Source: Halosolutus gelatinilyticus
Lineage (GTDB): Archaea; Halobacteriota; Halobacteria; Halobacteriales; Natrialbaceae
Assembly (NCBI RefSeq): GCF_023028105.1
Contig: NZ_CP095491.1
Location: 62,001-126,000 of the forward strand
Reading direction: 5' to 3'
DNA length: 64,000 nt
Position numbers and translations under genes: made by a program. Shown in pieces: positions 1-64,000 of the stretch. A model generated the notes under the pieces. The model saw only the letters and a list, made by a program, of their open reading frames with translations, had not been told where the DNA came from and made no database searches. The stretch's first letter is position 1. Each line of letters opens with the position of its first letter.

Positions 1-1256
1 GTTTCGAATCCCTCGACGATCGCGCTCGCAATCACCTCACGGTCGGTCTCGTCGAAGAAGTCGAGCGCGTGCATCGATGCGATCTCTTCGTCCACGTAGC
101 CCGTTATCTCGGAGACGCTTTCGTTCCACCGCTCGAGCGTCCCATCGCTACCGAGCGCGTAGAAGACGTCGTCGACCGCGTCCAGGGTGTTGTCGGTGTA
201 CTCTTTATACTGCTCGAGCGCCCGTCTCCGGCGTGTCCGTTCGAGTTCGTAACTGACCCACTGCGTCGCCAATTCGACGAACGTCTGCTCGCCCGGCGTG
301 AACGGAGTGCGCTGCAACGCCCGATCTTCGAAGCAGAGCGTCCCGTAGAGGTCGCCCTCGGCGATCACCGACCCGCCGATGTAACAGTCGAGGTCCCATT
401 CACCGTACACAGCCTCGTCGATCTTCTCATCCGGCGGCCGCTCGGTGAACGCGAGCAATCCGTCGATGTCGATGGTCGTCTGACAGTACGTCTCCGAGAG
501 CGGCGTGACGGACCCAGGCTGGACGCGAGAGTCGTCGCTGCTGGCGTGCGTGATCTGGAAGTGATCTTCCTCCTCGTCGACCACTGCGAGGTAGCCGGTC
601 TCGACGCCGAGGCGTTCACGTCCCAATTCGAGCACGCGAGAAACCTTTTCATCGAACGATCGGTCCTGGTCGGCGGTGACCTCGTACAGCCGCTGAAGCG
701 CCCGGTTGTTCTCCTCGAGTTCGCGTTGGGTCCGTTCGTTCTCGATTGCCGACGCGAGCACGTTCGCGACGCTCTGGACGAAGTTCGCGTCGTGTTCGTC
801 GAACTCTCGACGGTCCGCCGTGTGTGTTCCCAGGATTCCCCACGGCTCTTCGACCGAGCCGATGATCACGCTGATCCCGCTGCCGACGTCGTGGTCTACG
901 AGCAGATCTGACCCGGAAAACCGATCTTCGGATCGGAGATCGTCGACAATAACCGGCTGTTCGGACAGTAACGTGTATCCTGCCTGTGAATCGCGATCGA
1001 TAGCCACCGTCGCCGAGCCGACGAGTCCGTCTTGCCAGCCGACACCTTGTCGCAGAAAGGCCTCATCGCCTCCCGGTCGCAGTTCGAGCACCGTCGCGTA
1101 CTCGTTGTCGAGCGTCTCCGCCACGGCGGCGACGGCCTCCTGAAACAACCGATCGAGGTCGTCCGTCTCGAGCGCTCGGTGTCCGAGGTCAGCCACTACC
1201 TCTTGCTGGCGAATACGGGCGCGCAGTTCCGCATCCTCCTCGGCGTGCGCGTCCAT
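1..1256 (-). CDS. GAF-GAF-PAS sensor protein (C-terminal part outside window)
   Basis: The reading frame is open from an ATG at 1256 to the window edge, so the C-terminal output part is missing. A first GAF domain lies at about residues 15-160 and a second at about 175-335. They are joined by a helical linker with many Glu and Arg, and the start of a PAS domain follows at about 350. These are cytoplasmic ligand or redox sensors in haloarchaeal histidine kinases and Bat-type regulators. No membrane segment is visible. Which output domain follows (histidine kinase or Bat-HTH) cannot be told. A TATA-like GTTTACAA lies about 30 bases upstream of the start. The family assignment is from pattern reading. 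Confidence 0.8.
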   Translation of the reverse strand, partial: MDAHAEEDAELRARIRQQEVVADLGHRALETDDLDRLFQEAVAAVAETLDNEYATVLELRPGGDEAFLRQGVGWQDGLVGSATVAIDRDSQAGYTLLSEQPVIVDDLRSEDRFSGSDLLVDHDVGSGISVIIGSVEEPWGILGTHTADRREFDEHDANFVQSVANVLASAIENERTQRELEENNRALQRLYEVTADQDRSFDEKVSRVLELGRERLGVETGYLAVVDEEEDHFQITHASSDDSRVQPGSVTPLSETYCQTTIDIDGLLAFTERPPDEKIDEAVYGEWDLDCYIGGSVIAEGDLYGTLCFEDRALQRTPFTPGEQTFVELATQWVSYELERTRRRRALEQYKEYTDNTLDAVDDVFYALGSDGTLERWNESVSEITGYVDEEIASMHALDFFDETDREVIASAIVEGFE

Positions 1257-1364
1257 TTCAAAGGAGATGGTAATGAACGGTTGTAAACTCTTTCCCCGTT
1301 CGGACGTCGGTCGAAACCGTATTAGGGGTGGTAACGCCGAGATGCGGTCAAGAAAGCGGCGTAA

Positions 1365-2099
1365 TCACGGCTTCGAAGAAGTTGCATGTGACTGGGATTC
1401 GATAGGGACGGCGCCGCCGCGGATCAGAGTGATGCCGTAGGTGCCGACCCAGACAACCCACATCAGCCAGCCAATGAGACCGAGGAGACCAAGCGGGCCA
1501 GCCTGGTCCATAATTAGAGGGGCAAGAGTGGCTGAGCTAAACAGCAGTGCGGCGGCAAGCAGCCCCAATCTGCCGTGCCACTGGCGGATGAGGCCTGCAC
1601 GTAGGCCGCTGATGGACAGGCCAATGAGGGCGAGTGTCAGGAAGGTGCCGTTGAGCATGAATAGCGCATCGTGCAACGCCCAGAGTTCAGTGGTCGCTGT
1701 ACTGTCGTGCGCGGTCGTCGACGCGAGAGCGAGCCGGATTGCGATAACCGCGGCGAAGGCGCCATTCTGCAGGATCAGGCCACCGAATCCGACCAATGAC
1801 CATGCCTCGCCTCGGTCGCGGTCGGACTGCCACAGCACGGAGACCGCGCCAGCGCCGAACAGCGTGGCCAGCACCCAGGCAAGGGGTGTGAGCATAGATG
1901 CGATACCAACGATATCCTTGCTTGTGGTGAAGAATGCGATGACTTCGCCAGTTTCGGCGCCAGCGTGAGGAAGTCCAGCCGGCACCAAGAATACGTTGCC
2001 GAGGACGATCAGGAAGGCAAAGCCGAGGGCGGCGATGCCAGAGATTTGAGGGAAGGCCATGGTGGGCAGAGATTTGATCTTCGGATCCATTTGAACCAT
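1365..2099 (-). CDS. Hypothetical multi-spanning membrane protein, probably acquired
   Basis: A 244-residue protein with about six hydrophobic spans and short loops; the function is not recognised. It has almost none of the Asp/Glu excess of halophilic proteins. Its codon choice (many TTG, AGG, CTG and CAG codons) differs from the flanking genes, which suggests transfer from a non-halophile; the loop style recalls actinobacterial hypothetical membrane proteins, but that is only an impression. The start could be Met1 (2099) or Met4 (2090). Divergent transcription from the HTH gene at 2187 places both promoters in the 2100-2186 interval. Confidence 0.6.
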   Translation of the reverse strand: MVQMDPKIKSLPTMAFPQISGIAALGFAFLIVLGNVFLVPAGLPHAGAETGEVIAFFTTSKDIVGIASMLTPLAWVLATLFGAGAVSVLWQSDRDRGEAWSLVGFGGLILQNGAFAAVIAIRLALASTTAHDSTATTELWALHDALFMLNGTFLTLALIGLSISGLRAGLIRQWHGRLGLLAAALLFSSATLAPLIMDQAGPLGLLGLIGWLMWVVWVGTYGITLIRGGAVPIESQSHATSSKP

Positions 2100-2151
2100 G
2101 AGTGGACTAAACAGGAGTTATGGGTGAATATTTTCGGAGACATGTGTACGT

Positions 2152-2159
2152 CTTTAAGT
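2152..2159 (+). promoter_or_regulatory. TATA box of the HTH-10 gene
   Basis: The sequence TTTAAGTA is a good haloarchaeal TATA box. Its centre is about 31 bases before the ATG at 2187, which would give a leaderless or nearly leaderless transcript. This argues for the 2187 start rather than the in-frame upstream starts at 1965 and 2142. Confidence 0.55.
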
Positions 2160-2186
2160 AATCCGACGGCTGATTCCAGAGTGTCA

Positions 2187-2819
2187 ATGCCCAGTATACG
2201 GCTCAAGATCCAGGCTACGGCAGTGGAAGATTGGTTGGCCGACTTTTCGATAGAGTTCCCGGATGCTGAATTCAGAGTGCTGACGGATCAGCCCACCGAG
2301 GATGGCCTGTTAGGGGTCGCCGAAGTGGTGACGACGGACGGGAACGCACTCGTTCGTCAGCTCGAAGAGGCGCCCGAAGTGCGCTCAGAGGTGTTATATA
2401 TCTCTGAACAGCGAGTGCTGATTCAGGCTTTAGCCCCGATGACGGAGTCGTATGAGGCACTTCGCAGGTCAGGAACCCTCCCAGAATATCCTGCTATCCT
2501 TCAAGACGGGTGGTTCTCCTTTACGGTGACCACTTCACAGGAACAGCTGTCAGAGTACATAGATGAGTTAGCAGCGGCCGGGGTTCCATATCAGATTCTA
2601 TCGCTAACTCAATCACATGAATCGAGCACGCTGTTAACGGATCGGCAATGGCAGTTCATTTCTGACGCCATCGAACGTGGCTACTACGATATTCCGCGCG
2701 GCTGTACGCTCGTGGAGCTGGCAGAGTCGTTTAACATCAACAAATCGTCGGCGGGCAGGCTGCTTCGCCGAGCTGAAAGCCGAATCATCAAGCAATTCGT
2801 TGCAGAGGCGGCAGGATAA
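2187..2819 (+). CDS. Bat-like transcription regulator with C-terminal HTH-10 domain
   Basis: A 210-residue protein. The C-terminal 50-60 residues form the helix-turn-helix type found at the end of bacterio-opsin activator (Bat) proteins: a span predicting a growing helix after LTDRQWQF, then a region ending in NINKSSAGRLLRRAE. The N-terminal 140 residues are the usual small alpha/beta region of these short regulators, with no PAS or GAF domain. It is probably a DNA-binding activator or repressor whose target is unknown; the divergent membrane protein is one candidate. The start is set by the TATA box at 2152. The gene converges on the DUF7386-type gene, with its stop directly abutting that gene's stop. 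Confidence 0.82.
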   Translation: MPSIRLKIQATAVEDWLADFSIEFPDAEFRVLTDQPTEDGLLGVAEVVTTDGNALVRQLEEAPEVRSEVLYISEQRVLIQALAPMTESYEALRRSGTLPEYPAILQDGWFSFTVTTSQEQLSEYIDELAAAGVPYQILSLTQSHESSTLLTDRQWQFISDAIERGYYDIPRGCTLVELAESFNINKSSAGRLLRRAESRIIKQFVAEAAG

Positions 2820-3053
2820 CTAATACCGAAGCCCGATCACAGACGTATTGCACAGGTCTTGGATCGTCTCAGGGCCGTACTCGCCTGGAGCGTCTTGGAT
2901 GTTCTGTTCACTCTCGAGCAGGTGGGGCAACGCGGCGTCGATCGCGGTGGACATCGACGAGTTGTCGTGCGGGTCGGCGGCGATCAGTTCGCTGGCACAT
3001 TCGAGCTGGCGTTCCCGTTCGTCGGTGAGTTTCAGGCTAGTTCGTCGAGCCAT
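2820..3053 (-). CDS. Small ribbon-helix-helix-like protein (DUF7386 type)
   Basis: A 77-residue protein of a short haloarchaeal family that I recall as DUF7386. The N-terminus has a beta-strand pattern (RTSLKLTDER) followed by two helices, as in ribbon-helix-helix DNA-binding proteins such as antitoxins; the RHH reading is an inference. The C-terminal 30 residues are acidic. It follows a 45-residue open frame with only seven bases between them, so the two are probably co-transcribed. The stop abuts the stop of the convergent HTH-10 gene. Confidence 0.65.
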   Translation of the reverse strand: MARRTSLKLTDERERQLECASELIAADPHDNSSMSTAIDAALPHLLESEQNIQDAPGEYGPETIQDLCNTSVIGLRY

Positions 3054-3060
3054 AGTTTAA

Positions 3061-3198
3061 TCAATGTATGCACGGGGCCGAATCGCGGATGACGACCAGT
3101 TTCGCTCCGTCACCTTGCGTCACTTCGCGGCTATCGGCGTAGAGGCCGTCAATTCCACTCATGAGCAGCCCTACTGGTTCTCCCCCGAATAAATTCAT
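3061..3198 (-). CDS. Small 45-residue open reading frame upstream of the RHH-like gene
   Basis: An ATG at 3198 preceded by a strong Shine-Dalgarno match (GGAGG, six bases before the ATG) opens a 45-codon frame that ends seven bases before the DUF7386-type start. The peptide has a Gly-rich N-terminus, an internal Met at residue 13, and the run QGDGAKLVVI, which looks like a folded strand rather than noise. No family is recognised. The RBS and the tight spacing support translation; size and lack of homology keep confidence moderate. Confidence 0.5.
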   Translation of the reverse strand: MNLFGGEPVGLLMSGIDGLYADSREVTQGDGAKLVVIRDSAPCIH

Positions 3199-3435
3199 AC
3201 GGCCTCCTGGATTTCTGTGTAGATTACCAGTGTATACTCTCTCCGACCAATTATCGGAACTTGTCGGGTGACGACCCGATAGAGCAGGTGTCAGAGGGAT
3301 ACGGAAGTGGCGGGCGAACTCACCACCGTTCGGCGATCGGTTGTCGGCAACACGTCCCCGATCGCGTTTTACTAGCGTAAATAATGCGGTAGAGATCTGT
3401 TCAGTGTAAAGGATGTCTGCAGCGCGGCATCTACA

Positions 3436-3831
3436 TCACTGCTGGATGATCTGGATGAGGTTCCCGCATGTGTCGTTGAAGACGGCCATTGTGACGCCCC
3501 CGGCAGTCATCGGCTTTTGGGTGAACTCGACACCTTGTTCGCTCAGGCGTTCGTACTCGGCCTCTACGCCCTCGCATGCGAACGAGGTCCAAGGGATGCC
3601 GTTGGTGACGAGCGCGTCGCGGTACGCTTCCAGCTCTTCGGAAATTGCTTGGTTCCCTGTGGGTTCCAGGAGCAGCTCAACGCCGTCGAGCGACTTTGGC
3701 CCAACCACAGTCAACCACCTCGCCCCGCCCACTGGATCGTCAGTCTTCTTCTCGAAGCCAAGGACGTTCGTGTAGAACTCCAGCGCCATCTGTTGGTCGT
3801 CTACGGGTACGCTTGTTACGTAAATTTCCAT
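3436..3831 (-). CDS. VOC-family (glyoxalase/bleomycin resistance-like) protein
   Basis: A 131-residue single-domain protein with the beta-alpha-beta-beta-beta repeat of the vicinal oxygen chelate fold. It begins with a strand ending in VPVDD, continues through EFYTNVLGF, and ends with FNDTCGNLIQI, where VOC proteins carry their last metal-ligand strand. Members act as dioxygenases, isomerases or antibiotic-binding proteins, usually as dimers; the substrate cannot be predicted. It starts four bases after the ArsR-type gene ends, so the two form an operon and this is the likely regulated target. Confidence 0.85.
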   Translation of the reverse strand: MEIYVTSVPVDDQQMALEFYTNVLGFEKKTDDPVGGARWLTVVGPKSLDGVELLLEPTGNQAISEELEAYRDALVTNGIPWTSFACEGVEAEYERLSEQGVEFTQKPMTAGGVTMAVFNDTCGNLIQIIQQ

Positions 3832-3835
3832 TTGG

Positions 3836-4150
3836 TTAACTCCTCTCGGATTCCGTGTCGGTGTCGTTCTCGGTCAGACGGTCCATCCAGGCTGCTGCCG
3901 CCTTCAGATGGTCTGTGCCAGCGAACTCTAGGACCTTGGTCCTGCCGCGACGGGTCGAGGTGATGAGACCAGCCTCCTCGAGGACGTCGAGGTGCTTGCT
4001 TACGCCCTGTCGAGACATGTCGACATCGTGCTCCATGGTAAGGCGCGCACAGAGTTCGAAGAGCGTCTGTTCGTTGTCCGTCAATTCCTCCAGGATCAAT
4101 CGACGAGTATCGTCGGCCAGCGCCCGGAACACGTCGTCGTTAGAGGACAT
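3836..4150 (-). CDS. ArsR-family winged-helix repressor
   Basis: A 104-residue winged helix protein: FRALADDTRRLILEEL at residues 8-23, a recognition helix near SRQGVSKHLDVLEEAG, then a wing with TRRGRTKVLEF. The sequence lacks an obvious ELCVCDL metal site, so it probably senses something other than arsenite. It is the first gene of a two-gene operon with the VOC protein. The start at 4150 is preferred over 4180 or 4243 because a perfect 6-base inverted repeat sits at 4160-4177, just before 4150, and would lie inside the coding region with a longer start. Confidence 0.85.
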   Translation of the reverse strand: MSSNDDVFRALADDTRRLILEELTDNEQTLFELCARLTMEHDVDMSRQGVSKHLDVLEEAGLITSTRRGRTKVLEFAGTDHLKAAAAWMDRLTENDTDTESERS

Positions 4151-4159
4151 CGGACAACA

Positions 4160-4177
4160 TGCAACTGTTTGGTTGCA
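4160..4177. promoter_or_regulatory. Candidate ArsR operator (perfect palindrome)
   Basis: TGCAAC-TGTTTG-GTTGCA is a perfect 6-base inverted repeat with a 6-base spacer. It sits 10-27 bases before the ArsR start, about where the transcript should begin; a TATA-like ACTTATCT lies at 4183-4190. The position fits autorepression by the ArsR-type protein. Confidence 0.55.
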
Positions 4178-4454
4178 CATAGAGATAAGTCTGCCGGTGG
4201 GCCGTGAGGTCGAACAAGCAGTACGATCTGGCCACTGTCTCAACCCATCGGGCCCACATCGAGTATGTGCGGAAGACGCGGTCCCTGGTGATTTCCGCGA
4301 AAAAGGCGCCGTTGCCGCCGATATCGTAGTATGACTGTCGCAAGGGACAATTGGAGACCATCTTCGGCGAATAGAGGCGAAAATTATCAGACCTACAATC
4401 TTATAAATATGCTCTTATTCATTCGAATGTTTCGAGATCGTACTCACGCGAATC

Positions 4455-4658
4455 GTGGGCTGGGAGTTTGCCGACGGCGTGGTGTCGATCGCGACCGAAA
4501 GTGATCGGACGGCGTGGGCGACGGTTTCGGACAACGTGGCAGGGATCGGTGAGAAGGGAGCGATCCACGTGCCGAAGACGACTCATCGGTCACCCCCCTC
4601 ACTTCTCGTGGAGTTCTCGGAATCTGAAACTGGTCGCTCACTGCCCGTACGAATGTAA
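4455..4658 (+). CDS. Uncertain short open frame or gene remnant
   Basis: A 67-codon frame from a GTG at 4455. Its first 45 codons (GWEFADGVVSIATE onward) read like protein, while the last 20 do not. Upstream is an AT-rich stretch with TTATAAATA at about 4400. No family is recognised. It lies between the ArsR operon and the decayed J-domain gene, so it may be a fragment. The rest of 4250-4975 shows no other supportable gene. Confidence 0.25.
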   Translation: MGWEFADGVVSIATESDRTAWATVSDNVAGIGEKGAIHVPKTTHRSPPSLLVEFSESETGRSLPVRM

Positions 4659-4974
4659 CAGGTCGCTGCTCTCAAAGACTGCTTTCTAAACCAAGTGACA
4701 CACCTTTCCCCGTCCCTTGTGTTGTTTTTACTGGCCCTGGAACGAAAGCCATTGGATGTCAGAATTATAAGGGGACGGCGTATCTTCAGGGCCATCCTTT
4801 GAAACCCTCCGTAGCCAAGAGCCTGCTTCGTTCTGCCTGAGGAGTGACCGCCGTCGGTTCGAACCTCTCGCTCCTGATTCTCGATCGCGTGCCGAACCTG
4901 CTCGTCGCTTGCGTGGTGGGCTGGATGGGCGATCGTCGTCCGAGTCACGACGTCGTACAGCTGGCTCGCCGGCA

Positions 4975-5553
4975 CGAACTCATCGAGCATCGCCTCCTCG
5001 GCCTCGATGACCCGCTGAAAGTATTCGCGATCTCCACCGAGGTCCGGGTGGTGGCTTTCTTCAGTCGCAAGCTGCGGTGCGAATCGTCTTGTCGTCCGCA
5101 TCCGGTTCGACGTCGAGAACGGCGCGCGGTGGAACCTCCGCGACGATCGCCTCATCTTCGGCCGGCGGCAGCCGCGCGTTCGCGCACTCCGACTCACCTG
5201 TGACGACCGGCCGCTGCTCCATCTTGCGCTTCTCGCGGACGTACAGCCCAACGGTGCGAACGTTATCTCGAAGCCGAGAGAATCGATCACAGGCCACCGC
5301 GTATTGCTCGCGCCCATACTCCAATGGAGAACGAATCCTGGATCATCCGGACTCGTGCGGGCGTACGGCCGTTGATCGCGTTGGCGCTGCTGCGCGTCGA
5401 ACGAGTATCGGAACTCGTCGACCTCGAGCTGCGACAGCTCTGCCTCGAGACCGTCGAACGCCTTCGACAGCGAGATGTCGAAGCTGTTGTTTCGAGTCCG
5501 ATCACCCGCAGATGTTCGCTCGAAGCGACAGGCCACTCCAGGCGTTCAGACAT
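4975..5553 (-). pseudogene. Decayed haloarchaeal J-domain (DnaJ-like) protein gene
   Basis: Pieces of one protein are spread over three frames of the same strand. The start (MSERLEW, ATG 5553) is in one frame. From about 5530 to 5324 a second frame carries a region ending in TSPDDPGFVLHW. From about 5324 to 5075 a third frame carries FSRLRDNVRTVGLYVREKRKME and ends near LDVEPDADDKTIRTAA. Then the second frame resumes with a J-domain HPD motif (HHPDLGG) and FQRVIEAEEAML. Joined, they match the haloarchaeal proteins that end in a C-terminal J domain. At least three frameshifts are needed, so it is probably inactive unless these are assembly errors. It overlaps the preceding zinc-finger frame by eight bases, the usual arrangement of the intact pair. 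Confidence 0.7.
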
Positions 5554-5788
5554 CCGCCTCACCCCCGTGACGGCCCGGCAACGTCTCCGGGTCGGGGATC
5601 ACGACGTCTTTCCCAGCGGCGGAGCCGCGGCTCAGTCGCCGGTAGGAATCGCACTCGCCGCAGCGGTGAGCGCGATCGCGATCGTCACCGAAAACGCGGC
5701 AGAACCGATCGCTGACATGGGCGCCACAGTGCTCACAGGTCGACGAATTACCGGCCGCTGGCCACGGGGCAATCGTCACGCCGACCAA
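5546..5788 (-). CDS. Small zinc-finger protein (DUF7563-like), possibly degenerate
   Basis: The core CEHCGAHVSDRF followed by CGEC gives a CxxC...CxxC zinc site like that of the short haloarchaeal DUF7563 family, which usually begins just before the first CxxC. Here no ATG stands at that position: the frame opens at a TTG (5788) or at a GTG nine bases further on. The C-terminal half also does not look like the family. The gene overlaps the J-domain pseudogene start by eight bases and may be decaying with it. Confidence 0.45.
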   Translation of the reverse strand: MVGVTIAPWPAAGNSSTCEHCGAHVSDRFCRVFGDDRDRAHRCGECDSYRRLSRGSAAGKDVVIPDPETLPGRHGGEADV

Positions 5789-5897
5789 CTCCGGGAAGTA
5801 TATCGACTATCCAGTAATATCTCGAAAGAGAGAATTGGATTTTTGGCAGGCTCAGGGTATGAGCGGCTAAGAGTTGAACACTTACAAAAATTTCGAG

Positions 5898-5968
5898 TGG
5901 GACCGCCGAGAATTGAACTCGGGTCCTACGGACCCCATCCGCAGAGGATACCACTACCCCACGGTCCC
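5898..5968 (-). tRNA. tRNA-Pro (anticodon GGG)
   Basis: A 71-base cloverleaf: acceptor GGGACCG pairs with CGGTCCC, discriminator A; the D arm has AGTGGTA; the anticodon stem TGCGG/CCGTA encloses A32-T-GGG-G-T38; the T arm is CCGAG-TTCAATT-CTCGG. The A32-U38 pair is typical of tRNA-Pro GGG. The CCA end is not encoded. A TATA-like CTTAAAC lies about 30 bases upstream (5994-6001). Confidence 0.95.
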
Positions 5969-6088
5969 GCACTCGGATCGAAGGCCGTCTGCCGTTTAAG
6001 GGTATCGTTTCGGCGGCGCCACGTCACTGCATTGCGCACGTCTCACCGACGGCGATCGACGCCATGCGGTTCGACTGCCGACACCCAG

Positions 6089-6997
6089 TCAGACCACCAC
6101 GCGCTCAAGATCGACTGTGACACCGCCGTCGGCGTCCAGATCGCCAACTAGCGTCCCGAGACAGACCGCGGACTCGTTCGGCGTGTAACAGGCCACGAGG
6201 TCACCTCGATCGGCCGCGTCGTCGATCGAGAGTACGCCGGGTGCGTAGACGGGGGCGCCGGTGGCCACCTCGCGGGCGGCGCTCTCGGCGATCACGACAC
6301 CCGGAATCCCCTCGAGGATGCGTTCCGCGGGGTCGACAATCTCGCGCAGCGGCGCCGGATCGTCGTCCTCCAACCAGAACGCGAGCGCGTCGTAGAGTTC
6401 GTAGACCGTGTGGAGGTCCGTGTCGTCGAACGGGTCGGTCGCGGTCCGGCGAAGGTCGCCCATGTGCGCCCCGGTGCCGAGCGCCAACCCGAGGTCGTGA
6501 CAGAGCTTCCGGACGTACGTGCCGCTCTCGCACCGGATTCGAAGGAGTAGTCGCCGCTCGGCGGCCTCGAGTACGTCCAATTCGTAGATCTCTCGTACGC
6601 GCAGGCGGCGCGCGACCGCGCTCTTTCGCGGAGGCTTCTGGTAGATCGGGCCCTCGAACTCGGCGACGATCGAGTCAACGTCGTCCGGAACGGGACCGTG
6701 GCACTCGAGCACCGCGACGTACTCCTTCGTGCCCTCCAGAAACACCTGTGCGAGTCGGGTTGCGTCCCCGAGCATCACGGGGAGACAGCCGGTGACCTTC
6801 GGATCGAGCGTCCCGGCGTGGGCCGCCTGATCGATCGTCGCGTCGACTTCGCTCCGGGCGAGCGTCTCCGCGATGGCGTCGCGAAGCCACCCGCTCACCT
6901 GGTGGGAGGAGGGACCCGGCGGTTTGTCGAGATTGACGACGCCGAACGCGAGCAGATCGGCGGGCGATCGCTCCGCGGGTGGGCCACGCAACGCCAT
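6089..6997 (-). CDS. truB: Archaeal Cbf5/TruB-type pseudouridine synthase
   Basis: A 302-residue protein that converts uridine to pseudouridine in tRNA (U55) and, with box H/ACA guide RNAs, in rRNA. The catalytic motif HAGTLDPKVTG is at residues 60-70 with Asp65 as nucleophile. KPPGPSSHQ at 25-33 and the KPPRKSAVARR segment near 125 are conserved family blocks, and the last 80 residues form a PUA domain. Length matches archaeal Cbf5. Its start overlaps the cmk stop (ATGA), so translation is probably coupled; this cmk-cbf5 order is common in haloarchaea. Confidence 0.95.
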   Translation of the reverse strand: MALRGPPAERSPADLLAFGVVNLDKPPGPSSHQVSGWLRDAIAETLARSEVDATIDQAAHAGTLDPKVTGCLPVMLGDATRLAQVFLEGTKEYVAVLECHGPVPDDVDSIVAEFEGPIYQKPPRKSAVARRLRVREIYELDVLEAAERRLLLRIRCESGTYVRKLCHDLGLALGTGAHMGDLRRTATDPFDDTDLHTVYELYDALAFWLEDDDPAPLREIVDPAERILEGIPGVVIAESAAREVATGAPVYAPGVLSIDDAADRGDLVACYTPNESAVCLGTLVGDLDADGGVTVDLERVVV

Positions 6998-7575
6998 CAG
7001 AACTCGTAGTCGGCGCCAGTTACGGGCGCTTTCCCTTCGTCGCCGGTCGGATCGTACTCCTCGACCGCGGTGACGAGCATGTCCAGCACCGCGTCCGGCT
7101 CCCAGCGAGCCGTGTTCACGGAGAGATCGTAGATCGTCAGATCGCGGATGTCGATGCCGTAGTACTCCGCGTAGCGCTGGGCCTCGCTGGCCTCCCGCGC
7201 TTTCGTCTCCTCGGTCGCCCGAACGGGATCTTTGTCCTCGCGCTCGGCGATCCGCTCGCCGCGAACGTCCGCTGGGGCGTCGAGCCAGAACCGGAAGTCG
7301 GCGTGCTCGCCCGCGAGCCAGCCGGCGAGTCGCGACTCGAGCACCAGCCCGTCTTCCTCGACGGCGATCTCGTGCAGGCGCCGATCGAGGTCCCGATCGA
7401 TCTGGTCGTTCTCCTCCGCGAGTTTGTTGAACTCCAGGGGCGTGTAGCCGCGTTCGTCGGCGAGTTCGCGGAAGATATCACCGCCGCTCACGTGATCGAG
7501 ATCGAAGGCGTCGGCGAGCAACTCCGCGGTCGTGCTCTTCCCGCTTCCCGGCGGGCCGGAGACGGTGAGTAACAT
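6997..7575 (-). CDS. cmk: Cytidylate kinase
   Basis: A 192-residue archaeal-type (d)CMP kinase that phosphorylates CMP and dCMP in the cytoplasm. The P-loop GPPGSGKST is at residues 7-15. The NMP-binding segment includes [10 protein letters not shown] near 30-40, and a LID-like region with many Arg and Glu follows at about 125-150. It is first of a two-gene unit, with truB overlapping its stop. The next gene upstream on the same strand, the DUF106 membrane protein, ends 150 bases away. Confidence 0.95.
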
Positions 7576-7726
7576 ATTCTTGCTCCGATTCGCCGGCTAA
7601 AATGGGTTTTGATCGGCCCTCGAGTGCCACCGCGACCCACGGCGATCGATCGATCCGGCCAGGACGGCGCATCCGAACACTGCCGGTCGAATCGAAACGC
7701 GGCGATCGGCCGTTCGACGGTGGTCG

Positions 7727-8674
7727 TTACGACCCCGTCGGAGACATGTCGATGTTCAGCGACTTGCGCAGCAACTGCGTGAATCCCATCGAACAGAGGA
7801 AGTACCAGACGATCCACGCGCGCATGGGGCCGATCACCGAGTCGGTCCAGCGGACTTCCCCGATCAGCGGCATGACCACGGTATCTTCGACGCCGCCGGA
7901 GCCGAAGTTGCCGATCTTCCAGTACATCCAGAGGAACAGCGGAATGGTAAACAGCATGATCCAGACCATCGGGCGGAACTGCTCTTTGAACATCCCGATG
8001 TTATCGGCCATCGCCTCCATCTGTTCTTCGCGCGCGCGCTCGAGTTCGTTTTCGAGGCGCTCGAGCTCCGCCTCGCTCGCGCCGCGTTCCTCGGCGTCCT
8101 TCTTGCGATCCTGGATGTCCTTCTGTTTCTCCTGCATCGCTTTCATCCGCTCTTGGTACTTGCCGATAACTTCCGGATTCATCAGGTTCGCCTGCAGGAG
8201 CGTCGAGTACAGTCCCGTCAGCAGTGCGACGGAGAGGATCACGGCGTAAAACGGCAACGCGGCGTCGAGCGGTCCGAGCAGCACGTCGATCGAGCTCCCG
8301 ACGGTCTCCTTGACGGAGTCGATCCAGTAGCCGAACATCAGGAGGAGCGAGCCGGCGCCGGCGGTTTTGTCCCACTGCGACCAGCTGGTATCCGCCTCGA
8401 TATCGTCGTCGGGAAGGTCGCCCGTGGCCCCGTCGCCGTCGAGCGCGTCGTCGTAGGCCTCGCGATCGGCGATTTCGAACCCGTCATTGCCGTCCACGAG
8501 GATCCCCTTTTCGATCAGTCGGCCCCACTGGCCGCTCGTCAGATCGTCGCGGACGTCGGCCCACTCGACCTCGCCGCCGTTCTCGTCGGCTTCCTCGCGA
8601 ATGGCCTCCAGAGCCTCCGTCATCGAAGAGTCCTCGCGGACGAGGGCGTCGATCTTCTCGGCTGTGCGCGTCAT
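7727..8674 (-). CDS. DUF106/EMC3-family membrane protein (YidC-like)
   Basis: A 315-residue member of the archaeal DUF106 family, related to eukaryotic EMC3/TMCO1 and to YidC, which helps insert membrane proteins. A charged N-terminal 130 residues resembles a small winged helix. A first span follows at about 141-163, then a charged coiled coil (about 165-225, with NPEVIGKYQERMK) and two more spans near 232-252 and 280-300. Positively charged and Met-rich coil faces fit the family. Close to cmk and adk, it belongs to the set of genes usually found after secY in haloarchaea, though here secY is 15 kb away. Confidence 0.88.
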   Translation of the reverse strand: MTRTAEKIDALVREDSSMTEALEAIREEADENGGEVEWADVRDDLTSGQWGRLIEKGILVDGNDGFEIADREAYDDALDGDGATGDLPDDDIEADTSWSQWDKTAGAGSLLLMFGYWIDSVKETVGSSIDVLLGPLDAALPFYAVILSVALLTGLYSTLLQANLMNPEVIGKYQERMKAMQEKQKDIQDRKKDAEERGASEAELERLENELERAREEQMEAMADNIGMFKEQFRPMVWIMLFTIPLFLWMYWKIGNFGSGGVEDTVVMPLIGEVRWTDSVIGPMRAWIVWYFLCSMGFTQLLRKSLNIDMSPTGS

Positions 8675-8879
8675 CTGTCGATGGCTAGGGGTCGTCGGAT
8701 ATACAAGTGTTTTCTTCGGCGGAGCGCGGGGACGGATCGCCGGCGCGAGCAGACTCGCGGTCGTTTATCGCCAGCTCGCTCGCCCGCGATTATTATCTTA
8801 AAATCGAAAACAAAATAAACTGTCTTGAAGTGTTTGGCAGGTCGTCTTTCTTAATGTAGTGGATGTCAGTACCCGAAAT

Positions 8880-10376
8880 ATGATTTCGTGGTGCCGAAGT
8901 GACCGTCCCGGAAGCGCCGACCGGGCCCAGTCGGCGATGGTAGCGATCGTCCTGCTGATCGGGATGGTCGCGATTATCAGCGTCGGGCTCGTTCTGGCCG
9001 CCGGCGACGTGCTGTCGGCGACCGAAGCGCAGACAGAAGAGCAGCGAATCGAGATGGCCTTCGTCGAACTGAGCCAGAAAATGAGTTCGGCCTGGACGCA
9101 CGGCGACGTCACCCACTCGATGGATCTCGAAGCCGGCGATCGAGGTGCCGTCGCCCGCGCCGAAACCGGGTGGATCAACGTCTCCTCGGACGGCCTCGAT
9201 CGGCCGATCAACGAGACGATCGGGACGGTCGAGTGGGAGAGCGACGACGGGACCAAGATCGCCTACGAGTCCGGCGCCGTGTTCGCCGAGACGGGCAACG
9301 AGACGCGCGTCGTCTCCGTGCCGCCGATCCACTACGACGCGACGACCGAGACGCTCACCCTTCCGGTGGCGACCGTCGGCGGCGAAACGTACCTCAACTC
9401 GGGCGACGTCTCGTTCAGACACGACGGAAGCAGCGTGTACGCCGACGCGAACGTGGTTCAGGACGCCGACGTTCGCATCACGATCAAAAGCGAGTACTAC
9501 CGCGGCTGGGAGCGGTTTTTCACGCGCGAAGCCGGCGACACCGTCGTCCGAACCGTCGATCACGAGAACCAGACGGTCTCGGTCAAGGTCGGTTACCTCG
9601 AGATCGAAGACGCGTTCGACTCGGGCGTCACGCTCTCGGAACCGCCCGGCGAGTCCGGAAACGTCGATTACGGCGACGCGGAGGTCCGGAACGACCGCAT
9701 GCCCGAACTCGACAGCGTGATCGATGAGATGCTCGCGGATATGGAGGGCGGCGAGTACGGGGAGGACGTCGATGACCTCGAGATGATCGACAGTAGCGAA
9801 ACCTACACCAACGGTACGTACCTGGCCGAGGGGGTGTTCCTAGACAGCAACGGCGAGACGGTCACGTTCGACCTCTCGGACGGGAACGCGACGCTCATGG
9901 TCGACGGGGACATCGATCTCGACCACAGCGGGAGCGCCATCGCCGTCGAAAACGCCAGCGGGACGGACAACTCGTTGAAGGTCTACGTCACCGGAAACCT
10001 CGATATCGAAGGCGATATCGGCGGGAGTTCGGCGAAACACCTGCAGGTGTACGGGACCTCGGAGTCGCACGTCGCGATGACGGACGGCTCGTTCACCGGG
10101 ACGATCTACGCACCCAGCGACGATTGGACCGGGACGAATCCGGTCGGCGGCGGCTGTGACGACGAACAGGTCTGTATGCAATCCAACGTCGAGTACACGG
10201 GGGCGCTCGTCGCCTCGTCGGCGCACTTCCAGGGCGGGTGGGGAAGTTTCGATTTCATCCACGACGAGGACCTCGCCGACGAACCGATCGACCTCTACCC
10301 CGAGGCGTACGAGCTCCCGCCGCAGCTCACCTACCTCAACGTCGCCCACCACGAGATCGATATCAAAAACAGTTGA
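8880..10376 (+). CDS. Secreted pilin-like protein (DUF7289/DUF7305 type)
   Basis: About 498 residues. The N-terminus has a short basic lead ending in DRAQSAM, then a 20-residue hydrophobic helix, as in archaeal type III signal peptides of pilin-like proteins. The middle is beta-rich and strongly acidic. The last 190 residues, with repeated Gly and Asp turns and VDGDIDL and VTGNLDIEGDIGG, look like a beta-helix of the DUF7305 type. Two Cys lie close together near residue 430 (GGCDDEQVC). It is likely anchored at the cell surface. The start at 8880 is preferred over the GTG at 8859 because a TATA-like CTTAATG lies 27 bases upstream. It is convergent with adk. Confidence 0.75.
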   Translation: MISWCRSDRPGSADRAQSAMVAIVLLIGMVAIISVGLVLAAGDVLSATEAQTEEQRIEMAFVELSQKMSSAWTHGDVTHSMDLEAGDRGAVARAETGWINVSSDGLDRPINETIGTVEWESDDGTKIAYESGAVFAETGNETRVVSVPPIHYDATTETLTLPVATVGGETYLNSGDVSFRHDGSSVYADANVVQDADVRITIKSEYYRGWERFFTREAGDTVVRTVDHENQTVSVKVGYLEIEDAFDSGVTLSEPPGESGNVDYGDAEVRNDRMPELDSVIDEMLADMEGGEYGEDVDDLEMIDSSETYTNGTYLAEGVFLDSNGETVTFDLSDGNATLMVDGDIDLDHSGSAIAVENASGTDNSLKVYVTGNLDIEGDIGGSSAKHLQVYGTSESHVAMTDGSFTGTIYAPSDDWTGTNPVGGGCDDEQVCMQSNVEYTGALVASSAHFQGGWGSFDFIHDEDLADEPIDLYPEAYELPPQLTYLNVAHHEIDIKNS

Positions 10377-10394
10377 TGGCCGGTCTGACGGCCG

Positions 10395-11030
10395 CTAGGC
10401 CGCGTTCTCGATCGTGTCTTTCACGTCTGTCCAGACCTCGTCCGGCGCCTGTTCGCCGTCGACCCGCTCCAGGTCGCCCTGCTCCTCGTAGTGGTCGATG
10501 ACGGGTTGGGTGTTCTCGCGGAATACGCGAAGGCGTTCGCGGACGGTCTCCTCGGTGTCGTCGTCGCGCTGTTCGAGCCGGGCTTCGACCGCAGGGTCTT
10601 CCGGCGGATTGTACTCGACGTGGTAGATGTCGCCCGTTTCGGGGTCGAGACGGCGCCCGGTCAGCCGGTGGACGAGTTCCTCCTCGCCGACGTCGAGATA
10701 GAGGACGACGTCGAGGTCGGTCATATCGTCGAGTTCCGTCGCCTGCTCGAGGTTCCGGGGGTAGCCGTCGAGCACGAAGCCGTCGGCCTGCGACAGGGCC
10801 TCGTCGACGATCGCGTTGACGACTTCGTCGGGGACGAGTTCGCCCTGATCCATGTACTCCCGGGGCGTGTCGTACTCCGTGTCCATCCCGGAGATGTCCA
10901 TGTCCTTGTTCGCGCGGAGCGCATCGCCGGTGGTGACGTGTTCGACGTCGAACTCTTCGGCGATCTTCTGGCTCTGTGTCCCCTTTCCGGCCCCGGGCGC
11001 CCCGAGGATCAAGATTCGTGGCTCTGCCAT
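10395..11030 (-). CDS. adk: Adenylate kinase
   Basis: A 211-residue adenylate kinase (ATP + AMP to 2 ADP). The P-loop GAPGAGKGT is at residues 10-18, the AMP-binding segment has [15 protein letters not shown] marks the core motif, and a LID with [14 protein letters not shown] follows at about 125-140. Length and order match bacterial-like long Adk of haloarchaea. It stands alone, converging on the pilin-like gene; the promoter faces the divergent gene at 11090 across a 59-base gap. Confidence 0.97.
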
Positions 11031-11089
11031 ACGTTCCCCTTCAGGACCGCCGCATAAAGGCTTAAAGAATTGCGAACATCGGTTCGGAT

Positions 11090-11506
11090 ATGACCCGGTT
11101 CGACGCGGCCGACCCGACGGAGCGACGGAAACTGTACGTCGACGCGATCACGGCGCATCGCACCCGCGGGAGCGGCTTTTGCACGCTCGAAGTCGACGAT
11201 GACTCCCTCACCGACGACCCCGATTCGGGACCGGACCCCGAACTCGGAATCCCCTGGATCCAGTTCGCCGACGGCACCGTCATCCTCGACTGTACGGACG
11301 ACGAACTCGAGGCGTTGAAAGCGCTGTGCGACGAGTTTCCGGCCTTTAAAATCGACGACCTCGTCCGCCCCGAGGAGGCCGAGGGGACCAACGCGCGGAT
11401 CAGCGCGAAAGCCGATCCGAACCGCATCGCGCAGTTCATCGACGCCGCGTTCCGGCGCGTCTACGACCTGTCGGCCGACGTCCGGGTGTGGGTCGTCGAA
11501 CTCTGA
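11090..11506 (+). CDS. Conserved haloarchaeal protein of unknown function
   Basis: A 138-residue soluble acidic protein with no signal peptide or span. It contains an alternating strand-helix pattern (a segment ending in [16 protein letters not shown] near the middle) and a C-terminal helix plus strand ending in VWVVEL. No known catalytic motif is seen. Codon use matches the neighbours. It is divergent from adk and convergent with the amphi-Trp gene. No function is proposed. Confidence 0.7.
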
Positions 11507-11512
11507 TCTCGC

Positions 11513-11803
11513 CTAGTCGATCGACAGACCGCCCGACCGACTCTCGCCGCCGTCGGCGCCTTCGTCCCACTCGAGTTCGAACTCCACGCTCAACTCGCCC
11601 GGACCGCCGCCGCTCGGCGTCTCCCGCTCGGCTTTGACCTCGAACGTCGGACGTGCGGGCGGCGACATCGTCACCGATTCGCCGCCGGCTTCGAGCGTGA
11701 GTTCGTCCCCCGCTTCCAGCCGATCCGCCACGGTCCGGAGGTAGTCTGCGATCGCCGCGGCGTCCATCGAGTCCTCGAATTTGAAGAGCACTTCTTCAGG
11801 CAT
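11513..11803 (-). CDS. Amphi-Trp domain protein
   Basis: A 96-residue protein starting MPEEVLFKFE, with DSMDAAAIADYLRTVADRLE and a following beta hairpin (LTLEAGGESVTM). This is the short amphi-Trp domain pattern common in haloarchaea; the role is unknown. A second beta segment and an acidic tail follow. The frame remains open far upstream (to 12178), but that part shows no protein-like composition, and the ATG at 11803 matches the family start. Confidence 0.75.
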   Translation of the reverse strand: MPEEVLFKFEDSMDAAAIADYLRTVADRLEAGDELTLEAGGESVTMSPPARPTFEVKAERETPSGGGPGELSVEFELEWDEGADGGESRSGGLSID

Positions 11804-12208
11804 ACGGACCTGTACGCGAGGGAACCTATAGAGGCTGTCGCCGATCGGCCCACATGTCTCCTCCCTCGCGCGGGCGACGATCGGAAAGGGTCGATCGGGC
11901 GATTTTTGCCCGGTACGATCGGGCGCTGAGGGCGGACTCACACCTGGCGGCCGCGTTCGAACCGAACGGGTTCGTGACTCGTCGGTAATCCGGGGTTGGT
12001 CGGCGGCGGTGAAGTGGGAGAAAACGATAGACAAAAGGGCTCTCGGTCCAACCGAGTGGTGACGGATCAGGACGTGAACGCGAGGTGTCACGGAGACGCG
12101 ACGAACGCCGCCGGACGGCCGCCGAGCGGGGTCTCCGACGGGGCGGTTTCCAAATAGATAAGTGCACCCAGCAATCATCGTCCGACATATAGGCGTAGTT
12201 CAAAAGAG
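11804..12208. other. Intergenic region before the cox genes
   Basis: 405 bases with no supportable gene. It must hold the promoter of coxB: AATAGATAAGT at about 12151-12160 and GACATATAGG at about 12184-12193 are the TATA-like candidates. The frames through it are Arg/Pro-rich and look non-coding. Confidence 0.5.
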
Positions 12209-13003
12209 GTGAATACAATCTTCAGCGCACTCACAACTCCGATGCAGGCCACGCGCGTCGACGTGTTCGATGAGATTTTCCTCGTCTTTCTCGGACTCGG
12301 GACGCTCGTCGGCGTCGTCGTGATCGGGTACGTCTTGTACAACGCGTACAAGTACCGCGACAGCGGGGCCCATAGCGACGACGAGGACGTTCCGACGCTC
12401 GGAGAGTTACCGACTGGTGGAAAGGGCGGCAAAAAACTGTTCGTATCGTTCGGTCTGAGTGCTATCATCGTCATTTCGTTGGTCATCTGGACGTACGGCA
12501 TGCTGCTGTACGTCGAGGAGGGGCCGAGCGAGCCGCCGGAAGACGCGATCGAGATCAACGTGACCGGCGAAGGGTTCGCGTGGTACTTCGAGTACGAAAA
12601 CGGCGCGCAGTCGGTCAGTACGATGAACGTCCCCGCGAACACGCCGGTCTGGATCACGGCGACCGGCGGCGACGTCTGGCACACGTTCGGCATCCCCGAC
12701 TTACGGGTGAAAGCCGACGCGATCCCAGGCGAGTACGATCAGACCTGGTTCATGGCCGACGACCCCGAGACGACACACGAGGTCAGGTGCTTCGAACTCT
12801 GCGGTAACGGGCACAGCCTGATGACCGGCTCGGTCAACGTGATGGAACAGGAGGAGTTCGATCAGTGGCTCGCCGAGAACGCGCCCGAAGAAAACGGGGG
12901 CGGAAACGAGAGTAGCGGCGGAAACGAGAGTAGCGGCGGCGGCTCCGAAAACGGAAACGAAACGACCGATGACAACAGCACTGCGGACGGAGGCGAGAAC
13001 TGA
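12209..13003 (+). CDS. coxB: Cytochrome c oxidase subunit II
   Basis: A 264-residue membrane protein carrying the CuA site that passes electrons to the oxidase core. Two spans lie at about 22-46 and 78-100, and a cupredoxin domain follows outside the cell. The CuA ligands are all visible: His158, Cys194, Glu196, Cys198, His202 and Met205 (CFELCGNGHSLM). The last 40 residues are a Gly/Asn/Ser/Glu tail with an 18-base tandem repeat. The start is a GTG at 12209; an ATG at 12242 is possible. The stop overlaps the next gene (TGATG), indicating coupling with the fused subunit I-III. Confidence 0.95.
   Translation: MNTIFSALTTPMQATRVDVFDEIFLVFLGLGTLVGVVVIGYVLYNAYKYRDSGAHSDDEDVPTLGELPTGGKGGKKLFVSFGLSAIIVISLVIWTYGMLLYVEEGPSEPPEDAIEINVTGEGFAWYFEYENGAQSVSTMNVPANTPVWITATGGDVWHTFGIPDLRVKADAIPGEYDQTWFMADDPETTHEVRCFELCGNGHSLMTGSVNVMEQEEFDQWLAENAPEENGGGNESSGGNESSGGGSENGNETTDDNSTADGGEN
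12902..12937 (+). repeat. 18-base tandem repeat in the coxB tail
   Basis: Two perfect head-to-tail copies of an 18-base unit (12902-12919 and 12920-12937) encode GNESSG-type six-residue repeats. Each copy offers an N-x-S glycosylation sequon in the extracellular tail. Such repeats commonly change copy number between strains. Confidence 0.85.
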
Positions 13004-15459
13004 TGAGTGACCTGCCCCCGATGACGTCGGTCAAGCGGTGGCTCGTGACGACGAACCACAAGGACGTCGGCGTCCTCTACATCTCGACGGCCCTGTTCTA
13101 CCTCATCTTCGGCGGCGTCCTCGCACTCGCCTTCCGCGCGCACCTGTGGGAGGCCGGCGGCATCGACCTGTTGGCGGACCGCGAGTACAACCAGTCCGTT
13201 ACGACCCACGGGCTGTTGATGGTTTTCTGGTTCCTCTCGCCCCTTGCGGCCGGGTTCGCGAACTACTTCGTCCCGCTGCAGATCGGGGCGAAGGACCTCG
13301 CGTTCCCGCGGCTGAACGCGCTGAGTTACTGGTTCTACCTGTTCTCGGGACTCCTGCTCGGCATCTCGTTCTTCCAGGGCGGCTCCTTCGCCGGCGGCTG
13401 GACGATGTACGCGCCGCTGAACGTGCCGACCTACACGCCTGCGATGGAGGCGATGGCCGGCGGTACCGCGACGGTGCTCGCGCTGACGCTGTTCGTCATG
13501 TCGATCACGATCGGGACGGTGAACTTCCTCGTGACGATCCACCGATCGCGCGCGGAGGGACTGGGCCTGTGGAACCTCCCGATGTTCACCTGGTCGTGGC
13601 TGCTGACGGTCTGGATGATGCTGTTCGCGTTCGCGGCGCTGCTCGCCGCGCTGCTGTTGCTTTCGGTCGATCGCATCATGCTGACGCAGTACTTCTCGAC
13701 CGATCAGGGATCGAGCCTGCTGTGGGCGCACCTGTTCTGGTTCTTCGGTCACCCGGAGGTGTACATCGTCTTCTTCCCCGCGTTGGGGATCATGTTCGAG
13801 ACGTTCCAGACGTTCTGCGGACGCCGGCTCGTCGGTCGGAAGTGGGTCATCATCTCGATGGTTCTGGTGGCGGTTCAGTCGTTCCTGGTCTGGATGCACC
13901 ACATGTTCCTGACGACGATCAACCTGGAGATCAAGACGCTGTTCATGGCGACGACGATCGGCATCTCGCTGCCGTTTGACCTGATGGTCTTCGCGCTGAT
14001 CTACACCATGGTCAAGGGCCGGGTCCGGTTCACGACGCCGTTCCTGTTCTCGCTGGGGGCGCTCGTGCTGTTCATTCTGGGTGGCATCACCGGGGTCTTC
14101 CTCGGCGCGGTCGTGCTCGACTACGAGTTCCGCGGCACCTACTGGGTCGTCGCCCACTTCCACTACGTGATGGTCTCCGGGGTCACCGCCTTGGTCGGTG
14201 GCCTCTACTACTGGTGGCCGAAGATCTCCGGAAAGATGTACTCGGAGAAACTCGGCAAGCTCAACTTCGCGGTGTACTTCATCGGCTTTAACCTGCTGTA
14301 CTTCCCGATGTTCCTCGCCTGGGAGACGCCGCGGCGCGTCTTCAACTACCCCGAGGGAGCTCAGCTCTACCACCAGATCGCGACCGTCGGCGCGTTCATC
14401 CTCGGCGCGTCGTTCCTGATCATGTTCGCGACGTTCATCCACAGCTGGGTCCGGGGTCCCGACGCACCCGACAACCCCTGGCAGTTCTCGCGCACCGCCG
14501 AGTGGGCGATCCCCTCGCCACCGCCGCTCGAGAACTGGTCCGATCGACCGAGCTACGCGAGCGGTCGCCTCGAGTTCGTCGACGACTCGCAGGCTGCGAC
14601 TGACGGCGGCGTCGTCGCGACCGAGAAGGTCGTCCCCGAGGAGGAACACGCCGACCACGCAAGCATCTGGCCGCTGGGGATCGGCTTCGGGATGTTCCTG
14701 TTCTTCCTCGGACTGTCCGGACTGACGCCGTACGTCGCGGAGTTCGCAGCTGCACGAGGTGCCGAGGATATCGTCAACATGGGCGAACCCAACGTGATGT
14801 ACCCGATCATCACGCTCCTCGGCGTCGCGACCATGGGCGTCACGCTGTTCAAGTTCGGCGTCGAGGAGTTCCACGCGCCCGAGATGGCGATCGCCGAGCG
14901 CTGGCCGTTCGGCGGCGTCGGCAACTCCAAGTTCGGCGTCTGGCTCTTCCTGGCGTCGGACGTCGTCGTCTTCGGGGCCGCGATCGGCGCGTACATCTTC
15001 ATGCGGATCCACGTCGGCTGGAACACGTGGGAACCCGTCCCGCCGTCGACGATGGCCGGGCTGTTCAACACGTACGTCCTGTTGACTTCGAGCTTCACGG
15101 TCATTCTCGCGCTCGTGATGGCCGAACGGAAGAACAAGCAGGGTCTGCTCGCCACCCTCGGCGCGACGCTGTTGCTCGGGTTCACGTTCCTCGGTGTCAA
15201 GAGCTGGGAGTGGTCCCAGGAGTTCGCCCACGGCGTCTACTGGTTCACCAACCTCCAGGATTCGATCTACTTCGTGACGACCGGGATGCACGCGCTGCAC
15301 GTGATCCTCGGACTCCTGCTCGCGATGTTCATGATCTACCGCGTCGTCTCGGTGGACGCCTACCTGGAGGATCACCGACCGGTGGAGTTCTTCGGGCTCT
15401 ACTGGCACTTCGTCGACATCGTCTGGGTCTTCCTCTTCCCGCTGTTCTACCTGATGTAG
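13003..15459 (+). CDS. Fused haem-copper oxidase subunits I and III
   Basis: An 818-residue protein joining the catalytic subunit I and subunit III. Subunit I covers about residues 1-500 and contains the low-spin haem ligand His69, the CuB ligands His250 (with Tyr254 in HPEVY), His299 and His300, and the haem pair His385 and His387 (HFHYVM). A hydrophilic linker at about 500-545 leads to the subunit III part with seven further spans. It reduces oxygen and pumps protons in the membrane. The start overlaps the coxB stop. Fusion of I and III is known in SoxM-type archaeal oxidases. Confidence 0.95.
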   Translation: MSDLPPMTSVKRWLVTTNHKDVGVLYISTALFYLIFGGVLALAFRAHLWEAGGIDLLADREYNQSVTTHGLLMVFWFLSPLAAGFANYFVPLQIGAKDLAFPRLNALSYWFYLFSGLLLGISFFQGGSFAGGWTMYAPLNVPTYTPAMEAMAGGTATVLALTLFVMSITIGTVNFLVTIHRSRAEGLGLWNLPMFTWSWLLTVWMMLFAFAALLAALLLLSVDRIMLTQYFSTDQGSSLLWAHLFWFFGHPEVYIVFFPALGIMFETFQTFCGRRLVGRKWVIISMVLVAVQSFLVWMHHMFLTTINLEIKTLFMATTIGISLPFDLMVFALIYTMVKGRVRFTTPFLFSLGALVLFILGGITGVFLGAVVLDYEFRGTYWVVAHFHYVMVSGVTALVGGLYYWWPKISGKMYSEKLGKLNFAVYFIGFNLLYFPMFLAWETPRRVFNYPEGAQLYHQIATVGAFILGASFLIMFATFIHSWVRGPDAPDNPWQFSRTAEWAIPSPPPLENWSDRPSYASGRLEFVDDSQAATDGGVVATEKVVPEEEHADHASIWPLGIGFGMFLFFLGLSGLTPYVAEFAAARGAEDIVNMGEPNVMYPIITLLGVATMGVTLFKFGVEEFHAPEMAIAERWPFGGVGNSKFGVWLFLASDVVVFGAAIGAYIFMRIHVGWNTWEPVPPSTMAGLFNTYVLLTSSFTVILALVMAERKNKQGLLATLGATLLLGFTFLGVKSWEWSQEFAHGVYWFTNLQDSIYFVTTGMHALHVILGLLLAMFMIYRVVSVDAYLEDHRPVEFFGLYWHFVDIVWVFLFPLFYLM

Positions 15460-15727
15460 CGGCCGGCCGCTACATCCGATTCCGAGATTTTGCGGCGTTT
15501 TGACCGAATTCAAGCGTCGGGTTCCCGCTTCACGTTCGTCGCTGCGTTACGCGTTCGCTGTCGAGTTTTACAGGTGCCGGAGGCGCCGATCGGTCGAGAG
15601 ACTGGTGCCCGCGACGGACGGTCCGACCTGGAGGGCGTTACCGACGGCTCGAGCGTGCGAGGCGGAGCGCGATCGGTGTCGCGACGCCGATCGTAGGCGC
15701 GACGAGCCGCGGTTCGTCGTCGGTCGG

Positions 15728-16051
15728 CTATCCGGCCCAGACCAGCGCGTACAGGAACGTGAACATGAAGTACAGGAGGAAGACGGAGACGGCCGCCTTG
15801 AGGTGGAACGTGAACAGTTCGTACTGTTCGTCGTCCTGCTCCGCCTCGAAGGCCTCGAGCTCCGCCTCGGTGCACTCCTCTGCGTGGACGGTTCCGACGT
15901 GGAGCGCGAGCTGGCGTTCGGTGCGGAACGGCCGATCGCAGTAGTGACAGCTGTATTCGGGCGTCTCGTCGGCGGGGACCTCGTACTCGACGTCAGTCAC
16001 CTGTTCGACGGCGGTCACCTCCTCGACGATCGCGGCCCGTTGGGCGGTCAT
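15728..16051 (-). CDS. Membrane-anchored C2H2 zinc-finger protein (DUF7410-like)
   Basis: A 107-residue protein with a classical zinc finger: Cys35, Cys38, His51 and His56 (YSCHYCDRPF...HVGTVH). An acidic linker and one C-terminal span at about 86-105 follow. The finger would face the cytoplasm if the tail is the only anchor. I recall similar proteins beside cox genes in haloarchaea, so a role in oxidase assembly or copper handling is a reasonable guess but not shown. It converges on the fused subunit I-III gene across about 270 bases that hold no clear gene. Confidence 0.75.
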   Translation of the reverse strand: MTAQRAAIVEEVTAVEQVTDVEYEVPADETPEYSCHYCDRPFRTERQLALHVGTVHAEECTEAELEAFEAEQDDEQYELFTFHLKAAVSVFLLYFMFTFLYALVWAG

Positions 16052-16142
16052 GTCCGTAGTCGATCTTGCGGCGGCGCAATGAAGTGTGTACCGGTGTCCG
16101 ATCGTCGAGCGACCGGATCGACGCTCGACGGACGTCTCGGCC

Positions 16143-17585
16143 TCAGTTCGGCACGTACGGCGGCTGCGCCGTCGGTAATGAGACGAGGTAGAGGCTGATC
16201 ATCGTAAAGGAGATCATCACGACAATGAAGGGGTACTGGCTGCGGATCGCCTGGAGCTTTCCGGGAAAGAGTTCGAACGAGATCGTGTGGGCGACCCAGA
16301 CGGCGAGGACGTGGCCGAGGAGGATGCTGGCGATCTCGACGTAGCCGAACCACGAGGTGAGCGCGTACTGCGTAGGGTTCTCCGGCGGGGAGAGCGGCGC
16401 GGCCACCGTCTCGAGCAGCGACGGCCACAGCGTGATCGTAAAGCCGGCGTAGTGGGCGACGTGGTAGCCGGCGGCGATCGCGAGCAGGGCGGGCGCAAAG
16501 CGGATCGCGAGGTACCGCGTCGAGATGTAGGTGTCGGCCTGTTCGCGCGTCTTGGCGGCGGCGAGCCAGTAGACCCGCCAGAAGAGCCAGAAGCCGACGA
16601 GCAACAGCCCGAGGTAGACGATCTCCGACGGCAGCCCGAGGCCGACGAGAAAGCGGATCGTAGCCACGCCCGGCGCCGTGACGATGAAGCCGCTGAAGGT
16701 TAGCTCCCAGACCAACACGAGCACGAACGCGATCGCGGAGACGTCCGTGAGCACGTCGTCGTCGCTGAGACGGGCGCCGGGAAACCGGATCGCGAGCCCG
16801 TCGTCGGTTCGCTGGATCGGCGCGACGGCCCCGTACATGCGGAACCACGTCGAAATCGGATCGGCGCGTTCGAACCAGGAGTCGGGCGAGAACGCCACGG
16901 CGCCGCCGATCGCGTACGCCGAGTAGGCGACGACGGCGAGGCCCAACGCGGCGGGCGAGGAGCTCAGCGGGGCGATGACCTCGAGCCAGATGAGCCCGAG
17001 GAGAACGGCCACCGCGGGCCAGCAACCGAGTCGCGAGGGGTACTCGTCCGCGACGAGTCCGTGGGGGAGCAAGTCGGCGATCCGCCGCCACGGGTTCAGC
17101 GCCGGCCACGGATTCCCCACGGTGTAGGCGATCATCGTCAGGAGTGCGCGGCCGCCGACGAACACCAGCAGGACGGCCGCGCTTGCGAAGCCCGGGACGT
17201 CGGGGTTCGCCGCGGCGACGACGAGGACGAACGCGAGCCCCAACACGCCGATCGTCCCGAGGACGATCGATCCCGCGCGCAGGAGCGCCTCGGTCGGCAC
17301 GCCGACCACCCGATCGTGGTAGTCGTCGATCACGGCCCGATCGGTGACGAGCATCGTCAACAGAGCGGAGGCGCCGATGACGCCGCCGCCGGTCGCGAGG
17401 TAGAGCCACGTTGGAACGGTCACGTCGCCTCGCTCGCCGGCGAGCCCGGCGGCGACGTTGCTCGCGGCCGCGACGCCGACGCCGGCGGCGAGGGTCGCGA
17501 TGACGAGCGCGGCCGCGATCGCGGTCCGACGACCGAGAACCGAACGATCTCTCATTGACTGACGATTCGTCTGTATCCCCATCAC
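16143..17585 (-). CDS. Multi-spanning membrane protein of the oxidase locus
   Basis: About 480 residues with 11-12 spans. Conserved-looking blocks are NPWPALNPWRRI (158-169), YPSRLGCWPAV (182-192) and a tail with paired histidines: His375/His378 (YHVAHY) in one helix and His425/His433 (GHVLAVWVAH) in the next. This layout recalls a family of actinobacterial membrane proteins often labelled fenitrothion hydrolase; that label is doubtful and is from memory. The histidines inside helices could bind haem or metal. The start could be Met1 or Met11. It diverges from the subunit-IV-like gene at 17701. Confidence 0.7.
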   Translation of the reverse strand: MMGIQTNRQSMRDRSVLGRRTAIAAALVIATLAAGVGVAAASNVAAGLAGERGDVTVPTWLYLATGGGVIGASALLTMLVTDRAVIDDYHDRVVGVPTEALLRAGSIVLGTIGVLGLAFVLVVAAANPDVPGFASAAVLLVFVGGRALLTMIAYTVGNPWPALNPWRRIADLLPHGLVADEYPSRLGCWPAVAVLLGLIWLEVIAPLSSSPAALGLAVVAYSAYAIGGAVAFSPDSWFERADPISTWFRMYGAVAPIQRTDDGLAIRFPGARLSDDDVLTDVSAIAFVLVLVWELTFSGFIVTAPGVATIRFLVGLGLPSEIVYLGLLLVGFWLFWRVYWLAAAKTREQADTYISTRYLAIRFAPALLAIAAGYHVAHYAGFTITLWPSLLETVAAPLSPPENPTQYALTSWFGYVEIASILLGHVLAVWVAHTISFELFPGKLQAIRSQYPFIVVMISFTMISLYLVSLPTAQPPYVPN

Positions 17586-17669
17586 CGTGTCGTTCGATCG
17601 CCGCCGTCGCCTCCGCGTCGGCCGTCGGCACCGCCGCTCGCCCGGCTCCGGTCACCCGTATCAGGAAGG

Positions 17670-17676
17670 TATAAGT
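17670..17676 (+). promoter_or_regulatory. TATA box of the oxidase subunit-IV-like gene
   Basis: TATAAGT with purine-rich bases before it lies about 28 bases before the ATG at 17701, a good match to a haloarchaeal promoter of a leaderless transcript. Confidence 0.6.
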
Positions 17677-17700
17677 GGCCGACCCCCTCATTCCCCACCA

Positions 17701-17967
17701 ATGGCGAGCGTTCGCACCTACGCACTCATATACGTCGCGTTACTGTTGCTAGGCACGGGCAAGGTCCTGTTCTTCGAGCTCGATCAGATATTCACGGAGC
17801 AGATGGCGATCGCGGGAACGATCGTCCTCGCGATCACCAAGTCCACCCTGATCGCCGGCTACTACCAGCACCTGATCGAGGAACCGCGATCGATCACCTA
17901 CTTGATGGCCACCGCGCTGTTCATGGTGCTCCTGCTGACGATCGCGGCGGGCTACTCGATCCAGTAA
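17701..17967 (+). CDS. Cytochrome c oxidase subunit IV-like protein
   Basis: An 88-residue protein with three spans and no large soluble part. The layout matches the small CoxD/CyoD-type subunit IV of prokaryotic haem-copper oxidases, including a charged start (MASVRTYALIY) and the segment KSTLIAGYYQHL between the second and third span. It probably stabilises the oxidase. It is the only plus-strand gene of the locus apart from coxB and the fused coxA-coxC gene. Confidence 0.85.
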   Translation: MASVRTYALIYVALLLLGTGKVLFFELDQIFTEQMAIAGTIVLAITKSTLIAGYYQHLIEEPRSITYLMATALFMVLLLTIAAGYSIQ

Positions 17968-18048
17968 CGCGATCGACGACTCGGTTCGAATCCGCTCTCG
18001 TTTCTGACTGTTCTCCCGTTCTCGCGGACGATCGCGGTCGAATCCCGA

Positions 18049-18312
18049 TCAGCTTCGACGCTCGCGTTCGTCGCCGTTCGGACGGCGCGCGTCGCCGAGG
18101 ACGATCTGGAGCCGATCGTCGGCGAACAGCCGCTCGATCTGATCGTGCGTGAACGTGCCGTCGCAGTCCGGTCCGACGAACGTGACGTACCGATCGGATC
18201 GATCGGTCACCGTCGCGAGCGAACTGCCGCCGCGGTAGTGATAGCGAACGGTCGTACCGGGGAGCAACGCGTCGCTCGTCACCCGGTAGTAGTTTCGCCG
18301 ATGGAGGGCCAT
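18049..18312 (-). CDS. Hypothetical protein
   Basis: An 87-residue basic-to-neutral protein. Its first 60 residues look like a small beta-barrel (YYRVTSDALLPGTTVRYHYRGG and later RYVTFVGPDCDGTF), and the C-terminus is charged. No family is recognised. The ATG at 18312 is chosen because the open frame above it is Arg-rich and not protein-like. It follows the methyltransferase gene on the same strand after 92 bases. Confidence 0.55.
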   Translation of the reverse strand: MALHRRNYYRVTSDALLPGTTVRYHYRGGSSLATVTDRSDRYVTFVGPDCDGTFTHDQIERLFADDRLQIVLGDARRPNGDERERRS

Positions 18313-18404
18313 ACGCTGGAACTGGCCGATCCCGGTATAGCTCTTCCGACCCCGTGGAGCGCGAGCAATTGCGTTACGGTGCTCGTTGCCGCCTCGTTCG
18401 ATAC

Positions 18405-19040
18405 TCAGCGCGTGGACCGGTTTCGGGGCCGTCGGAACGTTCGGATGGTGGAGCGCTGGCCCGAGCTGACGTCGACTTCGTCGAAGCCTCGGGCAGTGAA
18501 GATCGCGTTCCAATCGCGGTAGTAGAGCGGAAAGTCGTCGCCGATGTAACTCACGGTCGGTTCGGTCGATCCTGCGCGATCCGTTTCGCTCTCGTTCTCC
18601 GCGGTGACGAGGAGATCGGCCGTGATCCGGGACAGTTCGTCGAACACCCACTCGGCGTCCGGGTGCAGGTGTTGAAGCGTCTCCACCGAGTAGATCGCGC
18701 CGAATCGATCGTCTTCGAAGTCGGCGACGACGTTCTCGATCGCGTCCGGGTAGAACTCCCCGTCGTCGGCGAGGTCGGGATAGGTGTCCGCCATCACGTC
18801 GAACGCCTCCTCGTTAACCTCGATGCCCGCAAGGTTTTCGAAGCCGCGGTCGTGGAGGTGCGAGAGGTGCCGACCCGAACTGCAGCCGAGTTCCAGAACG
18901 GGCGCGTCTCGATCGACGAACCGATCGAGCATACGGACGAGGACGTCGCTCGTTTCGTTCGGGCCGTAGTACGCGTAGTACTCTGGCGAGAATTCGCCGG
19001 ACCGATCCGCCCACTGCTTCCGAACGTCGTTAGAATCCAC
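18405..19040 (-). CDS. SAM-dependent class I methyltransferase
   Basis: About 211 residues. Motif I is VLELGCSSGRHLSHL, followed by an acidic residue at the end of strand 2 (GIEVNEEAF), motif for strand 4 in AIYSVETLQHL, and LLVTAEN at strand 5. The substrate is unknown. The GTG at 19040 is preferred (MDSNDVRKQW, with a TATA-like CTTTACGTA about 28 bases upstream); the frame is also open to a GTG at 19115, giving 236 residues. Confidence 0.82.
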   Translation of the reverse strand: MDSNDVRKQWADRSGEFSPEYYAYYGPNETSDVLVRMLDRFVDRDAPVLELGCSSGRHLSHLHDRGFENLAGIEVNEEAFDVMADTYPDLADDGEFYPDAIENVVADFEDDRFGAIYSVETLQHLHPDAEWVFDELSRITADLLVTAENESETDRAGSTEPTVSYIGDDFPLYYRDWNAIFTARGFDEVDVSSGQRSTIRTFRRPRNRSTR

Positions 19041-19115
19041 ATCTACCAACGGCGAGGCATACGTAAAGTCTCGTTGAAGCTCCGGTAGCGACGCCGCGAA
19101 CCGCGTGATGGCCAC

Positions 19116-19403
19116 GTGATCGATCCCGTATCGGCGTGCGATGCGAACCGCCGCGCGATCTACGTCGTCGACACGACGCGGTACGGTCTACCGGTGCTGA
19201 CCGATGCCGGCAACGTTCTCGGCGAACTCGAGGAGCGCGGCCGAGACGTTCTCGACGGTGTCGACGCCCGCGCAGGCATCGGCGTGACGATCGAACTACG
19301 AGGCGATCGGCCGGACGAGGAGGTCGACGCCGACGCGGACGATACCGTCACCGCGCCGGATAGGAGTCTCGTTCGTGAACCGACTGCGACGAAAGCCGTC
19401 TAA
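19116..19403 (+). CDS. Possible small protein, unsupported by homology
   Basis: A 95-codon frame from a GTG. The segment RRAIYVVDTTRYGLPVLTDA and the acidic C-terminus look haloarchaeal, and third codon positions favour G or C. No promoter is visible and no family is recognised. It could be a real short gene or a chance frame in this GC-rich DNA. Confidence 0.35.
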   Translation: MIDPVSACDANRRAIYVVDTTRYGLPVLTDAGNVLGELEERGRDVLDGVDARAGIGVTIELRGDRPDEEVDADADDTVTAPDRSLVREPTATKAV

Positions 19404-19479
19404 AACCGATCGCGACCGTGAGACTGTCAGGTGAACGCGAGCAAACGGCTATTAGCGTGATGGTGGTACGACGGTTGCT

Positions 19480-19683
19480 ATGTCGGCAGTAAAAGTGATC
19501 CGCGTTATGGGTACGTCGGAAGAGTCCTGGGAAGAAGCCGCCCGCGAGGCGCTCCGCGAAGCGAGCCAGACGGTCACTGACATTTCTGGCGTTCACGTCG
19601 AGCACTGGACGGCCGACGTCGAGGACGGCGAAATCGTCGAGTACAAGGCGACGACCGAAATCGCGTTCCCGGTTCAGCACTGA
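19480..19683 (+). CDS. Dodecin (flavin-binding)
   Basis: A 67-residue dodecin: a strand with VKVIRVMGTSEESWEEA, one long helix, then two strands ending in YKATTEIAFPV. Dodecins form hollow 12-mers that store riboflavin and related flavins and limit flavin photodamage. Trp19 (ESWEEA) sits at the position that stacks on flavin in haloarchaeal dodecins. A TATA-like CTATTAG lies 27 bases before the start. Confidence 0.93.
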   Translation: MSAVKVIRVMGTSEESWEEAAREALREASQTVTDISGVHVEHWTADVEDGEIVEYKATTEIAFPVQH

Positions 19684-19940
19684 TCGTTCGTCGAGCCTAT
19701 CGCGCCCCGTTGCATCGGAACCGGGTTATGGGCTCGACATGTCCGTCTCGAACCCGATTCACTGACCGGCCGAAACGCGGTTTCGTTGGACTCCTGAACT
19801 CCTCGTGGCTACGGTCAGTTTGAAATCTTGCCATCGGAATAGGAGCCGGCGGGAAGCCAGACGCGAGACGACGGCTTCGGAGCTGTCGTTCACTTCCCAC
19901 CCTCCCGGTTTCTTCTACTCTCGCGTCGTCTCTCCGTGTG

Positions 19941-20375
19941 ATGCACGTACTCGTCCCGATCGACGGCTCGTCGCAATCGCGGGCCGCACTCGATTACGCG
20001 CTATCACAGTACGAGGGTGAGACGATCACGACGCTCCACGTCGTCGATCCGATGGAGGGCGTCTACAGCGACTACGGTGGCGGCGGGATCTACGACGAAG
20101 AGGCCTTCCAGCGCGCGATCGAGCGCGGCGAATCGATCGGCGAGCAGGCGCGTGACCGAGCCGAGGACGCGGGAATTCTCGACGCGACAACTCTGAACAC
20201 CGTCGTGGAAACCGGACAGTCCGCTCGAGCGATCATCGACTACGCGGACGCAAACGACGTTGACCACATCGTCATGGGCAGCCACGGCCGATCCGGCGTC
20301 GCGCGGGTGTTGCTCGGTAGCGTCGCCGAAACCGTAACGCGACGATCGCCGGTCCCGGTGACGATCGTGCGATAA
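19941..20375 (+). CDS. UspA-family universal stress protein
   Basis: A 144-residue single UspA domain. It starts MHVLVPIDGS, has the mid-domain Asp-rich loop, and ends with the ATP-binding signature GSHGRSGVARVLLGSVAE and SPVPVTIVR. The signature is intact, so it probably binds ATP. A GTG three bases earlier (19938) is also in frame. Role in stress response is inferred from the family only. Confidence 0.92.
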   Translation: MHVLVPIDGSSQSRAALDYALSQYEGETITTLHVVDPMEGVYSDYGGGGIYDEEAFQRAIERGESIGEQARDRAEDAGILDATTLNTVVETGQSARAIIDYADANDVDHIVMGSHGRSGVARVLLGSVAETVTRRSPVPVTIVR

Positions 20376-20500
20376 CCGATCTCGGTGCGGCAACCGCCGC
20401 TCGTGACGGCGTTCAATTGTCACTCGAGCGTTCACGAAGGCCGCACGAATCGCCCTTCGCACGGGTCACCACTAAGGTTCAGGCCGTCGTCGGTCGCCGC

Positions 20501-21457
20501 GTGAGCAGCGCCGGCCCGCCCCCGATCGAATTCGACTCCCTGACGAAGTACTACGGCGACGTTCGGGGCGTGGAGGACCTCACGGTTACCGTCGATCGGG
20601 GCGAGATCTTCGGATTTTTAGGGCCGAACGGCGCGGGCAAGTCGACGGCGATCCGGGTTCTCCTCGGGCTGTTGAAACCCACCGACGGCGAGGCGTACCT
20701 GTTGGGGAGCGACGTGACGGATCGAAACGGGCTGCGCGACGCGAAACGGCGCCTCGGCTACCTCCCGAGCGACGTCACCTTCTACAACCGCGCGACGGGC
20801 GCAGACGTGCTCGACCACTTCGCCCACCTTCGCGGCGACGAGCGCCGCGCGGAACTCCTCGATCGGTTTCCGGTCCCCCTCGATCGGAACGTGAAGGCCT
20901 ACTCGAGCGGCAACCGACAGAAGCTCGCCATCGTCGCGGCGTTCATGCACGACCCCGACCTGGCGGTCATGGACGAGCCGACGTCGGGACTGGACCCGCT
21001 CGTCCAGAACGAGTTCTACGAACTGCTCGAAGAACGGCGGGACGCGGGTCGGACGAGTTTCTTCTCCTCGCACGTCCTGAGCGAGGTACGACGCGTCTGC
21101 GATCGCGTCGGCATCATCAGGAACGGGCGGCTGATCGAACTCGACACCGTCGCGAACATCCTCGCCGAGGGCGGCACGATCGCGACCGTTCGGCTGGAAG
21201 AGGAGCCACCGCCCGAAGCGCTCGAATTCCCGGGCGTCGCCCGCGTCGACCGACAGAACGGCGCGTATCGGCTCGCACTCTCGCGGGAGTTCGACGCGCT
21301 GATCGATCGGTTGGGCGAGTACACCGTACTCGACCTGGAGGTCCGCGAGGCGTCGATCGAGGACGTGTTCATGCACTTTTACGGGGACGCGGACGGCGAA
21401 CCCGACGGGAGTCCGGGCGGCGACCCCGATCCTGCAGCGGACGAGTCCAGCGCCTGA
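20501..21457 (+). CDS. ABC-2 type transporter, ATP-binding protein
   Basis: About 318 residues. Walker A is GPNGAGKST, the signature is SSGNRQKLAI, Walker B is LAVMDEPTSGLDP, and the switch histidine is in SSHVLSEV. The C-terminal 100 residues form the usual extension of CcmA/NatA-type exporters, ending in a Gly/Asp/Pro tail. It pairs with the permease at 22935. The GTG at 20501 is chosen over 20417 because a TATA-like CTAAGGTT stands about 27 bases upstream. Confidence 0.92.
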   Translation: MSSAGPPPIEFDSLTKYYGDVRGVEDLTVTVDRGEIFGFLGPNGAGKSTAIRVLLGLLKPTDGEAYLLGSDVTDRNGLRDAKRRLGYLPSDVTFYNRATGADVLDHFAHLRGDERRAELLDRFPVPLDRNVKAYSSGNRQKLAIVAAFMHDPDLAVMDEPTSGLDPLVQNEFYELLEERRDAGRTSFFSSHVLSEVRRVCDRVGIIRNGRLIELDTVANILAEGGTIATVRLEEEPPPEALEFPGVARVDRQNGAYRLALSREFDALIDRLGEYTVLDLEVREASIEDVFMHFYGDADGEPDGSPGGDPDPAADESSA

Positions 21458-21486
21458 TCCGACCGAGGAACGCGATCGGCCGTCCG

Positions 21487-22758
21487 TCAGCGTCTGCGGA
21501 ACCACCAGATCGCCGTCAGCGCGACCACGACCGCGGCCGCGGCGAACGGCGCGACGGAGTCGACGTCGGTCCCCTCGTCGGCGTCGACGATCGAGACCGG
21601 GATCGGGATCGGGTCCGTGCTGGTGCGATCGTCCGGCTCGGTGTCGTACTCGATCGTGATCGCGGCGCCGGTCGTCGTCTCGATCGCGTCCGCGGACGAC
21701 TCCAGGGCGAACCGAACCGTCTCCGACTCGTCCGGGCCGAGCGTTCCGACGTACGCCGTCCGCGACTCGCTCGACAGCGGCGGCCCGACGTCGATCGTGG
21801 CGACGATCCCGGTCACCGTCTCGGTTCCGTCGTTCGTAATCCGCGCCTCGTAGACGCCCTCCCCGTCCACGGGGACCTCCTCGTCCGCGGGTTCCACGTC
21901 GAAGGGCCGGTCCTGATCGACGGCGATTCCGAGCACCGAGGGCCCTCCGGTCTCGACGATTTCGTCGTCCTCGTCGTCCTCGTCATCTCCGCCATCGTCG
22001 TCATCTTCGTCCTCGACGACCTCGTCGACCACGTCGTCCGTATCCGATTCGTTTCGATCGGCGCGATCGTCTCCGTCTTCCTCGTCGTCCGTTTCGACGC
22101 GGTATTGGACGCTGGCGTACAGCGGGTACGCCCCTCGGTCGACGTCGGCGGCCACGACGTTGACGTCGATCGTCGCGGTGTCGCCGGGCCACAGGTCTTC
22201 CAGGTAGACCGACTGCGTCGGCTGCGGCGCGGCGAGCGAGCCGAGCGATAGCGCGCCGTCCGGCGCTTGCAGCGTGACGACGATGTCCGTCGCCTGCCGA
22301 TCGCCGTCGTTCGTCACCTCGAACGCGACCGACGACGCGTCGCCGGCCTGGATGGACTGGTTTTCCGCGACATTGACGGTGACGTCCGCTTCGGACGCTT
22401 GGACGATCTGGGGGGACCCCGCCGGCCGTTCGGCTGGCGTTCCGGTCGTGTCGTTCTCTGCGGCCGGCCGGCGAGCCGACTCGTTCTCGGTCGCCGGATC
22501 GGTCCGAGGTGGCCGATCGCCGCCCGGGGATTCCGGAGCCGGTTCCACCGCGTCCGTGTCGTTTTGCGGCGACTCGTTCTGCATCGGAGCGACCGCTTCG
22601 ACACCGGCAACCGTCGCCGCGGGTGGGACGGTTCCGGCCACCACCATCGCGACCACCGCGATCGCGACGATCGCCGATCCAGCACCGAGTACGAGACTCC
22701 ACGCGACGATTCCCGTCCGCCGCCGGTTCCGACCCGTCGCGCGCCCTCGGCCCGCCAT
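21487..22758 (-). CDS. Membrane-anchored surface protein with CARDB/NEW3-like domains
   Basis: A 423-residue protein. An N-terminal hydrophobic helix at about 18-40 is followed by a Pro/Thr/Glu linker with many N-x-S/T sites. Two Ig-like repeats follow (with SVAFEVTNDGDRQATDI, and EARITNDGTETVTGI), separated by a run of Asp/Glu at about 240-265, and a C-terminal span ends in WWFRRR. This is the COG1361-like layout of S-layer-related proteins often linked to ABC-2 exporters. Here it lies between the ATPase and the permease on the opposite strand. The start is the ATG at 22758. Confidence 0.75.
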   Translation of the reverse strand: MAGRGRATGRNRRRTGIVAWSLVLGAGSAIVAIAVVAMVVAGTVPPAATVAGVEAVAPMQNESPQNDTDAVEPAPESPGGDRPPRTDPATENESARRPAAENDTTGTPAERPAGSPQIVQASEADVTVNVAENQSIQAGDASSVAFEVTNDGDRQATDIVVTLQAPDGALSLGSLAAPQPTQSVYLEDLWPGDTATIDVNVVAADVDRGAYPLYASVQYRVETDDEEDGDDRADRNESDTDDVVDEVVEDEDDDDGGDDEDDEDDEIVETGGPSVLGIAVDQDRPFDVEPADEEVPVDGEGVYEARITNDGTETVTGIVATIDVGPPLSSESRTAYVGTLGPDESETVRFALESSADAIETTTGAAITIEYDTEPDDRTSTDPIPIPVSIVDADEGTDVDSVAPFAAAAVVVALTAIWWFRRR

Positions 22759-22934
22759 ATCCTCACCGAAACGGACAGGTGAACGATAAAACGCCGCGCC
22801 CGTTCCACGAACGAACAGTCGATTACCGGACCGTTGTCGTGCCAAGTGGCCGTTACCTCCGCCGATCGGGGGCGATCGCGACCCAGCTATAAGGCGCCGT
22901 CCCTCGTCGGGAGTCAGCGACGGACCGACACCCG

Positions 22935-23735
22935 ATGCTCGAAATCACGTCCTTCGAAGCCGGCCGCCGACTCCGCGGATCCCTGCTCCTCTCCGGGGCG
23001 CTGATCGCGCTAATCGTTCTCACCGTCGCGCTCTTCCCGTCGATTCAGGAGTCGGGGGCCGATCTCGACGCCTACCTCGAATCGCTTCCGCCCGAGGCGA
23101 CGCGCGCGTTCGTCGGGAACGTGACGACGCTGACGACGATCGAGGGGTACCTCGTCTCCCAGCTATACCAGTTCGGATGGGTGTTGCTCCTCGCGATTTA
23201 CTACGCCTACGCCGCGGCGTCGTCGATCGCGGGGGAGGTCGAACGCGGCACGGTAGGGCTGACGCTGTCGCTGCCGGTAACGCGAACTCGAGTGGTCGTG
23301 GGCAAGTTCCTATCGCTCGTTCCGGGCGTCGTCCTCGTGAACGCGATCACGTTTCTCGCGGTCTACGTCGGCCTCGTCCTCATCGACGAGTCGATCGACG
23401 TGATCGATCTATTCGCCGTGCACGCGTGTTCGATCGCCTACCTGCTCGCCTGCGCCGGCGTCGGACTGCTGGCGTCCGTCGCGTTCGATTCCATTCGCCG
23501 GGCCCAGACCGCCGGCGCTGGGGCGGTCTTCGGCCTGTTCCTGCTCGATACGTTCACGTTCGACACCGACTACGAGTGGCTCGGTGACGTCGCGTTCTCG
23601 CGGTACTTCGACCCCGGCGCGATCCTCGTTGAGGGCGACATTTCGTGGACCGATCTCTCCGTTCTGCTGGTCGCCATTTTCATCCTCGTCATCGTCAGTA
23701 GCGAGTACTTCGAACGGCGCGATCTCACCGGATGA
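22935..23735 (+). CDS. ABC-2 type transporter permease
   Basis: A 266-residue membrane protein with six spans and the N-terminal soluble cap typical of NosY/ABC-2 permeases (LEITSFEAGRRLRGS, then a periplasmic-side loop with LESLPPEAT). VERGTVGLTLSLPVTRT after the second span is the coupling-helix region contacting the ATPase. It works with the ATPase at 20501; the substrate is unknown. Confidence 0.88.
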   Translation: MLEITSFEAGRRLRGSLLLSGALIALIVLTVALFPSIQESGADLDAYLESLPPEATRAFVGNVTTLTTIEGYLVSQLYQFGWVLLLAIYYAYAAASSIAGEVERGTVGLTLSLPVTRTRVVVGKFLSLVPGVVLVNAITFLAVYVGLVLIDESIDVIDLFAVHACSIAYLLACAGVGLLASVAFDSIRRAQTAGAGAVFGLFLLDTFTFDTDYEWLGDVAFSRYFDPGAILVEGDISWTDLSVLLVAIFILVIVSSEYFERRDLTG

Positions 23736-24149
23736 TTGACAGCCTGCGTATCGCGATCGCCGCTTCGGTGATAGCGTCCACGCCACGGCCGTCCGAACTC
23801 CCTTTTCGGGTCCGAATCCTGGATCGGAGAATTAGCAGTCGTCCGCTGCGGTGTCCGGTACCCCCTCAGCGCCCCCGACGCATCAGTCGATGCCAGGGTC
23901 GGGCAGTAGTTGCTGAGGCGGCGGACCGTACACCCTACTCGTAAATTCGATATCGCGTCATCGAGTATCGGTGCCGGGTACTGACAGTAATGGATTGACA
24001 ATCGAGCCGCGGTCATCGGGATCGAACTACGCCCTCTTCTGACACTGCTCGCCGCCGATCGCATCCGGGCCAGCCCGATCGAGATCTCGGCGGGCAGAAC
24101 GAACCGCGTCTGAAGAGTCGAAGATAGCGGAGAAGAGCGCAGATATCCG
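23736..24149. other. Intergenic region downstream of secY, no gene seen
   Basis: 414 bases with frames that are Arg/Ser-rich or broken. On the secY strand it holds the 3' end of the long ribosomal transcript. No tRNA, 7S or RNase P RNA motif was recognised. It lies between the convergent ends of the ABC permease and secY, so it should hold terminators; no single clear hairpin with a T-run is visible. Confidence 0.4.
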
Positions 24150-25619
24150 TTATTCTTTGCCGAACATCTGGCGCATCATCGGGTGCATCTCCATGAGCTG
24201 CTCCTCGGCGATCTCCTCGTACAGCTTGTACGTGATGGAGACGGCCAGCAGTAGCCCGGTTCCGCTGATAGACCCGATCGTGCCAAGCATGTTCGCCCAG
24301 ACGGCCAGCAGGCCGACGAGTGCGCCGCCGATGACGGTCACCTGCGGGATGTACCGCTCCATGACCTTCTCGATGACGCCGACGTTCTGGCGGAAGCCGG
24401 GGATCTGCATCCCGGAGTTTTGGATCTGCTTCGCCGTCGCTTCCGGGCCCATGTCCGTGGTTTCGACCCAGAAGATGGCGAAGACCGCTCCGCCGACGAT
24501 CATGAACGTCATGTCGATGCCGATTCGAGCCAGGACCATCCAGGTCGCCTGAGAGATGTCGCCGGTCCACCACATCCAGTCGCTCGGCGAGTAGATCGGG
24601 GCCAGGTAGTAGAAGAACCCGGAGACGGGTTGGGCCTGGCTGTTGTAAACGCCGAGCACATCGGGTATCCCGCCGTTGCCCAACTGGCTGTACATGATCT
24701 GGCCGATGAACTGGATGTTGGCCTGCAGCGCCCGCACGAGGATCATCGGCAGGACGCTCGCGTAGATGAGCTTCACGGGGAAGCGACCGCGAGCGCCCTT
24801 CACTCGGGCGTGACTCAACGGGATCTCGACGCGGACGGATTCCGCGTAGACGACGATCCCGAAGATCAGCAGGGTCGTCAGGAGCGCGATGAGTTGCCCT
24901 TCACCGAGCAAGATCGTGTGCAGCCCGTTTCCGGCGACGATCGAGCCGACCTGGACTTCTCCGACGATGATCTGATACCAGTTGTAGAAGAAGCCGGGCT
25001 CCGACGGCTGGACTAATCCGGTGACGAGTCGCTGGCTGACCCCGGCGATGATGAACAGACCGATCCCGCTGCCCACGCCCCACTTGCTGACGACCTCGTC
25101 CATGTAGAGGATGAGGATGCCGCCGATGAAGATCTGGACGAACATCAGGACCTGGACCCCCGTGTGATCGAGGTTGAGTCCGCCGAGCGCCAGCTGCTGC
25201 TGGGCAGGCAGGAAGCCGCCGCCGGCGAACACCATCGGAAGCGCCGTCAACGCCGTCATGACGATGACGAGCAGCTTCTGGAGGCCCTGGTAGAGGACCT
25301 GATCCCGCGGGTCGTCAGTGTCGAGTCCGAGCAGATTCGCACCACCCAGCAGCTGCAAGACAATGCTCGCGGTGACGATCGGCCCGATGCCGACCTGCAG
25401 CAGAGACCCCATCTCGCCGGCGAGGATCGCGCGGAACTCGCCGAAGAGGTCGCTTCCCTCCCCGGACAGCCCGAGCAGGGTGATGTTGGTCAGGAAAAAG
25501 TACAACATCAGGATGCCGGCCGTCCACGCCAGCTTGCGCTTGAAGGGGACGTGCCCCTCCGGACGGCGCACAGCGGGCATCCGCGTCAGGACCGGTTCAG
25601 CGGCTTCCTTCCATCCCAT
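24150..25619 (-). CDS. secY: Preprotein translocase subunit SecY
   Basis: A 489-residue core of the SecYEbeta channel. Ten spans are seen. The N-terminus has the family block PEGHVPFKRKLAWT; the plug and lateral-gate helices follow, and cytoplasmic loops carry IPLSHARVKG. It moves or inserts proteins across the membrane and works with ribosomes made from this same operon. It is the last gene of the merged S10-spc run, three bases after rpl15. Confidence 0.97.
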   Translation of the reverse strand: MGWKEAAEPVLTRMPAVRRPEGHVPFKRKLAWTAGILMLYFFLTNITLLGLSGEGSDLFGEFRAILAGEMGSLLQVGIGPIVTASIVLQLLGGANLLGLDTDDPRDQVLYQGLQKLLVIVMTALTALPMVFAGGGFLPAQQQLALGGLNLDHTGVQVLMFVQIFIGGILILYMDEVVSKWGVGSGIGLFIIAGVSQRLVTGLVQPSEPGFFYNWYQIIVGEVQVGSIVAGNGLHTILLGEGQLIALLTTLLIFGIVVYAESVRVEIPLSHARVKGARGRFPVKLIYASVLPMILVRALQANIQFIGQIMYSQLGNGGIPDVLGVYNSQAQPVSGFFYYLAPIYSPSDWMWWTGDISQATWMVLARIGIDMTFMIVGGAVFAIFWVETTDMGPEATAKQIQNSGMQIPGFRQNVGVIEKVMERYIPQVTVIGGALVGLLAVWANMLGTIGSISGTGLLLAVSITYKLYEEIAEEQLMEMHPMMRQMFGKE

Positions 25620-25622
25620 GTA

Positions 25623-26117
25623 TTACTCCTCGTCCTGTTCGGCGTCGTCGTCGGCGTCCGCCTTCGCGGCCTCTTGGGCGCGCTCCGAGACGATCGCCTC
25701 GCCGCCGGCGGCCTCGAGTTTCTCGCGGGCCGCGTCGGAGAAGGCGTCCGCCGTCACCTCGAGCGCGTTACGGACCTGGCCGGAGCCGAGGACCTTGACG
25801 ACGTCGACTTCGTGACCGTCTTCGACGACGTCACGGGCGTCGATCGCGTACCCGTCGCCGGTCTCTTCCGCGTCGTCCTCGGCGACGTAGAGGATGGCGT
25901 CTTCGTCGAGCTTCTGGACGTCGATCTCTGCGACCTCGGCGCGGATGTCCTGGGGGCGCTTGAAGCCGTGTTTCTTCCGCGGTTCGTAGTTGTGGAACTC
26001 GTGTTTGCTCCGCCCGGCGCGACCGCGTCCGCCGCGGTGGCCCGCACCACGTCGGTTCTTGTGGGTGCCACCGCCGTGGGTTCGCGATCCGCGCTGGCGT
26101 CGTTTTTTGCTCGTCAT
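25623..26117 (-). CDS. rpl15: Ribosomal protein uL15
   Basis: A 164-residue large-subunit protein. The N-terminus is the usual basic, Gly-rich tail that threads into 23S rRNA (GGGTHKNRRGAGHRGGRGRAG), shown here in short form only; the C-terminal part is a compact alpha/beta domain with an acidic end typical of halophiles. It is followed by secY after three bases. Confidence 0.97.
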   Translation of the reverse strand: MTSKKRRQRGSRTHGGGTHKNRRGAGHRGGRGRAGRSKHEFHNYEPRKKHGFKRPQDIRAEVAEIDVQKLDEDAILYVAEDDAEETGDGYAIDARDVVEDGHEVDVVKVLGSGQVRNALEVTADAFSDAAREKLEAAGGEAIVSERAQEAAKADADDDAEQDEE

Positions 26118-26120
26118 GGG

Positions 26121-26588
26121 TTATCGCATCGATTCTAGCAGGTCGTTAATCTGCTCAGTTGTATGCTTTCCGAGTTGTCCGCCCTCGACCGTCGGTTTCT
26201 TGATTCCGGCGTGTCCCCCGCGGGGCGGGTGAAGACGCAGCGTCGGGGACAGTCCCTCCTCGCGCAGCGTCGTCTCCTCGGCGAGCAGCGCCTCGGCGAG
26301 GTCGCCGAAGTCGTCGTACTCGGTATTCTCGGCGAGCCACTCCTCGTCGACGTCCGACTGCTTGCCCTCCAGGGGCTCGGCGCGCTTTGCGAGCACCGTC
26401 TCGAGGACGTCCGCGCTCGGTTCGCCGACGGCGACGTAGTCGTTGACCTTCGCGATCATCCCCTCGTACGCGTCCGTCTCGGGGACGAGCGCACAGTGGT
26501 TCACGCTGTGGATGTTGAGCATCTCCAGCGTGTCCTGGACTTTCCGCTGTCGGTTGACTTCGCCACGAACCTGCACGACTGCCTTCAT
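26121..26588 (-). CDS. rpl30: Ribosomal protein uL30
   Basis: A 155-residue archaeal L30, longer than the bacterial form of about 60 residues. It contains the ferredoxin-like core starting [13 protein letters not shown] and a C-terminal extension with [14 protein letters not shown]. It binds 23S and contacts 5S RNA. Its start overlaps the rps5 stop by four bases. Confidence 0.97.
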
Positions 26589-27244
26589 TGATCAGCCACC
26601 TCCGGTTCCTCCGTCCGTCCGCGCGAGGCCGGATGTCGCGACTGCGAGGCGTTTTCGAGCGCGTTGAACGTCGCCTTCGCGAGGTTGACGGTCGTGCGGG
26701 TGTTGCCGTGGCTCTTGGTCCAGGCGTTCTCGATGCCCGCGAGCTCGATGACCGCGCGAACGGTGTCGCTGGCGGCCAGTCCCAGCCCCTCCGGGGCGGG
26801 AATGAGCTCGACCTCGACGGAGCCGGCCTTCCCCTTCGTGCGGCGGGTCAGCGAGTGGGCCCGATCGGATCGGTCCTCCCACGACCCCGACCCGCGCGGG
26901 ACCTGAATGATGTTCAGCTTCGCGATGCCGATCGCCTTCTGGATGGCGGAGCCGACCTGATCGTCGCGACCTTCGGCGTAGCCGACGTAGCCGTCGCGGT
27001 TGCCGACGGCGACGACGCAGCGGAACTTCACTCGCCGTCCGGAGTCGGTCATCCGCTGGACCATGTTGATGTCCAGCACCTCGTCGTCCAGTCCGGGGAG
27101 GAGCTGGTCGACGATTTCGGGCTCTTTCAGCGGAAGCCCCGAGTTGAGAGCGGCCTCCATCGTCTCGATGTCGCCCTCCTGGACCTTCCGGCCGAGGCGA
27201 GTGACGGGCTCCCATCCGTCGTCGTTGTAGTTGTTTCCACTCAT
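26585..27244 (-). CDS. rps5: Ribosomal protein uS5
   Basis: A 219-residue small-subunit protein acting near the mRNA entry and decoding site. It contains the double-stranded-RNA-binding-like N-domain ([14 protein letters not shown]) and the C-domain segment [16 protein letters not shown]. The N-terminal extension is archaeal. It overlaps rpl30 and rpl18 by four bases each, so translation is likely coupled along the run. Confidence 0.97.
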
Positions 27245-27789
27245 TCGAGAATCGCCTCTCGTACTTCGTCGAAGTGTTCTGGTAGTTCGGTCGCGTCGAA
27301 CTCACCGCTGTACAGCGGCTCGTCTAACTGCTCGGCGTACTCGGCGATGTGTTCGCCGCGGGTACGCGACCAGTCCGCGAGCACGCTGTCGTTGTGCGGA
27401 ATCTCGAGTCCGGCGTCGATCGCACCTTCCTGGACGGCGAACACCTTGTTGCCGGGCGTCGCCGTGTTGAGGCCGATGTCGAGGACCGCTTCCTCGAGGC
27501 CGGCCTCGACGGCTCGCGTGCCGGCCAGCAGGCCGGTCAGGTAGGCCGCGGGGAGGTTCCCCGTCGGCGCTTCCCACCCGTACTCGGAGAGATCGTCCGA
27601 GTGGGCGCTTGCGAGTGTTTCATCGCCCTGAGGACCGGGAGTAACCAGCTGCGCCATAGTGTGCTTGTTGCTCTTGCGAGCGACGAGGCGTGGTTTGCCC
27701 GATTTCAGCAGGCGCAACCTCTGATGGTAGTCCGTCCGGACCTCACGGCGACGGCGCATCGGAACGTTGTATCGTGGTCCTGTCGCCAT
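27241..27789 (-). CDS. rpl18: Ribosomal protein uL18
   Basis: A 182-residue 5S-rRNA-binding protein of the central protuberance. The start [20 protein letters not shown] is the archaeal/eukaryotic L18 signature. A central beta-sheet with [16 protein letters not shown] contacts 5S RNA. Its start shares a base with the rpl19e stop and its stop overlaps rps5. Confidence 0.97.
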
Positions 27790-28238
27790 TATTGGTCACC
27801 GTAATTGTCGTCGATGTAGTTCAACAGGTACCGGACGCTCCGGAACTCGCCGCCGCCAGCCTTCTTGTAGAGCTCGCGGTACTGTGTGGGCGTGAGTTCG
27901 CCCGTATCGCGGAGTTCGCGGAGTTTCCGGCGCTGTGCGCGAATCTTGTTCTGCCACTCCTCCTTCTCGTTCTGGCGTGCGCCCTTCTTGCCGCGGCGCT
28001 TGCCCGGCCCCTTCTGGTGGCCGTACGCGCGCTTCGCGTTGCGTTCGCGGGCGCGCCCCCGGGAGTTGCCCTGCGGTTCGTCCGCCTGGATGGTTCCCTG
28101 GGCGACGAGATCGCGGATCTCCTCGCGGGTGATCGCCTCGGCGATCTCCGACTGGGCGTCGGGGTCGAGCCAGACGCGATTCTCGCCGACGTCGAGGACG
28201 TCGGCGGCGAGTCGTTTCTGCGCGGAGAGATCAGTCAT
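27789..28238 (-). CDS. rpl19e: Ribosomal protein eL19
   Basis: A 149-residue protein found only in archaea and eukaryotes. It has an N-terminal globular part ([15 protein letters not shown]) and then a long basic helix rich in Arg, Lys and Gln, with [16 protein letters not shown]. It bridges 23S rRNA and sits near the SecY docking site. It overlaps rpl32e by eight bases. Confidence 0.97.
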
Positions 28239-28950
28239 CGGACTCCACCTCGACTTCTTCGTAGGTCGGGTTCAGGACGCGGACGCCCTGTTCCTCGGCC
28301 TGTTCCTCGATCCGTTCGCGCTTGCGCGCACCGACCGCCGAGGCGATGCGAACCGCCTCGCGATCGCCGTCGACGCCCTCGAGGTCGTCGACGTTCTCGA
28401 CGTAGACCTCCTCGAAGCCGCTGGGGTGTTTGCCCCGAACGGACTCTGGCGTGCGGTAGCCGGCCTGGACCTTCGGACCCTTGCCCTTGATGCCGATCCG
28501 CTGCTTCGAGAGCCCACCGCGGGGTCGGCGCCAGGATTCGGGCGTCCGCTTTTTCTTGTGGTAGTCCTGTCGGTTGAACTGCGGCGTGCCCACGGTCCGA
28601 CGGCGGTTAAGCAGGCGCTCTTCCTCCTCGGAGAGTTCGGGCGTCTTCTCGGTCAGCCCGCGGGGCCGTAGTTCGGTTTCGACGTCTTCCGGTTCTTCCT
28701 CTTCGACGCCTTCGTCTTCGATCTCGGCCTCGGTCTCATCGGTGACTTCGAGGTCGCCGACGTCGGCCTTGATCCGGGCCGCGAGCGCGTTACCGATGCC
28801 CTCGGCCTCGGCCAGGTCGTCCTGGTCGGCCTCCTTGATGTCCTCGATCGACTCGAAGCCGGCCTCGCGCAGTGCTTCGGCTTTGCTCGCGCCGACGCCG
28901 CTGATGTCTTCGAGCTCCTGTGGCTCGTCGGATTGGTCTTCGTCTGCCAT
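28231..28950 (-). CDS. rpl32e: Ribosomal protein eL32 with helix-hairpin-helix extension
   Basis: A 239-residue protein. The C-terminal 140 residues are eL32 proper ([19 protein letters not shown]). The first 100 residues are the haloarchaeal extension: a helix-hairpin-helix pair ([18 protein letters not shown], then [12 protein letters not shown]) and an acidic stretch. Such an extension is known from the Haloarcula ribosome. The stop overlaps rpl19e. Confidence 0.96.
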
Positions 28951-28953
28951 CTA

Positions 28954-29487
28954 TCAGGCACCTCCTGTGGCGGGTTTCTCGGTGATGTAGACCCCGTCCT
29001 GGAAGACGCGGGTGTCCTTGCCGCTGACGCGCGTCAGCTGCTCGATGTCCGCCGCCGTCTGCCCGACGTGGTCCTTGTTCGGGCCGGAGAGGACGAGTTC
29101 CTCGCCGTCGACGGCGACGTCGGTGTCACCGTGGATCGTCGTTCGTCGCGCTGCCTTCTCGCCGAGGAAGTTCTCGATGACGACGTCGTCGCTCTCTACG
29201 CGGACCTGCATCGGGAAGTGAGAGTAGAAGACTTCCATCTTGTACTCCCAGCCTTCGGTCACGCCGTGGAACGCGTTCTCGACGTGGCTCTCGAAGGTTC
29301 CGACGGTCGCGTTGGTCTTTGCGTCCTCGGACTCGCTTGCGATCACCACGGCGTCGTCTTCGACATCGACGCTCACGTCGGGGTACCAGAGACGCCGCGT
29401 AACGGCGCCTTCCGGTCCATCGACGGTCACGTCGAGATGGTCGACCTCGACGGATACGTTTTCGGGGATTTCCAGTTCGACTCGCAT
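28954..29487 (-). CDS. rpl6: Ribosomal protein uL6
   Basis: A 177-residue protein with two tandem L6 domains, starting MRVELEIPENVSVEVD, and a C-terminal domain with DKDHVGQTAADIEQLTRV-type archaeal signature, read here in part as NKDHVGQTAADIEQ. It binds near the sarcin-ricin loop and helps factor binding. It lies three bases before rpl32e. Confidence 0.96.
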   Translation of the reverse strand: MRVELEIPENVSVEVDHLDVTVDGPEGAVTRRLWYPDVSVDVEDDAVVIASESEDAKTNATVGTFESHVENAFHGVTEGWEYKMEVFYSHFPMQVRVESDDVVIENFLGEKAARRTTIHGDTDVAVDGEELVLSGPNKDHVGQTAADIEQLTRVSGKDTRVFQDGVYITEKPATGGA

Positions 29488-29489
29488 GG

Positions 29490-29882
29490 TTAGTAGACGT
29501 ATGCGATCACCTGGCCGCCGATCCCCTGCTCACGAGCCTCGTAGTGGCTCATGATGCCGCTGCTCGTCGTGACGACGAGCGCACCGAAGTCGCGAGCGGG
29601 GAGATAGCGCTTCTCCCACTTCTCGAACTCGTCGGCACCTGCGGCGTAGCGGGGCTTGACGGGGCCACACTCGTTGATCGCTCCTTTCAGTTCGACCTCG
29701 AACAGACCGGCCTTGCCGTCGTCGACGAACTCGAAGCCGTCGATGTACCCGCGGTCGTAGAAGACCTCGAGCACGCTGCCGATCTCGTTCGAGGCGGGCG
29801 CTACCTCGTGGGTCAGATGACCGACGCTCTCGGCGTTGTCGAGCCCCGAGAGCGCATTGCTGAGTGGATCGTTTCCGGTCAT
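29490..29882 (-). CDS. rps8: Ribosomal protein uS8
   Basis: A 130-residue small-subunit protein that binds helix 21 of 16S r[21 protein letters not shown] is the archaeal S8 start, and the C-terminus carries [17 protein letters not shown] with the conserved serine loop. The ATG at 29882 is chosen because the open frame above it is a shadow of rps14. It is one base from rps14 and two from rpl6. Confidence 0.97.
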
Positions 29883-29883
29883 A

Positions 29884-30066
29884 TTATCGGTACTTCTTGA
29901 ATCCCATGTCGCGGGCGATCTCGCGAAAGCACTGCCGGCAGAGGTTGATGTCGTACTTGCCGACGAGCCCCTGTTCGCGGCCGCAGCGCTGGCACTCCTC
30001 GATCTGGCCGGTGCGCTTTGCAGCGTGCTCGCCCGTGCGATCGTTTTCGGTTTCGCTTTCACTCAT
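29884..30066 (-). CDS. rps14: Ribosomal protein uS14 (zinc type)
   Basis: A 60-residue S14 with a zinc ribbon: CQRC near residue 25 and CRQC near residue 43, then [12 protein letters not shown] at the end. The first 20 residues are a hydrophilic acidic extension. It overlaps rpl5 by eight bases. Confidence 0.96.
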
Positions 30067-30595
30067 CTGTGGATTCCTCGACGGAGACGTCGAAGTTCGA
30101 TTCGAGGAACGCGATCGCGTCCTCGGGGGTCAGGCGGTGCCGCGACGGGATCGATCGGGTGGCCTTGTCGCGCTTGGCCACGCGGTAGCCCGGACGCACC
30201 AGGTTGACGGTGACGTCCAGCCCGTAGATCCCGACGTTCGGGTCGTACTCCTGGCTCGGGAAGTCGGTGTGTTCCTCGACGCCGAAGCTGAAGTTGCCCG
30301 TATCGTCGAACTGCGACGCGGAGAGTTCCGCGAGCGGCAGCGCCGTCTCGAGGAACTCGGAGGCGTCCTCGCCGCGGAGCGTGACCTTCGTCCCGATCGG
30401 GTCGCCCTGGCGGATGCCGAAGTCGGGTTCGGTCCGCTTCGCCTGGGTGCGGACGCTCTCCTGTTCGGTGATCTCCTCGATGATGTCCTCGGCGTGGCCG
30501 AGTTCGCGACCGCCGCGGCCGACGCCCATGTGGACGACGACTTTCTCGACGCAGGGTTTGCGCATCGCGTGGAAGTCGGCTTCAGCTTCCGACAT
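30059..30595 (-). CDS. rpl5: Ribosomal protein uL5
   Basis: A 178-residue 5S-rRNA-binding protein. It carries [16 protein letters not shown] near residue 20, the archaeal motif around [20 protein letters not shown], and an [12 protein letters not shown] segment toward the C-terminus. It shares a base with rps4e and overlaps rps14. Confidence 0.96.
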
Positions 30596-31296
30596 CAGTC
30601 GTCACCTCCTGTAAAGTTCTCGTCGATCACGACGACGTACTCCTCGACCGTCTCGAAGCCGCCGTCCTCGGTGGAAACGGTGACGGTGTTCGAGCCGCTA
30701 CCGGGCGTGACGTCGATCGCGTCGACCTCGCCGATCTTGCCGCCGTGGTTGCCACGGACGGCCGTCACGAGCGCGCCCTCCTCGTACGGGAAGTGGGCGA
30801 CGATCGACTTGTCCTCGTTGTCGATGACGATCGAGTCGTTCGCGCTGTACTCGCTGCCGTCCTCGACGATCACGTTCGTGCCGTCGTGGAGCGTCAGCTG
30901 CGTGTCCCCGCCGGGGACTTGCTGTTTGCCCTCGATCTTTCCGAGGCGGCTTCCGGCTGCGTCCTCGCCGACCTCGGTCAGCGAGAGCCGACCGCCCTCG
31001 TCGGGGAAGACGCGGTAGTACTCCTCGCGCGCGGGGAACGCGACGATGTCGAAGATCCCGATCGGTCGCTGTTCGTCGTTGATCGGGTCGCCGTTGACGA
31101 GGATCGCGTCCTCGCTCAGGGCGTATCGGGCTTCCTTCTTCGAGTCCACGTAGCCGAGCACGTCCCGCAGGAGGATGAGGAGGGGAACGCCCTCTTTACC
31201 GTGCGGGCCGGCGCCGGCCTTGACCGTGAACACGTCCGTCTTGCGCTCGACCGGCCAGGACTTCGGTACCGACAGTCGTTTCTGGTGTTTCGTCAT
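30595..31296 (-). CDS. rps4e: Ribosomal protein eS4
   Basis: A 233-residue archaeal/eukaryotic protein. [18 protein letters not shown] begins the family block, an S4-type RNA-binding domain follows, then a KOW-like segment near [10 protein letters not shown], and a C-terminal stretch of strands. It sits on the back of the small subunit. It overlaps rpl24 by four bases. Confidence 0.96.
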
Positions 31297-31649
31297 TCGC
31301 TATCACCTTCGAGGCGTGCCTCGCGACGCTCGTCCTCGAGGTCGAGGTCCGTAATGCGGACGTTCGACGGGTCGACCGGCCGCGGCACTTCTTCGCCGTC
31401 GGCCGTCTCGACCATCACGTCCTCGACGTGGATGACGCCGTCTTCGAGGATCGCGCGCATGACTTCGCCCTCTTCGCCGGCGTAGTCGCCGCGCATGACC
31501 TCGACCGTGTCGCCCGCATTGACGCGGGTGCGCCGAGTGTCGTACTCCTCGCGGAGCTCGTCGGACAGCGTCGCGTGGAGCTGCTTTTGCCGCTTGTGTA
31601 GCGGCGCACGCTCCGTCTGCGTTCGCTGTTTGTGTGGTTGCTTACTCAT
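31293..31649 (-). CDS. rpl24: Ribosomal protein uL24
   Basis: A 118-residue assembly-initiating protein. It has a KOW motif ([20 protein letters not shown]) preceded by [16 protein letters not shown], as in archaeal L24/L26e. The end is an acidic stretch. It is followed by rps4e with a four-base overlap. Confidence 0.96.
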
Positions 31650-31653
31650 GGTT

Positions 31654-32052
31654 CTATACGATCATCGTCGCGGTGGACGCGATCGCACCGAAGCGCTCTG
31701 CGACTTCGCGGGCGATCGGCCCCTTGATCTCCGTGCCGCGGGGCTCCTCGTTCTCGTCGATGATGACGGCGGCGTTGTCCTCGAACTTCACGCGCGTCCC
31801 GTCCGGTCGGCGGATCGACTTCCGCTGGCGGACGACGACGGCCTCGAGGACCTGCCGGCGCATCTCGGGCGTCCCCTTCGTGACCGAGACGGTCACCTTA
31901 TCACCGAGTCCCGCCTTCGGCTGGCGGTTCTTGGTGCCGTGGTAGCCCGAGACGCTGATGATCTTCAGCTCGCGCGCGCCGGTGTTGTCGGCGCACGTAA
32001 CTAGCGACCCCTTTTTGAGGCCTTGCGTGACGTCGGCTTTCATCGCTTCCAT
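31654..32052 (-). CDS. rpl14: Ribosomal protein uL14
   Basis: A 132-residue beta-barrel protein of the subunit interface. The signature [14 protein letters not shown] and [13 protein letters not shown] are visible. The ATG at 32052 matches the family start ([10 protein letters not shown]); a GTG three bases earlier is also open. The start overlaps the rps17 stop as TGATG. Confidence 0.97.
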
Positions 32053-32489
32053 CACTGATCACCCTCGTCTGCACCTGCGGCGAGGTCCTCGGCGGAGAGC
32101 TCCGGCTCAGGCTCGGCCTGGCTCGTGAGCTCGGCGAGGTCCTCCGCGGTCGCTTCCTGGGTTACTTCGACGACCACGTGCGATTTCGTCTTCGACAGTG
32201 GTCGGGTCTCTGCGATCTTGACCGTGTCACCGACCGAGAGCGGCTCGAGCACGCCCGGCACGTGGGCCGGAATGCGCGAGCGTCGCTTCATGTAGCGGTC
32301 GTACTTCGGAACCGCTACGTCGTACTCTCGTTCGACGACTACGGTCTTCTCCATGTCCGTCGAGACGACCGTCCCTTCGAGGACTTGCCCTCGAACGGGA
32401 AGCTCGCCGTAGAACGGACACTTCTCGTAGTCGTATTCCTCCGGATTCTCTGGTTCCGGAGGGGTTTCAACGTCTAGTCCAATTGCCAT
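32052..32489 (-). CDS. rps17: Ribosomal protein uS17 with acidic tail
   Basis: A 145-residue protein. The OB-fold core ([20 protein letters not shown], ending near [15 protein letters not shown]) covers residues 30-112; the last 33 residues are an acidic Glu/Ala/Gln tail beyond the usual archaeal length. Its first 16 bases overlap the end of rnp1, so it must be translated from within the rnp1 coding region. Confidence 0.95.
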
Positions 32490-32938
32490 GGTGAATCACC
32501 AGTCGTTTCGGTTCGTCGGGCGGGTCGTGAGAGCAGTCGCGATCCATCGACCGTAACGTAGGCCACGCCCTCGCCAGCTGCGCGGCGGTCCCCTTCGGGA
32601 TCGCCGCGATGGCTGCCGGCATCGCCGGCAGCCCGGTCCTCGTCGCCGGGATCGCCGGCGGCCGAGGGTTGAGTGTCGGCCAGTTTGGACGCGGTCCCCG
32701 ACTCCTTGGCGGAGTCAGCGGCGTCATCTGTGATCGCGAATTCGAACACCGAGCCCGATTTCGGCACCATGACGACCCGAGACTCGCCGTCGTCTCGAAC
32801 TTCGATCGAGAGCGTGTTCGTCGTCTCGATGACGACTCGCCCTTCGATACCCTCCCGCGAGGCGTCGTCACTCTCGACGACGCGGACGGGAAGTCCGTTG
32901 AGTTCGTGTCGCGGCAGCGTCTCGGGTGTCAGTGGCAT
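32474..32938 (-). CDS. rnp1: RNase P protein component 1 (Rpp29) with internal insertion
   Basis: A 154-residue subunit of the RNase P that trims tRNA 5' ends. The Sm-like beta-barrel is visible: [49 protein letters not shown], then a strand with [20 protein letters not shown]. Between the last two blocks lies about 45 extra residues rich in Gly, Ala, Asp and Arg, not expected in the family. The gene sits between rpl29 and rps17, its usual archaeal place. Confidence 0.93.
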
Positions 32939-32942
32939 GGTG

Positions 32943-33008
32943 TTATTCGTCGTCTTCGTCCAGGTCGCCTTCCTCACGGGCGTAGCCCGTTCGGATTCCG
33001 GATCTCAT
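32943..33008 (-). CDS. Possible 21-residue peptide overlapping the rpl29 stop
   Basis: An ATG overlapping the rpl29 stop (ATGA) opens a 21-codon frame that ends four bases before the rnp1 start. The peptide ends in [11 protein letters not shown]. That closely resembles the C-terminus of uL29 just upstream (REEGDLE), so this is either a tiny coupled peptide or a leftover duplicate of the L29 end. Translation is unproven. Confidence 0.35.
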
Positions 33009-33211
33009 TCGAGATCCCCCTCTTCTCGCTGGATCGTCTTGATCCGCGCGATCGTGCGACTCAGTTCGCCGATCCGACCCGGGTTCTCCGGGGCGCCACC
33101 GGCGGCGAGGACGGACTTCTGGTTCAGCAGCTCCGTCTCGAGCTCCTCGAGTTCCTCCTGCCGTTCGGCGGGGGTCATATCGCGGATCTCTTCGACGTGC
33201 AAGATTGCCAT
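33005..33211 (-). CDS. rpl29: Ribosomal protein uL29
   Basis: A 68-residue two-helix protein near the peptide exit tunnel, a docking area for SRP and Sec[21 protein letters not shown] is the start and [18 protein letters not shown] the second helix. The start overlaps the rps3 stop. The C-terminus REEGDLE is shorter than in some halophiles, which fits with the fragment found just downstream. Confidence 0.96.
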
Positions 33212-34134
33212 CAGTCGTCACCTCCCTCGTCGTCCTCTTCCATCTCGGCGACGAGCTCTTCGGCTTCGGCTTCGACGTCCTCCTCGAGTTCGTCGAGGTC
33301 CTCCTCGATCGGGGACTCGTCGGGGGTCTCGACGTCTTCCTCGTCGTCAGCGGCGACTTCTTCCTCGATGACCTCCTCGACGTCCTCCTCGTCGATCTCC
33401 GGCTCGACGGCGTCGTCGGCCGGGGCCTCGGCGCCTTCGTCGGCGGCCTCGGTCTCCTCGGGTTCACCCTCGAGGAGCTCCTCGACGCCTTCGGCCTCGT
33501 TGGCCTCGACGGCGTCGGGGACGAGTTCCTCGGGGTCGACGTCCTCCTGGATCTGGAAGTCGTCGGGCAATTCGGCGTTCGGCGGGATGATCTTCACCGT
33601 GACGCCGATCGTGCCGAGCTTCATGACGGCGACGCCCTGGCCCTCGTCGACGATCTCCTCGGCGGGTTCGCCGTTGTGCTTGATGTAGCCACGGTTGAAC
33701 TTCTCGACGCGCGAGCGGGCGCCGGTGACCTTTCCGGAGAGGACGATCTCGGCGCCGAGCGCGCCGGCGTCCATGATTCGGTCGATCGTCGTGTGCCCGG
33801 CCTTCCGGAAGTACCAGCCGCGCTCTAAGGCGTTCGCGAGCCGATCGGCGACGATCCGCGCGTTGAGGTCGGGTTCGTCGACTTCCTGGACGTCGATCTG
33901 GGGATCGTCCAGGTCGAACTTCTCCTCGAGCGCGCTCGTGACCTTCCGGATGTTCTCGCCGCCCTTGCCGATTACCATCCCGGGCTTCTCGGCCTTGAGG
34001 ACGATCTGGGTTCCCATCGGCGTCTTGGCGACCTCCATACCGCCGTAGCCCGCGCGGCCGAGCTCTTCGGCGAAGAACTCGTCGATCTGGGACCGCTGCA
34101 GGCCGTTTTCGATGAACTGGTGTTCGTCAGCCAT
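33211..34134 (-). CDS. rps3: Ribosomal protein uS3 with long acidic tail
   Basis: A 307-residue protein at the mRNA entry site. The KH domain with [21 protein letters not shown]-type GxxG loop (IGKGGENI) is in the first 60 residues, and the S3 C-domain reaches about 190 ([16 protein letters not shown] region). The remaining ~115 residues are almost entirely Glu, Asp, Ala and Val, a halophile-style extension. The start overlaps rpl22. Confidence 0.96.
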
Positions 34135-34610
34135 TAGTTCTCACCCTCCTCGTCCTCGGGCTCTTCCACGACGATCTCGACGTCGACCTGCGGCGTGTTC
34201 CAGGCGGACGCCCGGCCCATCGCGCGCGGTTTGCGGCCGACGGACTCGCCGACCTTGTGGGCGGCGACGTGGGCGATCTCCATCGACGCGCCGTCGAAGC
34301 CCTGGTGGTCGGCGTTTCCCTCGACGTTCTCGAGGAGATCGAGGAACGCCTCCGAGACCTTCTCGGGGTACTTGCCGGCGTCCCAACCTTCGACGTCGGA
34401 GCGGTGTCCGGCGCCGGTGTTATGGGACTTGAACGGGACCGACTGCTTCTCGTCGATCACGTCCTGCAGGTACGCCTGAGCGTTCGCGACGGTTCGACCC
34501 TTGATCTCGCGGGCGACCTCCTTGCTGTGCTTGTGGCTCATGTGACGCTCCCGGAGCATCGCTTTCGCGGTGGTGTCCGGATCCGCGTCGACTGAGTAGT
34601 TGATTCCCAT
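34134..34610 (-). CDS. rpl22: Ribosomal protein uL22
   Basis: A 158-residue protein whose beta-hairpin lines the exit tunnel. [20 protein letters not shown] is the archaeal start and [21 protein letters not shown] the hairpin region. The tail is acidic. It shares a base with rps3. Confidence 0.96.
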
Positions 34611-34617
34611 ACGATGA

Positions 34618-35043
34618 TCACTTCAGTGGGACGAACTTCGAGGATCGAGTCGCGCCGATGCCGGCCTGTCCGTGTTCGACGGACGTCCGGGTCAGCTGGA
34701 ACTCGCCGAGATAGTGTCCGATCATCTCGGGTTCGACGCGGACGCGCTCGAACGCCTGGCCGGTGTAGACCTCGAAGGTCAGGCCGACGAACTCCGGCAG
34801 CACCGGCATGTCGCGCAGGTGCGTCCGGATCGGCGCATTCGCAGTCTCTTCCTCGTCCTTCTCGCGGGCCTCCTCGAGCAGCTTTCGCTTCTCGACGGAG
34901 AGACCGCGTTCGATACTTCGCCGCTTGCGAGCGGGCAGCAGTTCCGCGACTTCCTCGAGCTCCATGTCCTGCAGCTCGTCGAGCGTGTAGCCGCGGTAGG
35001 TGAACTCCTCACCTTCGCGGCCGGTTCTGTACTCCTGGCTCAT
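34618..35043 (-). CDS. rps19: Ribosomal protein uS19
   Basis: A 141-residue head protein of the small subunit. [20 protein letters not shown] and [13 protein letters not shown] are family blocks; the N-terminal 40 residues ([19 protein letters not shown]) are the archaeal extension. The start overlaps the rpl2 stop by four bases. Confidence 0.96.
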
Positions 35044-35762
35044 TTGTTTCCACCTCGCCCGGTACGGCGCGAGGAGATGTCACCCACCTTCCGTCCCGGC
35101 GGAGCGTTCCGCGAGACGGACTTGGGCTTGCCGGGGTGCTGACGACCGCCGCCACCGAACGGGTGGTCGACGGCGTTCATCGCGACACCGCGGACGCGGG
35201 GCCACTTCGAGCCCCGGGCTTTCATCTTGTGGTACTTCTTCCCCGCCTTGACGATCGGCTTCTCCGTGCGACCGCCGCCGGCGACGACGCCGATGGTGGC
35301 GCGACACTGCGGATCGAGGCGCTTGACCTCGCCGCTTGGAAGCTGGACGACCGCGGCGTTTCGATCGTGGGTGATCAGGTCCGCGTTGACGCCCGAGGCG
35401 CGGGCGAACTTGCCGCCGTCGCCCGGGTTCGCCTCGACGTTACAGACCGGAACGCCCTCCGGAATCTCCGCGAGCGGAAGGGTGTTGCCGGGCTTGATCT
35501 CCGCCGAGACGCCGACCTGAATCTCCTCGCCGACCGTGATGCCCTCGGGCGCGAGGACGAGTCGCTGCTCGCCGTCCTCGAACTCGATGGCGGCGACGGG
35601 CGCCGATCGAGCCGGGTCGTGTTCGATGTCCACGACCGTGCCGCGAACGACGTCGCCGTCCTCGGCCTTCTTGTGGTCGAGTTTCGCCTTGTAGCGGTGC
35701 GACGGGGCGCGGAACGTCGGCGTACCGCGTCCGCGCCGTTGTCCGAGAATGCGTCGTCCCAT
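35040..35762 (-). CDS. rpl2: Ribosomal protein uL2
   Basis: A 240-residue protein needed for subunit joining and peptidyl transfer. The C-terminal block [21 protein letters not shown] carries the conserved histidine region at the active-site end; [20 protein letters not shown] is the archaeal start. It is three bases after rpl23. Confidence 0.97.
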
Positions 35763-35764
35763 CC

Positions 35765-36019
35765 TCAGAACACCCCGATTCGCGAGGCGACTTCCTGTGC
35801 GTCGTCGTCCTCGGAGAGTTTGACGGTTGCTTTCTTCTTCCCCTTCATCGTGATCTGGGTGTTGATAGTGTCGACCGAGATGTCGAAGCGCTCCTCGACT
35901 TCGTCCCGAATCTCGGGCTTGGTGGCGTCGGCGTTGACGATGAACTGGAGCTTGTTCTCGAAGTCCATGTCGTTCATCGCCTTCTCCGTGACCAGCGGGT
36001 GTTCGATGATGCCGGTCAT
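35765..36019 (-). CDS. rpl23: Ribosomal protein uL23
   Basis: An 84-residue exit-tunnel protein and binding site for SRP. It starts [15 protein letters not shown] and has [21 protein letters not shown] and [18 protein letters not shown]. The ATG at 36019 is clear although the frame stays open a long way upstream as a shadow of rpl4 and rpl3. It overlaps rpl4 by four bases. Confidence 0.97.
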
Positions 36020-36768
36020 CGGTCGGCCACCTCCTCGAGCGCGCTCTCGGTCCAGACGGTCAGGCGACCGGGCTGGGCGCCCGGCGCGAGGTCCTCCGCG
36101 TTGACCTCCGCGGCCGTCGCAACGTCCGCGCCGGCGAGGTTCCGGGCCGCGCGTGACGGGCCGGTCTCGCTCGACGTGACGAAGAGGACCGACTTGGGCT
36201 GTTTGTACTTGCGTCCGCGGGTCTTGCCGCGACCCGATCGGATGCTGCGGCCCTCGTCGGCGCGTTCGACGTCCGCGTCGAGGCCGGCGGCCTCGAGGAA
36301 CTCGACGACTTCCTTCGTCTTCTCCAGACTCTCGAAATCGTCGCTGACGACCAGCGGCAACTCCGTGTCGTCGTCGAACTTGTGACCGCGCTCGGCGACG
36401 AGGTCGGCGTCGGTCGTCGCGGCGATCGCGCTGCGGACGGCCAACTTCTTCTCTTTCGTGTTGATCGATTCGGTCCAGTCCTTCTCGGCTTTCGGCGGGT
36501 GGGCCTTGCGCCCCTTGATAGTCTGGGGGACGCGGCGACCGCGTCCGTCCTGTCGGGGGACGTGGGCCATGCCCCGGCCGCTGCCGAACGACTCGGCCGG
36601 CGTTCGCATGCCGGCGAACTCGTCGGCGCCGTAGTCCTGTTTCCGGTTTGCCTGCGCGGCTCGAACGGCGCGGGCGATCAGGTCCGGGCGGTAGGTGGTC
36701 TCGAAGACCGCCGGGAGCTCGATCTGCCCCGCGTCCGAACCGTCCAGGTCTCGTACTGTTGCGTCCAT
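36016..36768 (-). CDS. rpl4: Ribosomal protein uL4
   Basis: A 250-residue protein whose long loop reaches the tunnel constriction. The loop region with [20 protein letters not shown] and the C-terminal alpha/beta domain ending [19 protein letters not shown] are typical of archaeal L4. It lies three bases after rpl3. Confidence 0.97.
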
Positions 36769-36771
36769 GTG

Positions 36772-37791
36772 TTATCCCTGGTTGGATGCGGTGGAGACGT
36801 AGCGCACCTCGGGATCGAGGCGCGGCTGTCCTCCGGGTCGGATCGCCGGGCGGAAGCGCACGAGGCGCTTGTTCGGCCCGGGGAGCGAGCCCTTGATTAG
36901 CGCGTGCGGTCCGTCGACTTCGCCGTAGTTGACGAAGCCGCCGTCGACCGTCGCGTCGTCGCCGTCGCCGATGTCGACGAGGCGCTTGTTCAGTTCCGTC
37001 CGCTGGTGGTAGCCGGTCTGACCCTGCTGGGGGACCGTCGACCGGACGCGGGACGGATTCCAGGGACCGAGGTTCCCGATGCGGCGGCGCCATCCCTGCC
37101 GGGCGTGTTTGCCCTTGCGCTTCTGGACGCCCCACCGCTTGACGGGGCCCTGGGTCCCTTTCCCTTTCGTGACGCCGCTGGCGTCGACGTACTCGCCGGC
37201 GCGGAACACGTCGTTCATGACGTGTTCGCCGCCCTCGGCGAGCAGCTCGAGGGCGAAGTCGACGCGCTCCTCGACGGAGCCGCCGCCGACGCGCGTCTCC
37301 ATCACGTCCGGTTTCTTCTTCGGCACCGAGGGGACCTCGGCGGGAACCGTGTGCGTGATGACGCGCACGTCGTCGACGCGTCCCTCTTCTACGAGGCCGC
37401 GGAGTTCGTCTTCGGCGGCGTCGGCGTCGTAGTCGTCACCGGGCAGGTCGAGGACGCGATCGAGTTCGGGAACGAACTCGTCGGTCCAGACCTCGGTGAT
37501 CGGCTTCTTTCCGTACGGCGTGTCTTCGTACGCTCGCAGCGCAACCGCGCGCATCGGCGGCGTCTCCACGATCGTCACGGGAACGGTCTGTTCCATCCCC
37601 TCGGTCGGCGAGTTCGCTTGATCGTCGACCATAACGACGTGGGTCATGCCGGCCTTGTAGCCCGCGAAACCCTGGAGCGTCGGCTGTCCGTCGTCGTCCG
37701 GCCACGAGTTAAAGCGCGGGACCTCGCTGGTCGCACGCTTGCGTGGGCCGAACCCGAGTGAGCCTTTGCGTGGTGTGTTTTTTTGTGGCAT
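36772..37791 (-). CDS. rpl3: Ribosomal protein uL3
   Basis: A 339-residue protein near the peptidyl transferase centre. It has the archaeal start PRKGSLGFGPRKRATSEVPR, the W-finger region around GTQGPVKRWGVQKRKGKHAR, and a C-terminus with GSLPGPNKRLVRFRPAI. Length equals that of haloarchaeal L3. It starts four bases after the SPOUT gene. Confidence 0.97.
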   Translation of the reverse strand: MPQKNTPRKGSLGFGPRKRATSEVPRFNSWPDDDGQPTLQGFAGYKAGMTHVVMVDDQANSPTEGMEQTVPVTIVETPPMRAVALRAYEDTPYGKKPITEVWTDEFVPELDRVLDLPGDDYDADAAEDELRGLVEEGRVDDVRVITHTVPAEVPSVPKKKPDVMETRVGGGSVEERVDFALELLAEGGEHVMNDVFRAGEYVDASGVTKGKGTQGPVKRWGVQKRKGKHARQGWRRRIGNLGPWNPSRVRSTVPQQGQTGYHQRTELNKRLVDIGDGDDATVDGGFVNYGEVDGPHALIKGSLPGPNKRLVRFRPAIRPGGQPRLDPEVRYVSTASNQG

Positions 37792-37795
37792 TCTA

Positions 37796-38677
37796 TCACG
37801 CTCTCAGTGAGAGGGTTGCGAGGGTGGCGAACAGCGCTTCTTCCGTTCGCACGACCTCGCTACCCTGATTCGGAACCGTGTTCAGCCAGAGGTCGAACCC
37901 CGGATCGGCAGTGGGTTCGACTCCGTCATCGGTCCCCGCCTCGCCGTCCCGATCGGACGACGGTTCGACGGCCGATGCCTCGATGTCGAGGATGTCCGGC
38001 AGCCCTCTCTCGGGCGAGCCGAAGGCGACGGTCATTCCGTCCCGTTCGACCCGTCCGGCCAGCGTCTCGAGTCGCCCGACGGTGAGTTCCTCACCGTAGC
38101 GGGACGACGCGATACGGACGCCGGCGTCCTCACGGCCGAGTGCTGCCCGTAGGTCCGTCTGCTCGACGGAAAGCCCCGGAAGGGGCTCGTCGACGAGCTT
38201 CGCCCGGACCGGTCGTCGCGAAGAGATCCTGACGGTCACGCGCTCCCCCTCCTCGACCGCCATTTTCGGCGGTACGTTGAGGGAGATCGGGTGTTGCAAG
38301 CCGCAATTGACCCGGACGCGCCCTTCAGGTCCGACCTCGGTCACGATCCCTTGTCTTGACGACCCCGAACCGTTCGATTCGGAGCCGGTCTGTGACGCCG
38401 CGCGGAGCGGCGGCAGGATGCCCGCGTACTCCAGTTCGTCGCGCATCCCCCACACCTCGTTTCGGAGGTACGGCGGCGTTGCGGCGTACCGCAACACGGT
38501 GCTTACGAACCCGCCGTCGTATCGCCCAGTCTCGCCCTCCCGATCGGGGAAGACGATCAGGCGATCGGCCCGGAAGATCGTCGCCGCGCGGGCGACGTAG
38601 CCGAGTTTGCGAGTGGCCTCGCGTTTGTCCTCGGCTTCCCGGGTGAGCGACGACGGCACGAGTACGCTGACGGTCAT
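37796..38677 (-). CDS. SPOUT-class RNA methyltransferase (uridine-N3 type, putative)
   Basis: A 293-residue protein of the archaeal/eukaryotic family (SPOUT1-like) regularly found ahead of rpl3. The first half has VPSSLTREAEDKREATRKLG and a segment naming strands of the trefoil knot; an OB-fold-like insert follows near GPEGRVRVNCGLQHPISL; the C-terminal half carries TVAFGSPERGLPDIL, the SAM-binding knot. Acid residues near 235-260 form an extra loop. It heads the ribosomal operon and probably modifies 23S rRNA. Confidence 0.85.
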   Translation of the reverse strand: MTVSVLVPSSLTREAEDKREATRKLGYVARAATIFRADRLIVFPDREGETGRYDGGFVSTVLRYAATPPYLRNEVWGMRDELEYAGILPPLRAASQTGSESNGSGSSRQGIVTEVGPEGRVRVNCGLQHPISLNVPPKMAVEEGERVTVRISSRRPVRAKLVDEPLPGLSVEQTDLRAALGREDAGVRIASSRYGEELTVGRLETLAGRVERDGMTVAFGSPERGLPDILDIEASAVEPSSDRDGEAGTDDGVEPTADPGFDLWLNTVPNQGSEVVRTEEALFATLATLSLRA

Positions 38678-38734
38678 GCCGTGACGCTTCGGCGCCGCGT
38701 CACTAGACTGTAGCGATGTCTTGCGGACAGCGTC

Positions 38735-38741
38735 TTAAAAG
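38735..38741 (-). promoter_or_regulatory. Probable promoter of the S10/spc operon
   Basis: CTTTTAAG on the minus strand is a strong haloarchaeal TATA match about 58 bases before the SPOUT start, giving a leader of roughly 30 bases. It drives a run of 25 genes down to secY. The rest of the 361-base gap (38678-39038) holds no gene; it also contains a TATA-like CTTATACA at 38992-38999 for the plus-strand tRNA-Gly. Confidence 0.55.
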
Positions 38742-39038
38742 GGTAGCGGAATCAATTCCGGTTGTGAACCCCTGACGGATGAGAATTCGACGCATACAGG
38801 GCGAAACGAACGAAGGTCGTTCGAAGCGACGGGTTATCACGATTCACGTGCCGGCCTAGCGCGCACGCACGTAAGAAATAAAATTGATCGTTACGACGAG
38901 TCGATCGGACTCGGAACGGAGCCGAAACCCGGACGCCCTCGGGGGAGATGTGGTACGGCGCCCACCCCCACGCCCGCTACGATTCGCAACTCTTATACAT
39001 CCACCCCGAGATAGATGAAAATGCAACAAGGCAGCAGG

Positions 39039-39109
39039 GCGCTGGTAGTGTAGTGGTATCACGTGACCTTGCCATGGTCACAACCTGGGTTCAAATCCCA
39101 GCCAGCGCA
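39039..39109 (+). tRNA. tRNA-Gly (anticodon GCC)
   Basis: A 71-base cloverleaf: acceptor GCGCTGG pairs with CCAGCGC, discriminator A; D loop AGTGGTA; anticodon loop TTGCCAT; T arm CTGGG-TTCAAAT-CCCAG. CCA is not encoded. A T5 run follows directly and is a likely terminator. Confidence 0.96.
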
Positions 39110-39167
39110 TTTTTCGAACCTCATCCCCACGAGCGTTGCGCAGCAATGTGAGTAATCGTGTTCGGTA

Positions 39168-40211
39168 TCACTCGTTGCTCTCGACGCCGGTAACTTCGAC
39201 CCGAACGCCGCCGGCGTCACTGTCCGCAATCGCTACGCTCCAGCCGTGACTCACCGCGATCCCCTCGACGATCGCCAGTCCGAACCCGGTCCCCTCGTGA
39301 GACGTCGAGTAGCCGCCCTCGAAGACCTGCTCGTGCTCCGCTTCGGGAATGCCGCGGCCGTCGTCCTCGACGTAGAAGCCGGTTGCGTCGTCGAGGTCGC
39401 CGATCCGTACCGTCACGTCCACACCCCCGTGTTCGACCGCGTTTCGAATGAGGTTCTCGAGGAGCTGTTGGAGCCGATTGCGGTCGGCTCGGATAACGGC
39501 GTCCGTCTCGACACGAAGCGAGGCGGCGGCCGTATCGACCGTTTCCCAGGCCTGTGCGGCGGTCTCGGCGAGCGAGACGTCCGCGAGCGTAATGCAGTCC
39601 GCCCCTTCTCGTGCCAGCGTCAGGAGATCCTCTATCAGCGCCTCCATTCGATCGTGGGCCTGAGCGACGTGTTCGAAGTGCTCGCTCTCGCAGTCCATCT
39701 GAGCGAGTTCGAGATACCCCTTCGCGACGGTGAGCGGATTGCGAAGGTCGTGGCTGAGAACGCTGGCAAACTCCTCCAGGCGCTCCGTCTTTTCCTGGAG
39801 TTCCAGCTCCTGTCGTTTCTTCTCGGTGACATCTCGCGCGACGCCGACCGATCGAACCGGCGCGCCATCGTCGGCCTCCTCGACGCGCCCTCTGGCTTCG
39901 ATCCAGCGGATTTCTCCGTATTTGCGGATACGAAATTCGGCCGTGGTCGAGCCGAACTCGGATCCCATCGACTCGAACACCGCTTCCACTCGCTCTTCGT
40001 CGTCGGGATGTACGATATCGAGAAATTCGTCGGTCGTTTCGACGACTCGACCGTAGATTCCCAGCGCTGAGGGATAAAACGTCACGGTATTCGTCCGGTG
40101 ATCCCAGTCCCAGATCACCGCGTCCGTGACTTCGAGCGCGTACTCCATGCGGTACCACGTCTCCCGAAGGAGATCGATGGTGTCCACTTGATCGATATCG
40201 TCAGAAAACAT
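39168..40211 (-). CDS. PAS-domain sensor histidine kinase
   Basis: A 347-residue cytoplasmic kinase. A PAS domain covers about 15-130, including a PAC end with VGVARDVTEKK. The dimerisation/phosphoacceptor helix has His154 in VLSHDLRNPL. The ATP domain shows the N box NLIRNAVEH (253-261), G1 DDGRGIP (283-289) and G2 GTGFGL (307-312). All catalytic blocks are intact. No response regulator is adjacent, as usual in haloarchaea; the divergent HalOD1 gene is the nearest partner. Confidence 0.93.
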   Translation of the reverse strand: MFSDDIDQVDTIDLLRETWYRMEYALEVTDAVIWDWDHRTNTVTFYPSALGIYGRVVETTDEFLDIVHPDDEERVEAVFESMGSEFGSTTAEFRIRKYGEIRWIEARGRVEEADDGAPVRSVGVARDVTEKKRQELELQEKTERLEEFASVLSHDLRNPLTVAKGYLELAQMDCESEHFEHVAQAHDRMEALIEDLLTLAREGADCITLADVSLAETAAQAWETVDTAAASLRVETDAVIRADRNRLQQLLENLIRNAVEHGGVDVTVRIGDLDDATGFYVEDDGRGIPEAEHEQVFEGGYSTSHEGTGFGLAIVEGIAVSHGWSVAIADSDAGGVRVEVTGVESNE

Positions 40212-40491
40212 CGTTCCCCCGCAGCCCCACTAGGGCCGAGATATCGAACGTCACCTCCACGTGTCTTTCCGAAGCTCGAGACGATCGGAGCCTCATATGC
40301 GACCATTACGCACAGTATGGGTTTAATGGTGCCGCGTACTCGATGTCGGGGTGACTGTCCGGTCGTCTTCCGTGTTCGGACTATCGACCGGCGATTCGGC
40401 GCGCAGATCGACAATCGATACCGTTCGATATCCCCGACACTCAAACGAGAGATTTTATCACACGTGGCAACTTATTGTTGGGACGATTAGC

Positions 40492-40498
40492 TTTTATA
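40492..40498 (+). promoter_or_regulatory. TATA box of the HalOD1 gene
   Basis: TTTTATA lies about 53 bases before the ATG at 40548. The expected start of transcription near 40520 falls on an ATG-GAC-GAT-TGA mini-frame (40519-40530) that would be read before the main gene. The rest of the 336-base gap (40212-40547) shows no gene and must hold the kinase promoter too. Confidence 0.4.
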
Positions 40499-40547
40499 CC
40501 GTAGCTAGCTACTATTCAATGGACGATTGAACGACCGAGTGCCGCCC

Positions 40548-40886
40548 ATGCAACCGAAAACAACACCCCCAGACGAGACGAACGAATTTCGGTACGACCA
40601 GGCCAACGATCGGTACGTCTTCCACTACGACAACGACGGCAGTGCGACGATCACTGCGACGATCGTTCACGCGCTCGCGTCCATCGTAGACACAGACGTC
40701 TCGCAGGGAGAGTTCTCGCTCTACGACAGCGTCGACCCGGACGCTCTCGAGCGGATCTTTAGCAAGAAAATGGACGGATCCGAGCGGACCGGCGGTCACG
40801 TCGCGTTCACCGCGCTCGATCACGAGGTGTACGTGTACGCGAACGGTGACGTGATCATCTACCCGCCGGCCGCGTCCCCGCAGTAA
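40548..40886 (+). CDS. HalOD1 output-domain protein
   Basis: A 112-residue protein of the haloarchaeal HalOD1 family, found alone or behind response-regulator domains. Visible are DRYVFHYDNDGSATITATIVHALASI, the strand-helix part, and a C-terminal EVYVYANGDVIIYP hairpin. It is predicted to be an output module in signalling. It diverges from the PAS kinase gene, so they could act in one pathway, but this is only proximity. The ATG at 40548 is preferred over a TTG at 40527. Confidence 0.85.
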   Translation: MQPKTTPPDETNEFRYDQANDRYVFHYDNDGSATITATIVHALASIVDTDVSQGEFSLYDSVDPDALERIFSKKMDGSERTGGHVAFTALDHEVYVYANGDVIIYPPAASPQ

Positions 40887-41215
40887 CTCCGCACCCGGCC
40901 GCTGCTGAGTTTCCGGTCCGATCGCGGTGGCGTCCGCGCTTCGGCGGCCTCCAACTCGTTTTAAACACAGATACCGTTGAATACAATTTGCGATCTCTAA
41001 CGTGGTTGCGACGGGTATCGTCGGCGGAACGGCGCTCGCGACGGCCGGCCGGAACTGTTACGGTCCACTTCACTTACTACGAGACCGAGGGCGGCCGTAT
41101 GCACGAGGTCGCCCGCCAGCCGGCAGCGACCGTCGGGCCTTCGACTCGTCCACCGCCATCTCGTCGCCGCCGACAGGGTGCGGATTTAGGTCCCCTGCGA
41201 TCGTCACGGTCGGAC
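40887..41215. other. Intergenic region, no clear gene
   Basis: 329 bases. A TATA-like TTTTAAAC at about 40960 stands near a GTG-initiated frame (from 40998) without protein-like character. A second TATA-like ATTTAGG at about 41184-41190 fits the gene at 41216. Confidence 0.35.
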
Positions 41216-41530
41216 ATGACGGTCATTGCACTGTTGAGCGTGGCACCGGTGATCGAAGGCAGCATGGCGGGCGAGGTCGCCAAGGCTGTCGCGGCGCTCG
41301 ACGAGTACGACGTCGAGTACGAGACGAACCCGATGGGAACCGTGATCGAGGCCGAGAGTACGGACGAACTGTTCGCGGCCGCGCAGGCCGCCCACGACGC
41401 GGTCGACGGCGACCGGGTGAGCACCGTCCTCAAGATCGACGACAAGCGGACGCGGGAGACTTCCGCCCGGGAGAAGGTCGACGCCGTCGCCGAGGAACTC
41501 GGTCGGCAGCCGACGAGTCGACCCGAGTGA
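41216..41530 (+). CDS. MTH1187-family thiamine-binding protein
   Basis: A 104-residue ferredoxin-like protein, MTH1187/YkoF-like family (formerly DUF77). It has MTVIALLSVAPVIEGSMAGE, then YETNPMGTVIEAES and a helix with LFAAAQAAHDAV. Members bind thiamine or its fragments as dimers or tetramers. The ATG at 41216 has a TATA-like box about 27 bases upstream; the longer frame from 40988 is Arg/Ser-rich and rejected. Confidence 0.88.
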   Translation: MTVIALLSVAPVIEGSMAGEVAKAVAALDEYDVEYETNPMGTVIEAESTDELFAAAQAAHDAVDGDRVSTVLKIDDKRTRETSAREKVDAVAEELGRQPTSRPE

Positions 41531-41610
41531 GGTCGAACGGCGGCCGACCGCGAAAACCGAACGGCGTATCGGAGCGGAACGCTCAATTCGGCCCGGCGAG
41601 TAGCCCGCCC

Positions 41611-41817
41611 ATGGAACAGACGACCCTCGAGGTCGCCGGGATGGCCTGCGACGGCTGCGAACGGAACGTCACCGAGACGCTCGAAACCCTCGCCGGGATC
41701 TCGTCAGCGACGGCGAATCACGAAGCCGACGAGGTGCGCGTCGAACACGACGAGTCGATCGACGTCGGGACGATCGAGAGCGCGATCGAAGACGCGGGGT
41801 ACGAGGTCACACCGTAG
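41611..41817 (+). CDS. Heavy-metal-associated (CopZ-like) metallochaperone
   Basis: A 68-residue HMA domain. The metal site GMACDGC holds Met11, Cys13 and Cys16; the fold continues with VTETLETLAGISSATA and ends DAGYEV. It binds Cu(I) or a similar ion and usually hands it to a P1B ATPase, none of which is in this window. The oxidase at 12-18 kb is a copper user in the same genome. Confidence 0.93.
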   Translation: MEQTTLEVAGMACDGCERNVTETLETLAGISSATANHEADEVRVEHDESIDVGTIESAIEDAGYEVTP

Positions 41818-41907
41818 CGATTCCCGGTCTCGATCGCGCGCCCCGTCGTCGCGGACTCCCACGGCGGATCTGACAAACTGTTTTACCGCGGAGACAGAAG
41901 GAGGTGT

Positions 41908-42840
41908 ATGGAGAGTCTCAATCGGATGGCGATCGAGCTGGTCGACGAAGCCCTCGATTACGCCGAGGAGTTGAACGTCGGGGGGTACGACCTCGAAAAC
42001 GACGCGACCGTCCTCGACTTCGGGGTGGAGTTCGACGGCGGCGTCGAGGCGGCGCTCCTGCTCACCGAGATCCAGACGGCCGGGCTGGCGACGCCGAGTT
42101 ACGAGCTCGACGAACTCGACGGCGTTCCGCTCCCGTACGTCGAACTGACCAGCGACCAGCCGGCGCTGTCGCTGCTGTGCTCCCAGAAGGCGGGCTGGGA
42201 GCTCGCGACCGAGGACTTCGAGGGGCTGGGAAGTGGGCCGGCCCGCGCGCTGGTCGCCGAGGAATCGGAGTTCCGGCGGATCGGCTACACCGACGTCTTC
42301 GACCTCACCGCGCTCGCCGTCGAGACGGACGACCTCCCGCCCGAGTCCGCCGCCGAGCAGGTCGCCGAGCTCGCCGAGGTGGGGACGAGCGGCGTCTTCC
42401 TGCTCGCTTACCGGACCGCGAGCCTCGCGGGCTCGATCACGAACGCCGCTCGCGCGGCCGAACTCGCCACGTTCCGGCTGTCCGAACTCGGTTACGACCC
42501 GCTCGATGTCGTTTCCGCGACGGGTCGCGCCCCCGTTCCTCCCGTCGCCGACGACGAGCGGACGGCGATCGCCCGCACGAACGACGCGATCGCCTACGGC
42601 GGGACCGCACACCTGACCGTCCGCGAGGACGCGGAGTTCTTCGACGACGTCCCCTCGACGGTCGCCGACGAACACGGCGAGCCGTTCGCCGACCTCTTCG
42701 CCGATCTCGACTGGGAGTTCGAGGAGGTCCCCGCCGACCTGTTCGCGCCCGCGGAGGTGACGATCGACGTGCTGGGCGGGCCGACGTACGTCCACGGCGA
42801 GACGGACGAGGATCTAGTCGCCGACTCGTTCGGGCTGTGA
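41908..42840 (+). CDS. mch: Methenyltetrahydromethanopterin cyclohydrolase
   Basis: A 310-residue enzyme that opens the methenyl ring of the methanopterin-type C1 carrier. MESLNRMAIELVDEALDYAEEL and IQTAGLATPSYELDEL are family blocks; the active-site area contains ALSLLCSQKAGWEL and ESEFRRIGYTDVFDLT. Haloarchaea lack methanogenesis and use it in C1 metabolism. It is preceded by about 90 bases after the HMA gene on the same strand. Confidence 0.92.
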   Translation: MESLNRMAIELVDEALDYAEELNVGGYDLENDATVLDFGVEFDGGVEAALLLTEIQTAGLATPSYELDELDGVPLPYVELTSDQPALSLLCSQKAGWELATEDFEGLGSGPARALVAEESEFRRIGYTDVFDLTALAVETDDLPPESAAEQVAELAEVGTSGVFLLAYRTASLAGSITNAARAAELATFRLSELGYDPLDVVSATGRAPVPPVADDERTAIARTNDAIAYGGTAHLTVREDAEFFDDVPSTVADEHGEPFADLFADLDWEFEEVPADLFAPAEVTIDVLGGPTYVHGETDEDLVADSFGL

Positions 42841-42963
42841 CGGCCGCCGTCGCGAGCCGAATCGGGGCGGCGATCGACCCGGCGGCGATCCGCGCGGGTC
42901 GGTCACTGGATCGAATCGATCGCGAGCCGACAGGTTTTAGCTCCGCTCCTCGTATCTCGTGAC

Positions 42964-43641
42964 GTGACTGTGGACGTCGACGCGGTCTGTTTCGATTTGG
43001 ACGACACCCTCTGTACGTACACCCAGTCGAGCGCGGACGTTCTCTCGCAAGCGTTCGAGCGCGTCGGCGTCGTGCGCCTGTGGACTGTCGACGACTACCA
43101 CGCGCGATACCGGGACTACCTCGACGAGAGCGCGCACGTCGACGACCTCCGTCGCCGGTGTTTCGCGGATCTGGCCGTCGCCGCCGGCGCAGATCGCGAA
43201 ACGGGGCTGGCCGTCGCCGACGAGTACAGCGCGGTCCGCGACCAGAACGCCGTCGATCTCCTCCCCGGCGCGCGCGAGGTCGTCGAGACCCTCGGCGATC
43301 GGCATCGTCTCGGACTCGTCACTAACGGCGCGCCCGAGATGCAGCGGGAGAAACTCGCCGCGATCGGGCTGAGCGACTCGTTCGACGCGGTGGTCTACGC
43401 GGGGTACGACGCGGCGGCGAAGCCGGCATCCGAACCGTTCGAGGTCGCGCTCGACGCGCTCGGATCGGCGCCCGATCGGGCGGCCCACGTCGGAAACTCG
43501 TTGTCCTCCGACGTGGCCGGTGCGCGGGCTGCAGGGCTACGATCGATCTGGGTTCCGTTCGGTGACGACTGCCCCGAAACGCCGGATCCAGCGCCGGATC
43601 ACACGCTTGGCTCGATCGCCGACCTCGCGACGCCGCCGTAG
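42964..43641 (+). CDS. HAD-superfamily hydrolase
   Basis: A 225-residue phosphatase-type HAD. The nucleophile motif FDLDDTL has Asp11 and Asp13, motif II is LGLVTNG, motif III includes AKPASEPFEVAL, and motif IV HVGNSLSSDV. All four are intact. The substrate is unknown. The start is a GTG. It resembles the protein at 50401, probably a paralogue. Confidence 0.88.
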   Translation: MTVDVDAVCFDLDDTLCTYTQSSADVLSQAFERVGVVRLWTVDDYHARYRDYLDESAHVDDLRRRCFADLAVAAGADRETGLAVADEYSAVRDQNAVDLLPGAREVVETLGDRHRLGLVTNGAPEMQREKLAAIGLSDSFDAVVYAGYDAAAKPASEPFEVALDALGSAPDRAAHVGNSLSSDVAGARAAGLRSIWVPFGDDCPETPDPAPDHTLGSIADLATPP

Positions 43642-43817
43642 TGAGTCCTCCGACAGCCGATCGGCGACTTTCTAGCCGCCGACGAGAGGCGCACGGTGGA
43701 TCGACCGCGCGATCGCCAGCGGTGGACGATATCAACGTAGCAGATTCCTAGCTGGTAAAACGTGGCGGAGGACGGTGGAGACGGAAGGGAAGACGAGTCG
43801 AGGCGGGGAGTGATTCC

Positions 43818-45419
43818 TCACCGACTCGGCGTGACGTCGGTCACGGTCCCGACGCCCTTGCTGCGGCCCTCGCGGAAGACGAACTTCTGGCCCTCCTCGA
43901 CGAGGTACGGGCGAAACTTGAACCGGACGGTAGTCTCCCCAGTGTCGCCGGGCAGCAGGCGCCCGTCTTCGGGGTAGAAGGCCGCGGCCTCGCCGATCGT
44001 CTCCAGGTGGACGACGGGTTCGTAGCCGTCGCCGATCCGGGTGGGGTGGTTGAGCACCATCACCTCGGCTTCGAACTCCCGGACTGGATCGGGGTCGGCG
44101 TCGCCGGGGAGCAACACCATCCCGCGCTCGATCGCGCTCTCCTTGATCCCCTTGAGCGCGATGCCGACGATCCGGCCCGCGCGCGCCTTGTCGACCTGGT
44201 GGTAGTGCATCTCGATCGAGCGGACCTCGACGTCCTGGAAGCGGCCGTCGGGCATCGGTCCGATAAGGAGTTCGTCGCCCGCCTCGACCTCGCCGGCCAT
44301 GACGGTGCCGGAGGCGACCGCGCCGACGCCGGTGACGGAGTAGCTCCGATCGACGTACATCCGGAACTCGCCGGTGTCCTGGGAGGTCTTGGGGAGGCGA
44401 TCGAACAGCTCGTCCAGCGCGTCGAGGCCATTCATCGTGAGCGCGCTGGTTTCGACGATCGGGACGACGCGCTCGCTGATCTCCTCGACGGCGGCGTCGA
44501 CGCCGTGGCGGGCGATCCGCAGCGGCGACTTGTCGACGTCGCGCAGGACGCGTTCGACCTCGCGTTCGACCTCCTCGACGCGCTCGTCGTCGACGGCGTC
44601 GGTTTTCGTGATCGCGACGATCGTCGGGAGATCGGTCGCGAGCAACACGCCGAGGTGTTCGCGGGTCGTCCGCGTCGGGCCGTCGTCGGCGGCGACGACC
44701 AGCAGGCCGTAGTCGAGTTTCTGGCCGACGAGGCCGCGGATGGTGGTCCGGAGCCACGGCTCGTGGCCGACGGTGTCGACGAACGAGACGAGTCGATCGG
44801 CCTCCTCGACGACCTCGGCGCGATCGCTCTTCCGGTTCGGGTTCCGCACGCGAACGGGGCCGTCGTCGTCGAAGCCGTAGACGGCGTAGGAGAGGTCCGC
44901 CGAGAGGCCGCGCTCGACCTCGTGGGGCTGGACGTCGAGGTACGCGCGCGTCGCGCCGTCGCCGTCGTCGGGTTTGCCGGTGACGAGCGAGCCGACGAGC
45001 GTGCTCTTTCCGTGGTCGACGTGGCCCGCCGTACCGATGACGACGTGCTCGTCGTCGGTCTCGAGGACCGCGCCGTCGCGGATCGAGGCGAGCCCGACCA
45101 GTCCGTCGCCGATGCCCCAGGTCTGGACGTCGTCGATGTGGGCGTCGGCTTCCTCCGCGAGCAGCGAGAGGACGTCCATCGTCTCGGAGAACGTGTCCGG
45201 GTCCACGCCGGCGAGTCCGCCGTCGTCCGTCACGCCGAGGACGTACGTCGCCTCGCCATCGCCGGAGAGGAGGCGGTGTCGTAACTGCGCTGCCAGACTC
45301 TCCCGACGTCCACCCTCGAGGTGTATGTCCCGTAGAAGGCGTTCCTTGAACTCGACGTTGCCACCGTCCTGTTCGCCACGTTCCAGGGCCCGCTCGAGGA
45401 GGGCCCGGTCACGGCTCAT
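43818..45419 (-). CDS. GTPBP1-family translational GTPase
   Basis: A 533-residue EF-Tu-like GTPase. A 120-residue N-domain comes before the G domain, with G1 GHVDHGKST at 132-140, G3 DTVGHEPW near 210, G4 TKTD near 270 and an SAL G5 motif. Domains 2 and 3 follow, with SVTGVGAVASGTVMAGEVEAGD and VVHLETIGEAAAFYP. Archaeal members are linked to EF-1A-like roles in translation or RNA surveillance. The ATG at 45419 is preferred to the upstream in-frame start, which reads through an Arg-rich stretch. Confidence 0.9.
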   Translation of the reverse strand: MSRDRALLERALERGEQDGGNVEFKERLLRDIHLEGGRRESLAAQLRHRLLSGDGEATYVLGVTDDGGLAGVDPDTFSETMDVLSLLAEEADAHIDDVQTWGIGDGLVGLASIRDGAVLETDDEHVVIGTAGHVDHGKSTLVGSLVTGKPDDGDGATRAYLDVQPHEVERGLSADLSYAVYGFDDDGPVRVRNPNRKSDRAEVVEEADRLVSFVDTVGHEPWLRTTIRGLVGQKLDYGLLVVAADDGPTRTTREHLGVLLATDLPTIVAITKTDAVDDERVEEVEREVERVLRDVDKSPLRIARHGVDAAVEEISERVVPIVETSALTMNGLDALDELFDRLPKTSQDTGEFRMYVDRSYSVTGVGAVASGTVMAGEVEAGDELLIGPMPDGRFQDVEVRSIEMHYHQVDKARAGRIVGIALKGIKESAIERGMVLLPGDADPDPVREFEAEVMVLNHPTRIGDGYEPVVHLETIGEAAAFYPEDGRLLPGDTGETTVRFKFRPYLVEEGQKFVFREGRSKGVGTVTDVTPSR

Positions 45420-45661
45420 GTACCCCGGTAGTGCCTCACATGGCAAAAGCCTTCCCGTGGATTGGCAATATAGCGCATGGTAGGCCACCTGAGCGACCGG
45501 ACGAGGAATTCGAGCCCGATCGGCGGTGGTCGGCGTCTCGGCGGTCACCGACCCGGTTCGACCGGTTTCGACCACCGATCGACGGTCGGTTCGGCCGACG
45601 GCGGTCACCGGCCGACGTTGCCGGGCCCGCTTTCAAGCCGCTCGAGTCCGTACGGACGAGC

Positions 45662-45838
45662 ATGAGCGTCAGCGGACTCTGTCAGATCTGCGAGGCCCGA
45701 CAAGCACAGGAGCGGTGTCAGAACTGCGGGACGCTCGCCTGCGAGGTCCACTACGACCGGGAGATGGGACTCTGCGCCGACTGCGCCGCACAGGCGCGTC
45801 CGAGCGAACACGAGGACGTGGACGTCCACCGGTTCTGA
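45662..45838 (+). CDS. HIT-type zinc-finger protein
   Basis: A 58-residue protein with four CxxC-like pairs: CQIC, CQNC, CEVH and CADC, as in HIT and B-box-like zinc fingers. It ends in an acidic and His-containing tail. The ATG at 45662 has a purine-rich lead. It probably binds two zinc ions; partner unknown. The next gene starts 11 bases after its stop. Confidence 0.75.
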   Translation: MSVSGLCQICEARQAQERCQNCGTLACEVHYDREMGLCADCAAQARPSEHEDVDVHRF

Positions 45839-45849
45839 GCCGCGATCGA

Positions 45850-46104
45850 ATGACTTCGATCCGCGACCTGCTCGGTGACGTGCTGGCCATCGGCGAGACG
45901 CACCGTCTCTCCATCGAGGAACGAGACGGGACGCTCGTGGCCGAACACCCGAACGCAGCCAGCCCGATGGATATCGCCGTCGTCGAGGGACTGGAGCGAC
46001 TCGACGACCGACCGCCGACGGACCCCGTAATGGTCGAGATCCTCGGCCGCGTCGTCGATGATCGGCTCGCCGGGCGCGTCGTCGATCCTGATCGACCGGA
46101 CTAG
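45850..46104 (+). CDS. Hypothetical protein, partner of the HIT zinc-finger gene
   Basis: An 84-residue acidic protein of mixed helix and strand (TSIRDLLGDVLAIGETHRLS, ending DRPPTDPVMVEILGRVV). No family is recognised. It is 11 bases after the zinc-finger gene, so they probably share a transcript, and overlaps the stop region of pyrF by four bases tail-to-tail. Confidence 0.6.
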   Translation: MTSIRDLLGDVLAIGETHRLSIEERDGTLVAEHPNAASPMDIAVVEGLERLDDRPPTDPVMVEILGRVVDDRLAGRVVDPDRPD

Positions 46105-46949
46105 TCGCGATACCGGTTCAACCGTGCTTTCAGGCGTTTGGCCGCCTGCCCGCTCGCTTTCGCGAACTCTTCGCCCTGGTCTCGCGGCCCCCCCGCTCGA
46201 CTGCCCGAGGCGCCTTTCGCCTCGCTATTCTCGCCCGCGAAGATGATCCCGCGCGAGGAGTTGACCAGTCCGACGCCGTCGGCGAGGCCGTACTCGATCG
46301 CGGCTTCGGCGTCGCCGCCCTGCGCGCCGACGCCGGGGACGAGGAAGGGAAGGTCGGGCACCTGCTCGCGCAACGCCTCCAGTTCCTCGGGTTGGGTCGC
46401 GCCGACGACGAGTCCGACGTTGTCGTTTTCGTTCCAGAGATCCGCGAGCGCGGCCACCCGTTCGTAGACCCGCTCGCCGCTCGAGAGTTCGAGGCCCTGC
46501 AGATCGGCGCCGCCGGGATTCGAGGTCCGACAGAGGACGAACACGCCCGACTCCTCGTCCGCCAGGAAGGGCTGGAGGGAGTCCCGGCCCATGTACGGAT
46601 TGACGGTGATCGCGTCGACCCGTTCGAGCGCCCGTGCGTACTGGCGGGTGGTGTTCCCGATGTCCGCCCGCTTGGCGTCGAGCAGGACGGGAACGCCCTT
46701 TCCGTGCGCGTACGCGATCGTCTCCTCGAGTGCCCGCCAGCCGTCGGGGTCCTCGTAGAAGGCGGCGTTGGGCTTGTAGACGGCGGCGTGTTCGTGCGTC
46801 GCGTCGATGATCCGGCGGTTGAACGCCCAGCGCGGAAGGTCGTACTCCCGGAGGTGCTCGGGGATGCGCGACGGATCCGGATCGAGGCCGACGCTCACCA
46901 CGCTGTCGACCGTTCGAATGCGGTCGTGCAGTCGATCGAAGAAGTTCAT
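46101..46949 (-). CDS. pyrF: Orotidine 5'-phosphate decarboxylase
   Basis: A 282-residue enzyme making UMP, final step of pyrimidine synthesis. The catalytic DAKRADIGNT is at 91-100 with Lys93, of the longer bacterial-like OMPDC type. Phosphate-binding parts are VVGATQPEEL and PGVGAQGG, then SSRGIIFAG. A Ser/Gly/Arg-rich loop of about 20 residues follows before the last helix; such loops vary between haloarchaea. Confidence 0.95.
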   Translation of the reverse strand: MNFFDRLHDRIRTVDSVVSVGLDPDPSRIPEHLREYDLPRWAFNRRIIDATHEHAAVYKPNAAFYEDPDGWRALEETIAYAHGKGVPVLLDAKRADIGNTTRQYARALERVDAITVNPYMGRDSLQPFLADEESGVFVLCRTSNPGGADLQGLELSSGERVYERVAALADLWNENDNVGLVVGATQPEELEALREQVPDLPFLVPGVGAQGGDAEAAIEYGLADGVGLVNSSRGIIFAGENSEAKGASGSRAGGPRDQGEEFAKASGQAAKRLKARLNRYRD

Positions 46950-47281
46950 GGAGGCGAGTGGCCGCCCGACCGTGGAAAAGGTTGCTATCGTCGCCGCTGG
47001 GGGTCGTTACGCGTTCGATCGCACGGTGCAGTCGAACGCCAGCCGCGCGATCGACGCGGAACCCGCTTCAGGCGGTGTGACAGGCGTCGGCCGGAGGGCC
47101 GAGATCGCTCGGTACCGCCTCCCGAATCGACGCGGTAGCCGTCCCGTCGAGCACGATCGACGCGATTCGAGACCGGGATCTGACACCGGCTTCGCGTCGC
47201 CCGTTTTTGTGCGAGAATCACACGCGCGGGCCAAATTCTTTTGACGGTATCTACTTTGCGGCCATCGGCTAACCCCTCGGT
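46950..47281. other. Intergenic region between pyrF and the zinc-ribbon gene
   Basis: 332 bases. One plus-strand frame is open through most of it, but the sequence is Arg/Ser/Gly-rich and no family or start fits. It must carry the pyrF promoter and the promoter of the gene at 47282 (a TATA-like AAATTCTTTT at about 47231). Confidence 0.35.
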
Positions 47282-47560
47282 ATGGATCTTCGTCAGACGA
47301 TGGACTCCCGCTCTCGACTCGGCCGACTCCGCGACCGCGTCCGATCGTCGCTGCGGACCGACGCGACGGGCGCGGCGCCGGAATCGAAGGCCGACGCGGG
47401 CGGCGAATCTGCGGCGCGAAAGGGAGCGGCGGACGACTCGATCGGGAATCTCTTTCACTGTTCGACCTGCCGGGTCGTCTACATCGCCGCGGAGAAGGAC
47501 GTCTGTTCCGAGTGCGAGAACGACGTCGAACGGGTTCGATCGACGTTCTCGCATCAGTGA
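47282..47560 (+). CDS. Small zinc-ribbon protein
   Basis: A 92-residue protein with a basic and disordered first half and one zinc ribbon at the end: CSTC and CSEC near 60 and 80. The role is unknown. Met7 could also be the start. It converges on the VOC gene, seven bases apart. Confidence 0.65.
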   Translation: MDLRQTMDSRSRLGRLRDRVRSSLRTDATGAAPESKADAGGESAARKGAADDSIGNLFHCSTCRVVYIAAEKDVCSECENDVERVRSTFSHQ

Positions 47561-47566
47561 CCGGGG

Positions 47567-47986
47567 TTAGGCGTCGAGAATCTCGACGAGGTTGTCCTCG
47601 GGGTCTCGCAGAAAGAGGATGGTGGTGCCGGTCGCGGTCGTTCGCGGCTCGCTGATCGTCGGAACGTCGTCGGGGAGGGCCTCGTAGAACGCGTCGAGAT
47701 CGTCGACGGCGAGGCCGACGTGTGCCGTCCCTGGTCGGTTGAGTTCGGGACTCCCCGCAGCCTCGGCTTCGGGGTCGTATTCGACGAGTTCCAGCCTGAT
47801 TCCATCGGCGTCGAGGTGAGCGAACCGCGCGCTGGCGCCGTCGACGCTGACGGCGTCGGCGAACGCGTCGCCGTCGACGCCGAACGCGGCGACGACCTCG
47901 AGTCCGAGGACGTCCCGGTAGAACGCGAGGGTCTCGTCGAGGTCGGTGACGGTGAGTCCGACATGGTGGCCGCTGAGCCCAGTCAT
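47567..47986 (-). CDS. VOC-family (glyoxalase-like) protein
   Basis: A 139-residue VOC protein. HHVGLTVTDLDETLAFYRDVLGLE is the first half motif and HVGLAVDDLDAFYEAL with LRDPEDNLVEILD the second; the His and Glu at these ends are the usual metal ligands, here intact. Start at ATG 47986; the upstream frame is rejected. It is the second VOC gene of the window and only distantly similar to the one at 3436. Confidence 0.9.
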   Translation of the reverse strand: MTGLSGHHVGLTVTDLDETLAFYRDVLGLEVVAAFGVDGDAFADAVSVDGASARFAHLDADGIRLELVEYDPEAEAAGSPELNRPGTAHVGLAVDDLDAFYEALPDDVPTISEPRTTATGTTILFLRDPEDNLVEILDA

Positions 47987-48208
47987 CGATCGGACCGTGC
48001 GAGTCGAGGGAAAAAACGGTTCCGACTGTCCGCTCGTCGGAACGCAAACTCGATCCGAATCGGTGGACCACGCCGGCACCAAGTGGCCGTCGCTCGCGGA
48101 CGCCGCGAGGAATTACCGGTCACCGTTCTCAGTGCGACGTCTCCACCACTACCTCGTGCGGGCGGCGGTGACGACGACGGAAGTCCGCGACGGGAGTCGT
48201 GAAAGCCA

Positions 48209-48910
48209 TCAGTTAACGACCGTCACCCACAGTTTTCGGGCCGCGGGACGGTTGAGGGCCCACCAACACGCCGCCCCGCCGACGCAGCCGACCGTCGCCA
48301 GGATCCCCTCCGCGGTTCCGCCGGTGATGATCGCCGCGAGGATTCCCAGGACGGCGGCGATCGCAAACGCCGCGTCGGGATCGCCGTCGAGTCCCCGTCC
48401 GACGACGAGCAGGTAGCCCGCGCCGAAGCCGATCGCCGCGAGGACGTCGACGACGTAGTGGACGCCGAGTACGAGCCGCGACGCGGCGACGAGTCCGATC
48501 GCGAGCGACGCGCCCAGGAGCCGCTCTCGCCGGCCGAATGCGGTCCCCCACAGCGCCAAGGCGCCCCAGCAAACCGTCGCGGCCATCGTGTGGCCGCTCG
48601 GGAAGCCGTGGCCGTCGCGCGGAATCGCCTGCAACGACTCGGGCGGTCGCGAGAACCCGAACGACGTCTTCAGGACGAGCGTGAGCGCCAGACCGCCGAG
48701 GACGACGGCCAGAACGAATCCGATCTCGTTCGAGATCGGGCGCTCGTCGCCCCGCTTTACGGATCGGTACGCGTCGATCGCAGCGATCGCGACCAAGACG
48801 AACGCGAGGACGAACTCGTCTCCGAGGAGCGCCACCGCGTCGAAGACCGGGACGGTCCATTCCGGAAGCGCGTCTCGTACCGCGCGGGTGAATCCGAGGT
48901 CTCTGTCCAT
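48209..48910 (-). CDS. PAP2-superfamily membrane phosphatase
   Basis: A 233-residue membrane protein (start at Met corresponding to 48910; 48967 is possible). The three phosphatase motifs are intact: KTSFGFSRP, then FPSGHT, then SRLVLGVHYVVD. Six or seven spans are seen. Such proteins remove phosphate from lipid phosphates such as phosphatidic acid or isoprenyl diphosphates, on the outer face of the membrane. Confidence 0.9.
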   Translation of the reverse strand: MDRDLGFTRAVRDALPEWTVPVFDAVALLGDEFVLAFVLVAIAAIDAYRSVKRGDERPISNEIGFVLAVVLGGLALTLVLKTSFGFSRPPESLQAIPRDGHGFPSGHTMAATVCWGALALWGTAFGRRERLLGASLAIGLVAASRLVLGVHYVVDVLAAIGFGAGYLLVVGRGLDGDPDAAFAIAAVLGILAAIITGGTAEGILATVGCVGGAACWWALNRPAARKLWVTVVN

Positions 48911-49078
48911 ATCCAGTGGTGACGGCGGTTCGATCGCGGGTCCGGCGTCGCCCGCCGGTGCTCGCACGCCGGTTGACGTCGATCCCCTATTAGTACTGGC
49001 GGACTACCGGTCGGCTCGCGCCCCGTACCGATCGGCGGACGCGATCGCAGTCAGGCGGACGAACCGGCGCGCCGGGGT

Positions 49079-49771
49079 TCAGCTCCCCTCGAGTTCGTCC
49101 GCCAGCTCGCCGACGCGCTCGATCGTCAGATCCGGCTCGAGCTCGTAGGGGCCCCAGAGCGCGTCCTGCCGATCGATCCAGACGCCCTGCATGCCGGCGT
49201 CGATCGCGCCCGGCACGTCCCACCAACCCGCGGCGACGAAGGCGATCCGCTCGATCGGCATGCCGATCTCGTCGGCGGCGTGGCGGTAGAGCGCGGACTG
49301 GGGTTTGAACTGCTCGATCTCGTCGGCGCTGATCGTCCCCGCGAGCAGGTCGCCGAGGTCGGCGTTCTCGACCATCGACTCGAGCATCTCTTCGTTGCCG
49401 TTCGAGACGACGTAGCAGTCGTAGCCGTGCTCGCTGAGGCGCTCGAGGCCGTCGCGAACGTCGTCGAAGACCGGCAGGTCGTGGTACGTCGAGAGGATCT
49501 CCTCCCGCTCGTCCTCCTCGACGTCGGCGCCGATCGTCTCGAGGACGAATCGCAGCGCGCGGCGATTCATCTCGTAGAACGCGTCGTACTCGCCGATCGC
49601 GTTGCCGACCATCGCGTACGCGAGCGATCGCTCTCGCCAGAGCGCCGCGACGAGTTCGGGATCGTACCCGTCGACGTGCGCCGAGAGGGGGTCGGCGACG
49701 GCGGAGACGTCCACGAGCGTTCCGTAGGAGTCGAACGCGATCGTCTCGACCGCGTCGGGATCGAAGCCCAT
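49079..49771 (-). CDS. HAD-family hydrolase of the L-2-haloacid dehalogenase type
   Basis: A 230-residue protein. The nucleophile motif FDSYGTLVD (Asp14) has the Tyr-Gly-Thr-Leu pattern of the haloacid dehalogenase class. The cap helices follow; VVSNGN is motif II, FKPQSALYRHAAD motif III and FVAAGWWDVPGA motif IV. Whether it dehalogenates or is a phosphatase cannot be decided from the sequence. Confidence 0.85.
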   Translation of the reverse strand: MGFDPDAVETIAFDSYGTLVDVSAVADPLSAHVDGYDPELVAALWRERSLAYAMVGNAIGEYDAFYEMNRRALRFVLETIGADVEEDEREEILSTYHDLPVFDDVRDGLERLSEHGYDCYVVSNGNEEMLESMVENADLGDLLAGTISADEIEQFKPQSALYRHAADEIGMPIERIAFVAAGWWDVPGAIDAGMQGVWIDRQDALWGPYELEPDLTIERVGELADELEGS

Positions 49772-49868
49772 CGCGTCCGGTCTACCCGACCGACGTCGAA
49801 ATAGCTTGGCCCGACGCGGACCGCGGTCCGTGGGCTAGCGTTATTTTCGCGGGGGCCAACCGTTCGGT

Positions 49869-50237
49869 ATGACGCGCGTTGCGCTCATCGCCCACGACGA
49901 GCGGAAACCGGAATTGATCGAGTTCGCACGGACCCACGAGGAGCAGTTGCGCGAGTACGAGTTGATCGCGACCGGGACGACCGGTGGGCGCCTGATGGAC
50001 GCCACCGATCTCGAGATCGAACGCAAGGAGTCGGGACCCCACGGCGGCGACCTCCAGATCGGCGCGGAAGTCGCGGAAGACAGACTCGACGGGATCGTCT
50101 TCCTGCGCGATCCGCTGCGGGCCCAGCCCCACGAGCCCGACATTTCGGCGCTGCTGCGGATCTGCGACGTCCACGACACGGCGCTGGCGACGAACCTCGC
50201 GTCGGCGGAGTTTCTGATCGAGGGCCTCGCCGACTGA
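49869..50237 (+). CDS. mgsA: Methylglyoxal synthase
   Basis: A 122-residue enzyme converting dihydroxyacetone phosphate to methylglyoxal and phosphate. It shows LIAHDERK with the base-region His9, the phosphate loop TGTTGG (35-40), SGPHGGD (55-61) and FLRDPL with the catalytic Asp81. A bypass of lower glycolysis is inferred from the family. A promoter for it lies in the 97 bases after the HAD gene, divergent. Confidence 0.93.
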   Translation: MTRVALIAHDERKPELIEFARTHEEQLREYELIATGTTGGRLMDATDLEIERKESGPHGGDLQIGAEVAEDRLDGIVFLRDPLRAQPHEPDISALLRICDVHDTALATNLASAEFLIEGLAD

Positions 50238-50400
50238 TCGCACGCGCCGCGACATCGGCTACGCGAAGTCGACGATCTGTTACGTTTTCGAGGGGACTCG
50301 GGCCGGCGAGTTACCGAGACGTCGGCGCGAAGGATCGCCCGATCGCCGGCGGTTCGACCGAAGGGGTAGCTTCAAACGCCTCGAGCCCCCTCTAGCGGTT

Positions 50401-51084
50401 ATGCCACAGGCGGTCGTCTTCGATCTCGATTACACGCTTGCGGTCCCGGCCCGGGACCGGGCGACCCTCCTCTCCGAAGCCGTCGCCGCCGTCGGTGCGC
50501 CCGCGCTCACCCGGGCGGAGTATCTCGACGCCCACCGCCGCCACCTCACCGGAGAGAGCCGCGAACCGATCTTCGCGGAACTGCTGGCCGACCGCGATGC
50601 CGACGCCGACCCGGCTGCGCTCGCGACCGCGTATCGGGAGGCGATCGCGGCGGCGCTCGAACCGCTGCCGGGCGTCGAGGGAATGCTCGCGGACCTCCGC
50701 GAATCGTACCGCGTCGGCCTGCTGACCAACGGCCCCGTTCGCGCCCAGCGGGACAAACTGTCGACGCTCGGCTGGGAGGACGCCTTCGACGCCACCCTCG
50801 TCACCGGCGAACTCGCGGCCGGCAAGCCGGATCCGCGAGCGTTCCGGGCGATCGCCGCCGAGCTGGGCGTCGCCTCCGAGGACGCGGTCTACGTCGGCGA
50901 CGAGGTCGACGCCGACGTTTCCGGCGCGACGAACGCCGGCATGGACGCGATCCAGGTGCTGCTCGAGGACGGCCCCGACCCCGATCCGCGAGCGATCGCC
51001 CACGTCGACCAATCCGACGTGGCGACGGCGGTGCCGCGGCTCGTCGGGGCGATCGACGGGAGGGACGAGGGAACCGCGGAGTGA
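50401..51084 (+). CDS. HAD-superfamily hydrolase
   Basis: A 227-residue phosphatase-type HAD with FDLDYTL (Asp8 and Asp10), LLTNG, AAGKPDPRAF and YVGDEVDADV. The motif I has Tyr where Gly or Asp is usual, as also seen in some archaeal members. It is similar in size and layout to the 42964 gene. The substrate is unknown. Confidence 0.88.
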   Translation: MPQAVVFDLDYTLAVPARDRATLLSEAVAAVGAPALTRAEYLDAHRRHLTGESREPIFAELLADRDADADPAALATAYREAIAAALEPLPGVEGMLADLRESYRVGLLTNGPVRAQRDKLSTLGWEDAFDATLVTGELAAGKPDPRAFRAIAAELGVASEDAVYVGDEVDADVSGATNAGMDAIQVLLEDGPDPDPRAIAHVDQSDVATAVPRLVGAIDGRDEGTAE

Positions 51085-51092
51085 GCGGCAGG

Positions 51093-51515
51093 TCAGCGGC
51101 GATCCTGGTCGTCACCTACTACTGCGCCGATGACCGCCTGGAACGCGTCCGTCGCCCGCTTGACTTCCGCGCCGCTTTCGACGAACACCAGCGTTTTCGG
51201 GGGGCTGGTCGCTTTCGGTCGGACCCGCAGTCCGGCGTCCGCCGCCGCATCCACGGCGGCGTCTTGGCCGTCGTCGAACTCGACGCGAGCGCGATCGTCG
51301 TGGACGAACACGCGAGCGAGGCGTGCTTCGTTTCCGTTCGCCGTCCCGTCGGCTCGCGCGACGTCGTACGCCCGCTCCCCGTCGGCCGTCGGTTCGACGT
51401 CGCGATCGGCGTTTGTCACGGCGATCCGATCGAGGCCGCCGTCCTCGCGGCCCTCGAGTTCCGACGCGAGCAGTTCGGCGATCCGACGACCGTCGGTGAT
51501 CCGTTCGTCGACCAT
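51093..51515 (-). CDS. Conserved haloarchaeal protein of unknown function
   Basis: A 140-residue acidic protein with alternating helices and strands; a strand pattern ends in PPKTLVFVESGAEVKRATDAFQ near the C-terminus. No known motif is seen. It is 24 bases downstream of the DUF2240 gene on the same strand, so it is probably its operon partner. Confidence 0.65.
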   Translation of the reverse strand: MVDERITDGRRIAELLASELEGREDGGLDRIAVTNADRDVEPTADGERAYDVARADGTANGNEARLARVFVHDDRARVEFDDGQDAAVDAAADAGLRVRPKATSPPKTLVFVESGAEVKRATDAFQAVIGAVVGDDQDRR

Positions 51516-51539
51516 GTCGATCGCTCCGCGCGCCGGGGC

Positions 51540-51992
51540 TTAACCGTCTTCGGTCAGCGCCGATCGGGCGATCGGAGCGAGGTCCGACACGTCGATTCCC
51601 TGCCGGCGAGCGTAGACCACCGCCGCGGCCTCGATCGTCAGCCCCAGTTCGCCCTGCAACCGGTTGATCGCGCCGACGGCCGCCTGCTTCTCGATCCCCT
51701 CGGCGACGAGCGCGTCGAGCACGCGCTCGAAGGCCGATCGCTCGCGAAGCAACTCGTCGTCGGGAACGAACTCGTCCGGAACCGTCACGTCGGACGGGTC
51801 GAACCCGAGGACGAGTTCGCCGCCGTCGCGTTCGAGTAACGACTCGCGGGTGGCGACGTCGATCAGCCGCTGTGACTGGTCGGGCGAGAACCAGTCTCGA
51901 TCGAGCGAGAGCGCGACGACGAACTCGTTCTCCCGAAGGCGCCGGGTGCCGTTCTGGACGAACGGCGCGGCGACGGCCACGCGAAGACTCAT
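51540..51992 (-). CDS. DUF2240 family protein
   Basis: A 150-residue protein of the archaeal DUF2240 (COG4031-like) family. LENEFVVALSLDRDWFSP-type N-terminus (read as RLRENEFVVALSLDRDWFSP) is followed by a wing-like strand pair and a helical end with INRLQGELGLTIEAAAVVYARRQG. The last part looks like a small helical DNA- or protein-binding module. Function unknown. Confidence 0.8.
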   Translation of the reverse strand: MSLRVAVAAPFVQNGTRRLRENEFVVALSLDRDWFSPDQSQRLIDVATRESLLERDGGELVLGFDPSDVTVPDEFVPDDELLRERSAFERVLDALVAEGIEKQAAVGAINRLQGELGLTIEAAAVVYARRQGIDVSDLAPIARSALTEDG

Positions 51993-52216
51993 CGACGACG
52001 ACTCTCTGGAGCGATGAAATAACGCTAGCGGTTCCGATTGAAGCTCGTGATCGGATGTGTGCGGTCAGCAGGTATCGACAGGAACGCTACGATAGTCCCT
52101 GGCTCGCTCGATTCCCACGATTCGCGAGGTCGGCGGTCGGAGCGCCGAGAACGCGTGATCTACACGCATCTCTGCTCGCATACCGTATCGTTACCGACGA
52201 AAACGGAGAGGTCGTC

Positions 52217-52855
52217 CTAATCTGACGCGCGACCGCTGCCGTTCCGATCGGCTCGCGACGGCGGCGGAAACTCCGCGGACCGCGTGGGTTCGGGCGGTTC
52301 GGGGAGGACGCACCGATCGGGTTCACGGTTGACGTGTTCGTACCGCGTCGGCGCGTTCGCCAGCGGATGGGCGGGGTTCTGGTCGCTGTCGATCTGGGCG
52401 GCGCGGACCTCGTCGAAGCCGCTGAGCCGCGCCTGGATCCCGCGCCAGTGGTATTGCGTCGCGGGCGGGACGGAGATCGGTTTCAGCGGTTTTCCCCGCG
52501 GGTGGGTCGCCGCGAGGACGGTGTTGTTGACGTTGCTGGCGAGTGCGTCGTGATCGACGAGGACGCCGACGGTCGCGTCCCGCGGTGCGCGCGCCGCGAG
52601 TACGTCGAGGCCGAGGTGGAGCGCCCGATACTCGGCGACGTTGTTATCCGGGGGCGCGTCCGGTATCGCGGCGCGAGCGACGCGGGTGCCGTCGCGCGTT
52701 TCGATCACAGCGCCCAGTCCGCCGCCAGACTCGCGGAATGATCCGTCGGTGGCGACGTAGAAGTCACGGTGATGAGTGCGAGGGGGATGGGCGATGTGCG
52801 GCGTGGGCGACTCGTCGAACAAGTCCCGCAGGGCGGGCCGGCCGTGAGCGGCCAT
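52217..52855 (-). CDS. rnhA: Ribonuclease H type I
   Basis: A 212-residue archaeal RNase HI-like protein. The catalytic set appears as Asp37 in YVATDGSF, Glu75 in NNVAEYRALHLGL, Asp101 in LVDHDALA, and a final Asp near IDSDQNPAHPLAN. The first 30 residues and the last 45 (Pro- and Arg-rich) are extensions. It degrades RNA in RNA-DNA hybrids. A minus-strand small frame ends ten bases before it. Confidence 0.87.
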   Translation of the reverse strand: MAAHGRPALRDLFDESPTPHIAHPPRTHHRDFYVATDGSFRESGGGLGAVIETRDGTRVARAAIPDAPPDNNVAEYRALHLGLDVLAARAPRDATVGVLVDHDALASNVNNTVLAATHPRGKPLKPISVPPATQYHWRGIQARLSGFDEVRAAQIDSDQNPAHPLANAPTRYEHVNREPDRCVLPEPPEPTRSAEFPPPSRADRNGSGRASD

Positions 52856-52864
52856 GGCGTATCA

Positions 52865-53110
52865 TTAGCCGCTGCGGAACTTAATTGTTCTGTCCACGAT
52901 AACATAGTCCAACCGACGGCGGTCCGCACCGGTCGACCCGTCGATCGTATTGACGACCCTGGATGCGACATCGGTGGTGGCGGTCGGTGGCCACCTCGGA
53001 GACGATGCGAGGGACGGCGGCGAGTTCGCGATTGCGCTGTCGAAGTCCCGGGGGCGAGTGACCCGCTCGATCACATCACCGGGGACTACTTCGGCGGGTA
53101 GTTCGCACAC
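52865..53110 (-). CDS. Doubtful small frame upstream of rnhA
   Basis: An 81-codon frame from a GTG. The first 20 residues (VPGDVIERVTRPRDFD) and the last 20 (DRRRLDYVIVDRTIKF) look folded, but the middle is Pro/Ser/Thr-rich. No family is recognised; it ends ten bases before rnhA, which fits an operon. Either a real unknown gene or a decayed one. Confidence 0.3.
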   Translation of the reverse strand: MCELPAEVVPGDVIERVTRPRDFDSAIANSPPSLASSPRWPPTATTDVASRVVNTIDGSTGADRRRLDYVIVDRTIKFRSG

Positions 53111-53139
53111 GTCGCCGGCGGCCCGCGTTTCCCGGGTGC

Positions 53140-53652
53140 TTAGCCGCGGGACGGGATGAACGGACCTGGATCGCGCTGTGTGAACGTGAGCACTCGGCGC
53201 TGGTCGAGCGGCCGGACGTGCAGGCGGAGTTCATCCTCGCGTTCGACCGTCTCCAGGAACGATCCGGAACGCCGAACGCCGTAGTACCCCGGAACGAGGA
53301 TGACGGTTTCGGCGACGCCGTTCTCCAGTGCGGCGACGAAGAAGACGATGCCGTTCTCCTCGGCTCGGAACACGTTGACCTCGTCGAACTCGCCCGGCCC
53401 GTCGACGGCCGCGGCGGCTCGATCGAACTCGTCGTCGGGAACGAGGACGTCGACGCCGGTGCGGGCGTCGTCGCGCTGGACGTCCCCGTCACCGACGGCG
53501 GTGACGTCGCCGGGGTGGCACTCGATCGCATCCCAGCCGTCCTCCCGATACGCGTCGGCGGTCGCCTCCATGTCCTCCACGACCCGATCCCACGCGGGCG
53601 TGACGCGGTTCGCGACGGTCTCGACCGCCTCGGCGTCCTCGAACTCGTCCAT
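53140..53652 (-). CDS. Conserved haloarchaeal protein (DUF7529-like)
   Basis: A 170-residue acidic soluble protein. It contains [27 protein letters not shown]-type text (read in parts), which I associate with the DUF7529 family, then strands with [21 protein letters not shown] and [11 protein letters not shown]. The ATG at 53652 is chosen because the upstream frame is Arg/Ser-rich. Its role is unknown. It diverges from the ABC importer. Confidence 0.65.
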
Positions 53653-53783
53653 ACTCTCGGCCGGGGGAGCCACCGACAAAAATCCTTCCGCTCGGAGATC
53701 GGTTCCGCGCGCCGCCGGCCGTCGATCACATCCGGATCTTGACATACGAAACGTTATTATTCGTGAGCACACCTGACTGGGTA

Positions 53784-56471
53784 ATGCCCGATCTTCTGTC
53801 GATTTCCGACCTTCGGACGCAGTTTCGGACGGAACGTGGCGTGGTAAAGGCGGTCGACGGGATCGACCTCACTGTCGAGCGGGGCGAAACCGTCGGCCTG
53901 GTCGGCGAGAGCGGATCCGGAAAGAGCGTCACTGCGCTCTCCGCGATGCAACTCGTCGACGATCCGGGTGAAGTGGTCGACGGCGAATTGTTGCTCCGGG
54001 ACGCCGACCTCGCCGATCGCCTGACCGAGAAGTATCCCGAGCGCGCCGACCGGTTCGTCACCGACGGCGCCGTCGATCTGGCGAACGCGCCGGAAACGGC
54101 GATGCGCGACATCCGCGGCGGGGAGATGAGCATGATCTTCCAGGATCCGATGACCTCGCTCAACCCCGCGATGACCGTCGGCGACCAGGTCGCCGAGAGC
54201 CTCCAGTTGCACCGGTACGGCGGCAAGCGGGCGGACTCGTGGGTCAACGCGGTCCGCGAGGCGTTCCCGGGCAGGGACATCTCGAACGAGGTGGTCGACG
54301 ACGTCGTCGAGATCCTCGACGCGGTCGGTATCCCTGAACCCGAGACGCGCTTGGACGAGTACCCCCACGAGTTCTCCGGGGGGATGCGTCAGCGCGTGCT
54401 CATCGCTATCGCGCTCGCGTGTCGGCCCCAGTTGCTCATCGCCGACGAGCCGACGACCGCGCTCGACGTCACCATCCAGGCCCAGATCCTCGATCTCATC
54501 AACGAGTTACAGGAGGAGTTCGATATGTCCGTGCTGTTCATCACGCACGACCTCGGCGTCGTCGCGGAGACCTGCGATCGCGTCGCCGTCATGTACGCCG
54601 GAGAGATCGTCGAGGAGGGGCCGGTCGAGGAGATCTTTCACGACCCGTCCCACCCGTACACGTACGCCCTGCTGGAGTCGATTCCCAGGGACGACTCCGA
54701 TCGTCTCTACCCCATCGAGGGGAACGTCCCCGGTCTCATCGACATGCCCGACGGCTGTCACTTCGCCCCGCGGTGTCCGTGGGCGTCGGCGGAGTGTACC
54801 GCCGGAGAGATTCCGTACCGCCAACACGGGCCGGACGACATCGATCACGCCGCCAAGTGCGTCCTCGACTCGTTCGACGAGAGCGAGTACGGGAGCGACG
54901 CGTCGCAGGTGTCAGCCGAGTCGAAGACGTTCAGCGGCGAGCCGCTGATGCGCGTCGACGGCCTCCGCAAGCACTTCTCCAAGGCGGACGATCTGCTCGA
55001 CAAGTGGCTTACGACGGAATCCCAGACGATCAAAGCCGTCGACGGCGTCTCGTTCGACATCTACGAAGGCGAGACCCTGGGGCTCGTCGGCGAGTCCGGT
55101 TGCGGGAAATCGACGACCGGGCGGACGATCCTCAGGTTACTCGAGCCGACCGACGGTACCGTCGTCTTCTCCGGCGACGACCTGACCGCGATCGACGGCG
55201 ACGACCTCCGCGAGAACCGGCGGGACCTCCAGATGATCTTCCAGGACCCGCTCTCGTCGCTGGATCCGCGGATGACGATCGGACAGACGATACGCGAACC
55301 GCTGACGGTCCACGGCCTGCCGGAGTCCGACCCGGGCGTCGAGCCCGTCGCCGACGTCGTGAACGAAACCGGCCACGACGTGACCGTCGACCTCGACGAC
55401 GACGTGGACGTGATCGTCGGCGCGGAGGACGACACCGCCCGCGTTCCGGTGACGGTGCGTCGGCCGGAGTCGGAGGGTGGCGATCGCCCCGTCGAAGTCG
55501 ACGTCCCGGCCGGGCTGGAGGCGTCCGTCGCGGAACGGGACGCGTCGGTCGACGTGTCCGTGTCGGTCGCCTGGTCGCGCGATCGGATCCGGCGAGAACG
55601 CGTTTTCGACCTCGTCGACGCCGTCGGGCTCTCGCGGGACCAGATCGATCGCTATCCCCACGAACTGTCCGGCGGCCAGCGACAGCGCGTCGGCATCGCT
55701 CGGGCGCTTGCGGTCGATCCCGACTTCATCGTCGCGGACGAACCGGTATCGGCGCTCGACGTCTCCGTCCAGGCCCAGATCCTGAACCTCCTGGAGGACC
55801 TCCAGGAGGAGTTCGGACTGACGTATCTGTTTATCGCACACGATCTGAGCGTCGTCCGCCACATCTGCGACCGCGTCGCGGTCATGTACCTCGGAGAGAT
55901 CGTCGAGACGGCGCCGACGGCCGACCTGTTCGAGAACCCACAACACCCCTACACGCAGGCGCTGCTGTCGTCGATCCCACAGCCGGACCCGCTTGCGGAG
56001 ACCGACGGACGAATCATCCTTAAAGGAGACGTCCCCAGTCCGATCGATCCACCCTCGGGATGTAGCTTCCGGACCCGATGTCCGAAAGTCATCCCGCCCG
56101 CCGACTTAGAGACCGACCAGGAGAGCTACCGGGCGGCGATGGACTTCCGCGAGCGCGTCGAGAACCGCGACCTCCAGGTGGCCGTGGTCCGCAAGGCCGC
56201 GTCCGACACGGACGAAGCAACGGCCGTCGCGACTCCCGACGGCGGAACATCGACGGACACCGTCGAGCGCCTGCTCGATCGGGAGTTCGAGGAGCGGCCG
56301 ACGGGCGAGGTCGGCGACATTGTCAGGCAAGCTTGCGAACGCGTCGTCGCCGGCGACTGGGACGCGGCGTCGGAACTGCTGCGCGAACGGCTCGAGAGCC
56401 CGTGTGAACGCGATGAACCCAGCGCGGGCGAGGGACGACACCGCGTGTCTTGCCATCTATATGACAGGTAG
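53784..56471 (+). CDS. Fused oligopeptide/dipeptide ABC transporter ATPases (DppD-DppF) with extra domain
   Basis: An 895-residue protein joining two ATPases. The first has Walker A GESGSGKS (about 44), signature FSGGMRQR (about 198) and Walker B LLIADEP, followed by the oligopeptide C-terminal motif with CHFAPRCPW. The second has Walker [10 protein letters not shown] (about 437), signature LSGGQRQR (about 628) and Walker B FIVADEP, and a Cys-containing tail ([10 protein letters not shown]). Between Q-loop and signature of the second, residues about 520-600, lies an 80-residue strand-rich insert absent from normal DppF. TTATTATT at 53752-53759 is 27 bases before the start. Confidence 0.9.
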
Positions 56472-56540
56472 CGGCTGAGTTTCCTTCCCGCGAGACGCTC
56501 ACCGGTATATTTATAATTATTCTACAGCAACCCACGGGGC

Positions 56541-58202
56541 ATGCCACGCGATATCGATCGTCGAAACTTTTTGAAAGTTGCAGGAGGAACGACTGTCGCA
56601 ACCACGATGGTATCGGGGTGTATCGGGTCTCTGACCGGTAGCGACGGCGGCGGGACGCTCGTCTACGCTCGCGGTGATCACCCCGAGAACTACGACCCGC
56701 AGCAGACGACGAGCGGCGAGGTCGCGAAAGTCACGAACCAGATCTTCGACCAACTCGTCAAGTTCGAGCCGGGCAGCGGCGGCCAGCTCGTGGACGGGTT
56801 GGCGACGGAGTATAATCTCGATGGGACGACGGCGTCGATAACGCTCCGCGAGGGCGTGACCTTCCACAACGGCGAGGAGCTCACGGCGGAGGACGTCCGC
56901 GCGACCATCCGCCGGTTCATCGACGAGGACTACGAACACTACCTGGGTGAGGAGAACCGATCCGGGTACGGGCCGTTCACGTTCGGGAACTGGGTCGAAA
57001 GCGTCGAGGTCGAGTCCGATTACGAACTCTCGATCGAGCTGACCCAGCAGTACGCGCCGTTCCTGCGCAACCTGGCGATGTTCGCCGCGGCGATCCTCTC
57101 GAAAAAGCAGATCGAGTCGCTCGGCGACCAGACGGACCTGGGTACTGATCCGAAGGGCACCGGGGCGTTCACGTTCGAGGACCTCGATAACGGGAACGAG
57201 CGCGTCCGTCTCTCCGCTAACGACGACTTCTGGGGCGACGGTCCGAACGTCGACGAGGTCGTGTTCAAGACCATCGGGCAGAACTCCACGCGCGTCCAGG
57301 ACGTGATCAACGGTGACTCTCACATCACCGACAACCTCGACTCCCAGTCCTCCCAGCAGGCCGACGACGCGGAGACGGCGCAGTTGCTCTCGAAGAGCGG
57401 CATCAACACCGGGTACATGGCGTTCAACATGGCGCGCGTCGAGGAGTTCCGTGACAGGCGCGTCCGCCAGGCCGTCAGCATGGCGGTCAACACCGAGGCG
57501 ATCGTCAACGACATCTACGAAGGGTTCGCCAGCCAATCCAGTCAGCCGCTCCCGCCGGACGTGCTGGGGCACAACGACGATCTCGACCCGTACTCACAAG
57601 ACAAGGAGGAAGCGGAGTCGCTGTTGGAAGAGGCCGGCGCGACCGGCCTCAGTTTCGAACTCGCTACGTTCTCGAACCCCCGCGGATACAACCCCAGTCC
57701 CGTCGAGACGGCGAACCAGGTCAAATCCGACCTCGAGGACATCGGGATGAGCGTCGAGATCAATCAGTTCTCGGATTTCAGTTCGTACCTCGACTACACC
57801 GATCAGGGCCGCCACGACGCGTGTTTCCTCGGCTGGTACACGGACAACGCCGATCCGGACAACTTCATGTACGTCCTGCTCGACCCGAAAGTCGATCTGG
57901 AAGCCGTTCCCGAGGACCAGGACTGGGTCAGCTTCGACACCGAGGGGTACAGCCCCCTCAACGTGTCCGCGTGGGCCAACACCGACTACATGGAACTGGT
58001 CCGCGAGGCGCAGGCGACCTACGACGACGCCGCGCGGGAGGAACTCTATCACCAGGCGAGCGAGTTGGTCCGCGAGGAAGCGCCGTGGGTGTTCATCGAC
58101 TACGCACAGACGCTGCGCGCCGCGAACGAGGCAGTCGCCGAAGACTCGTATACGATCAGTTCCGTCGGCGGCCCGTTCCTCAACCAGGTCTCGCTGAACT
58201 GA
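56541..58202 (+). CDS. Tat-exported lipoprotein, peptide-type ABC substrate-binding protein
   Basis: A 553-residue extracellular binding protein of the SBP_bac_5 family. The N-terminus has a twin-arginine motif (DRRNFLKVAGG, residues 6-16) and a lipobox VSGC with Cys27. Motifs include a segment with NYDPQQTTSGEVAKVTNQIFDQL and VRQAVSMAVNTEAIV. It supplies the importer encoded by the flanking genes. The ligand could be oligopeptide, nickel or sugar; not predictable. It is separated from the fused ATPase gene by 69 bases. Confidence 0.93.
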   Translation: MPRDIDRRNFLKVAGGTTVATTMVSGCIGSLTGSDGGGTLVYARGDHPENYDPQQTTSGEVAKVTNQIFDQLVKFEPGSGGQLVDGLATEYNLDGTTASITLREGVTFHNGEELTAEDVRATIRRFIDEDYEHYLGEENRSGYGPFTFGNWVESVEVESDYELSIELTQQYAPFLRNLAMFAAAILSKKQIESLGDQTDLGTDPKGTGAFTFEDLDNGNERVRLSANDDFWGDGPNVDEVVFKTIGQNSTRVQDVINGDSHITDNLDSQSSQQADDAETAQLLSKSGINTGYMAFNMARVEEFRDRRVRQAVSMAVNTEAIVNDIYEGFASQSSQPLPPDVLGHNDDLDPYSQDKEEAESLLEEAGATGLSFELATFSNPRGYNPSPVETANQVKSDLEDIGMSVEINQFSDFSSYLDYTDQGRHDACFLGWYTDNADPDNFMYVLLDPKVDLEAVPEDQDWVSFDTEGYSPLNVSAWANTDYMELVREAQATYDDAAREELYHQASELVREEAPWVFIDYAQTLRAANEAVAEDSYTISSVGGPFLNQVSLN

Positions 58203-58270
58203 CCGGTGTCGATACCGCCGGATAATAAGCGCTTTATCCGGTCCGCAATACGTTCATATAAACTCACACT

Positions 58271-59314
58271 ATGGTTTCGAAGCGGTACGTCGTGAAGCGG
58301 CTGTTGTTGCTCGTCCCGGTGTTGTTCGGGGTGGCGTCGCTGGTGTTTGCCATCCTCCACCTCTCGCCGGGTGATCCGGCTCGCCTCATCGTCGGGCAGC
58401 GAGCGCCGGCGTCGCAGGTCGAGGCGGTGCGTGAAAGTCTCGGGCTGAACGATCCGTTGTACGTCCAGTACGGGCGATTCCTGCTCGACGCCGCGCAGTT
58501 CGAGTTCGGCGAATCGTACAAGGTCTCCCAGGGGAACCCGGTTCGGCAAGTCATCACCACGCGGTTCCCCGTGACGATCGAACTGGCGCTGTACGGCCAG
58601 GCGATCGGGATCATGCTGGGCATCCCGCTGGGCGTGCTCTCGGCGGTCAAGCAGGACTCGCTTACGGACCACCTCACCCGTATCGGTGCGCTCACCGGAA
58701 TCTCGGTTCCGATCTACTGGTCCGGTCCGCTGCTCATCCTGCTTTTTTCCGCCTACCTCGGTCTCTTTCCGGCCGGGAGCCGCATCGGATCGACGATCTT
58801 CCTCCCGGACACCTGGAGTCTGTTCGGGAAGGAGCTCCCGTTGACGGGGATTATCCTCCTCGACACGCTGTTGCTCGGGCGACTGGACGCGTGGCTGTCG
58901 GCCGTCCACCACATGTTCCTGCCGTCGGTGACCATCGGCGTCTACTCGATGGCGCTCATCTCCCGGATGATGCGCTCGTCGATGCTCGAGGTCATCAGAC
59001 AGGACTACATCCGGACGGCTCGCGCGAAAGGACAGGGCACGAAGATCACCGTTCTAAAACACGGGTTCCGGAACGCCTTCATCCCGGTCGTGACCGTCAT
59101 CGGGATCCAGTTCGGGACCCTGCTCGGCGGCGCGGTGTTGACCGAGACGGTGTTCGGAATCGGCGGCGTCGGGACGACCCTCGTCGAGGCGATCAGCGAC
59201 AGCGATTACCCGGTCGTCCAGGGTATCGTGCTGACGTTTGCGTTACTGTTCACCCTCGTCAACCTCGGCGTCGACCTCACGTACAGCTACCTCGACCCAC
59301 GTATCCAGCAATAA
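58271..59314 (+). CDS. ABC transporter permease (DppB-like)
   Basis: A 347-residue inner-membrane permease with six spans. The N-terminus MVSKRYVVKRLLLLVPVLFGV is the family start, and RTARAKGQGTKITVLKHGFRNAF is the EAA loop that contacts the ATPase. It forms the pore with the DppC-like protein. The next gene starts one base after its stop. Confidence 0.93.
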   Translation: MVSKRYVVKRLLLLVPVLFGVASLVFAILHLSPGDPARLIVGQRAPASQVEAVRESLGLNDPLYVQYGRFLLDAAQFEFGESYKVSQGNPVRQVITTRFPVTIELALYGQAIGIMLGIPLGVLSAVKQDSLTDHLTRIGALTGISVPIYWSGPLLILLFSAYLGLFPAGSRIGSTIFLPDTWSLFGKELPLTGIILLDTLLLGRLDAWLSAVHHMFLPSVTIGVYSMALISRMMRSSMLEVIRQDYIRTARAKGQGTKITVLKHGFRNAFIPVVTVIGIQFGTLLGGAVLTETVFGIGGVGTTLVEAISDSDYPVVQGIVLTFALLFTLVNLGVDLTYSYLDPRIQQ

Positions 59315-59315
59315 C

Positions 59316-60251
59316 ATGAGTACTGACACAGCGACACCCAAGACCGAGACCCGAAGCTCCCTCGATCGGCTGCGGAACTCGCCGTTCCTCTCGGAACTGC
59401 TCTCGAACCGACTCGCCCTCCTGGGGCTTACGATCATCTGCGGAATGTTTCTCGTCGCCATCTACGCACGGGTGTTCTACGACGTCGACGCCCTGGCGAG
59501 TTCGCGTCTCGGCGGGACGATTCCGAGCCGCGCTCCGCCGTACTGGGCGGGCGGCGCCGAGTCGACCGGCCTCTTCGGGACCGACGCCTCCGCGCGAGAC
59601 ATCTTCACGAGGACGCTGTACGGCGCGTGGATCGCGCTGAAGCTCGGGACGATCACGGTCGGGGCTTCGACCGCCGCGGGCGTCGTGCTGGGAATCGTTG
59701 CCGCGTACTACGGGGACTGGGTCGACAACGTCATCATGCGGACGATGGACGTTCTGTTGGCGTTTCCCTCCCTCCTGCTGGCGCTGGCGCTCGTGGCTAT
59801 CTTCGGGGCCGGCCTCTGGAAAGCGGTCATCGCGTTGATACTGGTGTACACGCCGCGGTTCGCGCGCGTCGTCCGCGGAGCGGCGCTGAAGGTACTCGAA
59901 GACGAGTACATCGACGCGACCGTCGCGCTCGGGGCGAGAGATCCGCGCGTCCTCTTCAGGCACATCCTGCCGAACACGCTCGCTCCGATCACCGTCCAGT
60001 CGACGCTGAACTTCGGACTCGCCATTATCGACCTGGCCGCGCTGTCGTTTCTCGGGTTCGGAGCCCAGGCAGGGACGCCGTCGTGGGGGCTGATGCTCTC
60101 GAACGGCGTCAAGAACGGCCTGCTCACCGGGAAGTGGTGGATGTCCTTCTTCCCGGGGCTGTTCCTCGCCATTACCGTCCTCGGGTTCAACCTGCTCGGC
60201 GACGGGATGCGCGATGCGCTCGACCCGCGGATGCAGGATACGGTCGAGTGA
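59316..60251 (+). CDS. ABC transporter permease (DppC-like)
   Basis: A 311-residue permease. SELLSNRLALLGLTIICGMF is the first span region and VALGARDPRVLFRHILPNTLAPI the EAA loop. The ATG at 59316 is chosen; the earlier frame is a shadow of the preceding gene's end. It lies eight bases before the next small gene. Confidence 0.93.
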   Translation: MSTDTATPKTETRSSLDRLRNSPFLSELLSNRLALLGLTIICGMFLVAIYARVFYDVDALASSRLGGTIPSRAPPYWAGGAESTGLFGTDASARDIFTRTLYGAWIALKLGTITVGASTAAGVVLGIVAAYYGDWVDNVIMRTMDVLLAFPSLLLALALVAIFGAGLWKAVIALILVYTPRFARVVRGAALKVLEDEYIDATVALGARDPRVLFRHILPNTLAPITVQSTLNFGLAIIDLAALSFLGFGAQAGTPSWGLMLSNGVKNGLLTGKWWMSFFPGLFLAITVLGFNLLGDGMRDALDPRMQDTVE

Positions 60252-60259
60252 CGGGACCG

Positions 60260-60592
60260 ATGCGCCGGGTCCGACTCGTCGTCGACGCGCTCGCCGTCGG
60301 CGGTGGCGTCGCCGCCCTCGCCATTGCCGCGCTGGTCGTAACCGGAACGACGCCGACCCGGGCGACGGAACTCGCCTTCGCGATCGGGGCGCTCGCGCTC
60401 GGCATCGGCTTGCTCGGCTGGTCGGGATCGGTGATGGCTGGCCGGGGAATCGAAACGATGCAAAATCACCTCGACACGAACACCGACTGGACGGAGGCGA
60501 AGTCCCGGCGCGCGATGGCGAGGGTCGGCGGGTTCGGCGGGGGATTGATGCTCACGAGCGCGATCGTCGAGGTGCTCGCATCCGGACCGTAA
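60260..60592 (+). CDS. Small membrane protein (DUF7268-like)
   Basis: A 110-residue protein with three to four spans (residues about 5-25, 33-55 and 85-105) and a short soluble loop with ETMQNHLDTNTDWTEAKSRRAM. I associate it with a haloarchaeal DUF7268 type by memory. It is eight bases after the permease gene, so it could be a late member of that operon. Confidence 0.6.
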   Translation: MRRVRLVVDALAVGGGVAALAIAALVVTGTTPTRATELAFAIGALALGIGLLGWSGSVMAGRGIETMQNHLDTNTDWTEAKSRRAMARVGGFGGGLMLTSAIVEVLASGP

Positions 60593-60687
60593 CCCGCCGA
60601 ACGGAGCCAGTTTCGATCGAGAGCCGGCGCGGCCGTCCGCGCCCGGACGGCGCCGGGAGATCAGCCACGATCCAATCTCTTTAGGCA

Positions 60688-60704
60688 ACGGGTGTAATAC
60701 CCGT
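60688..60704. promoter_or_regulatory. Palindrome in the promoter of the DUF7344-type gene
   Basis: ACGGGT-GTAAT-ACCCGT is a perfect 6-base inverted repeat with a 5-base spacer, 18-34 bases before the ATG at 60722. A TATA-like CTTTAGG at 60679-60685 lies just before it. It fits an operator for autoregulation by the winged-helix protein it precedes. Confidence 0.5.
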
Positions 60705-60721
60705 GGGTGCCTGGAGGGTGT

Positions 60722-61087
60722 ATGAACCGGGCGAATGCCACACGAATGGAGGCGGCATGTTCGCTGCTCGCGGAGTCCGAACGCCGATACCTCCTCTACC
60801 TGCTGGCAGAAACTGAGTCTGCGAACCTCGAAGACTTCACGGGGCAGATTGCAGCCTGGGAGCGAGACGTGCCCGTATCGCAGGTCGGGAAAGACGCCCG
60901 ACAGTTAGTGTACGTCACGATGGTCCACAACCATCTCCCGCGACTCGCGGATTACGACATCATCGAGTACGACCTGCGAAGCGGAGACGTCGTTCTCGCG
61001 GAGGGATTCGACGATATCAGGCCGCTGCTGGAGCAGTTCAAACAGACCGAAGAGGTCCCGGAACTCCGACAGCGACCGCCTCTCTGA
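60722..61087 (+). CDS. DUF7344 winged-helix protein
   Basis: A 121-residue protein starting MNRANATRMEAACSLLAESERRYLLYLLAE, which matches the DUF7344-type helix-turn-helix proteins, small regulators of haloarchaea. The helices AERRYLLY, DFTGQIAAWER and ARQLVYVTMVHNHLPRLADYDIIEYD fit a winged helix with the last strand in GDVVLAEG. A GTG at 60707 is possible, but would place part of the palindrome against the start. Target unknown. Confidence 0.8.
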   Translation: MNRANATRMEAACSLLAESERRYLLYLLAETESANLEDFTGQIAAWERDVPVSQVGKDARQLVYVTMVHNHLPRLADYDIIEYDLRSGDVVLAEGFDDIRPLLEQFKQTEEVPELRQRPPL

Positions 61088-61240
61088 TTCGGCTCGCGCC
61101 CGAGCAGTTTCTTCGCGGTGCGGACTCGTTTTCGATCGCATCCCCGTCCGAGCGCTCGCCGGTTCTCGATCGTCGCCCTCGTCGCGTCGCGAGGAACGTC
61201 GAATCGAAACGCATAGGAGCCGACTCCGACGAGCACCACT

Positions 61241-62167
61241 GTGAGTCGATACCGGAATCTCGCACTCTTCCTGACGCTCGCTGCGGTGTGGGGGACGGCG
61301 TTCGTCGCGATCAGCGCCGGCCTCGAGTACTTTCCGCCGGTGCTGTTCGCGGCGTTGCGCTACGACGTCGCCGGCGTCCTTATGCTCGCCTACGCGGCGT
61401 ACGCGGTCGACGACTGGATCCCCCGAGGCGGAGCCGAGTGGGCCGTCGTCGGTGTTGGGGCCGTGTTCCTGATCGCGGCGTACCACGCGTTCCTGTTCGT
61501 CGGCCAGCAGAACACGACGGCCGCGGCCGCGGCGATCCTGGTGAGCCTCTCGCCGGTGCTGACGACCGGCTTTGCCCGCGCGCTGGTTCCCAGCGACGCG
61601 CTCTCGGCCGTCGGCGTCGCGGGCGTCGTCGTCGGACTGGCCGGCGTCGCGGTCATCGCACAGCCCGATCCGTCGAACCTGTTGGCGGCGGACGTGGTGG
61701 CGAAGCTGTTCGTCTTTTGTGCGGCCGCCTCGTTCGCGTTCGGGAGCGTTCTCACCCGACGGATCGACGCCTCGCTCCCGATCGAGACGATGGAAGCGTG
61801 GTCGATGCTCGGCGGCGCGCTCGCGATGCACGCCGCGAGTCTCGGCCTCGGCGAACCGATCGAGCCGGCGACGTGGGCTCGTCCGGAGGCCCTCGTCGCG
61901 CTGGGCTATCTCGCGCTCGTGGCCAGCGCGTTCGGCTTCCTGCTGTACTTCGACCTGCTCGAACGGCTCGGCGCCGTCGAGATCAACATGGTCTCCTACG
62001 TCGCGCCGATCTTCGCCGCCGTCATGGGCTGGCTCCTCCTGGACGAGGTCGTCGACGCGACGACCGTGTTCGGCTTCCTGCTCATCGCCGTCGGGTTCGT
62101 TCTCGTGAAACGGCGGGCGCTCCGCGAGGAGTTCGGTCACGTTCGCCGACAGTACTCGGGCGAGTAA
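61241..62167 (+). CDS. DMT-superfamily transporter (EamA)
   Basis: A 308-residue membrane protein with ten spans in two EamA repeats. SRYRNLALFLTLAAVWGTAFVAI is the first repeat start and AWSMLGGALAMHAASLG the second; the repeat-end signature LSPVLTT and MVSYVAPIFAAVMGW appear in both. It probably exports a metabolite or amino acid. The start is GTG. Confidence 0.9.
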   Translation: MSRYRNLALFLTLAAVWGTAFVAISAGLEYFPPVLFAALRYDVAGVLMLAYAAYAVDDWIPRGGAEWAVVGVGAVFLIAAYHAFLFVGQQNTTAAAAAILVSLSPVLTTGFARALVPSDALSAVGVAGVVVGLAGVAVIAQPDPSNLLAADVVAKLFVFCAAASFAFGSVLTRRIDASLPIETMEAWSMLGGALAMHAASLGLGEPIEPATWARPEALVALGYLALVASAFGFLLYFDLLERLGAVEINMVSYVAPIFAAVMGWLLLDEVVDATTVFGFLLIAVGFVLVKRRALREEFGHVRRQYSGE

Positions 62168-62211
62168 CGGTGTCCGGTCGCCGAATCGGGGCCGCCCGGG
62201 GGCGGCGATCG

Positions 62212-62484
62212 TCAGCGTCTGTGCGCGTGCCCGACGTAGAGGGCGACGAGATTCACGGCGAGTAGGGCGAGAAAGGTCATGGTTTCGCTCGAGCTCGACA
62301 GCCCGGTCGCGAGCAGCGGGACGTACAGGAACGGCAGGACGATCGCCGCCCAGAATCCCGTGCGCCGGATCGGGGTTGCGAGTGAGGGGACGGTGCGTTC
62401 GAGGACGCCTCGGTCGCCGGTGCTCTTGTGGGACTCGTCTGGCGCCGCGGATTGCCGATCGTGGACAGCAGGGGACTTCGACAT
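62212..62484 (-). CDS. Small two-span membrane protein
   Basis: A 90-residue protein. The first 40 residues are hydrophilic and disordered, and two spans follow at about 45-65 and 70-87, ending YVGHAHRR. No family is recognised. The ATG at 62484 is chosen; a longer frame reaches 62523. Confidence 0.5.
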   Translation of the reverse strand: MSKSPAVHDRQSAAPDESHKSTGDRGVLERTVPSLATPIRRTGFWAAIVLPFLYVPLLATGLSSSSETMTFLALLAVNLVALYVGHAHRR

Positions 62485-62888
62485 GGAACGACTGACCCGC
62501 GCCACGATTTCACGGTGGGACACATATATCGCCCCGACCGTTTCGATCGTTTGGTACTAATTCACACGAATAAGGCGCGAACTGAACGAACGGCGGCCTA
62601 TCAGCCATCGAACAGCTGTGAGCGGAGAGAGATCGGTGGAAAGACGCGATAACGCCGGCTGACAGCGGCTCCTACCGAAAATCGTCCTCCGTTAGGGGAA
62701 CAATACGGCTCGACTCGGTCGACGACAATCGGCGGACGGAGCCACGGTCCGTTCGGCGTCGGCGAGCTGTGTAACGGCGGACGAACGCTTCGGTGCCAAC
62801 TCAGCGTGGTATACGCCGCCCTGAAGGTGCCGAAAACCGACAGTGACATGAATCGGATAAAAATCGGGCATCGCCGTTTTGCGTCCGG
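62485..62888. other. Intergenic region before the AAA ATPase stop
   Basis: 404 bases of broken frames, several AT-richer stretches and no RNA gene recognised. It lies between the start of the small membrane gene and the 3' end of the AAA ATPase gene, so it should hold a terminator and the small gene's promoter. Confidence 0.4.
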
Positions 62889-64000
62889 TTACTGGAAGCC
62901 GATCCGGCTGCCGCGGCGGCCCGTCGGGTCCGGTCCGGTGGTACCACCCTGAAACTCCTCTTCGATCCGCTCGTAGTAGTCGAGGATGTCGTCGGTGATC
63001 GTCGGGCGGACGTTCTCCATGGCCTTGCGGAAGTGGCGCATCTCGACGACGTCGGCCTCGTGGTCCTCGCGCAGCGCCTCGATCGCGGCCTCGCGGGCGA
63101 TCGACTCGAGATCGCTGCCGACGTAGCCGTCGGTGATCTCGGCGACCTCCCGGAGATTGACGTCCGCGGCCAGCGGCGTGTTCTGGGTGTGGATCTCGAG
63201 GATCTGCTCGCGGCCGTCCATGTCGGGTTCGCCGATCATGACGAGCCGATCGAATCGACCCGATCGCAACAGGGCCGGATCGATCATGTCCGGCCGGTTG
63301 GTCGCGCCGATGACCATCACGTTCTCCATCTCCTCGAGCCCGTCCAGTTCCGTCAGCAGCTGGTTGACGACCCGCTCGGAGACGTTCGAGCCGGTTTCGT
63401 TACCCCGGCCCGGCGCGAGCGCGTCGAGTTCGTCGAAGAAGATCACCGTCGGCGAAACCTGCCGCGCCTTGCGGAAGGTCTGCCGGATAGCCTTCTCGGA
63501 CTCGCCGACCCACTTCGAGAGCAGTTGCGGCCCACGAACCGAGATGAAGTTGGCGTTGGTCTCGTTGGCGACCGCCTTCGCCATCAGGGTCTTCCCGGTA
63601 CCTGGCGGCCCGTACAGCAGGACGCCGGCCGGTGGATCGATCCCGAGCCGATCGAACCGTTCGGGGTTGTTCAGCGGCCACTCGACCGACTCCTCGACCT
63701 GTTCCTGGGCGTCGCGGAGGCCGCCGACGTCGTCCCAGGAGATCTTGGGGAGCTCGACGAGCACCTCCCGCATCGCCGACGGCTCCACTTCGTTGAGGGC
63801 GCCGCGGAAGTCCTCGCGCTTGACGATCATCCGATCGATCAGGCTCGGCGGGATGTCCTCCTCGTCGAGATCGATCTCGGGGAGGTACCGGCGCAGCGCC
63901 TTCATCGCCGCCTCCTTGGTCAAACTCTCGATGTCCGCGCCGACGAAGCCGTGGGTCTCGTCGGCGAGGTGGCCGAGGTTGACGTCGTCGGACAGCGGCA
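62889..64000 (-). CDS. CDC48/VAT-type AAA ATPase (C-terminal part; start outside window)
   Basis: About 370 residues of the second AAA domain and the end of the first, open to the window edge. Walker A is GPPGTGKT, Walker B is FFDELDAL, and the second-region-of-homology with arginine finger is in NRPDMIDPALLRSGRFDRL. The linker between domains has TKEAAMKALRRYLPEIDL. It unfolds ubiquitin-like or aggregated substrates and cooperates with the proteasome. The last 20 residues (GPDPTGRRGSRIGF) end as in haloarchaeal CDC48 proteins. Confidence 0.95.
   Translation of the reverse strand, partial: PLSDDVNLGHLADETHGFVGADIESLTKEAAMKALRRYLPEIDLDEEDIPPSLIDRMIVKREDFRGALNEVEPSAMREVLVELPKISWDDVGGLRDAQEQVEESVEWPLNNPERFDRLGIDPPAGVLLYGPPGTGKTLMAKAVANETNANFISVRGPQLLSKWVGESEKAIRQTFRKARQVSPTVIFFDELDALAPGRGNETGSNVSERVVNQLLTELDGLEEMENVMVIGATNRPDMIDPALLRSGRFDRLVMIGEPDMDGREQILEIHTQNTPLAADVNLREVAEITDGYVGSDLESIAREAAIEALREDHEADVVEMRHFRKAMENVRPTITDDILDYYERIEEEFQGGTTGPDPTGRRGSRIGFQ

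Follow-up and report, generated by a model that had tools for sequence, protein, structure and literature searches.

The zinc-finger frame and the broken J-domain gene beside tRNA-Pro(GGG) in this haloarchaeon are, with a probability of about 0.9, what remains of the tRNA-side (attL) end of an integrative element of the SNJ2 type, related to pleolipoviruses, in which the optional J cargo has decayed. This reading is based on homology, gene order, tRNA linkage, att repeats in relatives and the state of the reading frames. The locus is mostly ordinary: elements of this kind, inserting at tRNA genes, are known, and this is the scar left by one. Less familiar, and mildly novel, is that pleolipovirus-like elements can carry a virus-type J protein as optional cargo at their attachment end. 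What looked like the loss of a chaperone gene would thereby become a readable scar of a past virus integration, and virus-type J proteins are placed in pleolipovirus-like elements. In the available portions of the literature searched, no report of a DnaJ or J protein in pleolipoviruses, nor of DUF7563, was found, and the words chaperone and zinc were not found in the accessible part of a paper on 164 new pleolipovirus genomes (PMC10599561).

The relic at tRNA-Pro(GGG) and its broken J gene

The window is the whole stretch of 64,000 nucleotides that was analyzed. On its minus strand, tRNA-Pro(GGG) is followed by a zinc finger, a broken J gene and T, so that both genes marking SNJ2-type elements (zinc finger and T) are present (Table 1). 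The DUF7563 frame scored 67.9 bits against PF24444, above the gathering cut-off of 27. The last recognizable element scrap was assigned by a 53-bp match to the own-genome copy at an intron-bearing tRNA, and an ArsR-like frame and a glyoxalase-like frame (names by eye) lie beyond it.

Table 1. Features of the element relic in the window
Feature	Position	Strand	Basis or remark
tRNA-Pro(GGG), presumed attachment site, attL side	5897..5968	-	ARAGORN; integration inferred from relatives
Gap between tRNA-Pro(GGG) and zinc finger	5789..5896	-	Length shared with several relatives at this tRNA, sequence alignable
DUF7563 zinc-finger frame, open; start TTG or inner GTG	5546..5788	-	76% identity to SNJ2 gp25
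J gene piece 1, MSERLEWP	5530..5553	-	Match to intact J proteins
J gene piece 2, second frame	about 5320..5524	-	Match to intact J proteins
J gene piece 3, third frame	about 5064..5309	-	Match to intact J proteins
J gene piece 4, HPD motif (HHPDLGG), second frame again	4979..about 5060	-	Match to intact J proteins
T protein (FVPASQLYDV...), in-frame fusion to J piece 4; SNJ2 gp24 homologue	about 4847..4978	-	
Last recognizable scrap: end of T gene and start of second small zinc finger	4576..4628	-	

No SNJ2-type tyrosine integrase and no pleolipovirus spike or ATPase gene were detected in the 20 kb downstream of the window copy. No ZF2-nuclease run remained, and no convincing tRNA-end repeat (attR) was present within 66 kb. 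Lacking integrase and attR, the copy was classed as a relic and not as a provirus. Since none of these parts, and no structural gene, is left in the window, we infer the integration of this copy from its relatives. An SNJ2-type element would have integrated at the 3' end of tRNA-Pro(GGG), and its integrase, attR, nuclease-like and structural genes would later have been lost. The J gene would have taken at least three frameshifts and become fused to T, with the zinc-finger frame staying open. The first-pass annotation had located the neighboring tRNA-Pro correctly but treated it as a mere landmark, and it would rather be the attachment site.

The same annotation had described a J gene lying in three frames of the minus strand, hit by at least three frameshifts, and had proposed to align its fragments to J proteins. 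Four intact J proteins from other species were used as queries against the window minus strand, and successive pieces of one protein matched across the three frames, which bears out the at least three frameshifts. DNA alignment to an intact homologue displayed short indels near 5525, 5311 and 5059. The J gene lacks its own stop codon and continues into T (compare locus L123). The HHPD residues are there in the broken frames, but the pieces gave no Pfam match to PF00226, while intact relatives do match. The zinc-finger stop overlaps the J gene start in the window, and an overlap of this kind, as previously claimed, was also seen in the four J-bearing loci that were translated.

The lack of an ATG in the zinc-finger frame was confirmed as well. 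Its interpretation as a sign of decay was ruled out, because SNJ2 gp25 starts with GTG and the frame looks intact; the window zinc finger is probably intact.

The Ka/Ks values of the two long J pieces against the two Natronococcus pandeyae genes were 0.15-0.21, and those of intact pairs were mostly 0.05-0.40 and up to 0.72. The J pieces fall in the range of intact pairs, and thus the J gene was constrained through most of its history and broke late. The same resemblance to intact genes, together with the fact that the indels are just three and all short, could also be taken to mean that J is intact in the cell and that its frameshifts arose in sequencing or assembly. We consider this improbable. 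Nearby frames of 302 aa (6089-6997) and 192 aa (6997-7575) are open, the indel sites are by eye not within long homopolymers, and other copies in the own genome and in related genomes are likewise decaying. The remainder of the element is gone too, which argues for decay over base-calling errors. The decay of J is therefore regarded as real, although sequencing errors may account for part of the three short indels.

Related copies in the same genome and in relatives

A DNA search of the own genome detected three more copies, all on contig C1, in which T adjoins the zinc finger directly and precisely the J segment is missing. One is located behind tRNA-Tyr and another behind tRNA-Pro(CGG); in the latter, the zinc finger is shortened. 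The third is located behind an intron-bearing tRNA, which by eye is tRNA-Arg(UCU) and which ARAGORN missed or called tRNA-Glu. The 3' end of tRNA-Tyr was repeated (14/14 nt) about 9 kb downstream, and that of the intron-bearing tRNA (13/13 nt) about 12 kb downstream. For tRNA-Pro(CGG), repeats of 21/21 nt and 13/13 nt were found at 0.14 kb and 4.6 kb downstream, respectively. A truncated SNJ2-type integrase lies directly before the tRNA-Tyr repeat, and a second, broken zinc-finger relic follows less than 0.3 kb past it, resembling a tandem array (C1:615535-615930). The 21/21-nt repeat at tRNA-Pro(CGG) copies the final 21 nt of the tRNA and lies ahead of the zinc finger (L011 6486-6506, C1:2359485-2359505), which would fit a small insertion at the same site. 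The possibility that the J-less own copies are exact-deletion derivatives was rejected, as SNJ2 and most relatives have no J and the J-less order is the usual one.

Other J family members in this genome are damaged or partial. Position C1:455113 holds one fragment and C1:3728324 several, while the member at C1:3726783 has an open frame, with its start matching in a different one. At L030 (C1:3521983-3522291), an open frame of 234 aa encodes several CxxC zinc-finger motifs and ends in a J domain; it is unrelated to the tRNA-side cassette.

The tRNA-Pro(GGG) site was compared in ten relatives, out of 40 genomes with a match. A zinc finger was located at +109/+110 of the tRNA in five of the ten, frameshifted in G001 and G021 and open in G002, G010 and G020. 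In G014 a more divergent zinc finger was located at about +217. No zinc finger was found near tRNA-Pro(GGG) in G024, G019, G006 and G023, and J was present at this site in none of the ten relatives inspected. In G023 the region from +112 to +132 (L186) contains a repeat of the tRNA 3' end (19 of 21 nt) with no zinc finger nearby, possibly the scar of another element.

It is conceivable, though rather unlikely, that the host keeps the tRNA-side zinc finger together with T, for example as immunity against related elements, and that J is dispensable and decays. The zinc-finger frame is open in the window and at two other own-genome sites, and the Ka/Ks between two open zinc fingers, those of the window and the tRNA-Tyr copy, was 0.054. 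In addition, the available part of PMC7911831 contains the proposal that the attP region helps to control the temperate state. However, G001 and G021 have frameshifted zinc fingers at tRNA-Pro(GGG), and the one at tRNA-Pro(CGG) is truncated. The Ka/Ks between copies mostly reflects time spent in live elements, and the loci were found via the zinc finger, so that its survival is biased.

Distribution of the zinc finger and the J protein

A zinc-finger alignment was scanned against 84,980 species genomes, and 47 loci were obtained. A tRNA on the same strand ended 0-400 bp upstream of the zinc finger in 42 of the 47 loci, against an expectation of 0.0055 per locus, and the downstream control gave 1/47. 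The tRNAs of these 42 loci were 21 Pro, 5 Met, 4 Arg, 4 Trp, 4 Ala, 2 Tyr, 1 Ile and 1 Gln. Among the five loci without a tRNA (L130, L138, L141, L147 and L148), L138 displayed a same-strand integrase immediately upstream. In L141 and L147, upstream integrase matches likewise had coordinates running with the zinc finger, and L130 had an integrase match on the other strand. Neither a tRNA nor an integrase match was found near the zinc finger of L148. This DUF7563 subfamily is thus a near-specific marker of tRNA-side integration sites, and therefore relics without an integrase can be found with it. A tRNA linkage of DUF7563 in general was rejected, since five more distant own-genome members (L013, L014, L015, L018 and L019) had no tRNA in their 3-kb loci. 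A scan of IMG/VR with the zinc finger confirmed no relative. PADLOC gave no match for J, the zinc finger, T or the nuclease-like protein, and weak matches for a neighboring SNJ2 protein.

T was found behind the zinc finger in 30 of the 47 loci. J was located exactly between the zinc finger and T in four of them (L102, L123, L127 and L128), all with an open J. The J protein was detected at E<=1e-15 in 32 of 125 family genomes, with 42 matches, of which 30 loci were inspected. Nine of these 30 displayed tRNA, zinc finger and J in order, four others lacked a zinc finger and had an SNJ2-type integrase in the 1.5-kb flank, and 17 had neither. Downstream of the nine ordered loci, a pleolipovirus-type ATPase was found in five (G023, G071, G145, G131 and G138); in the other four, the sequence stretch was short or the locus relic-like.

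The J family was also found in BJ1, HCTV-2 and bacterial phages, at 23 IMG/VR loci and with a PHROG match. The family thus belongs largely to viruses and mobile elements. The genome of the window encodes an intact canonical DnaJ of 401 aa elsewhere, so that no cellular chaperone function need be lost.

These distributions bear on the interpretation of the first-pass annotation, in which a conserved and usually intact zinc-finger/J pair pointed to the recent loss of a chaperone-type function. The description of the pair was too strong, as J stood behind the zinc finger in four of the 47 zinc-finger loci and a zinc finger lay within 1.5 kb of J in only nine of the 30 J loci. That a conserved cellular chaperone pair is being lost in this lineage is very unlikely. 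J is indeed broken in three frames and overlaps the DUF7563 gene as in J-bearing relatives. However, viruses and integrative elements carry the J family, which occurs in just 32 of the 125 family genomes and is missing from most equivalent loci, including the three own-genome copies and the same tRNA-Pro(GGG) in the ten relatives inspected. The canonical DnaJ is kept, and the tRNA linkage and the viral relatives contradict such a loss.

In intact J proteins, the N-terminal part is a conserved LEWP domain and the J domain lies at the C-terminus. The model of the LEWP domain (pLDDT 91) matched the HPF/RaiA and dsRBD folds weakly, with a best Z of 6.5 and an rmsd of 4.3 over 79 residues. The best Foldseek E was 0.03, and T7 Gp1.2 and YcaO were found at similar Z. 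The predicted structure thus gives a hint of HPF/RaiA or dsRNA-binding likeness, and no function is claimed for the domain. By analogy, J in live elements would most likely recruit the host DnaK (Hsp70) via its HPD motif, for viral replication, assembly or lysogeny control. A more far-reaching proposal, which we regard as doubtful, is that the exact junction of the attachment-side zinc finger and T in SNJ2-type elements is an exchangeable slot, in which genes are gained and lost at a shared overlapping stop/start motif. One cargo might be the virus-type J with an HPF- or dsRBD-like N-terminal domain, bringing host DnaK to ribosomes or viral RNA at establishment or induction, and the left-behind zinc finger might control related incoming elements.

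Comparison with known viruses and elements

BJ1 gp05, HCTV-2 gp5 and the J protein of bacterial phages resemble the element J in having an N-terminal LEWP domain and a C-terminal J domain. They differ from the window in coming from other viral backgrounds, and in BJ1 and HCTV-2 the small gene that precedes J had no Pfam match to DUF7563.

SNJ2 (NC_074646) is a temperate Natrinema virus of the genus Betapleolipovirus, and its integrases were reportedly studied by Wang et al. in 2018. It encodes the zinc finger (gp25), T (gp24), a second small zinc finger (gp23) and a nuclease-like protein (gp22, named by eye and without a Pfam match). The genes gp25-gp22 are located at the end of the record, adjoin the integrase across the circle and include no J. 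SNJ2 thus shares with the window a zinc finger followed by T beside the integrase end. In contrast to the window, which holds the tRNA-side end alone, it is a complete virus without J between zinc finger and T.

According to the available part of PMC7911831, the integrase, attP and a CxxC-motif gene are consecutive in pleolipoviruses including SNJ2 and HRPV-9, and the tRNA-side stretch before the CxxC gene contains the end of a gene split by integration. The pleolipoproviruses described there, such as Humcor2 and Harhisp1, are like the window integrated at a tRNA 3' end with the CxxC gene beside attP; unlike in the window, no J is reported in that part of the text. The first CxxC protein of Humcor2 gave no Pfam match. 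In HRPV-9 (L101, NC_048160), an unannotated DUF7563-type frame is located at about 15682-15876 on the minus strand, with gp28 annotated over it on the opposite strand.

The element of Halopiger goleimassiliensis (G023/L102) is complete and about 20 kb long. It is arranged as tRNA-Pro(CGG), zinc finger, intact J, T and second zinc finger, nuclease-like gene, a PHROG 'transcriptional regulator', ATPase, spike, HTH, integrase and attR, the latter being 21 of 23 nt of the tRNA end. Its spike matches those of the pleomorphic viruses HRPV-2, -3, -6, -9, -13 and Humcor2, and its integrase displays 67% identity to that of Humcor2 and 41% to that of SNJ2. It carries tRNA-Pro, zinc finger, J and T in the same order as the window, but differs in being complete, in its location at tRNA-Pro(CGG) and in its intact J.
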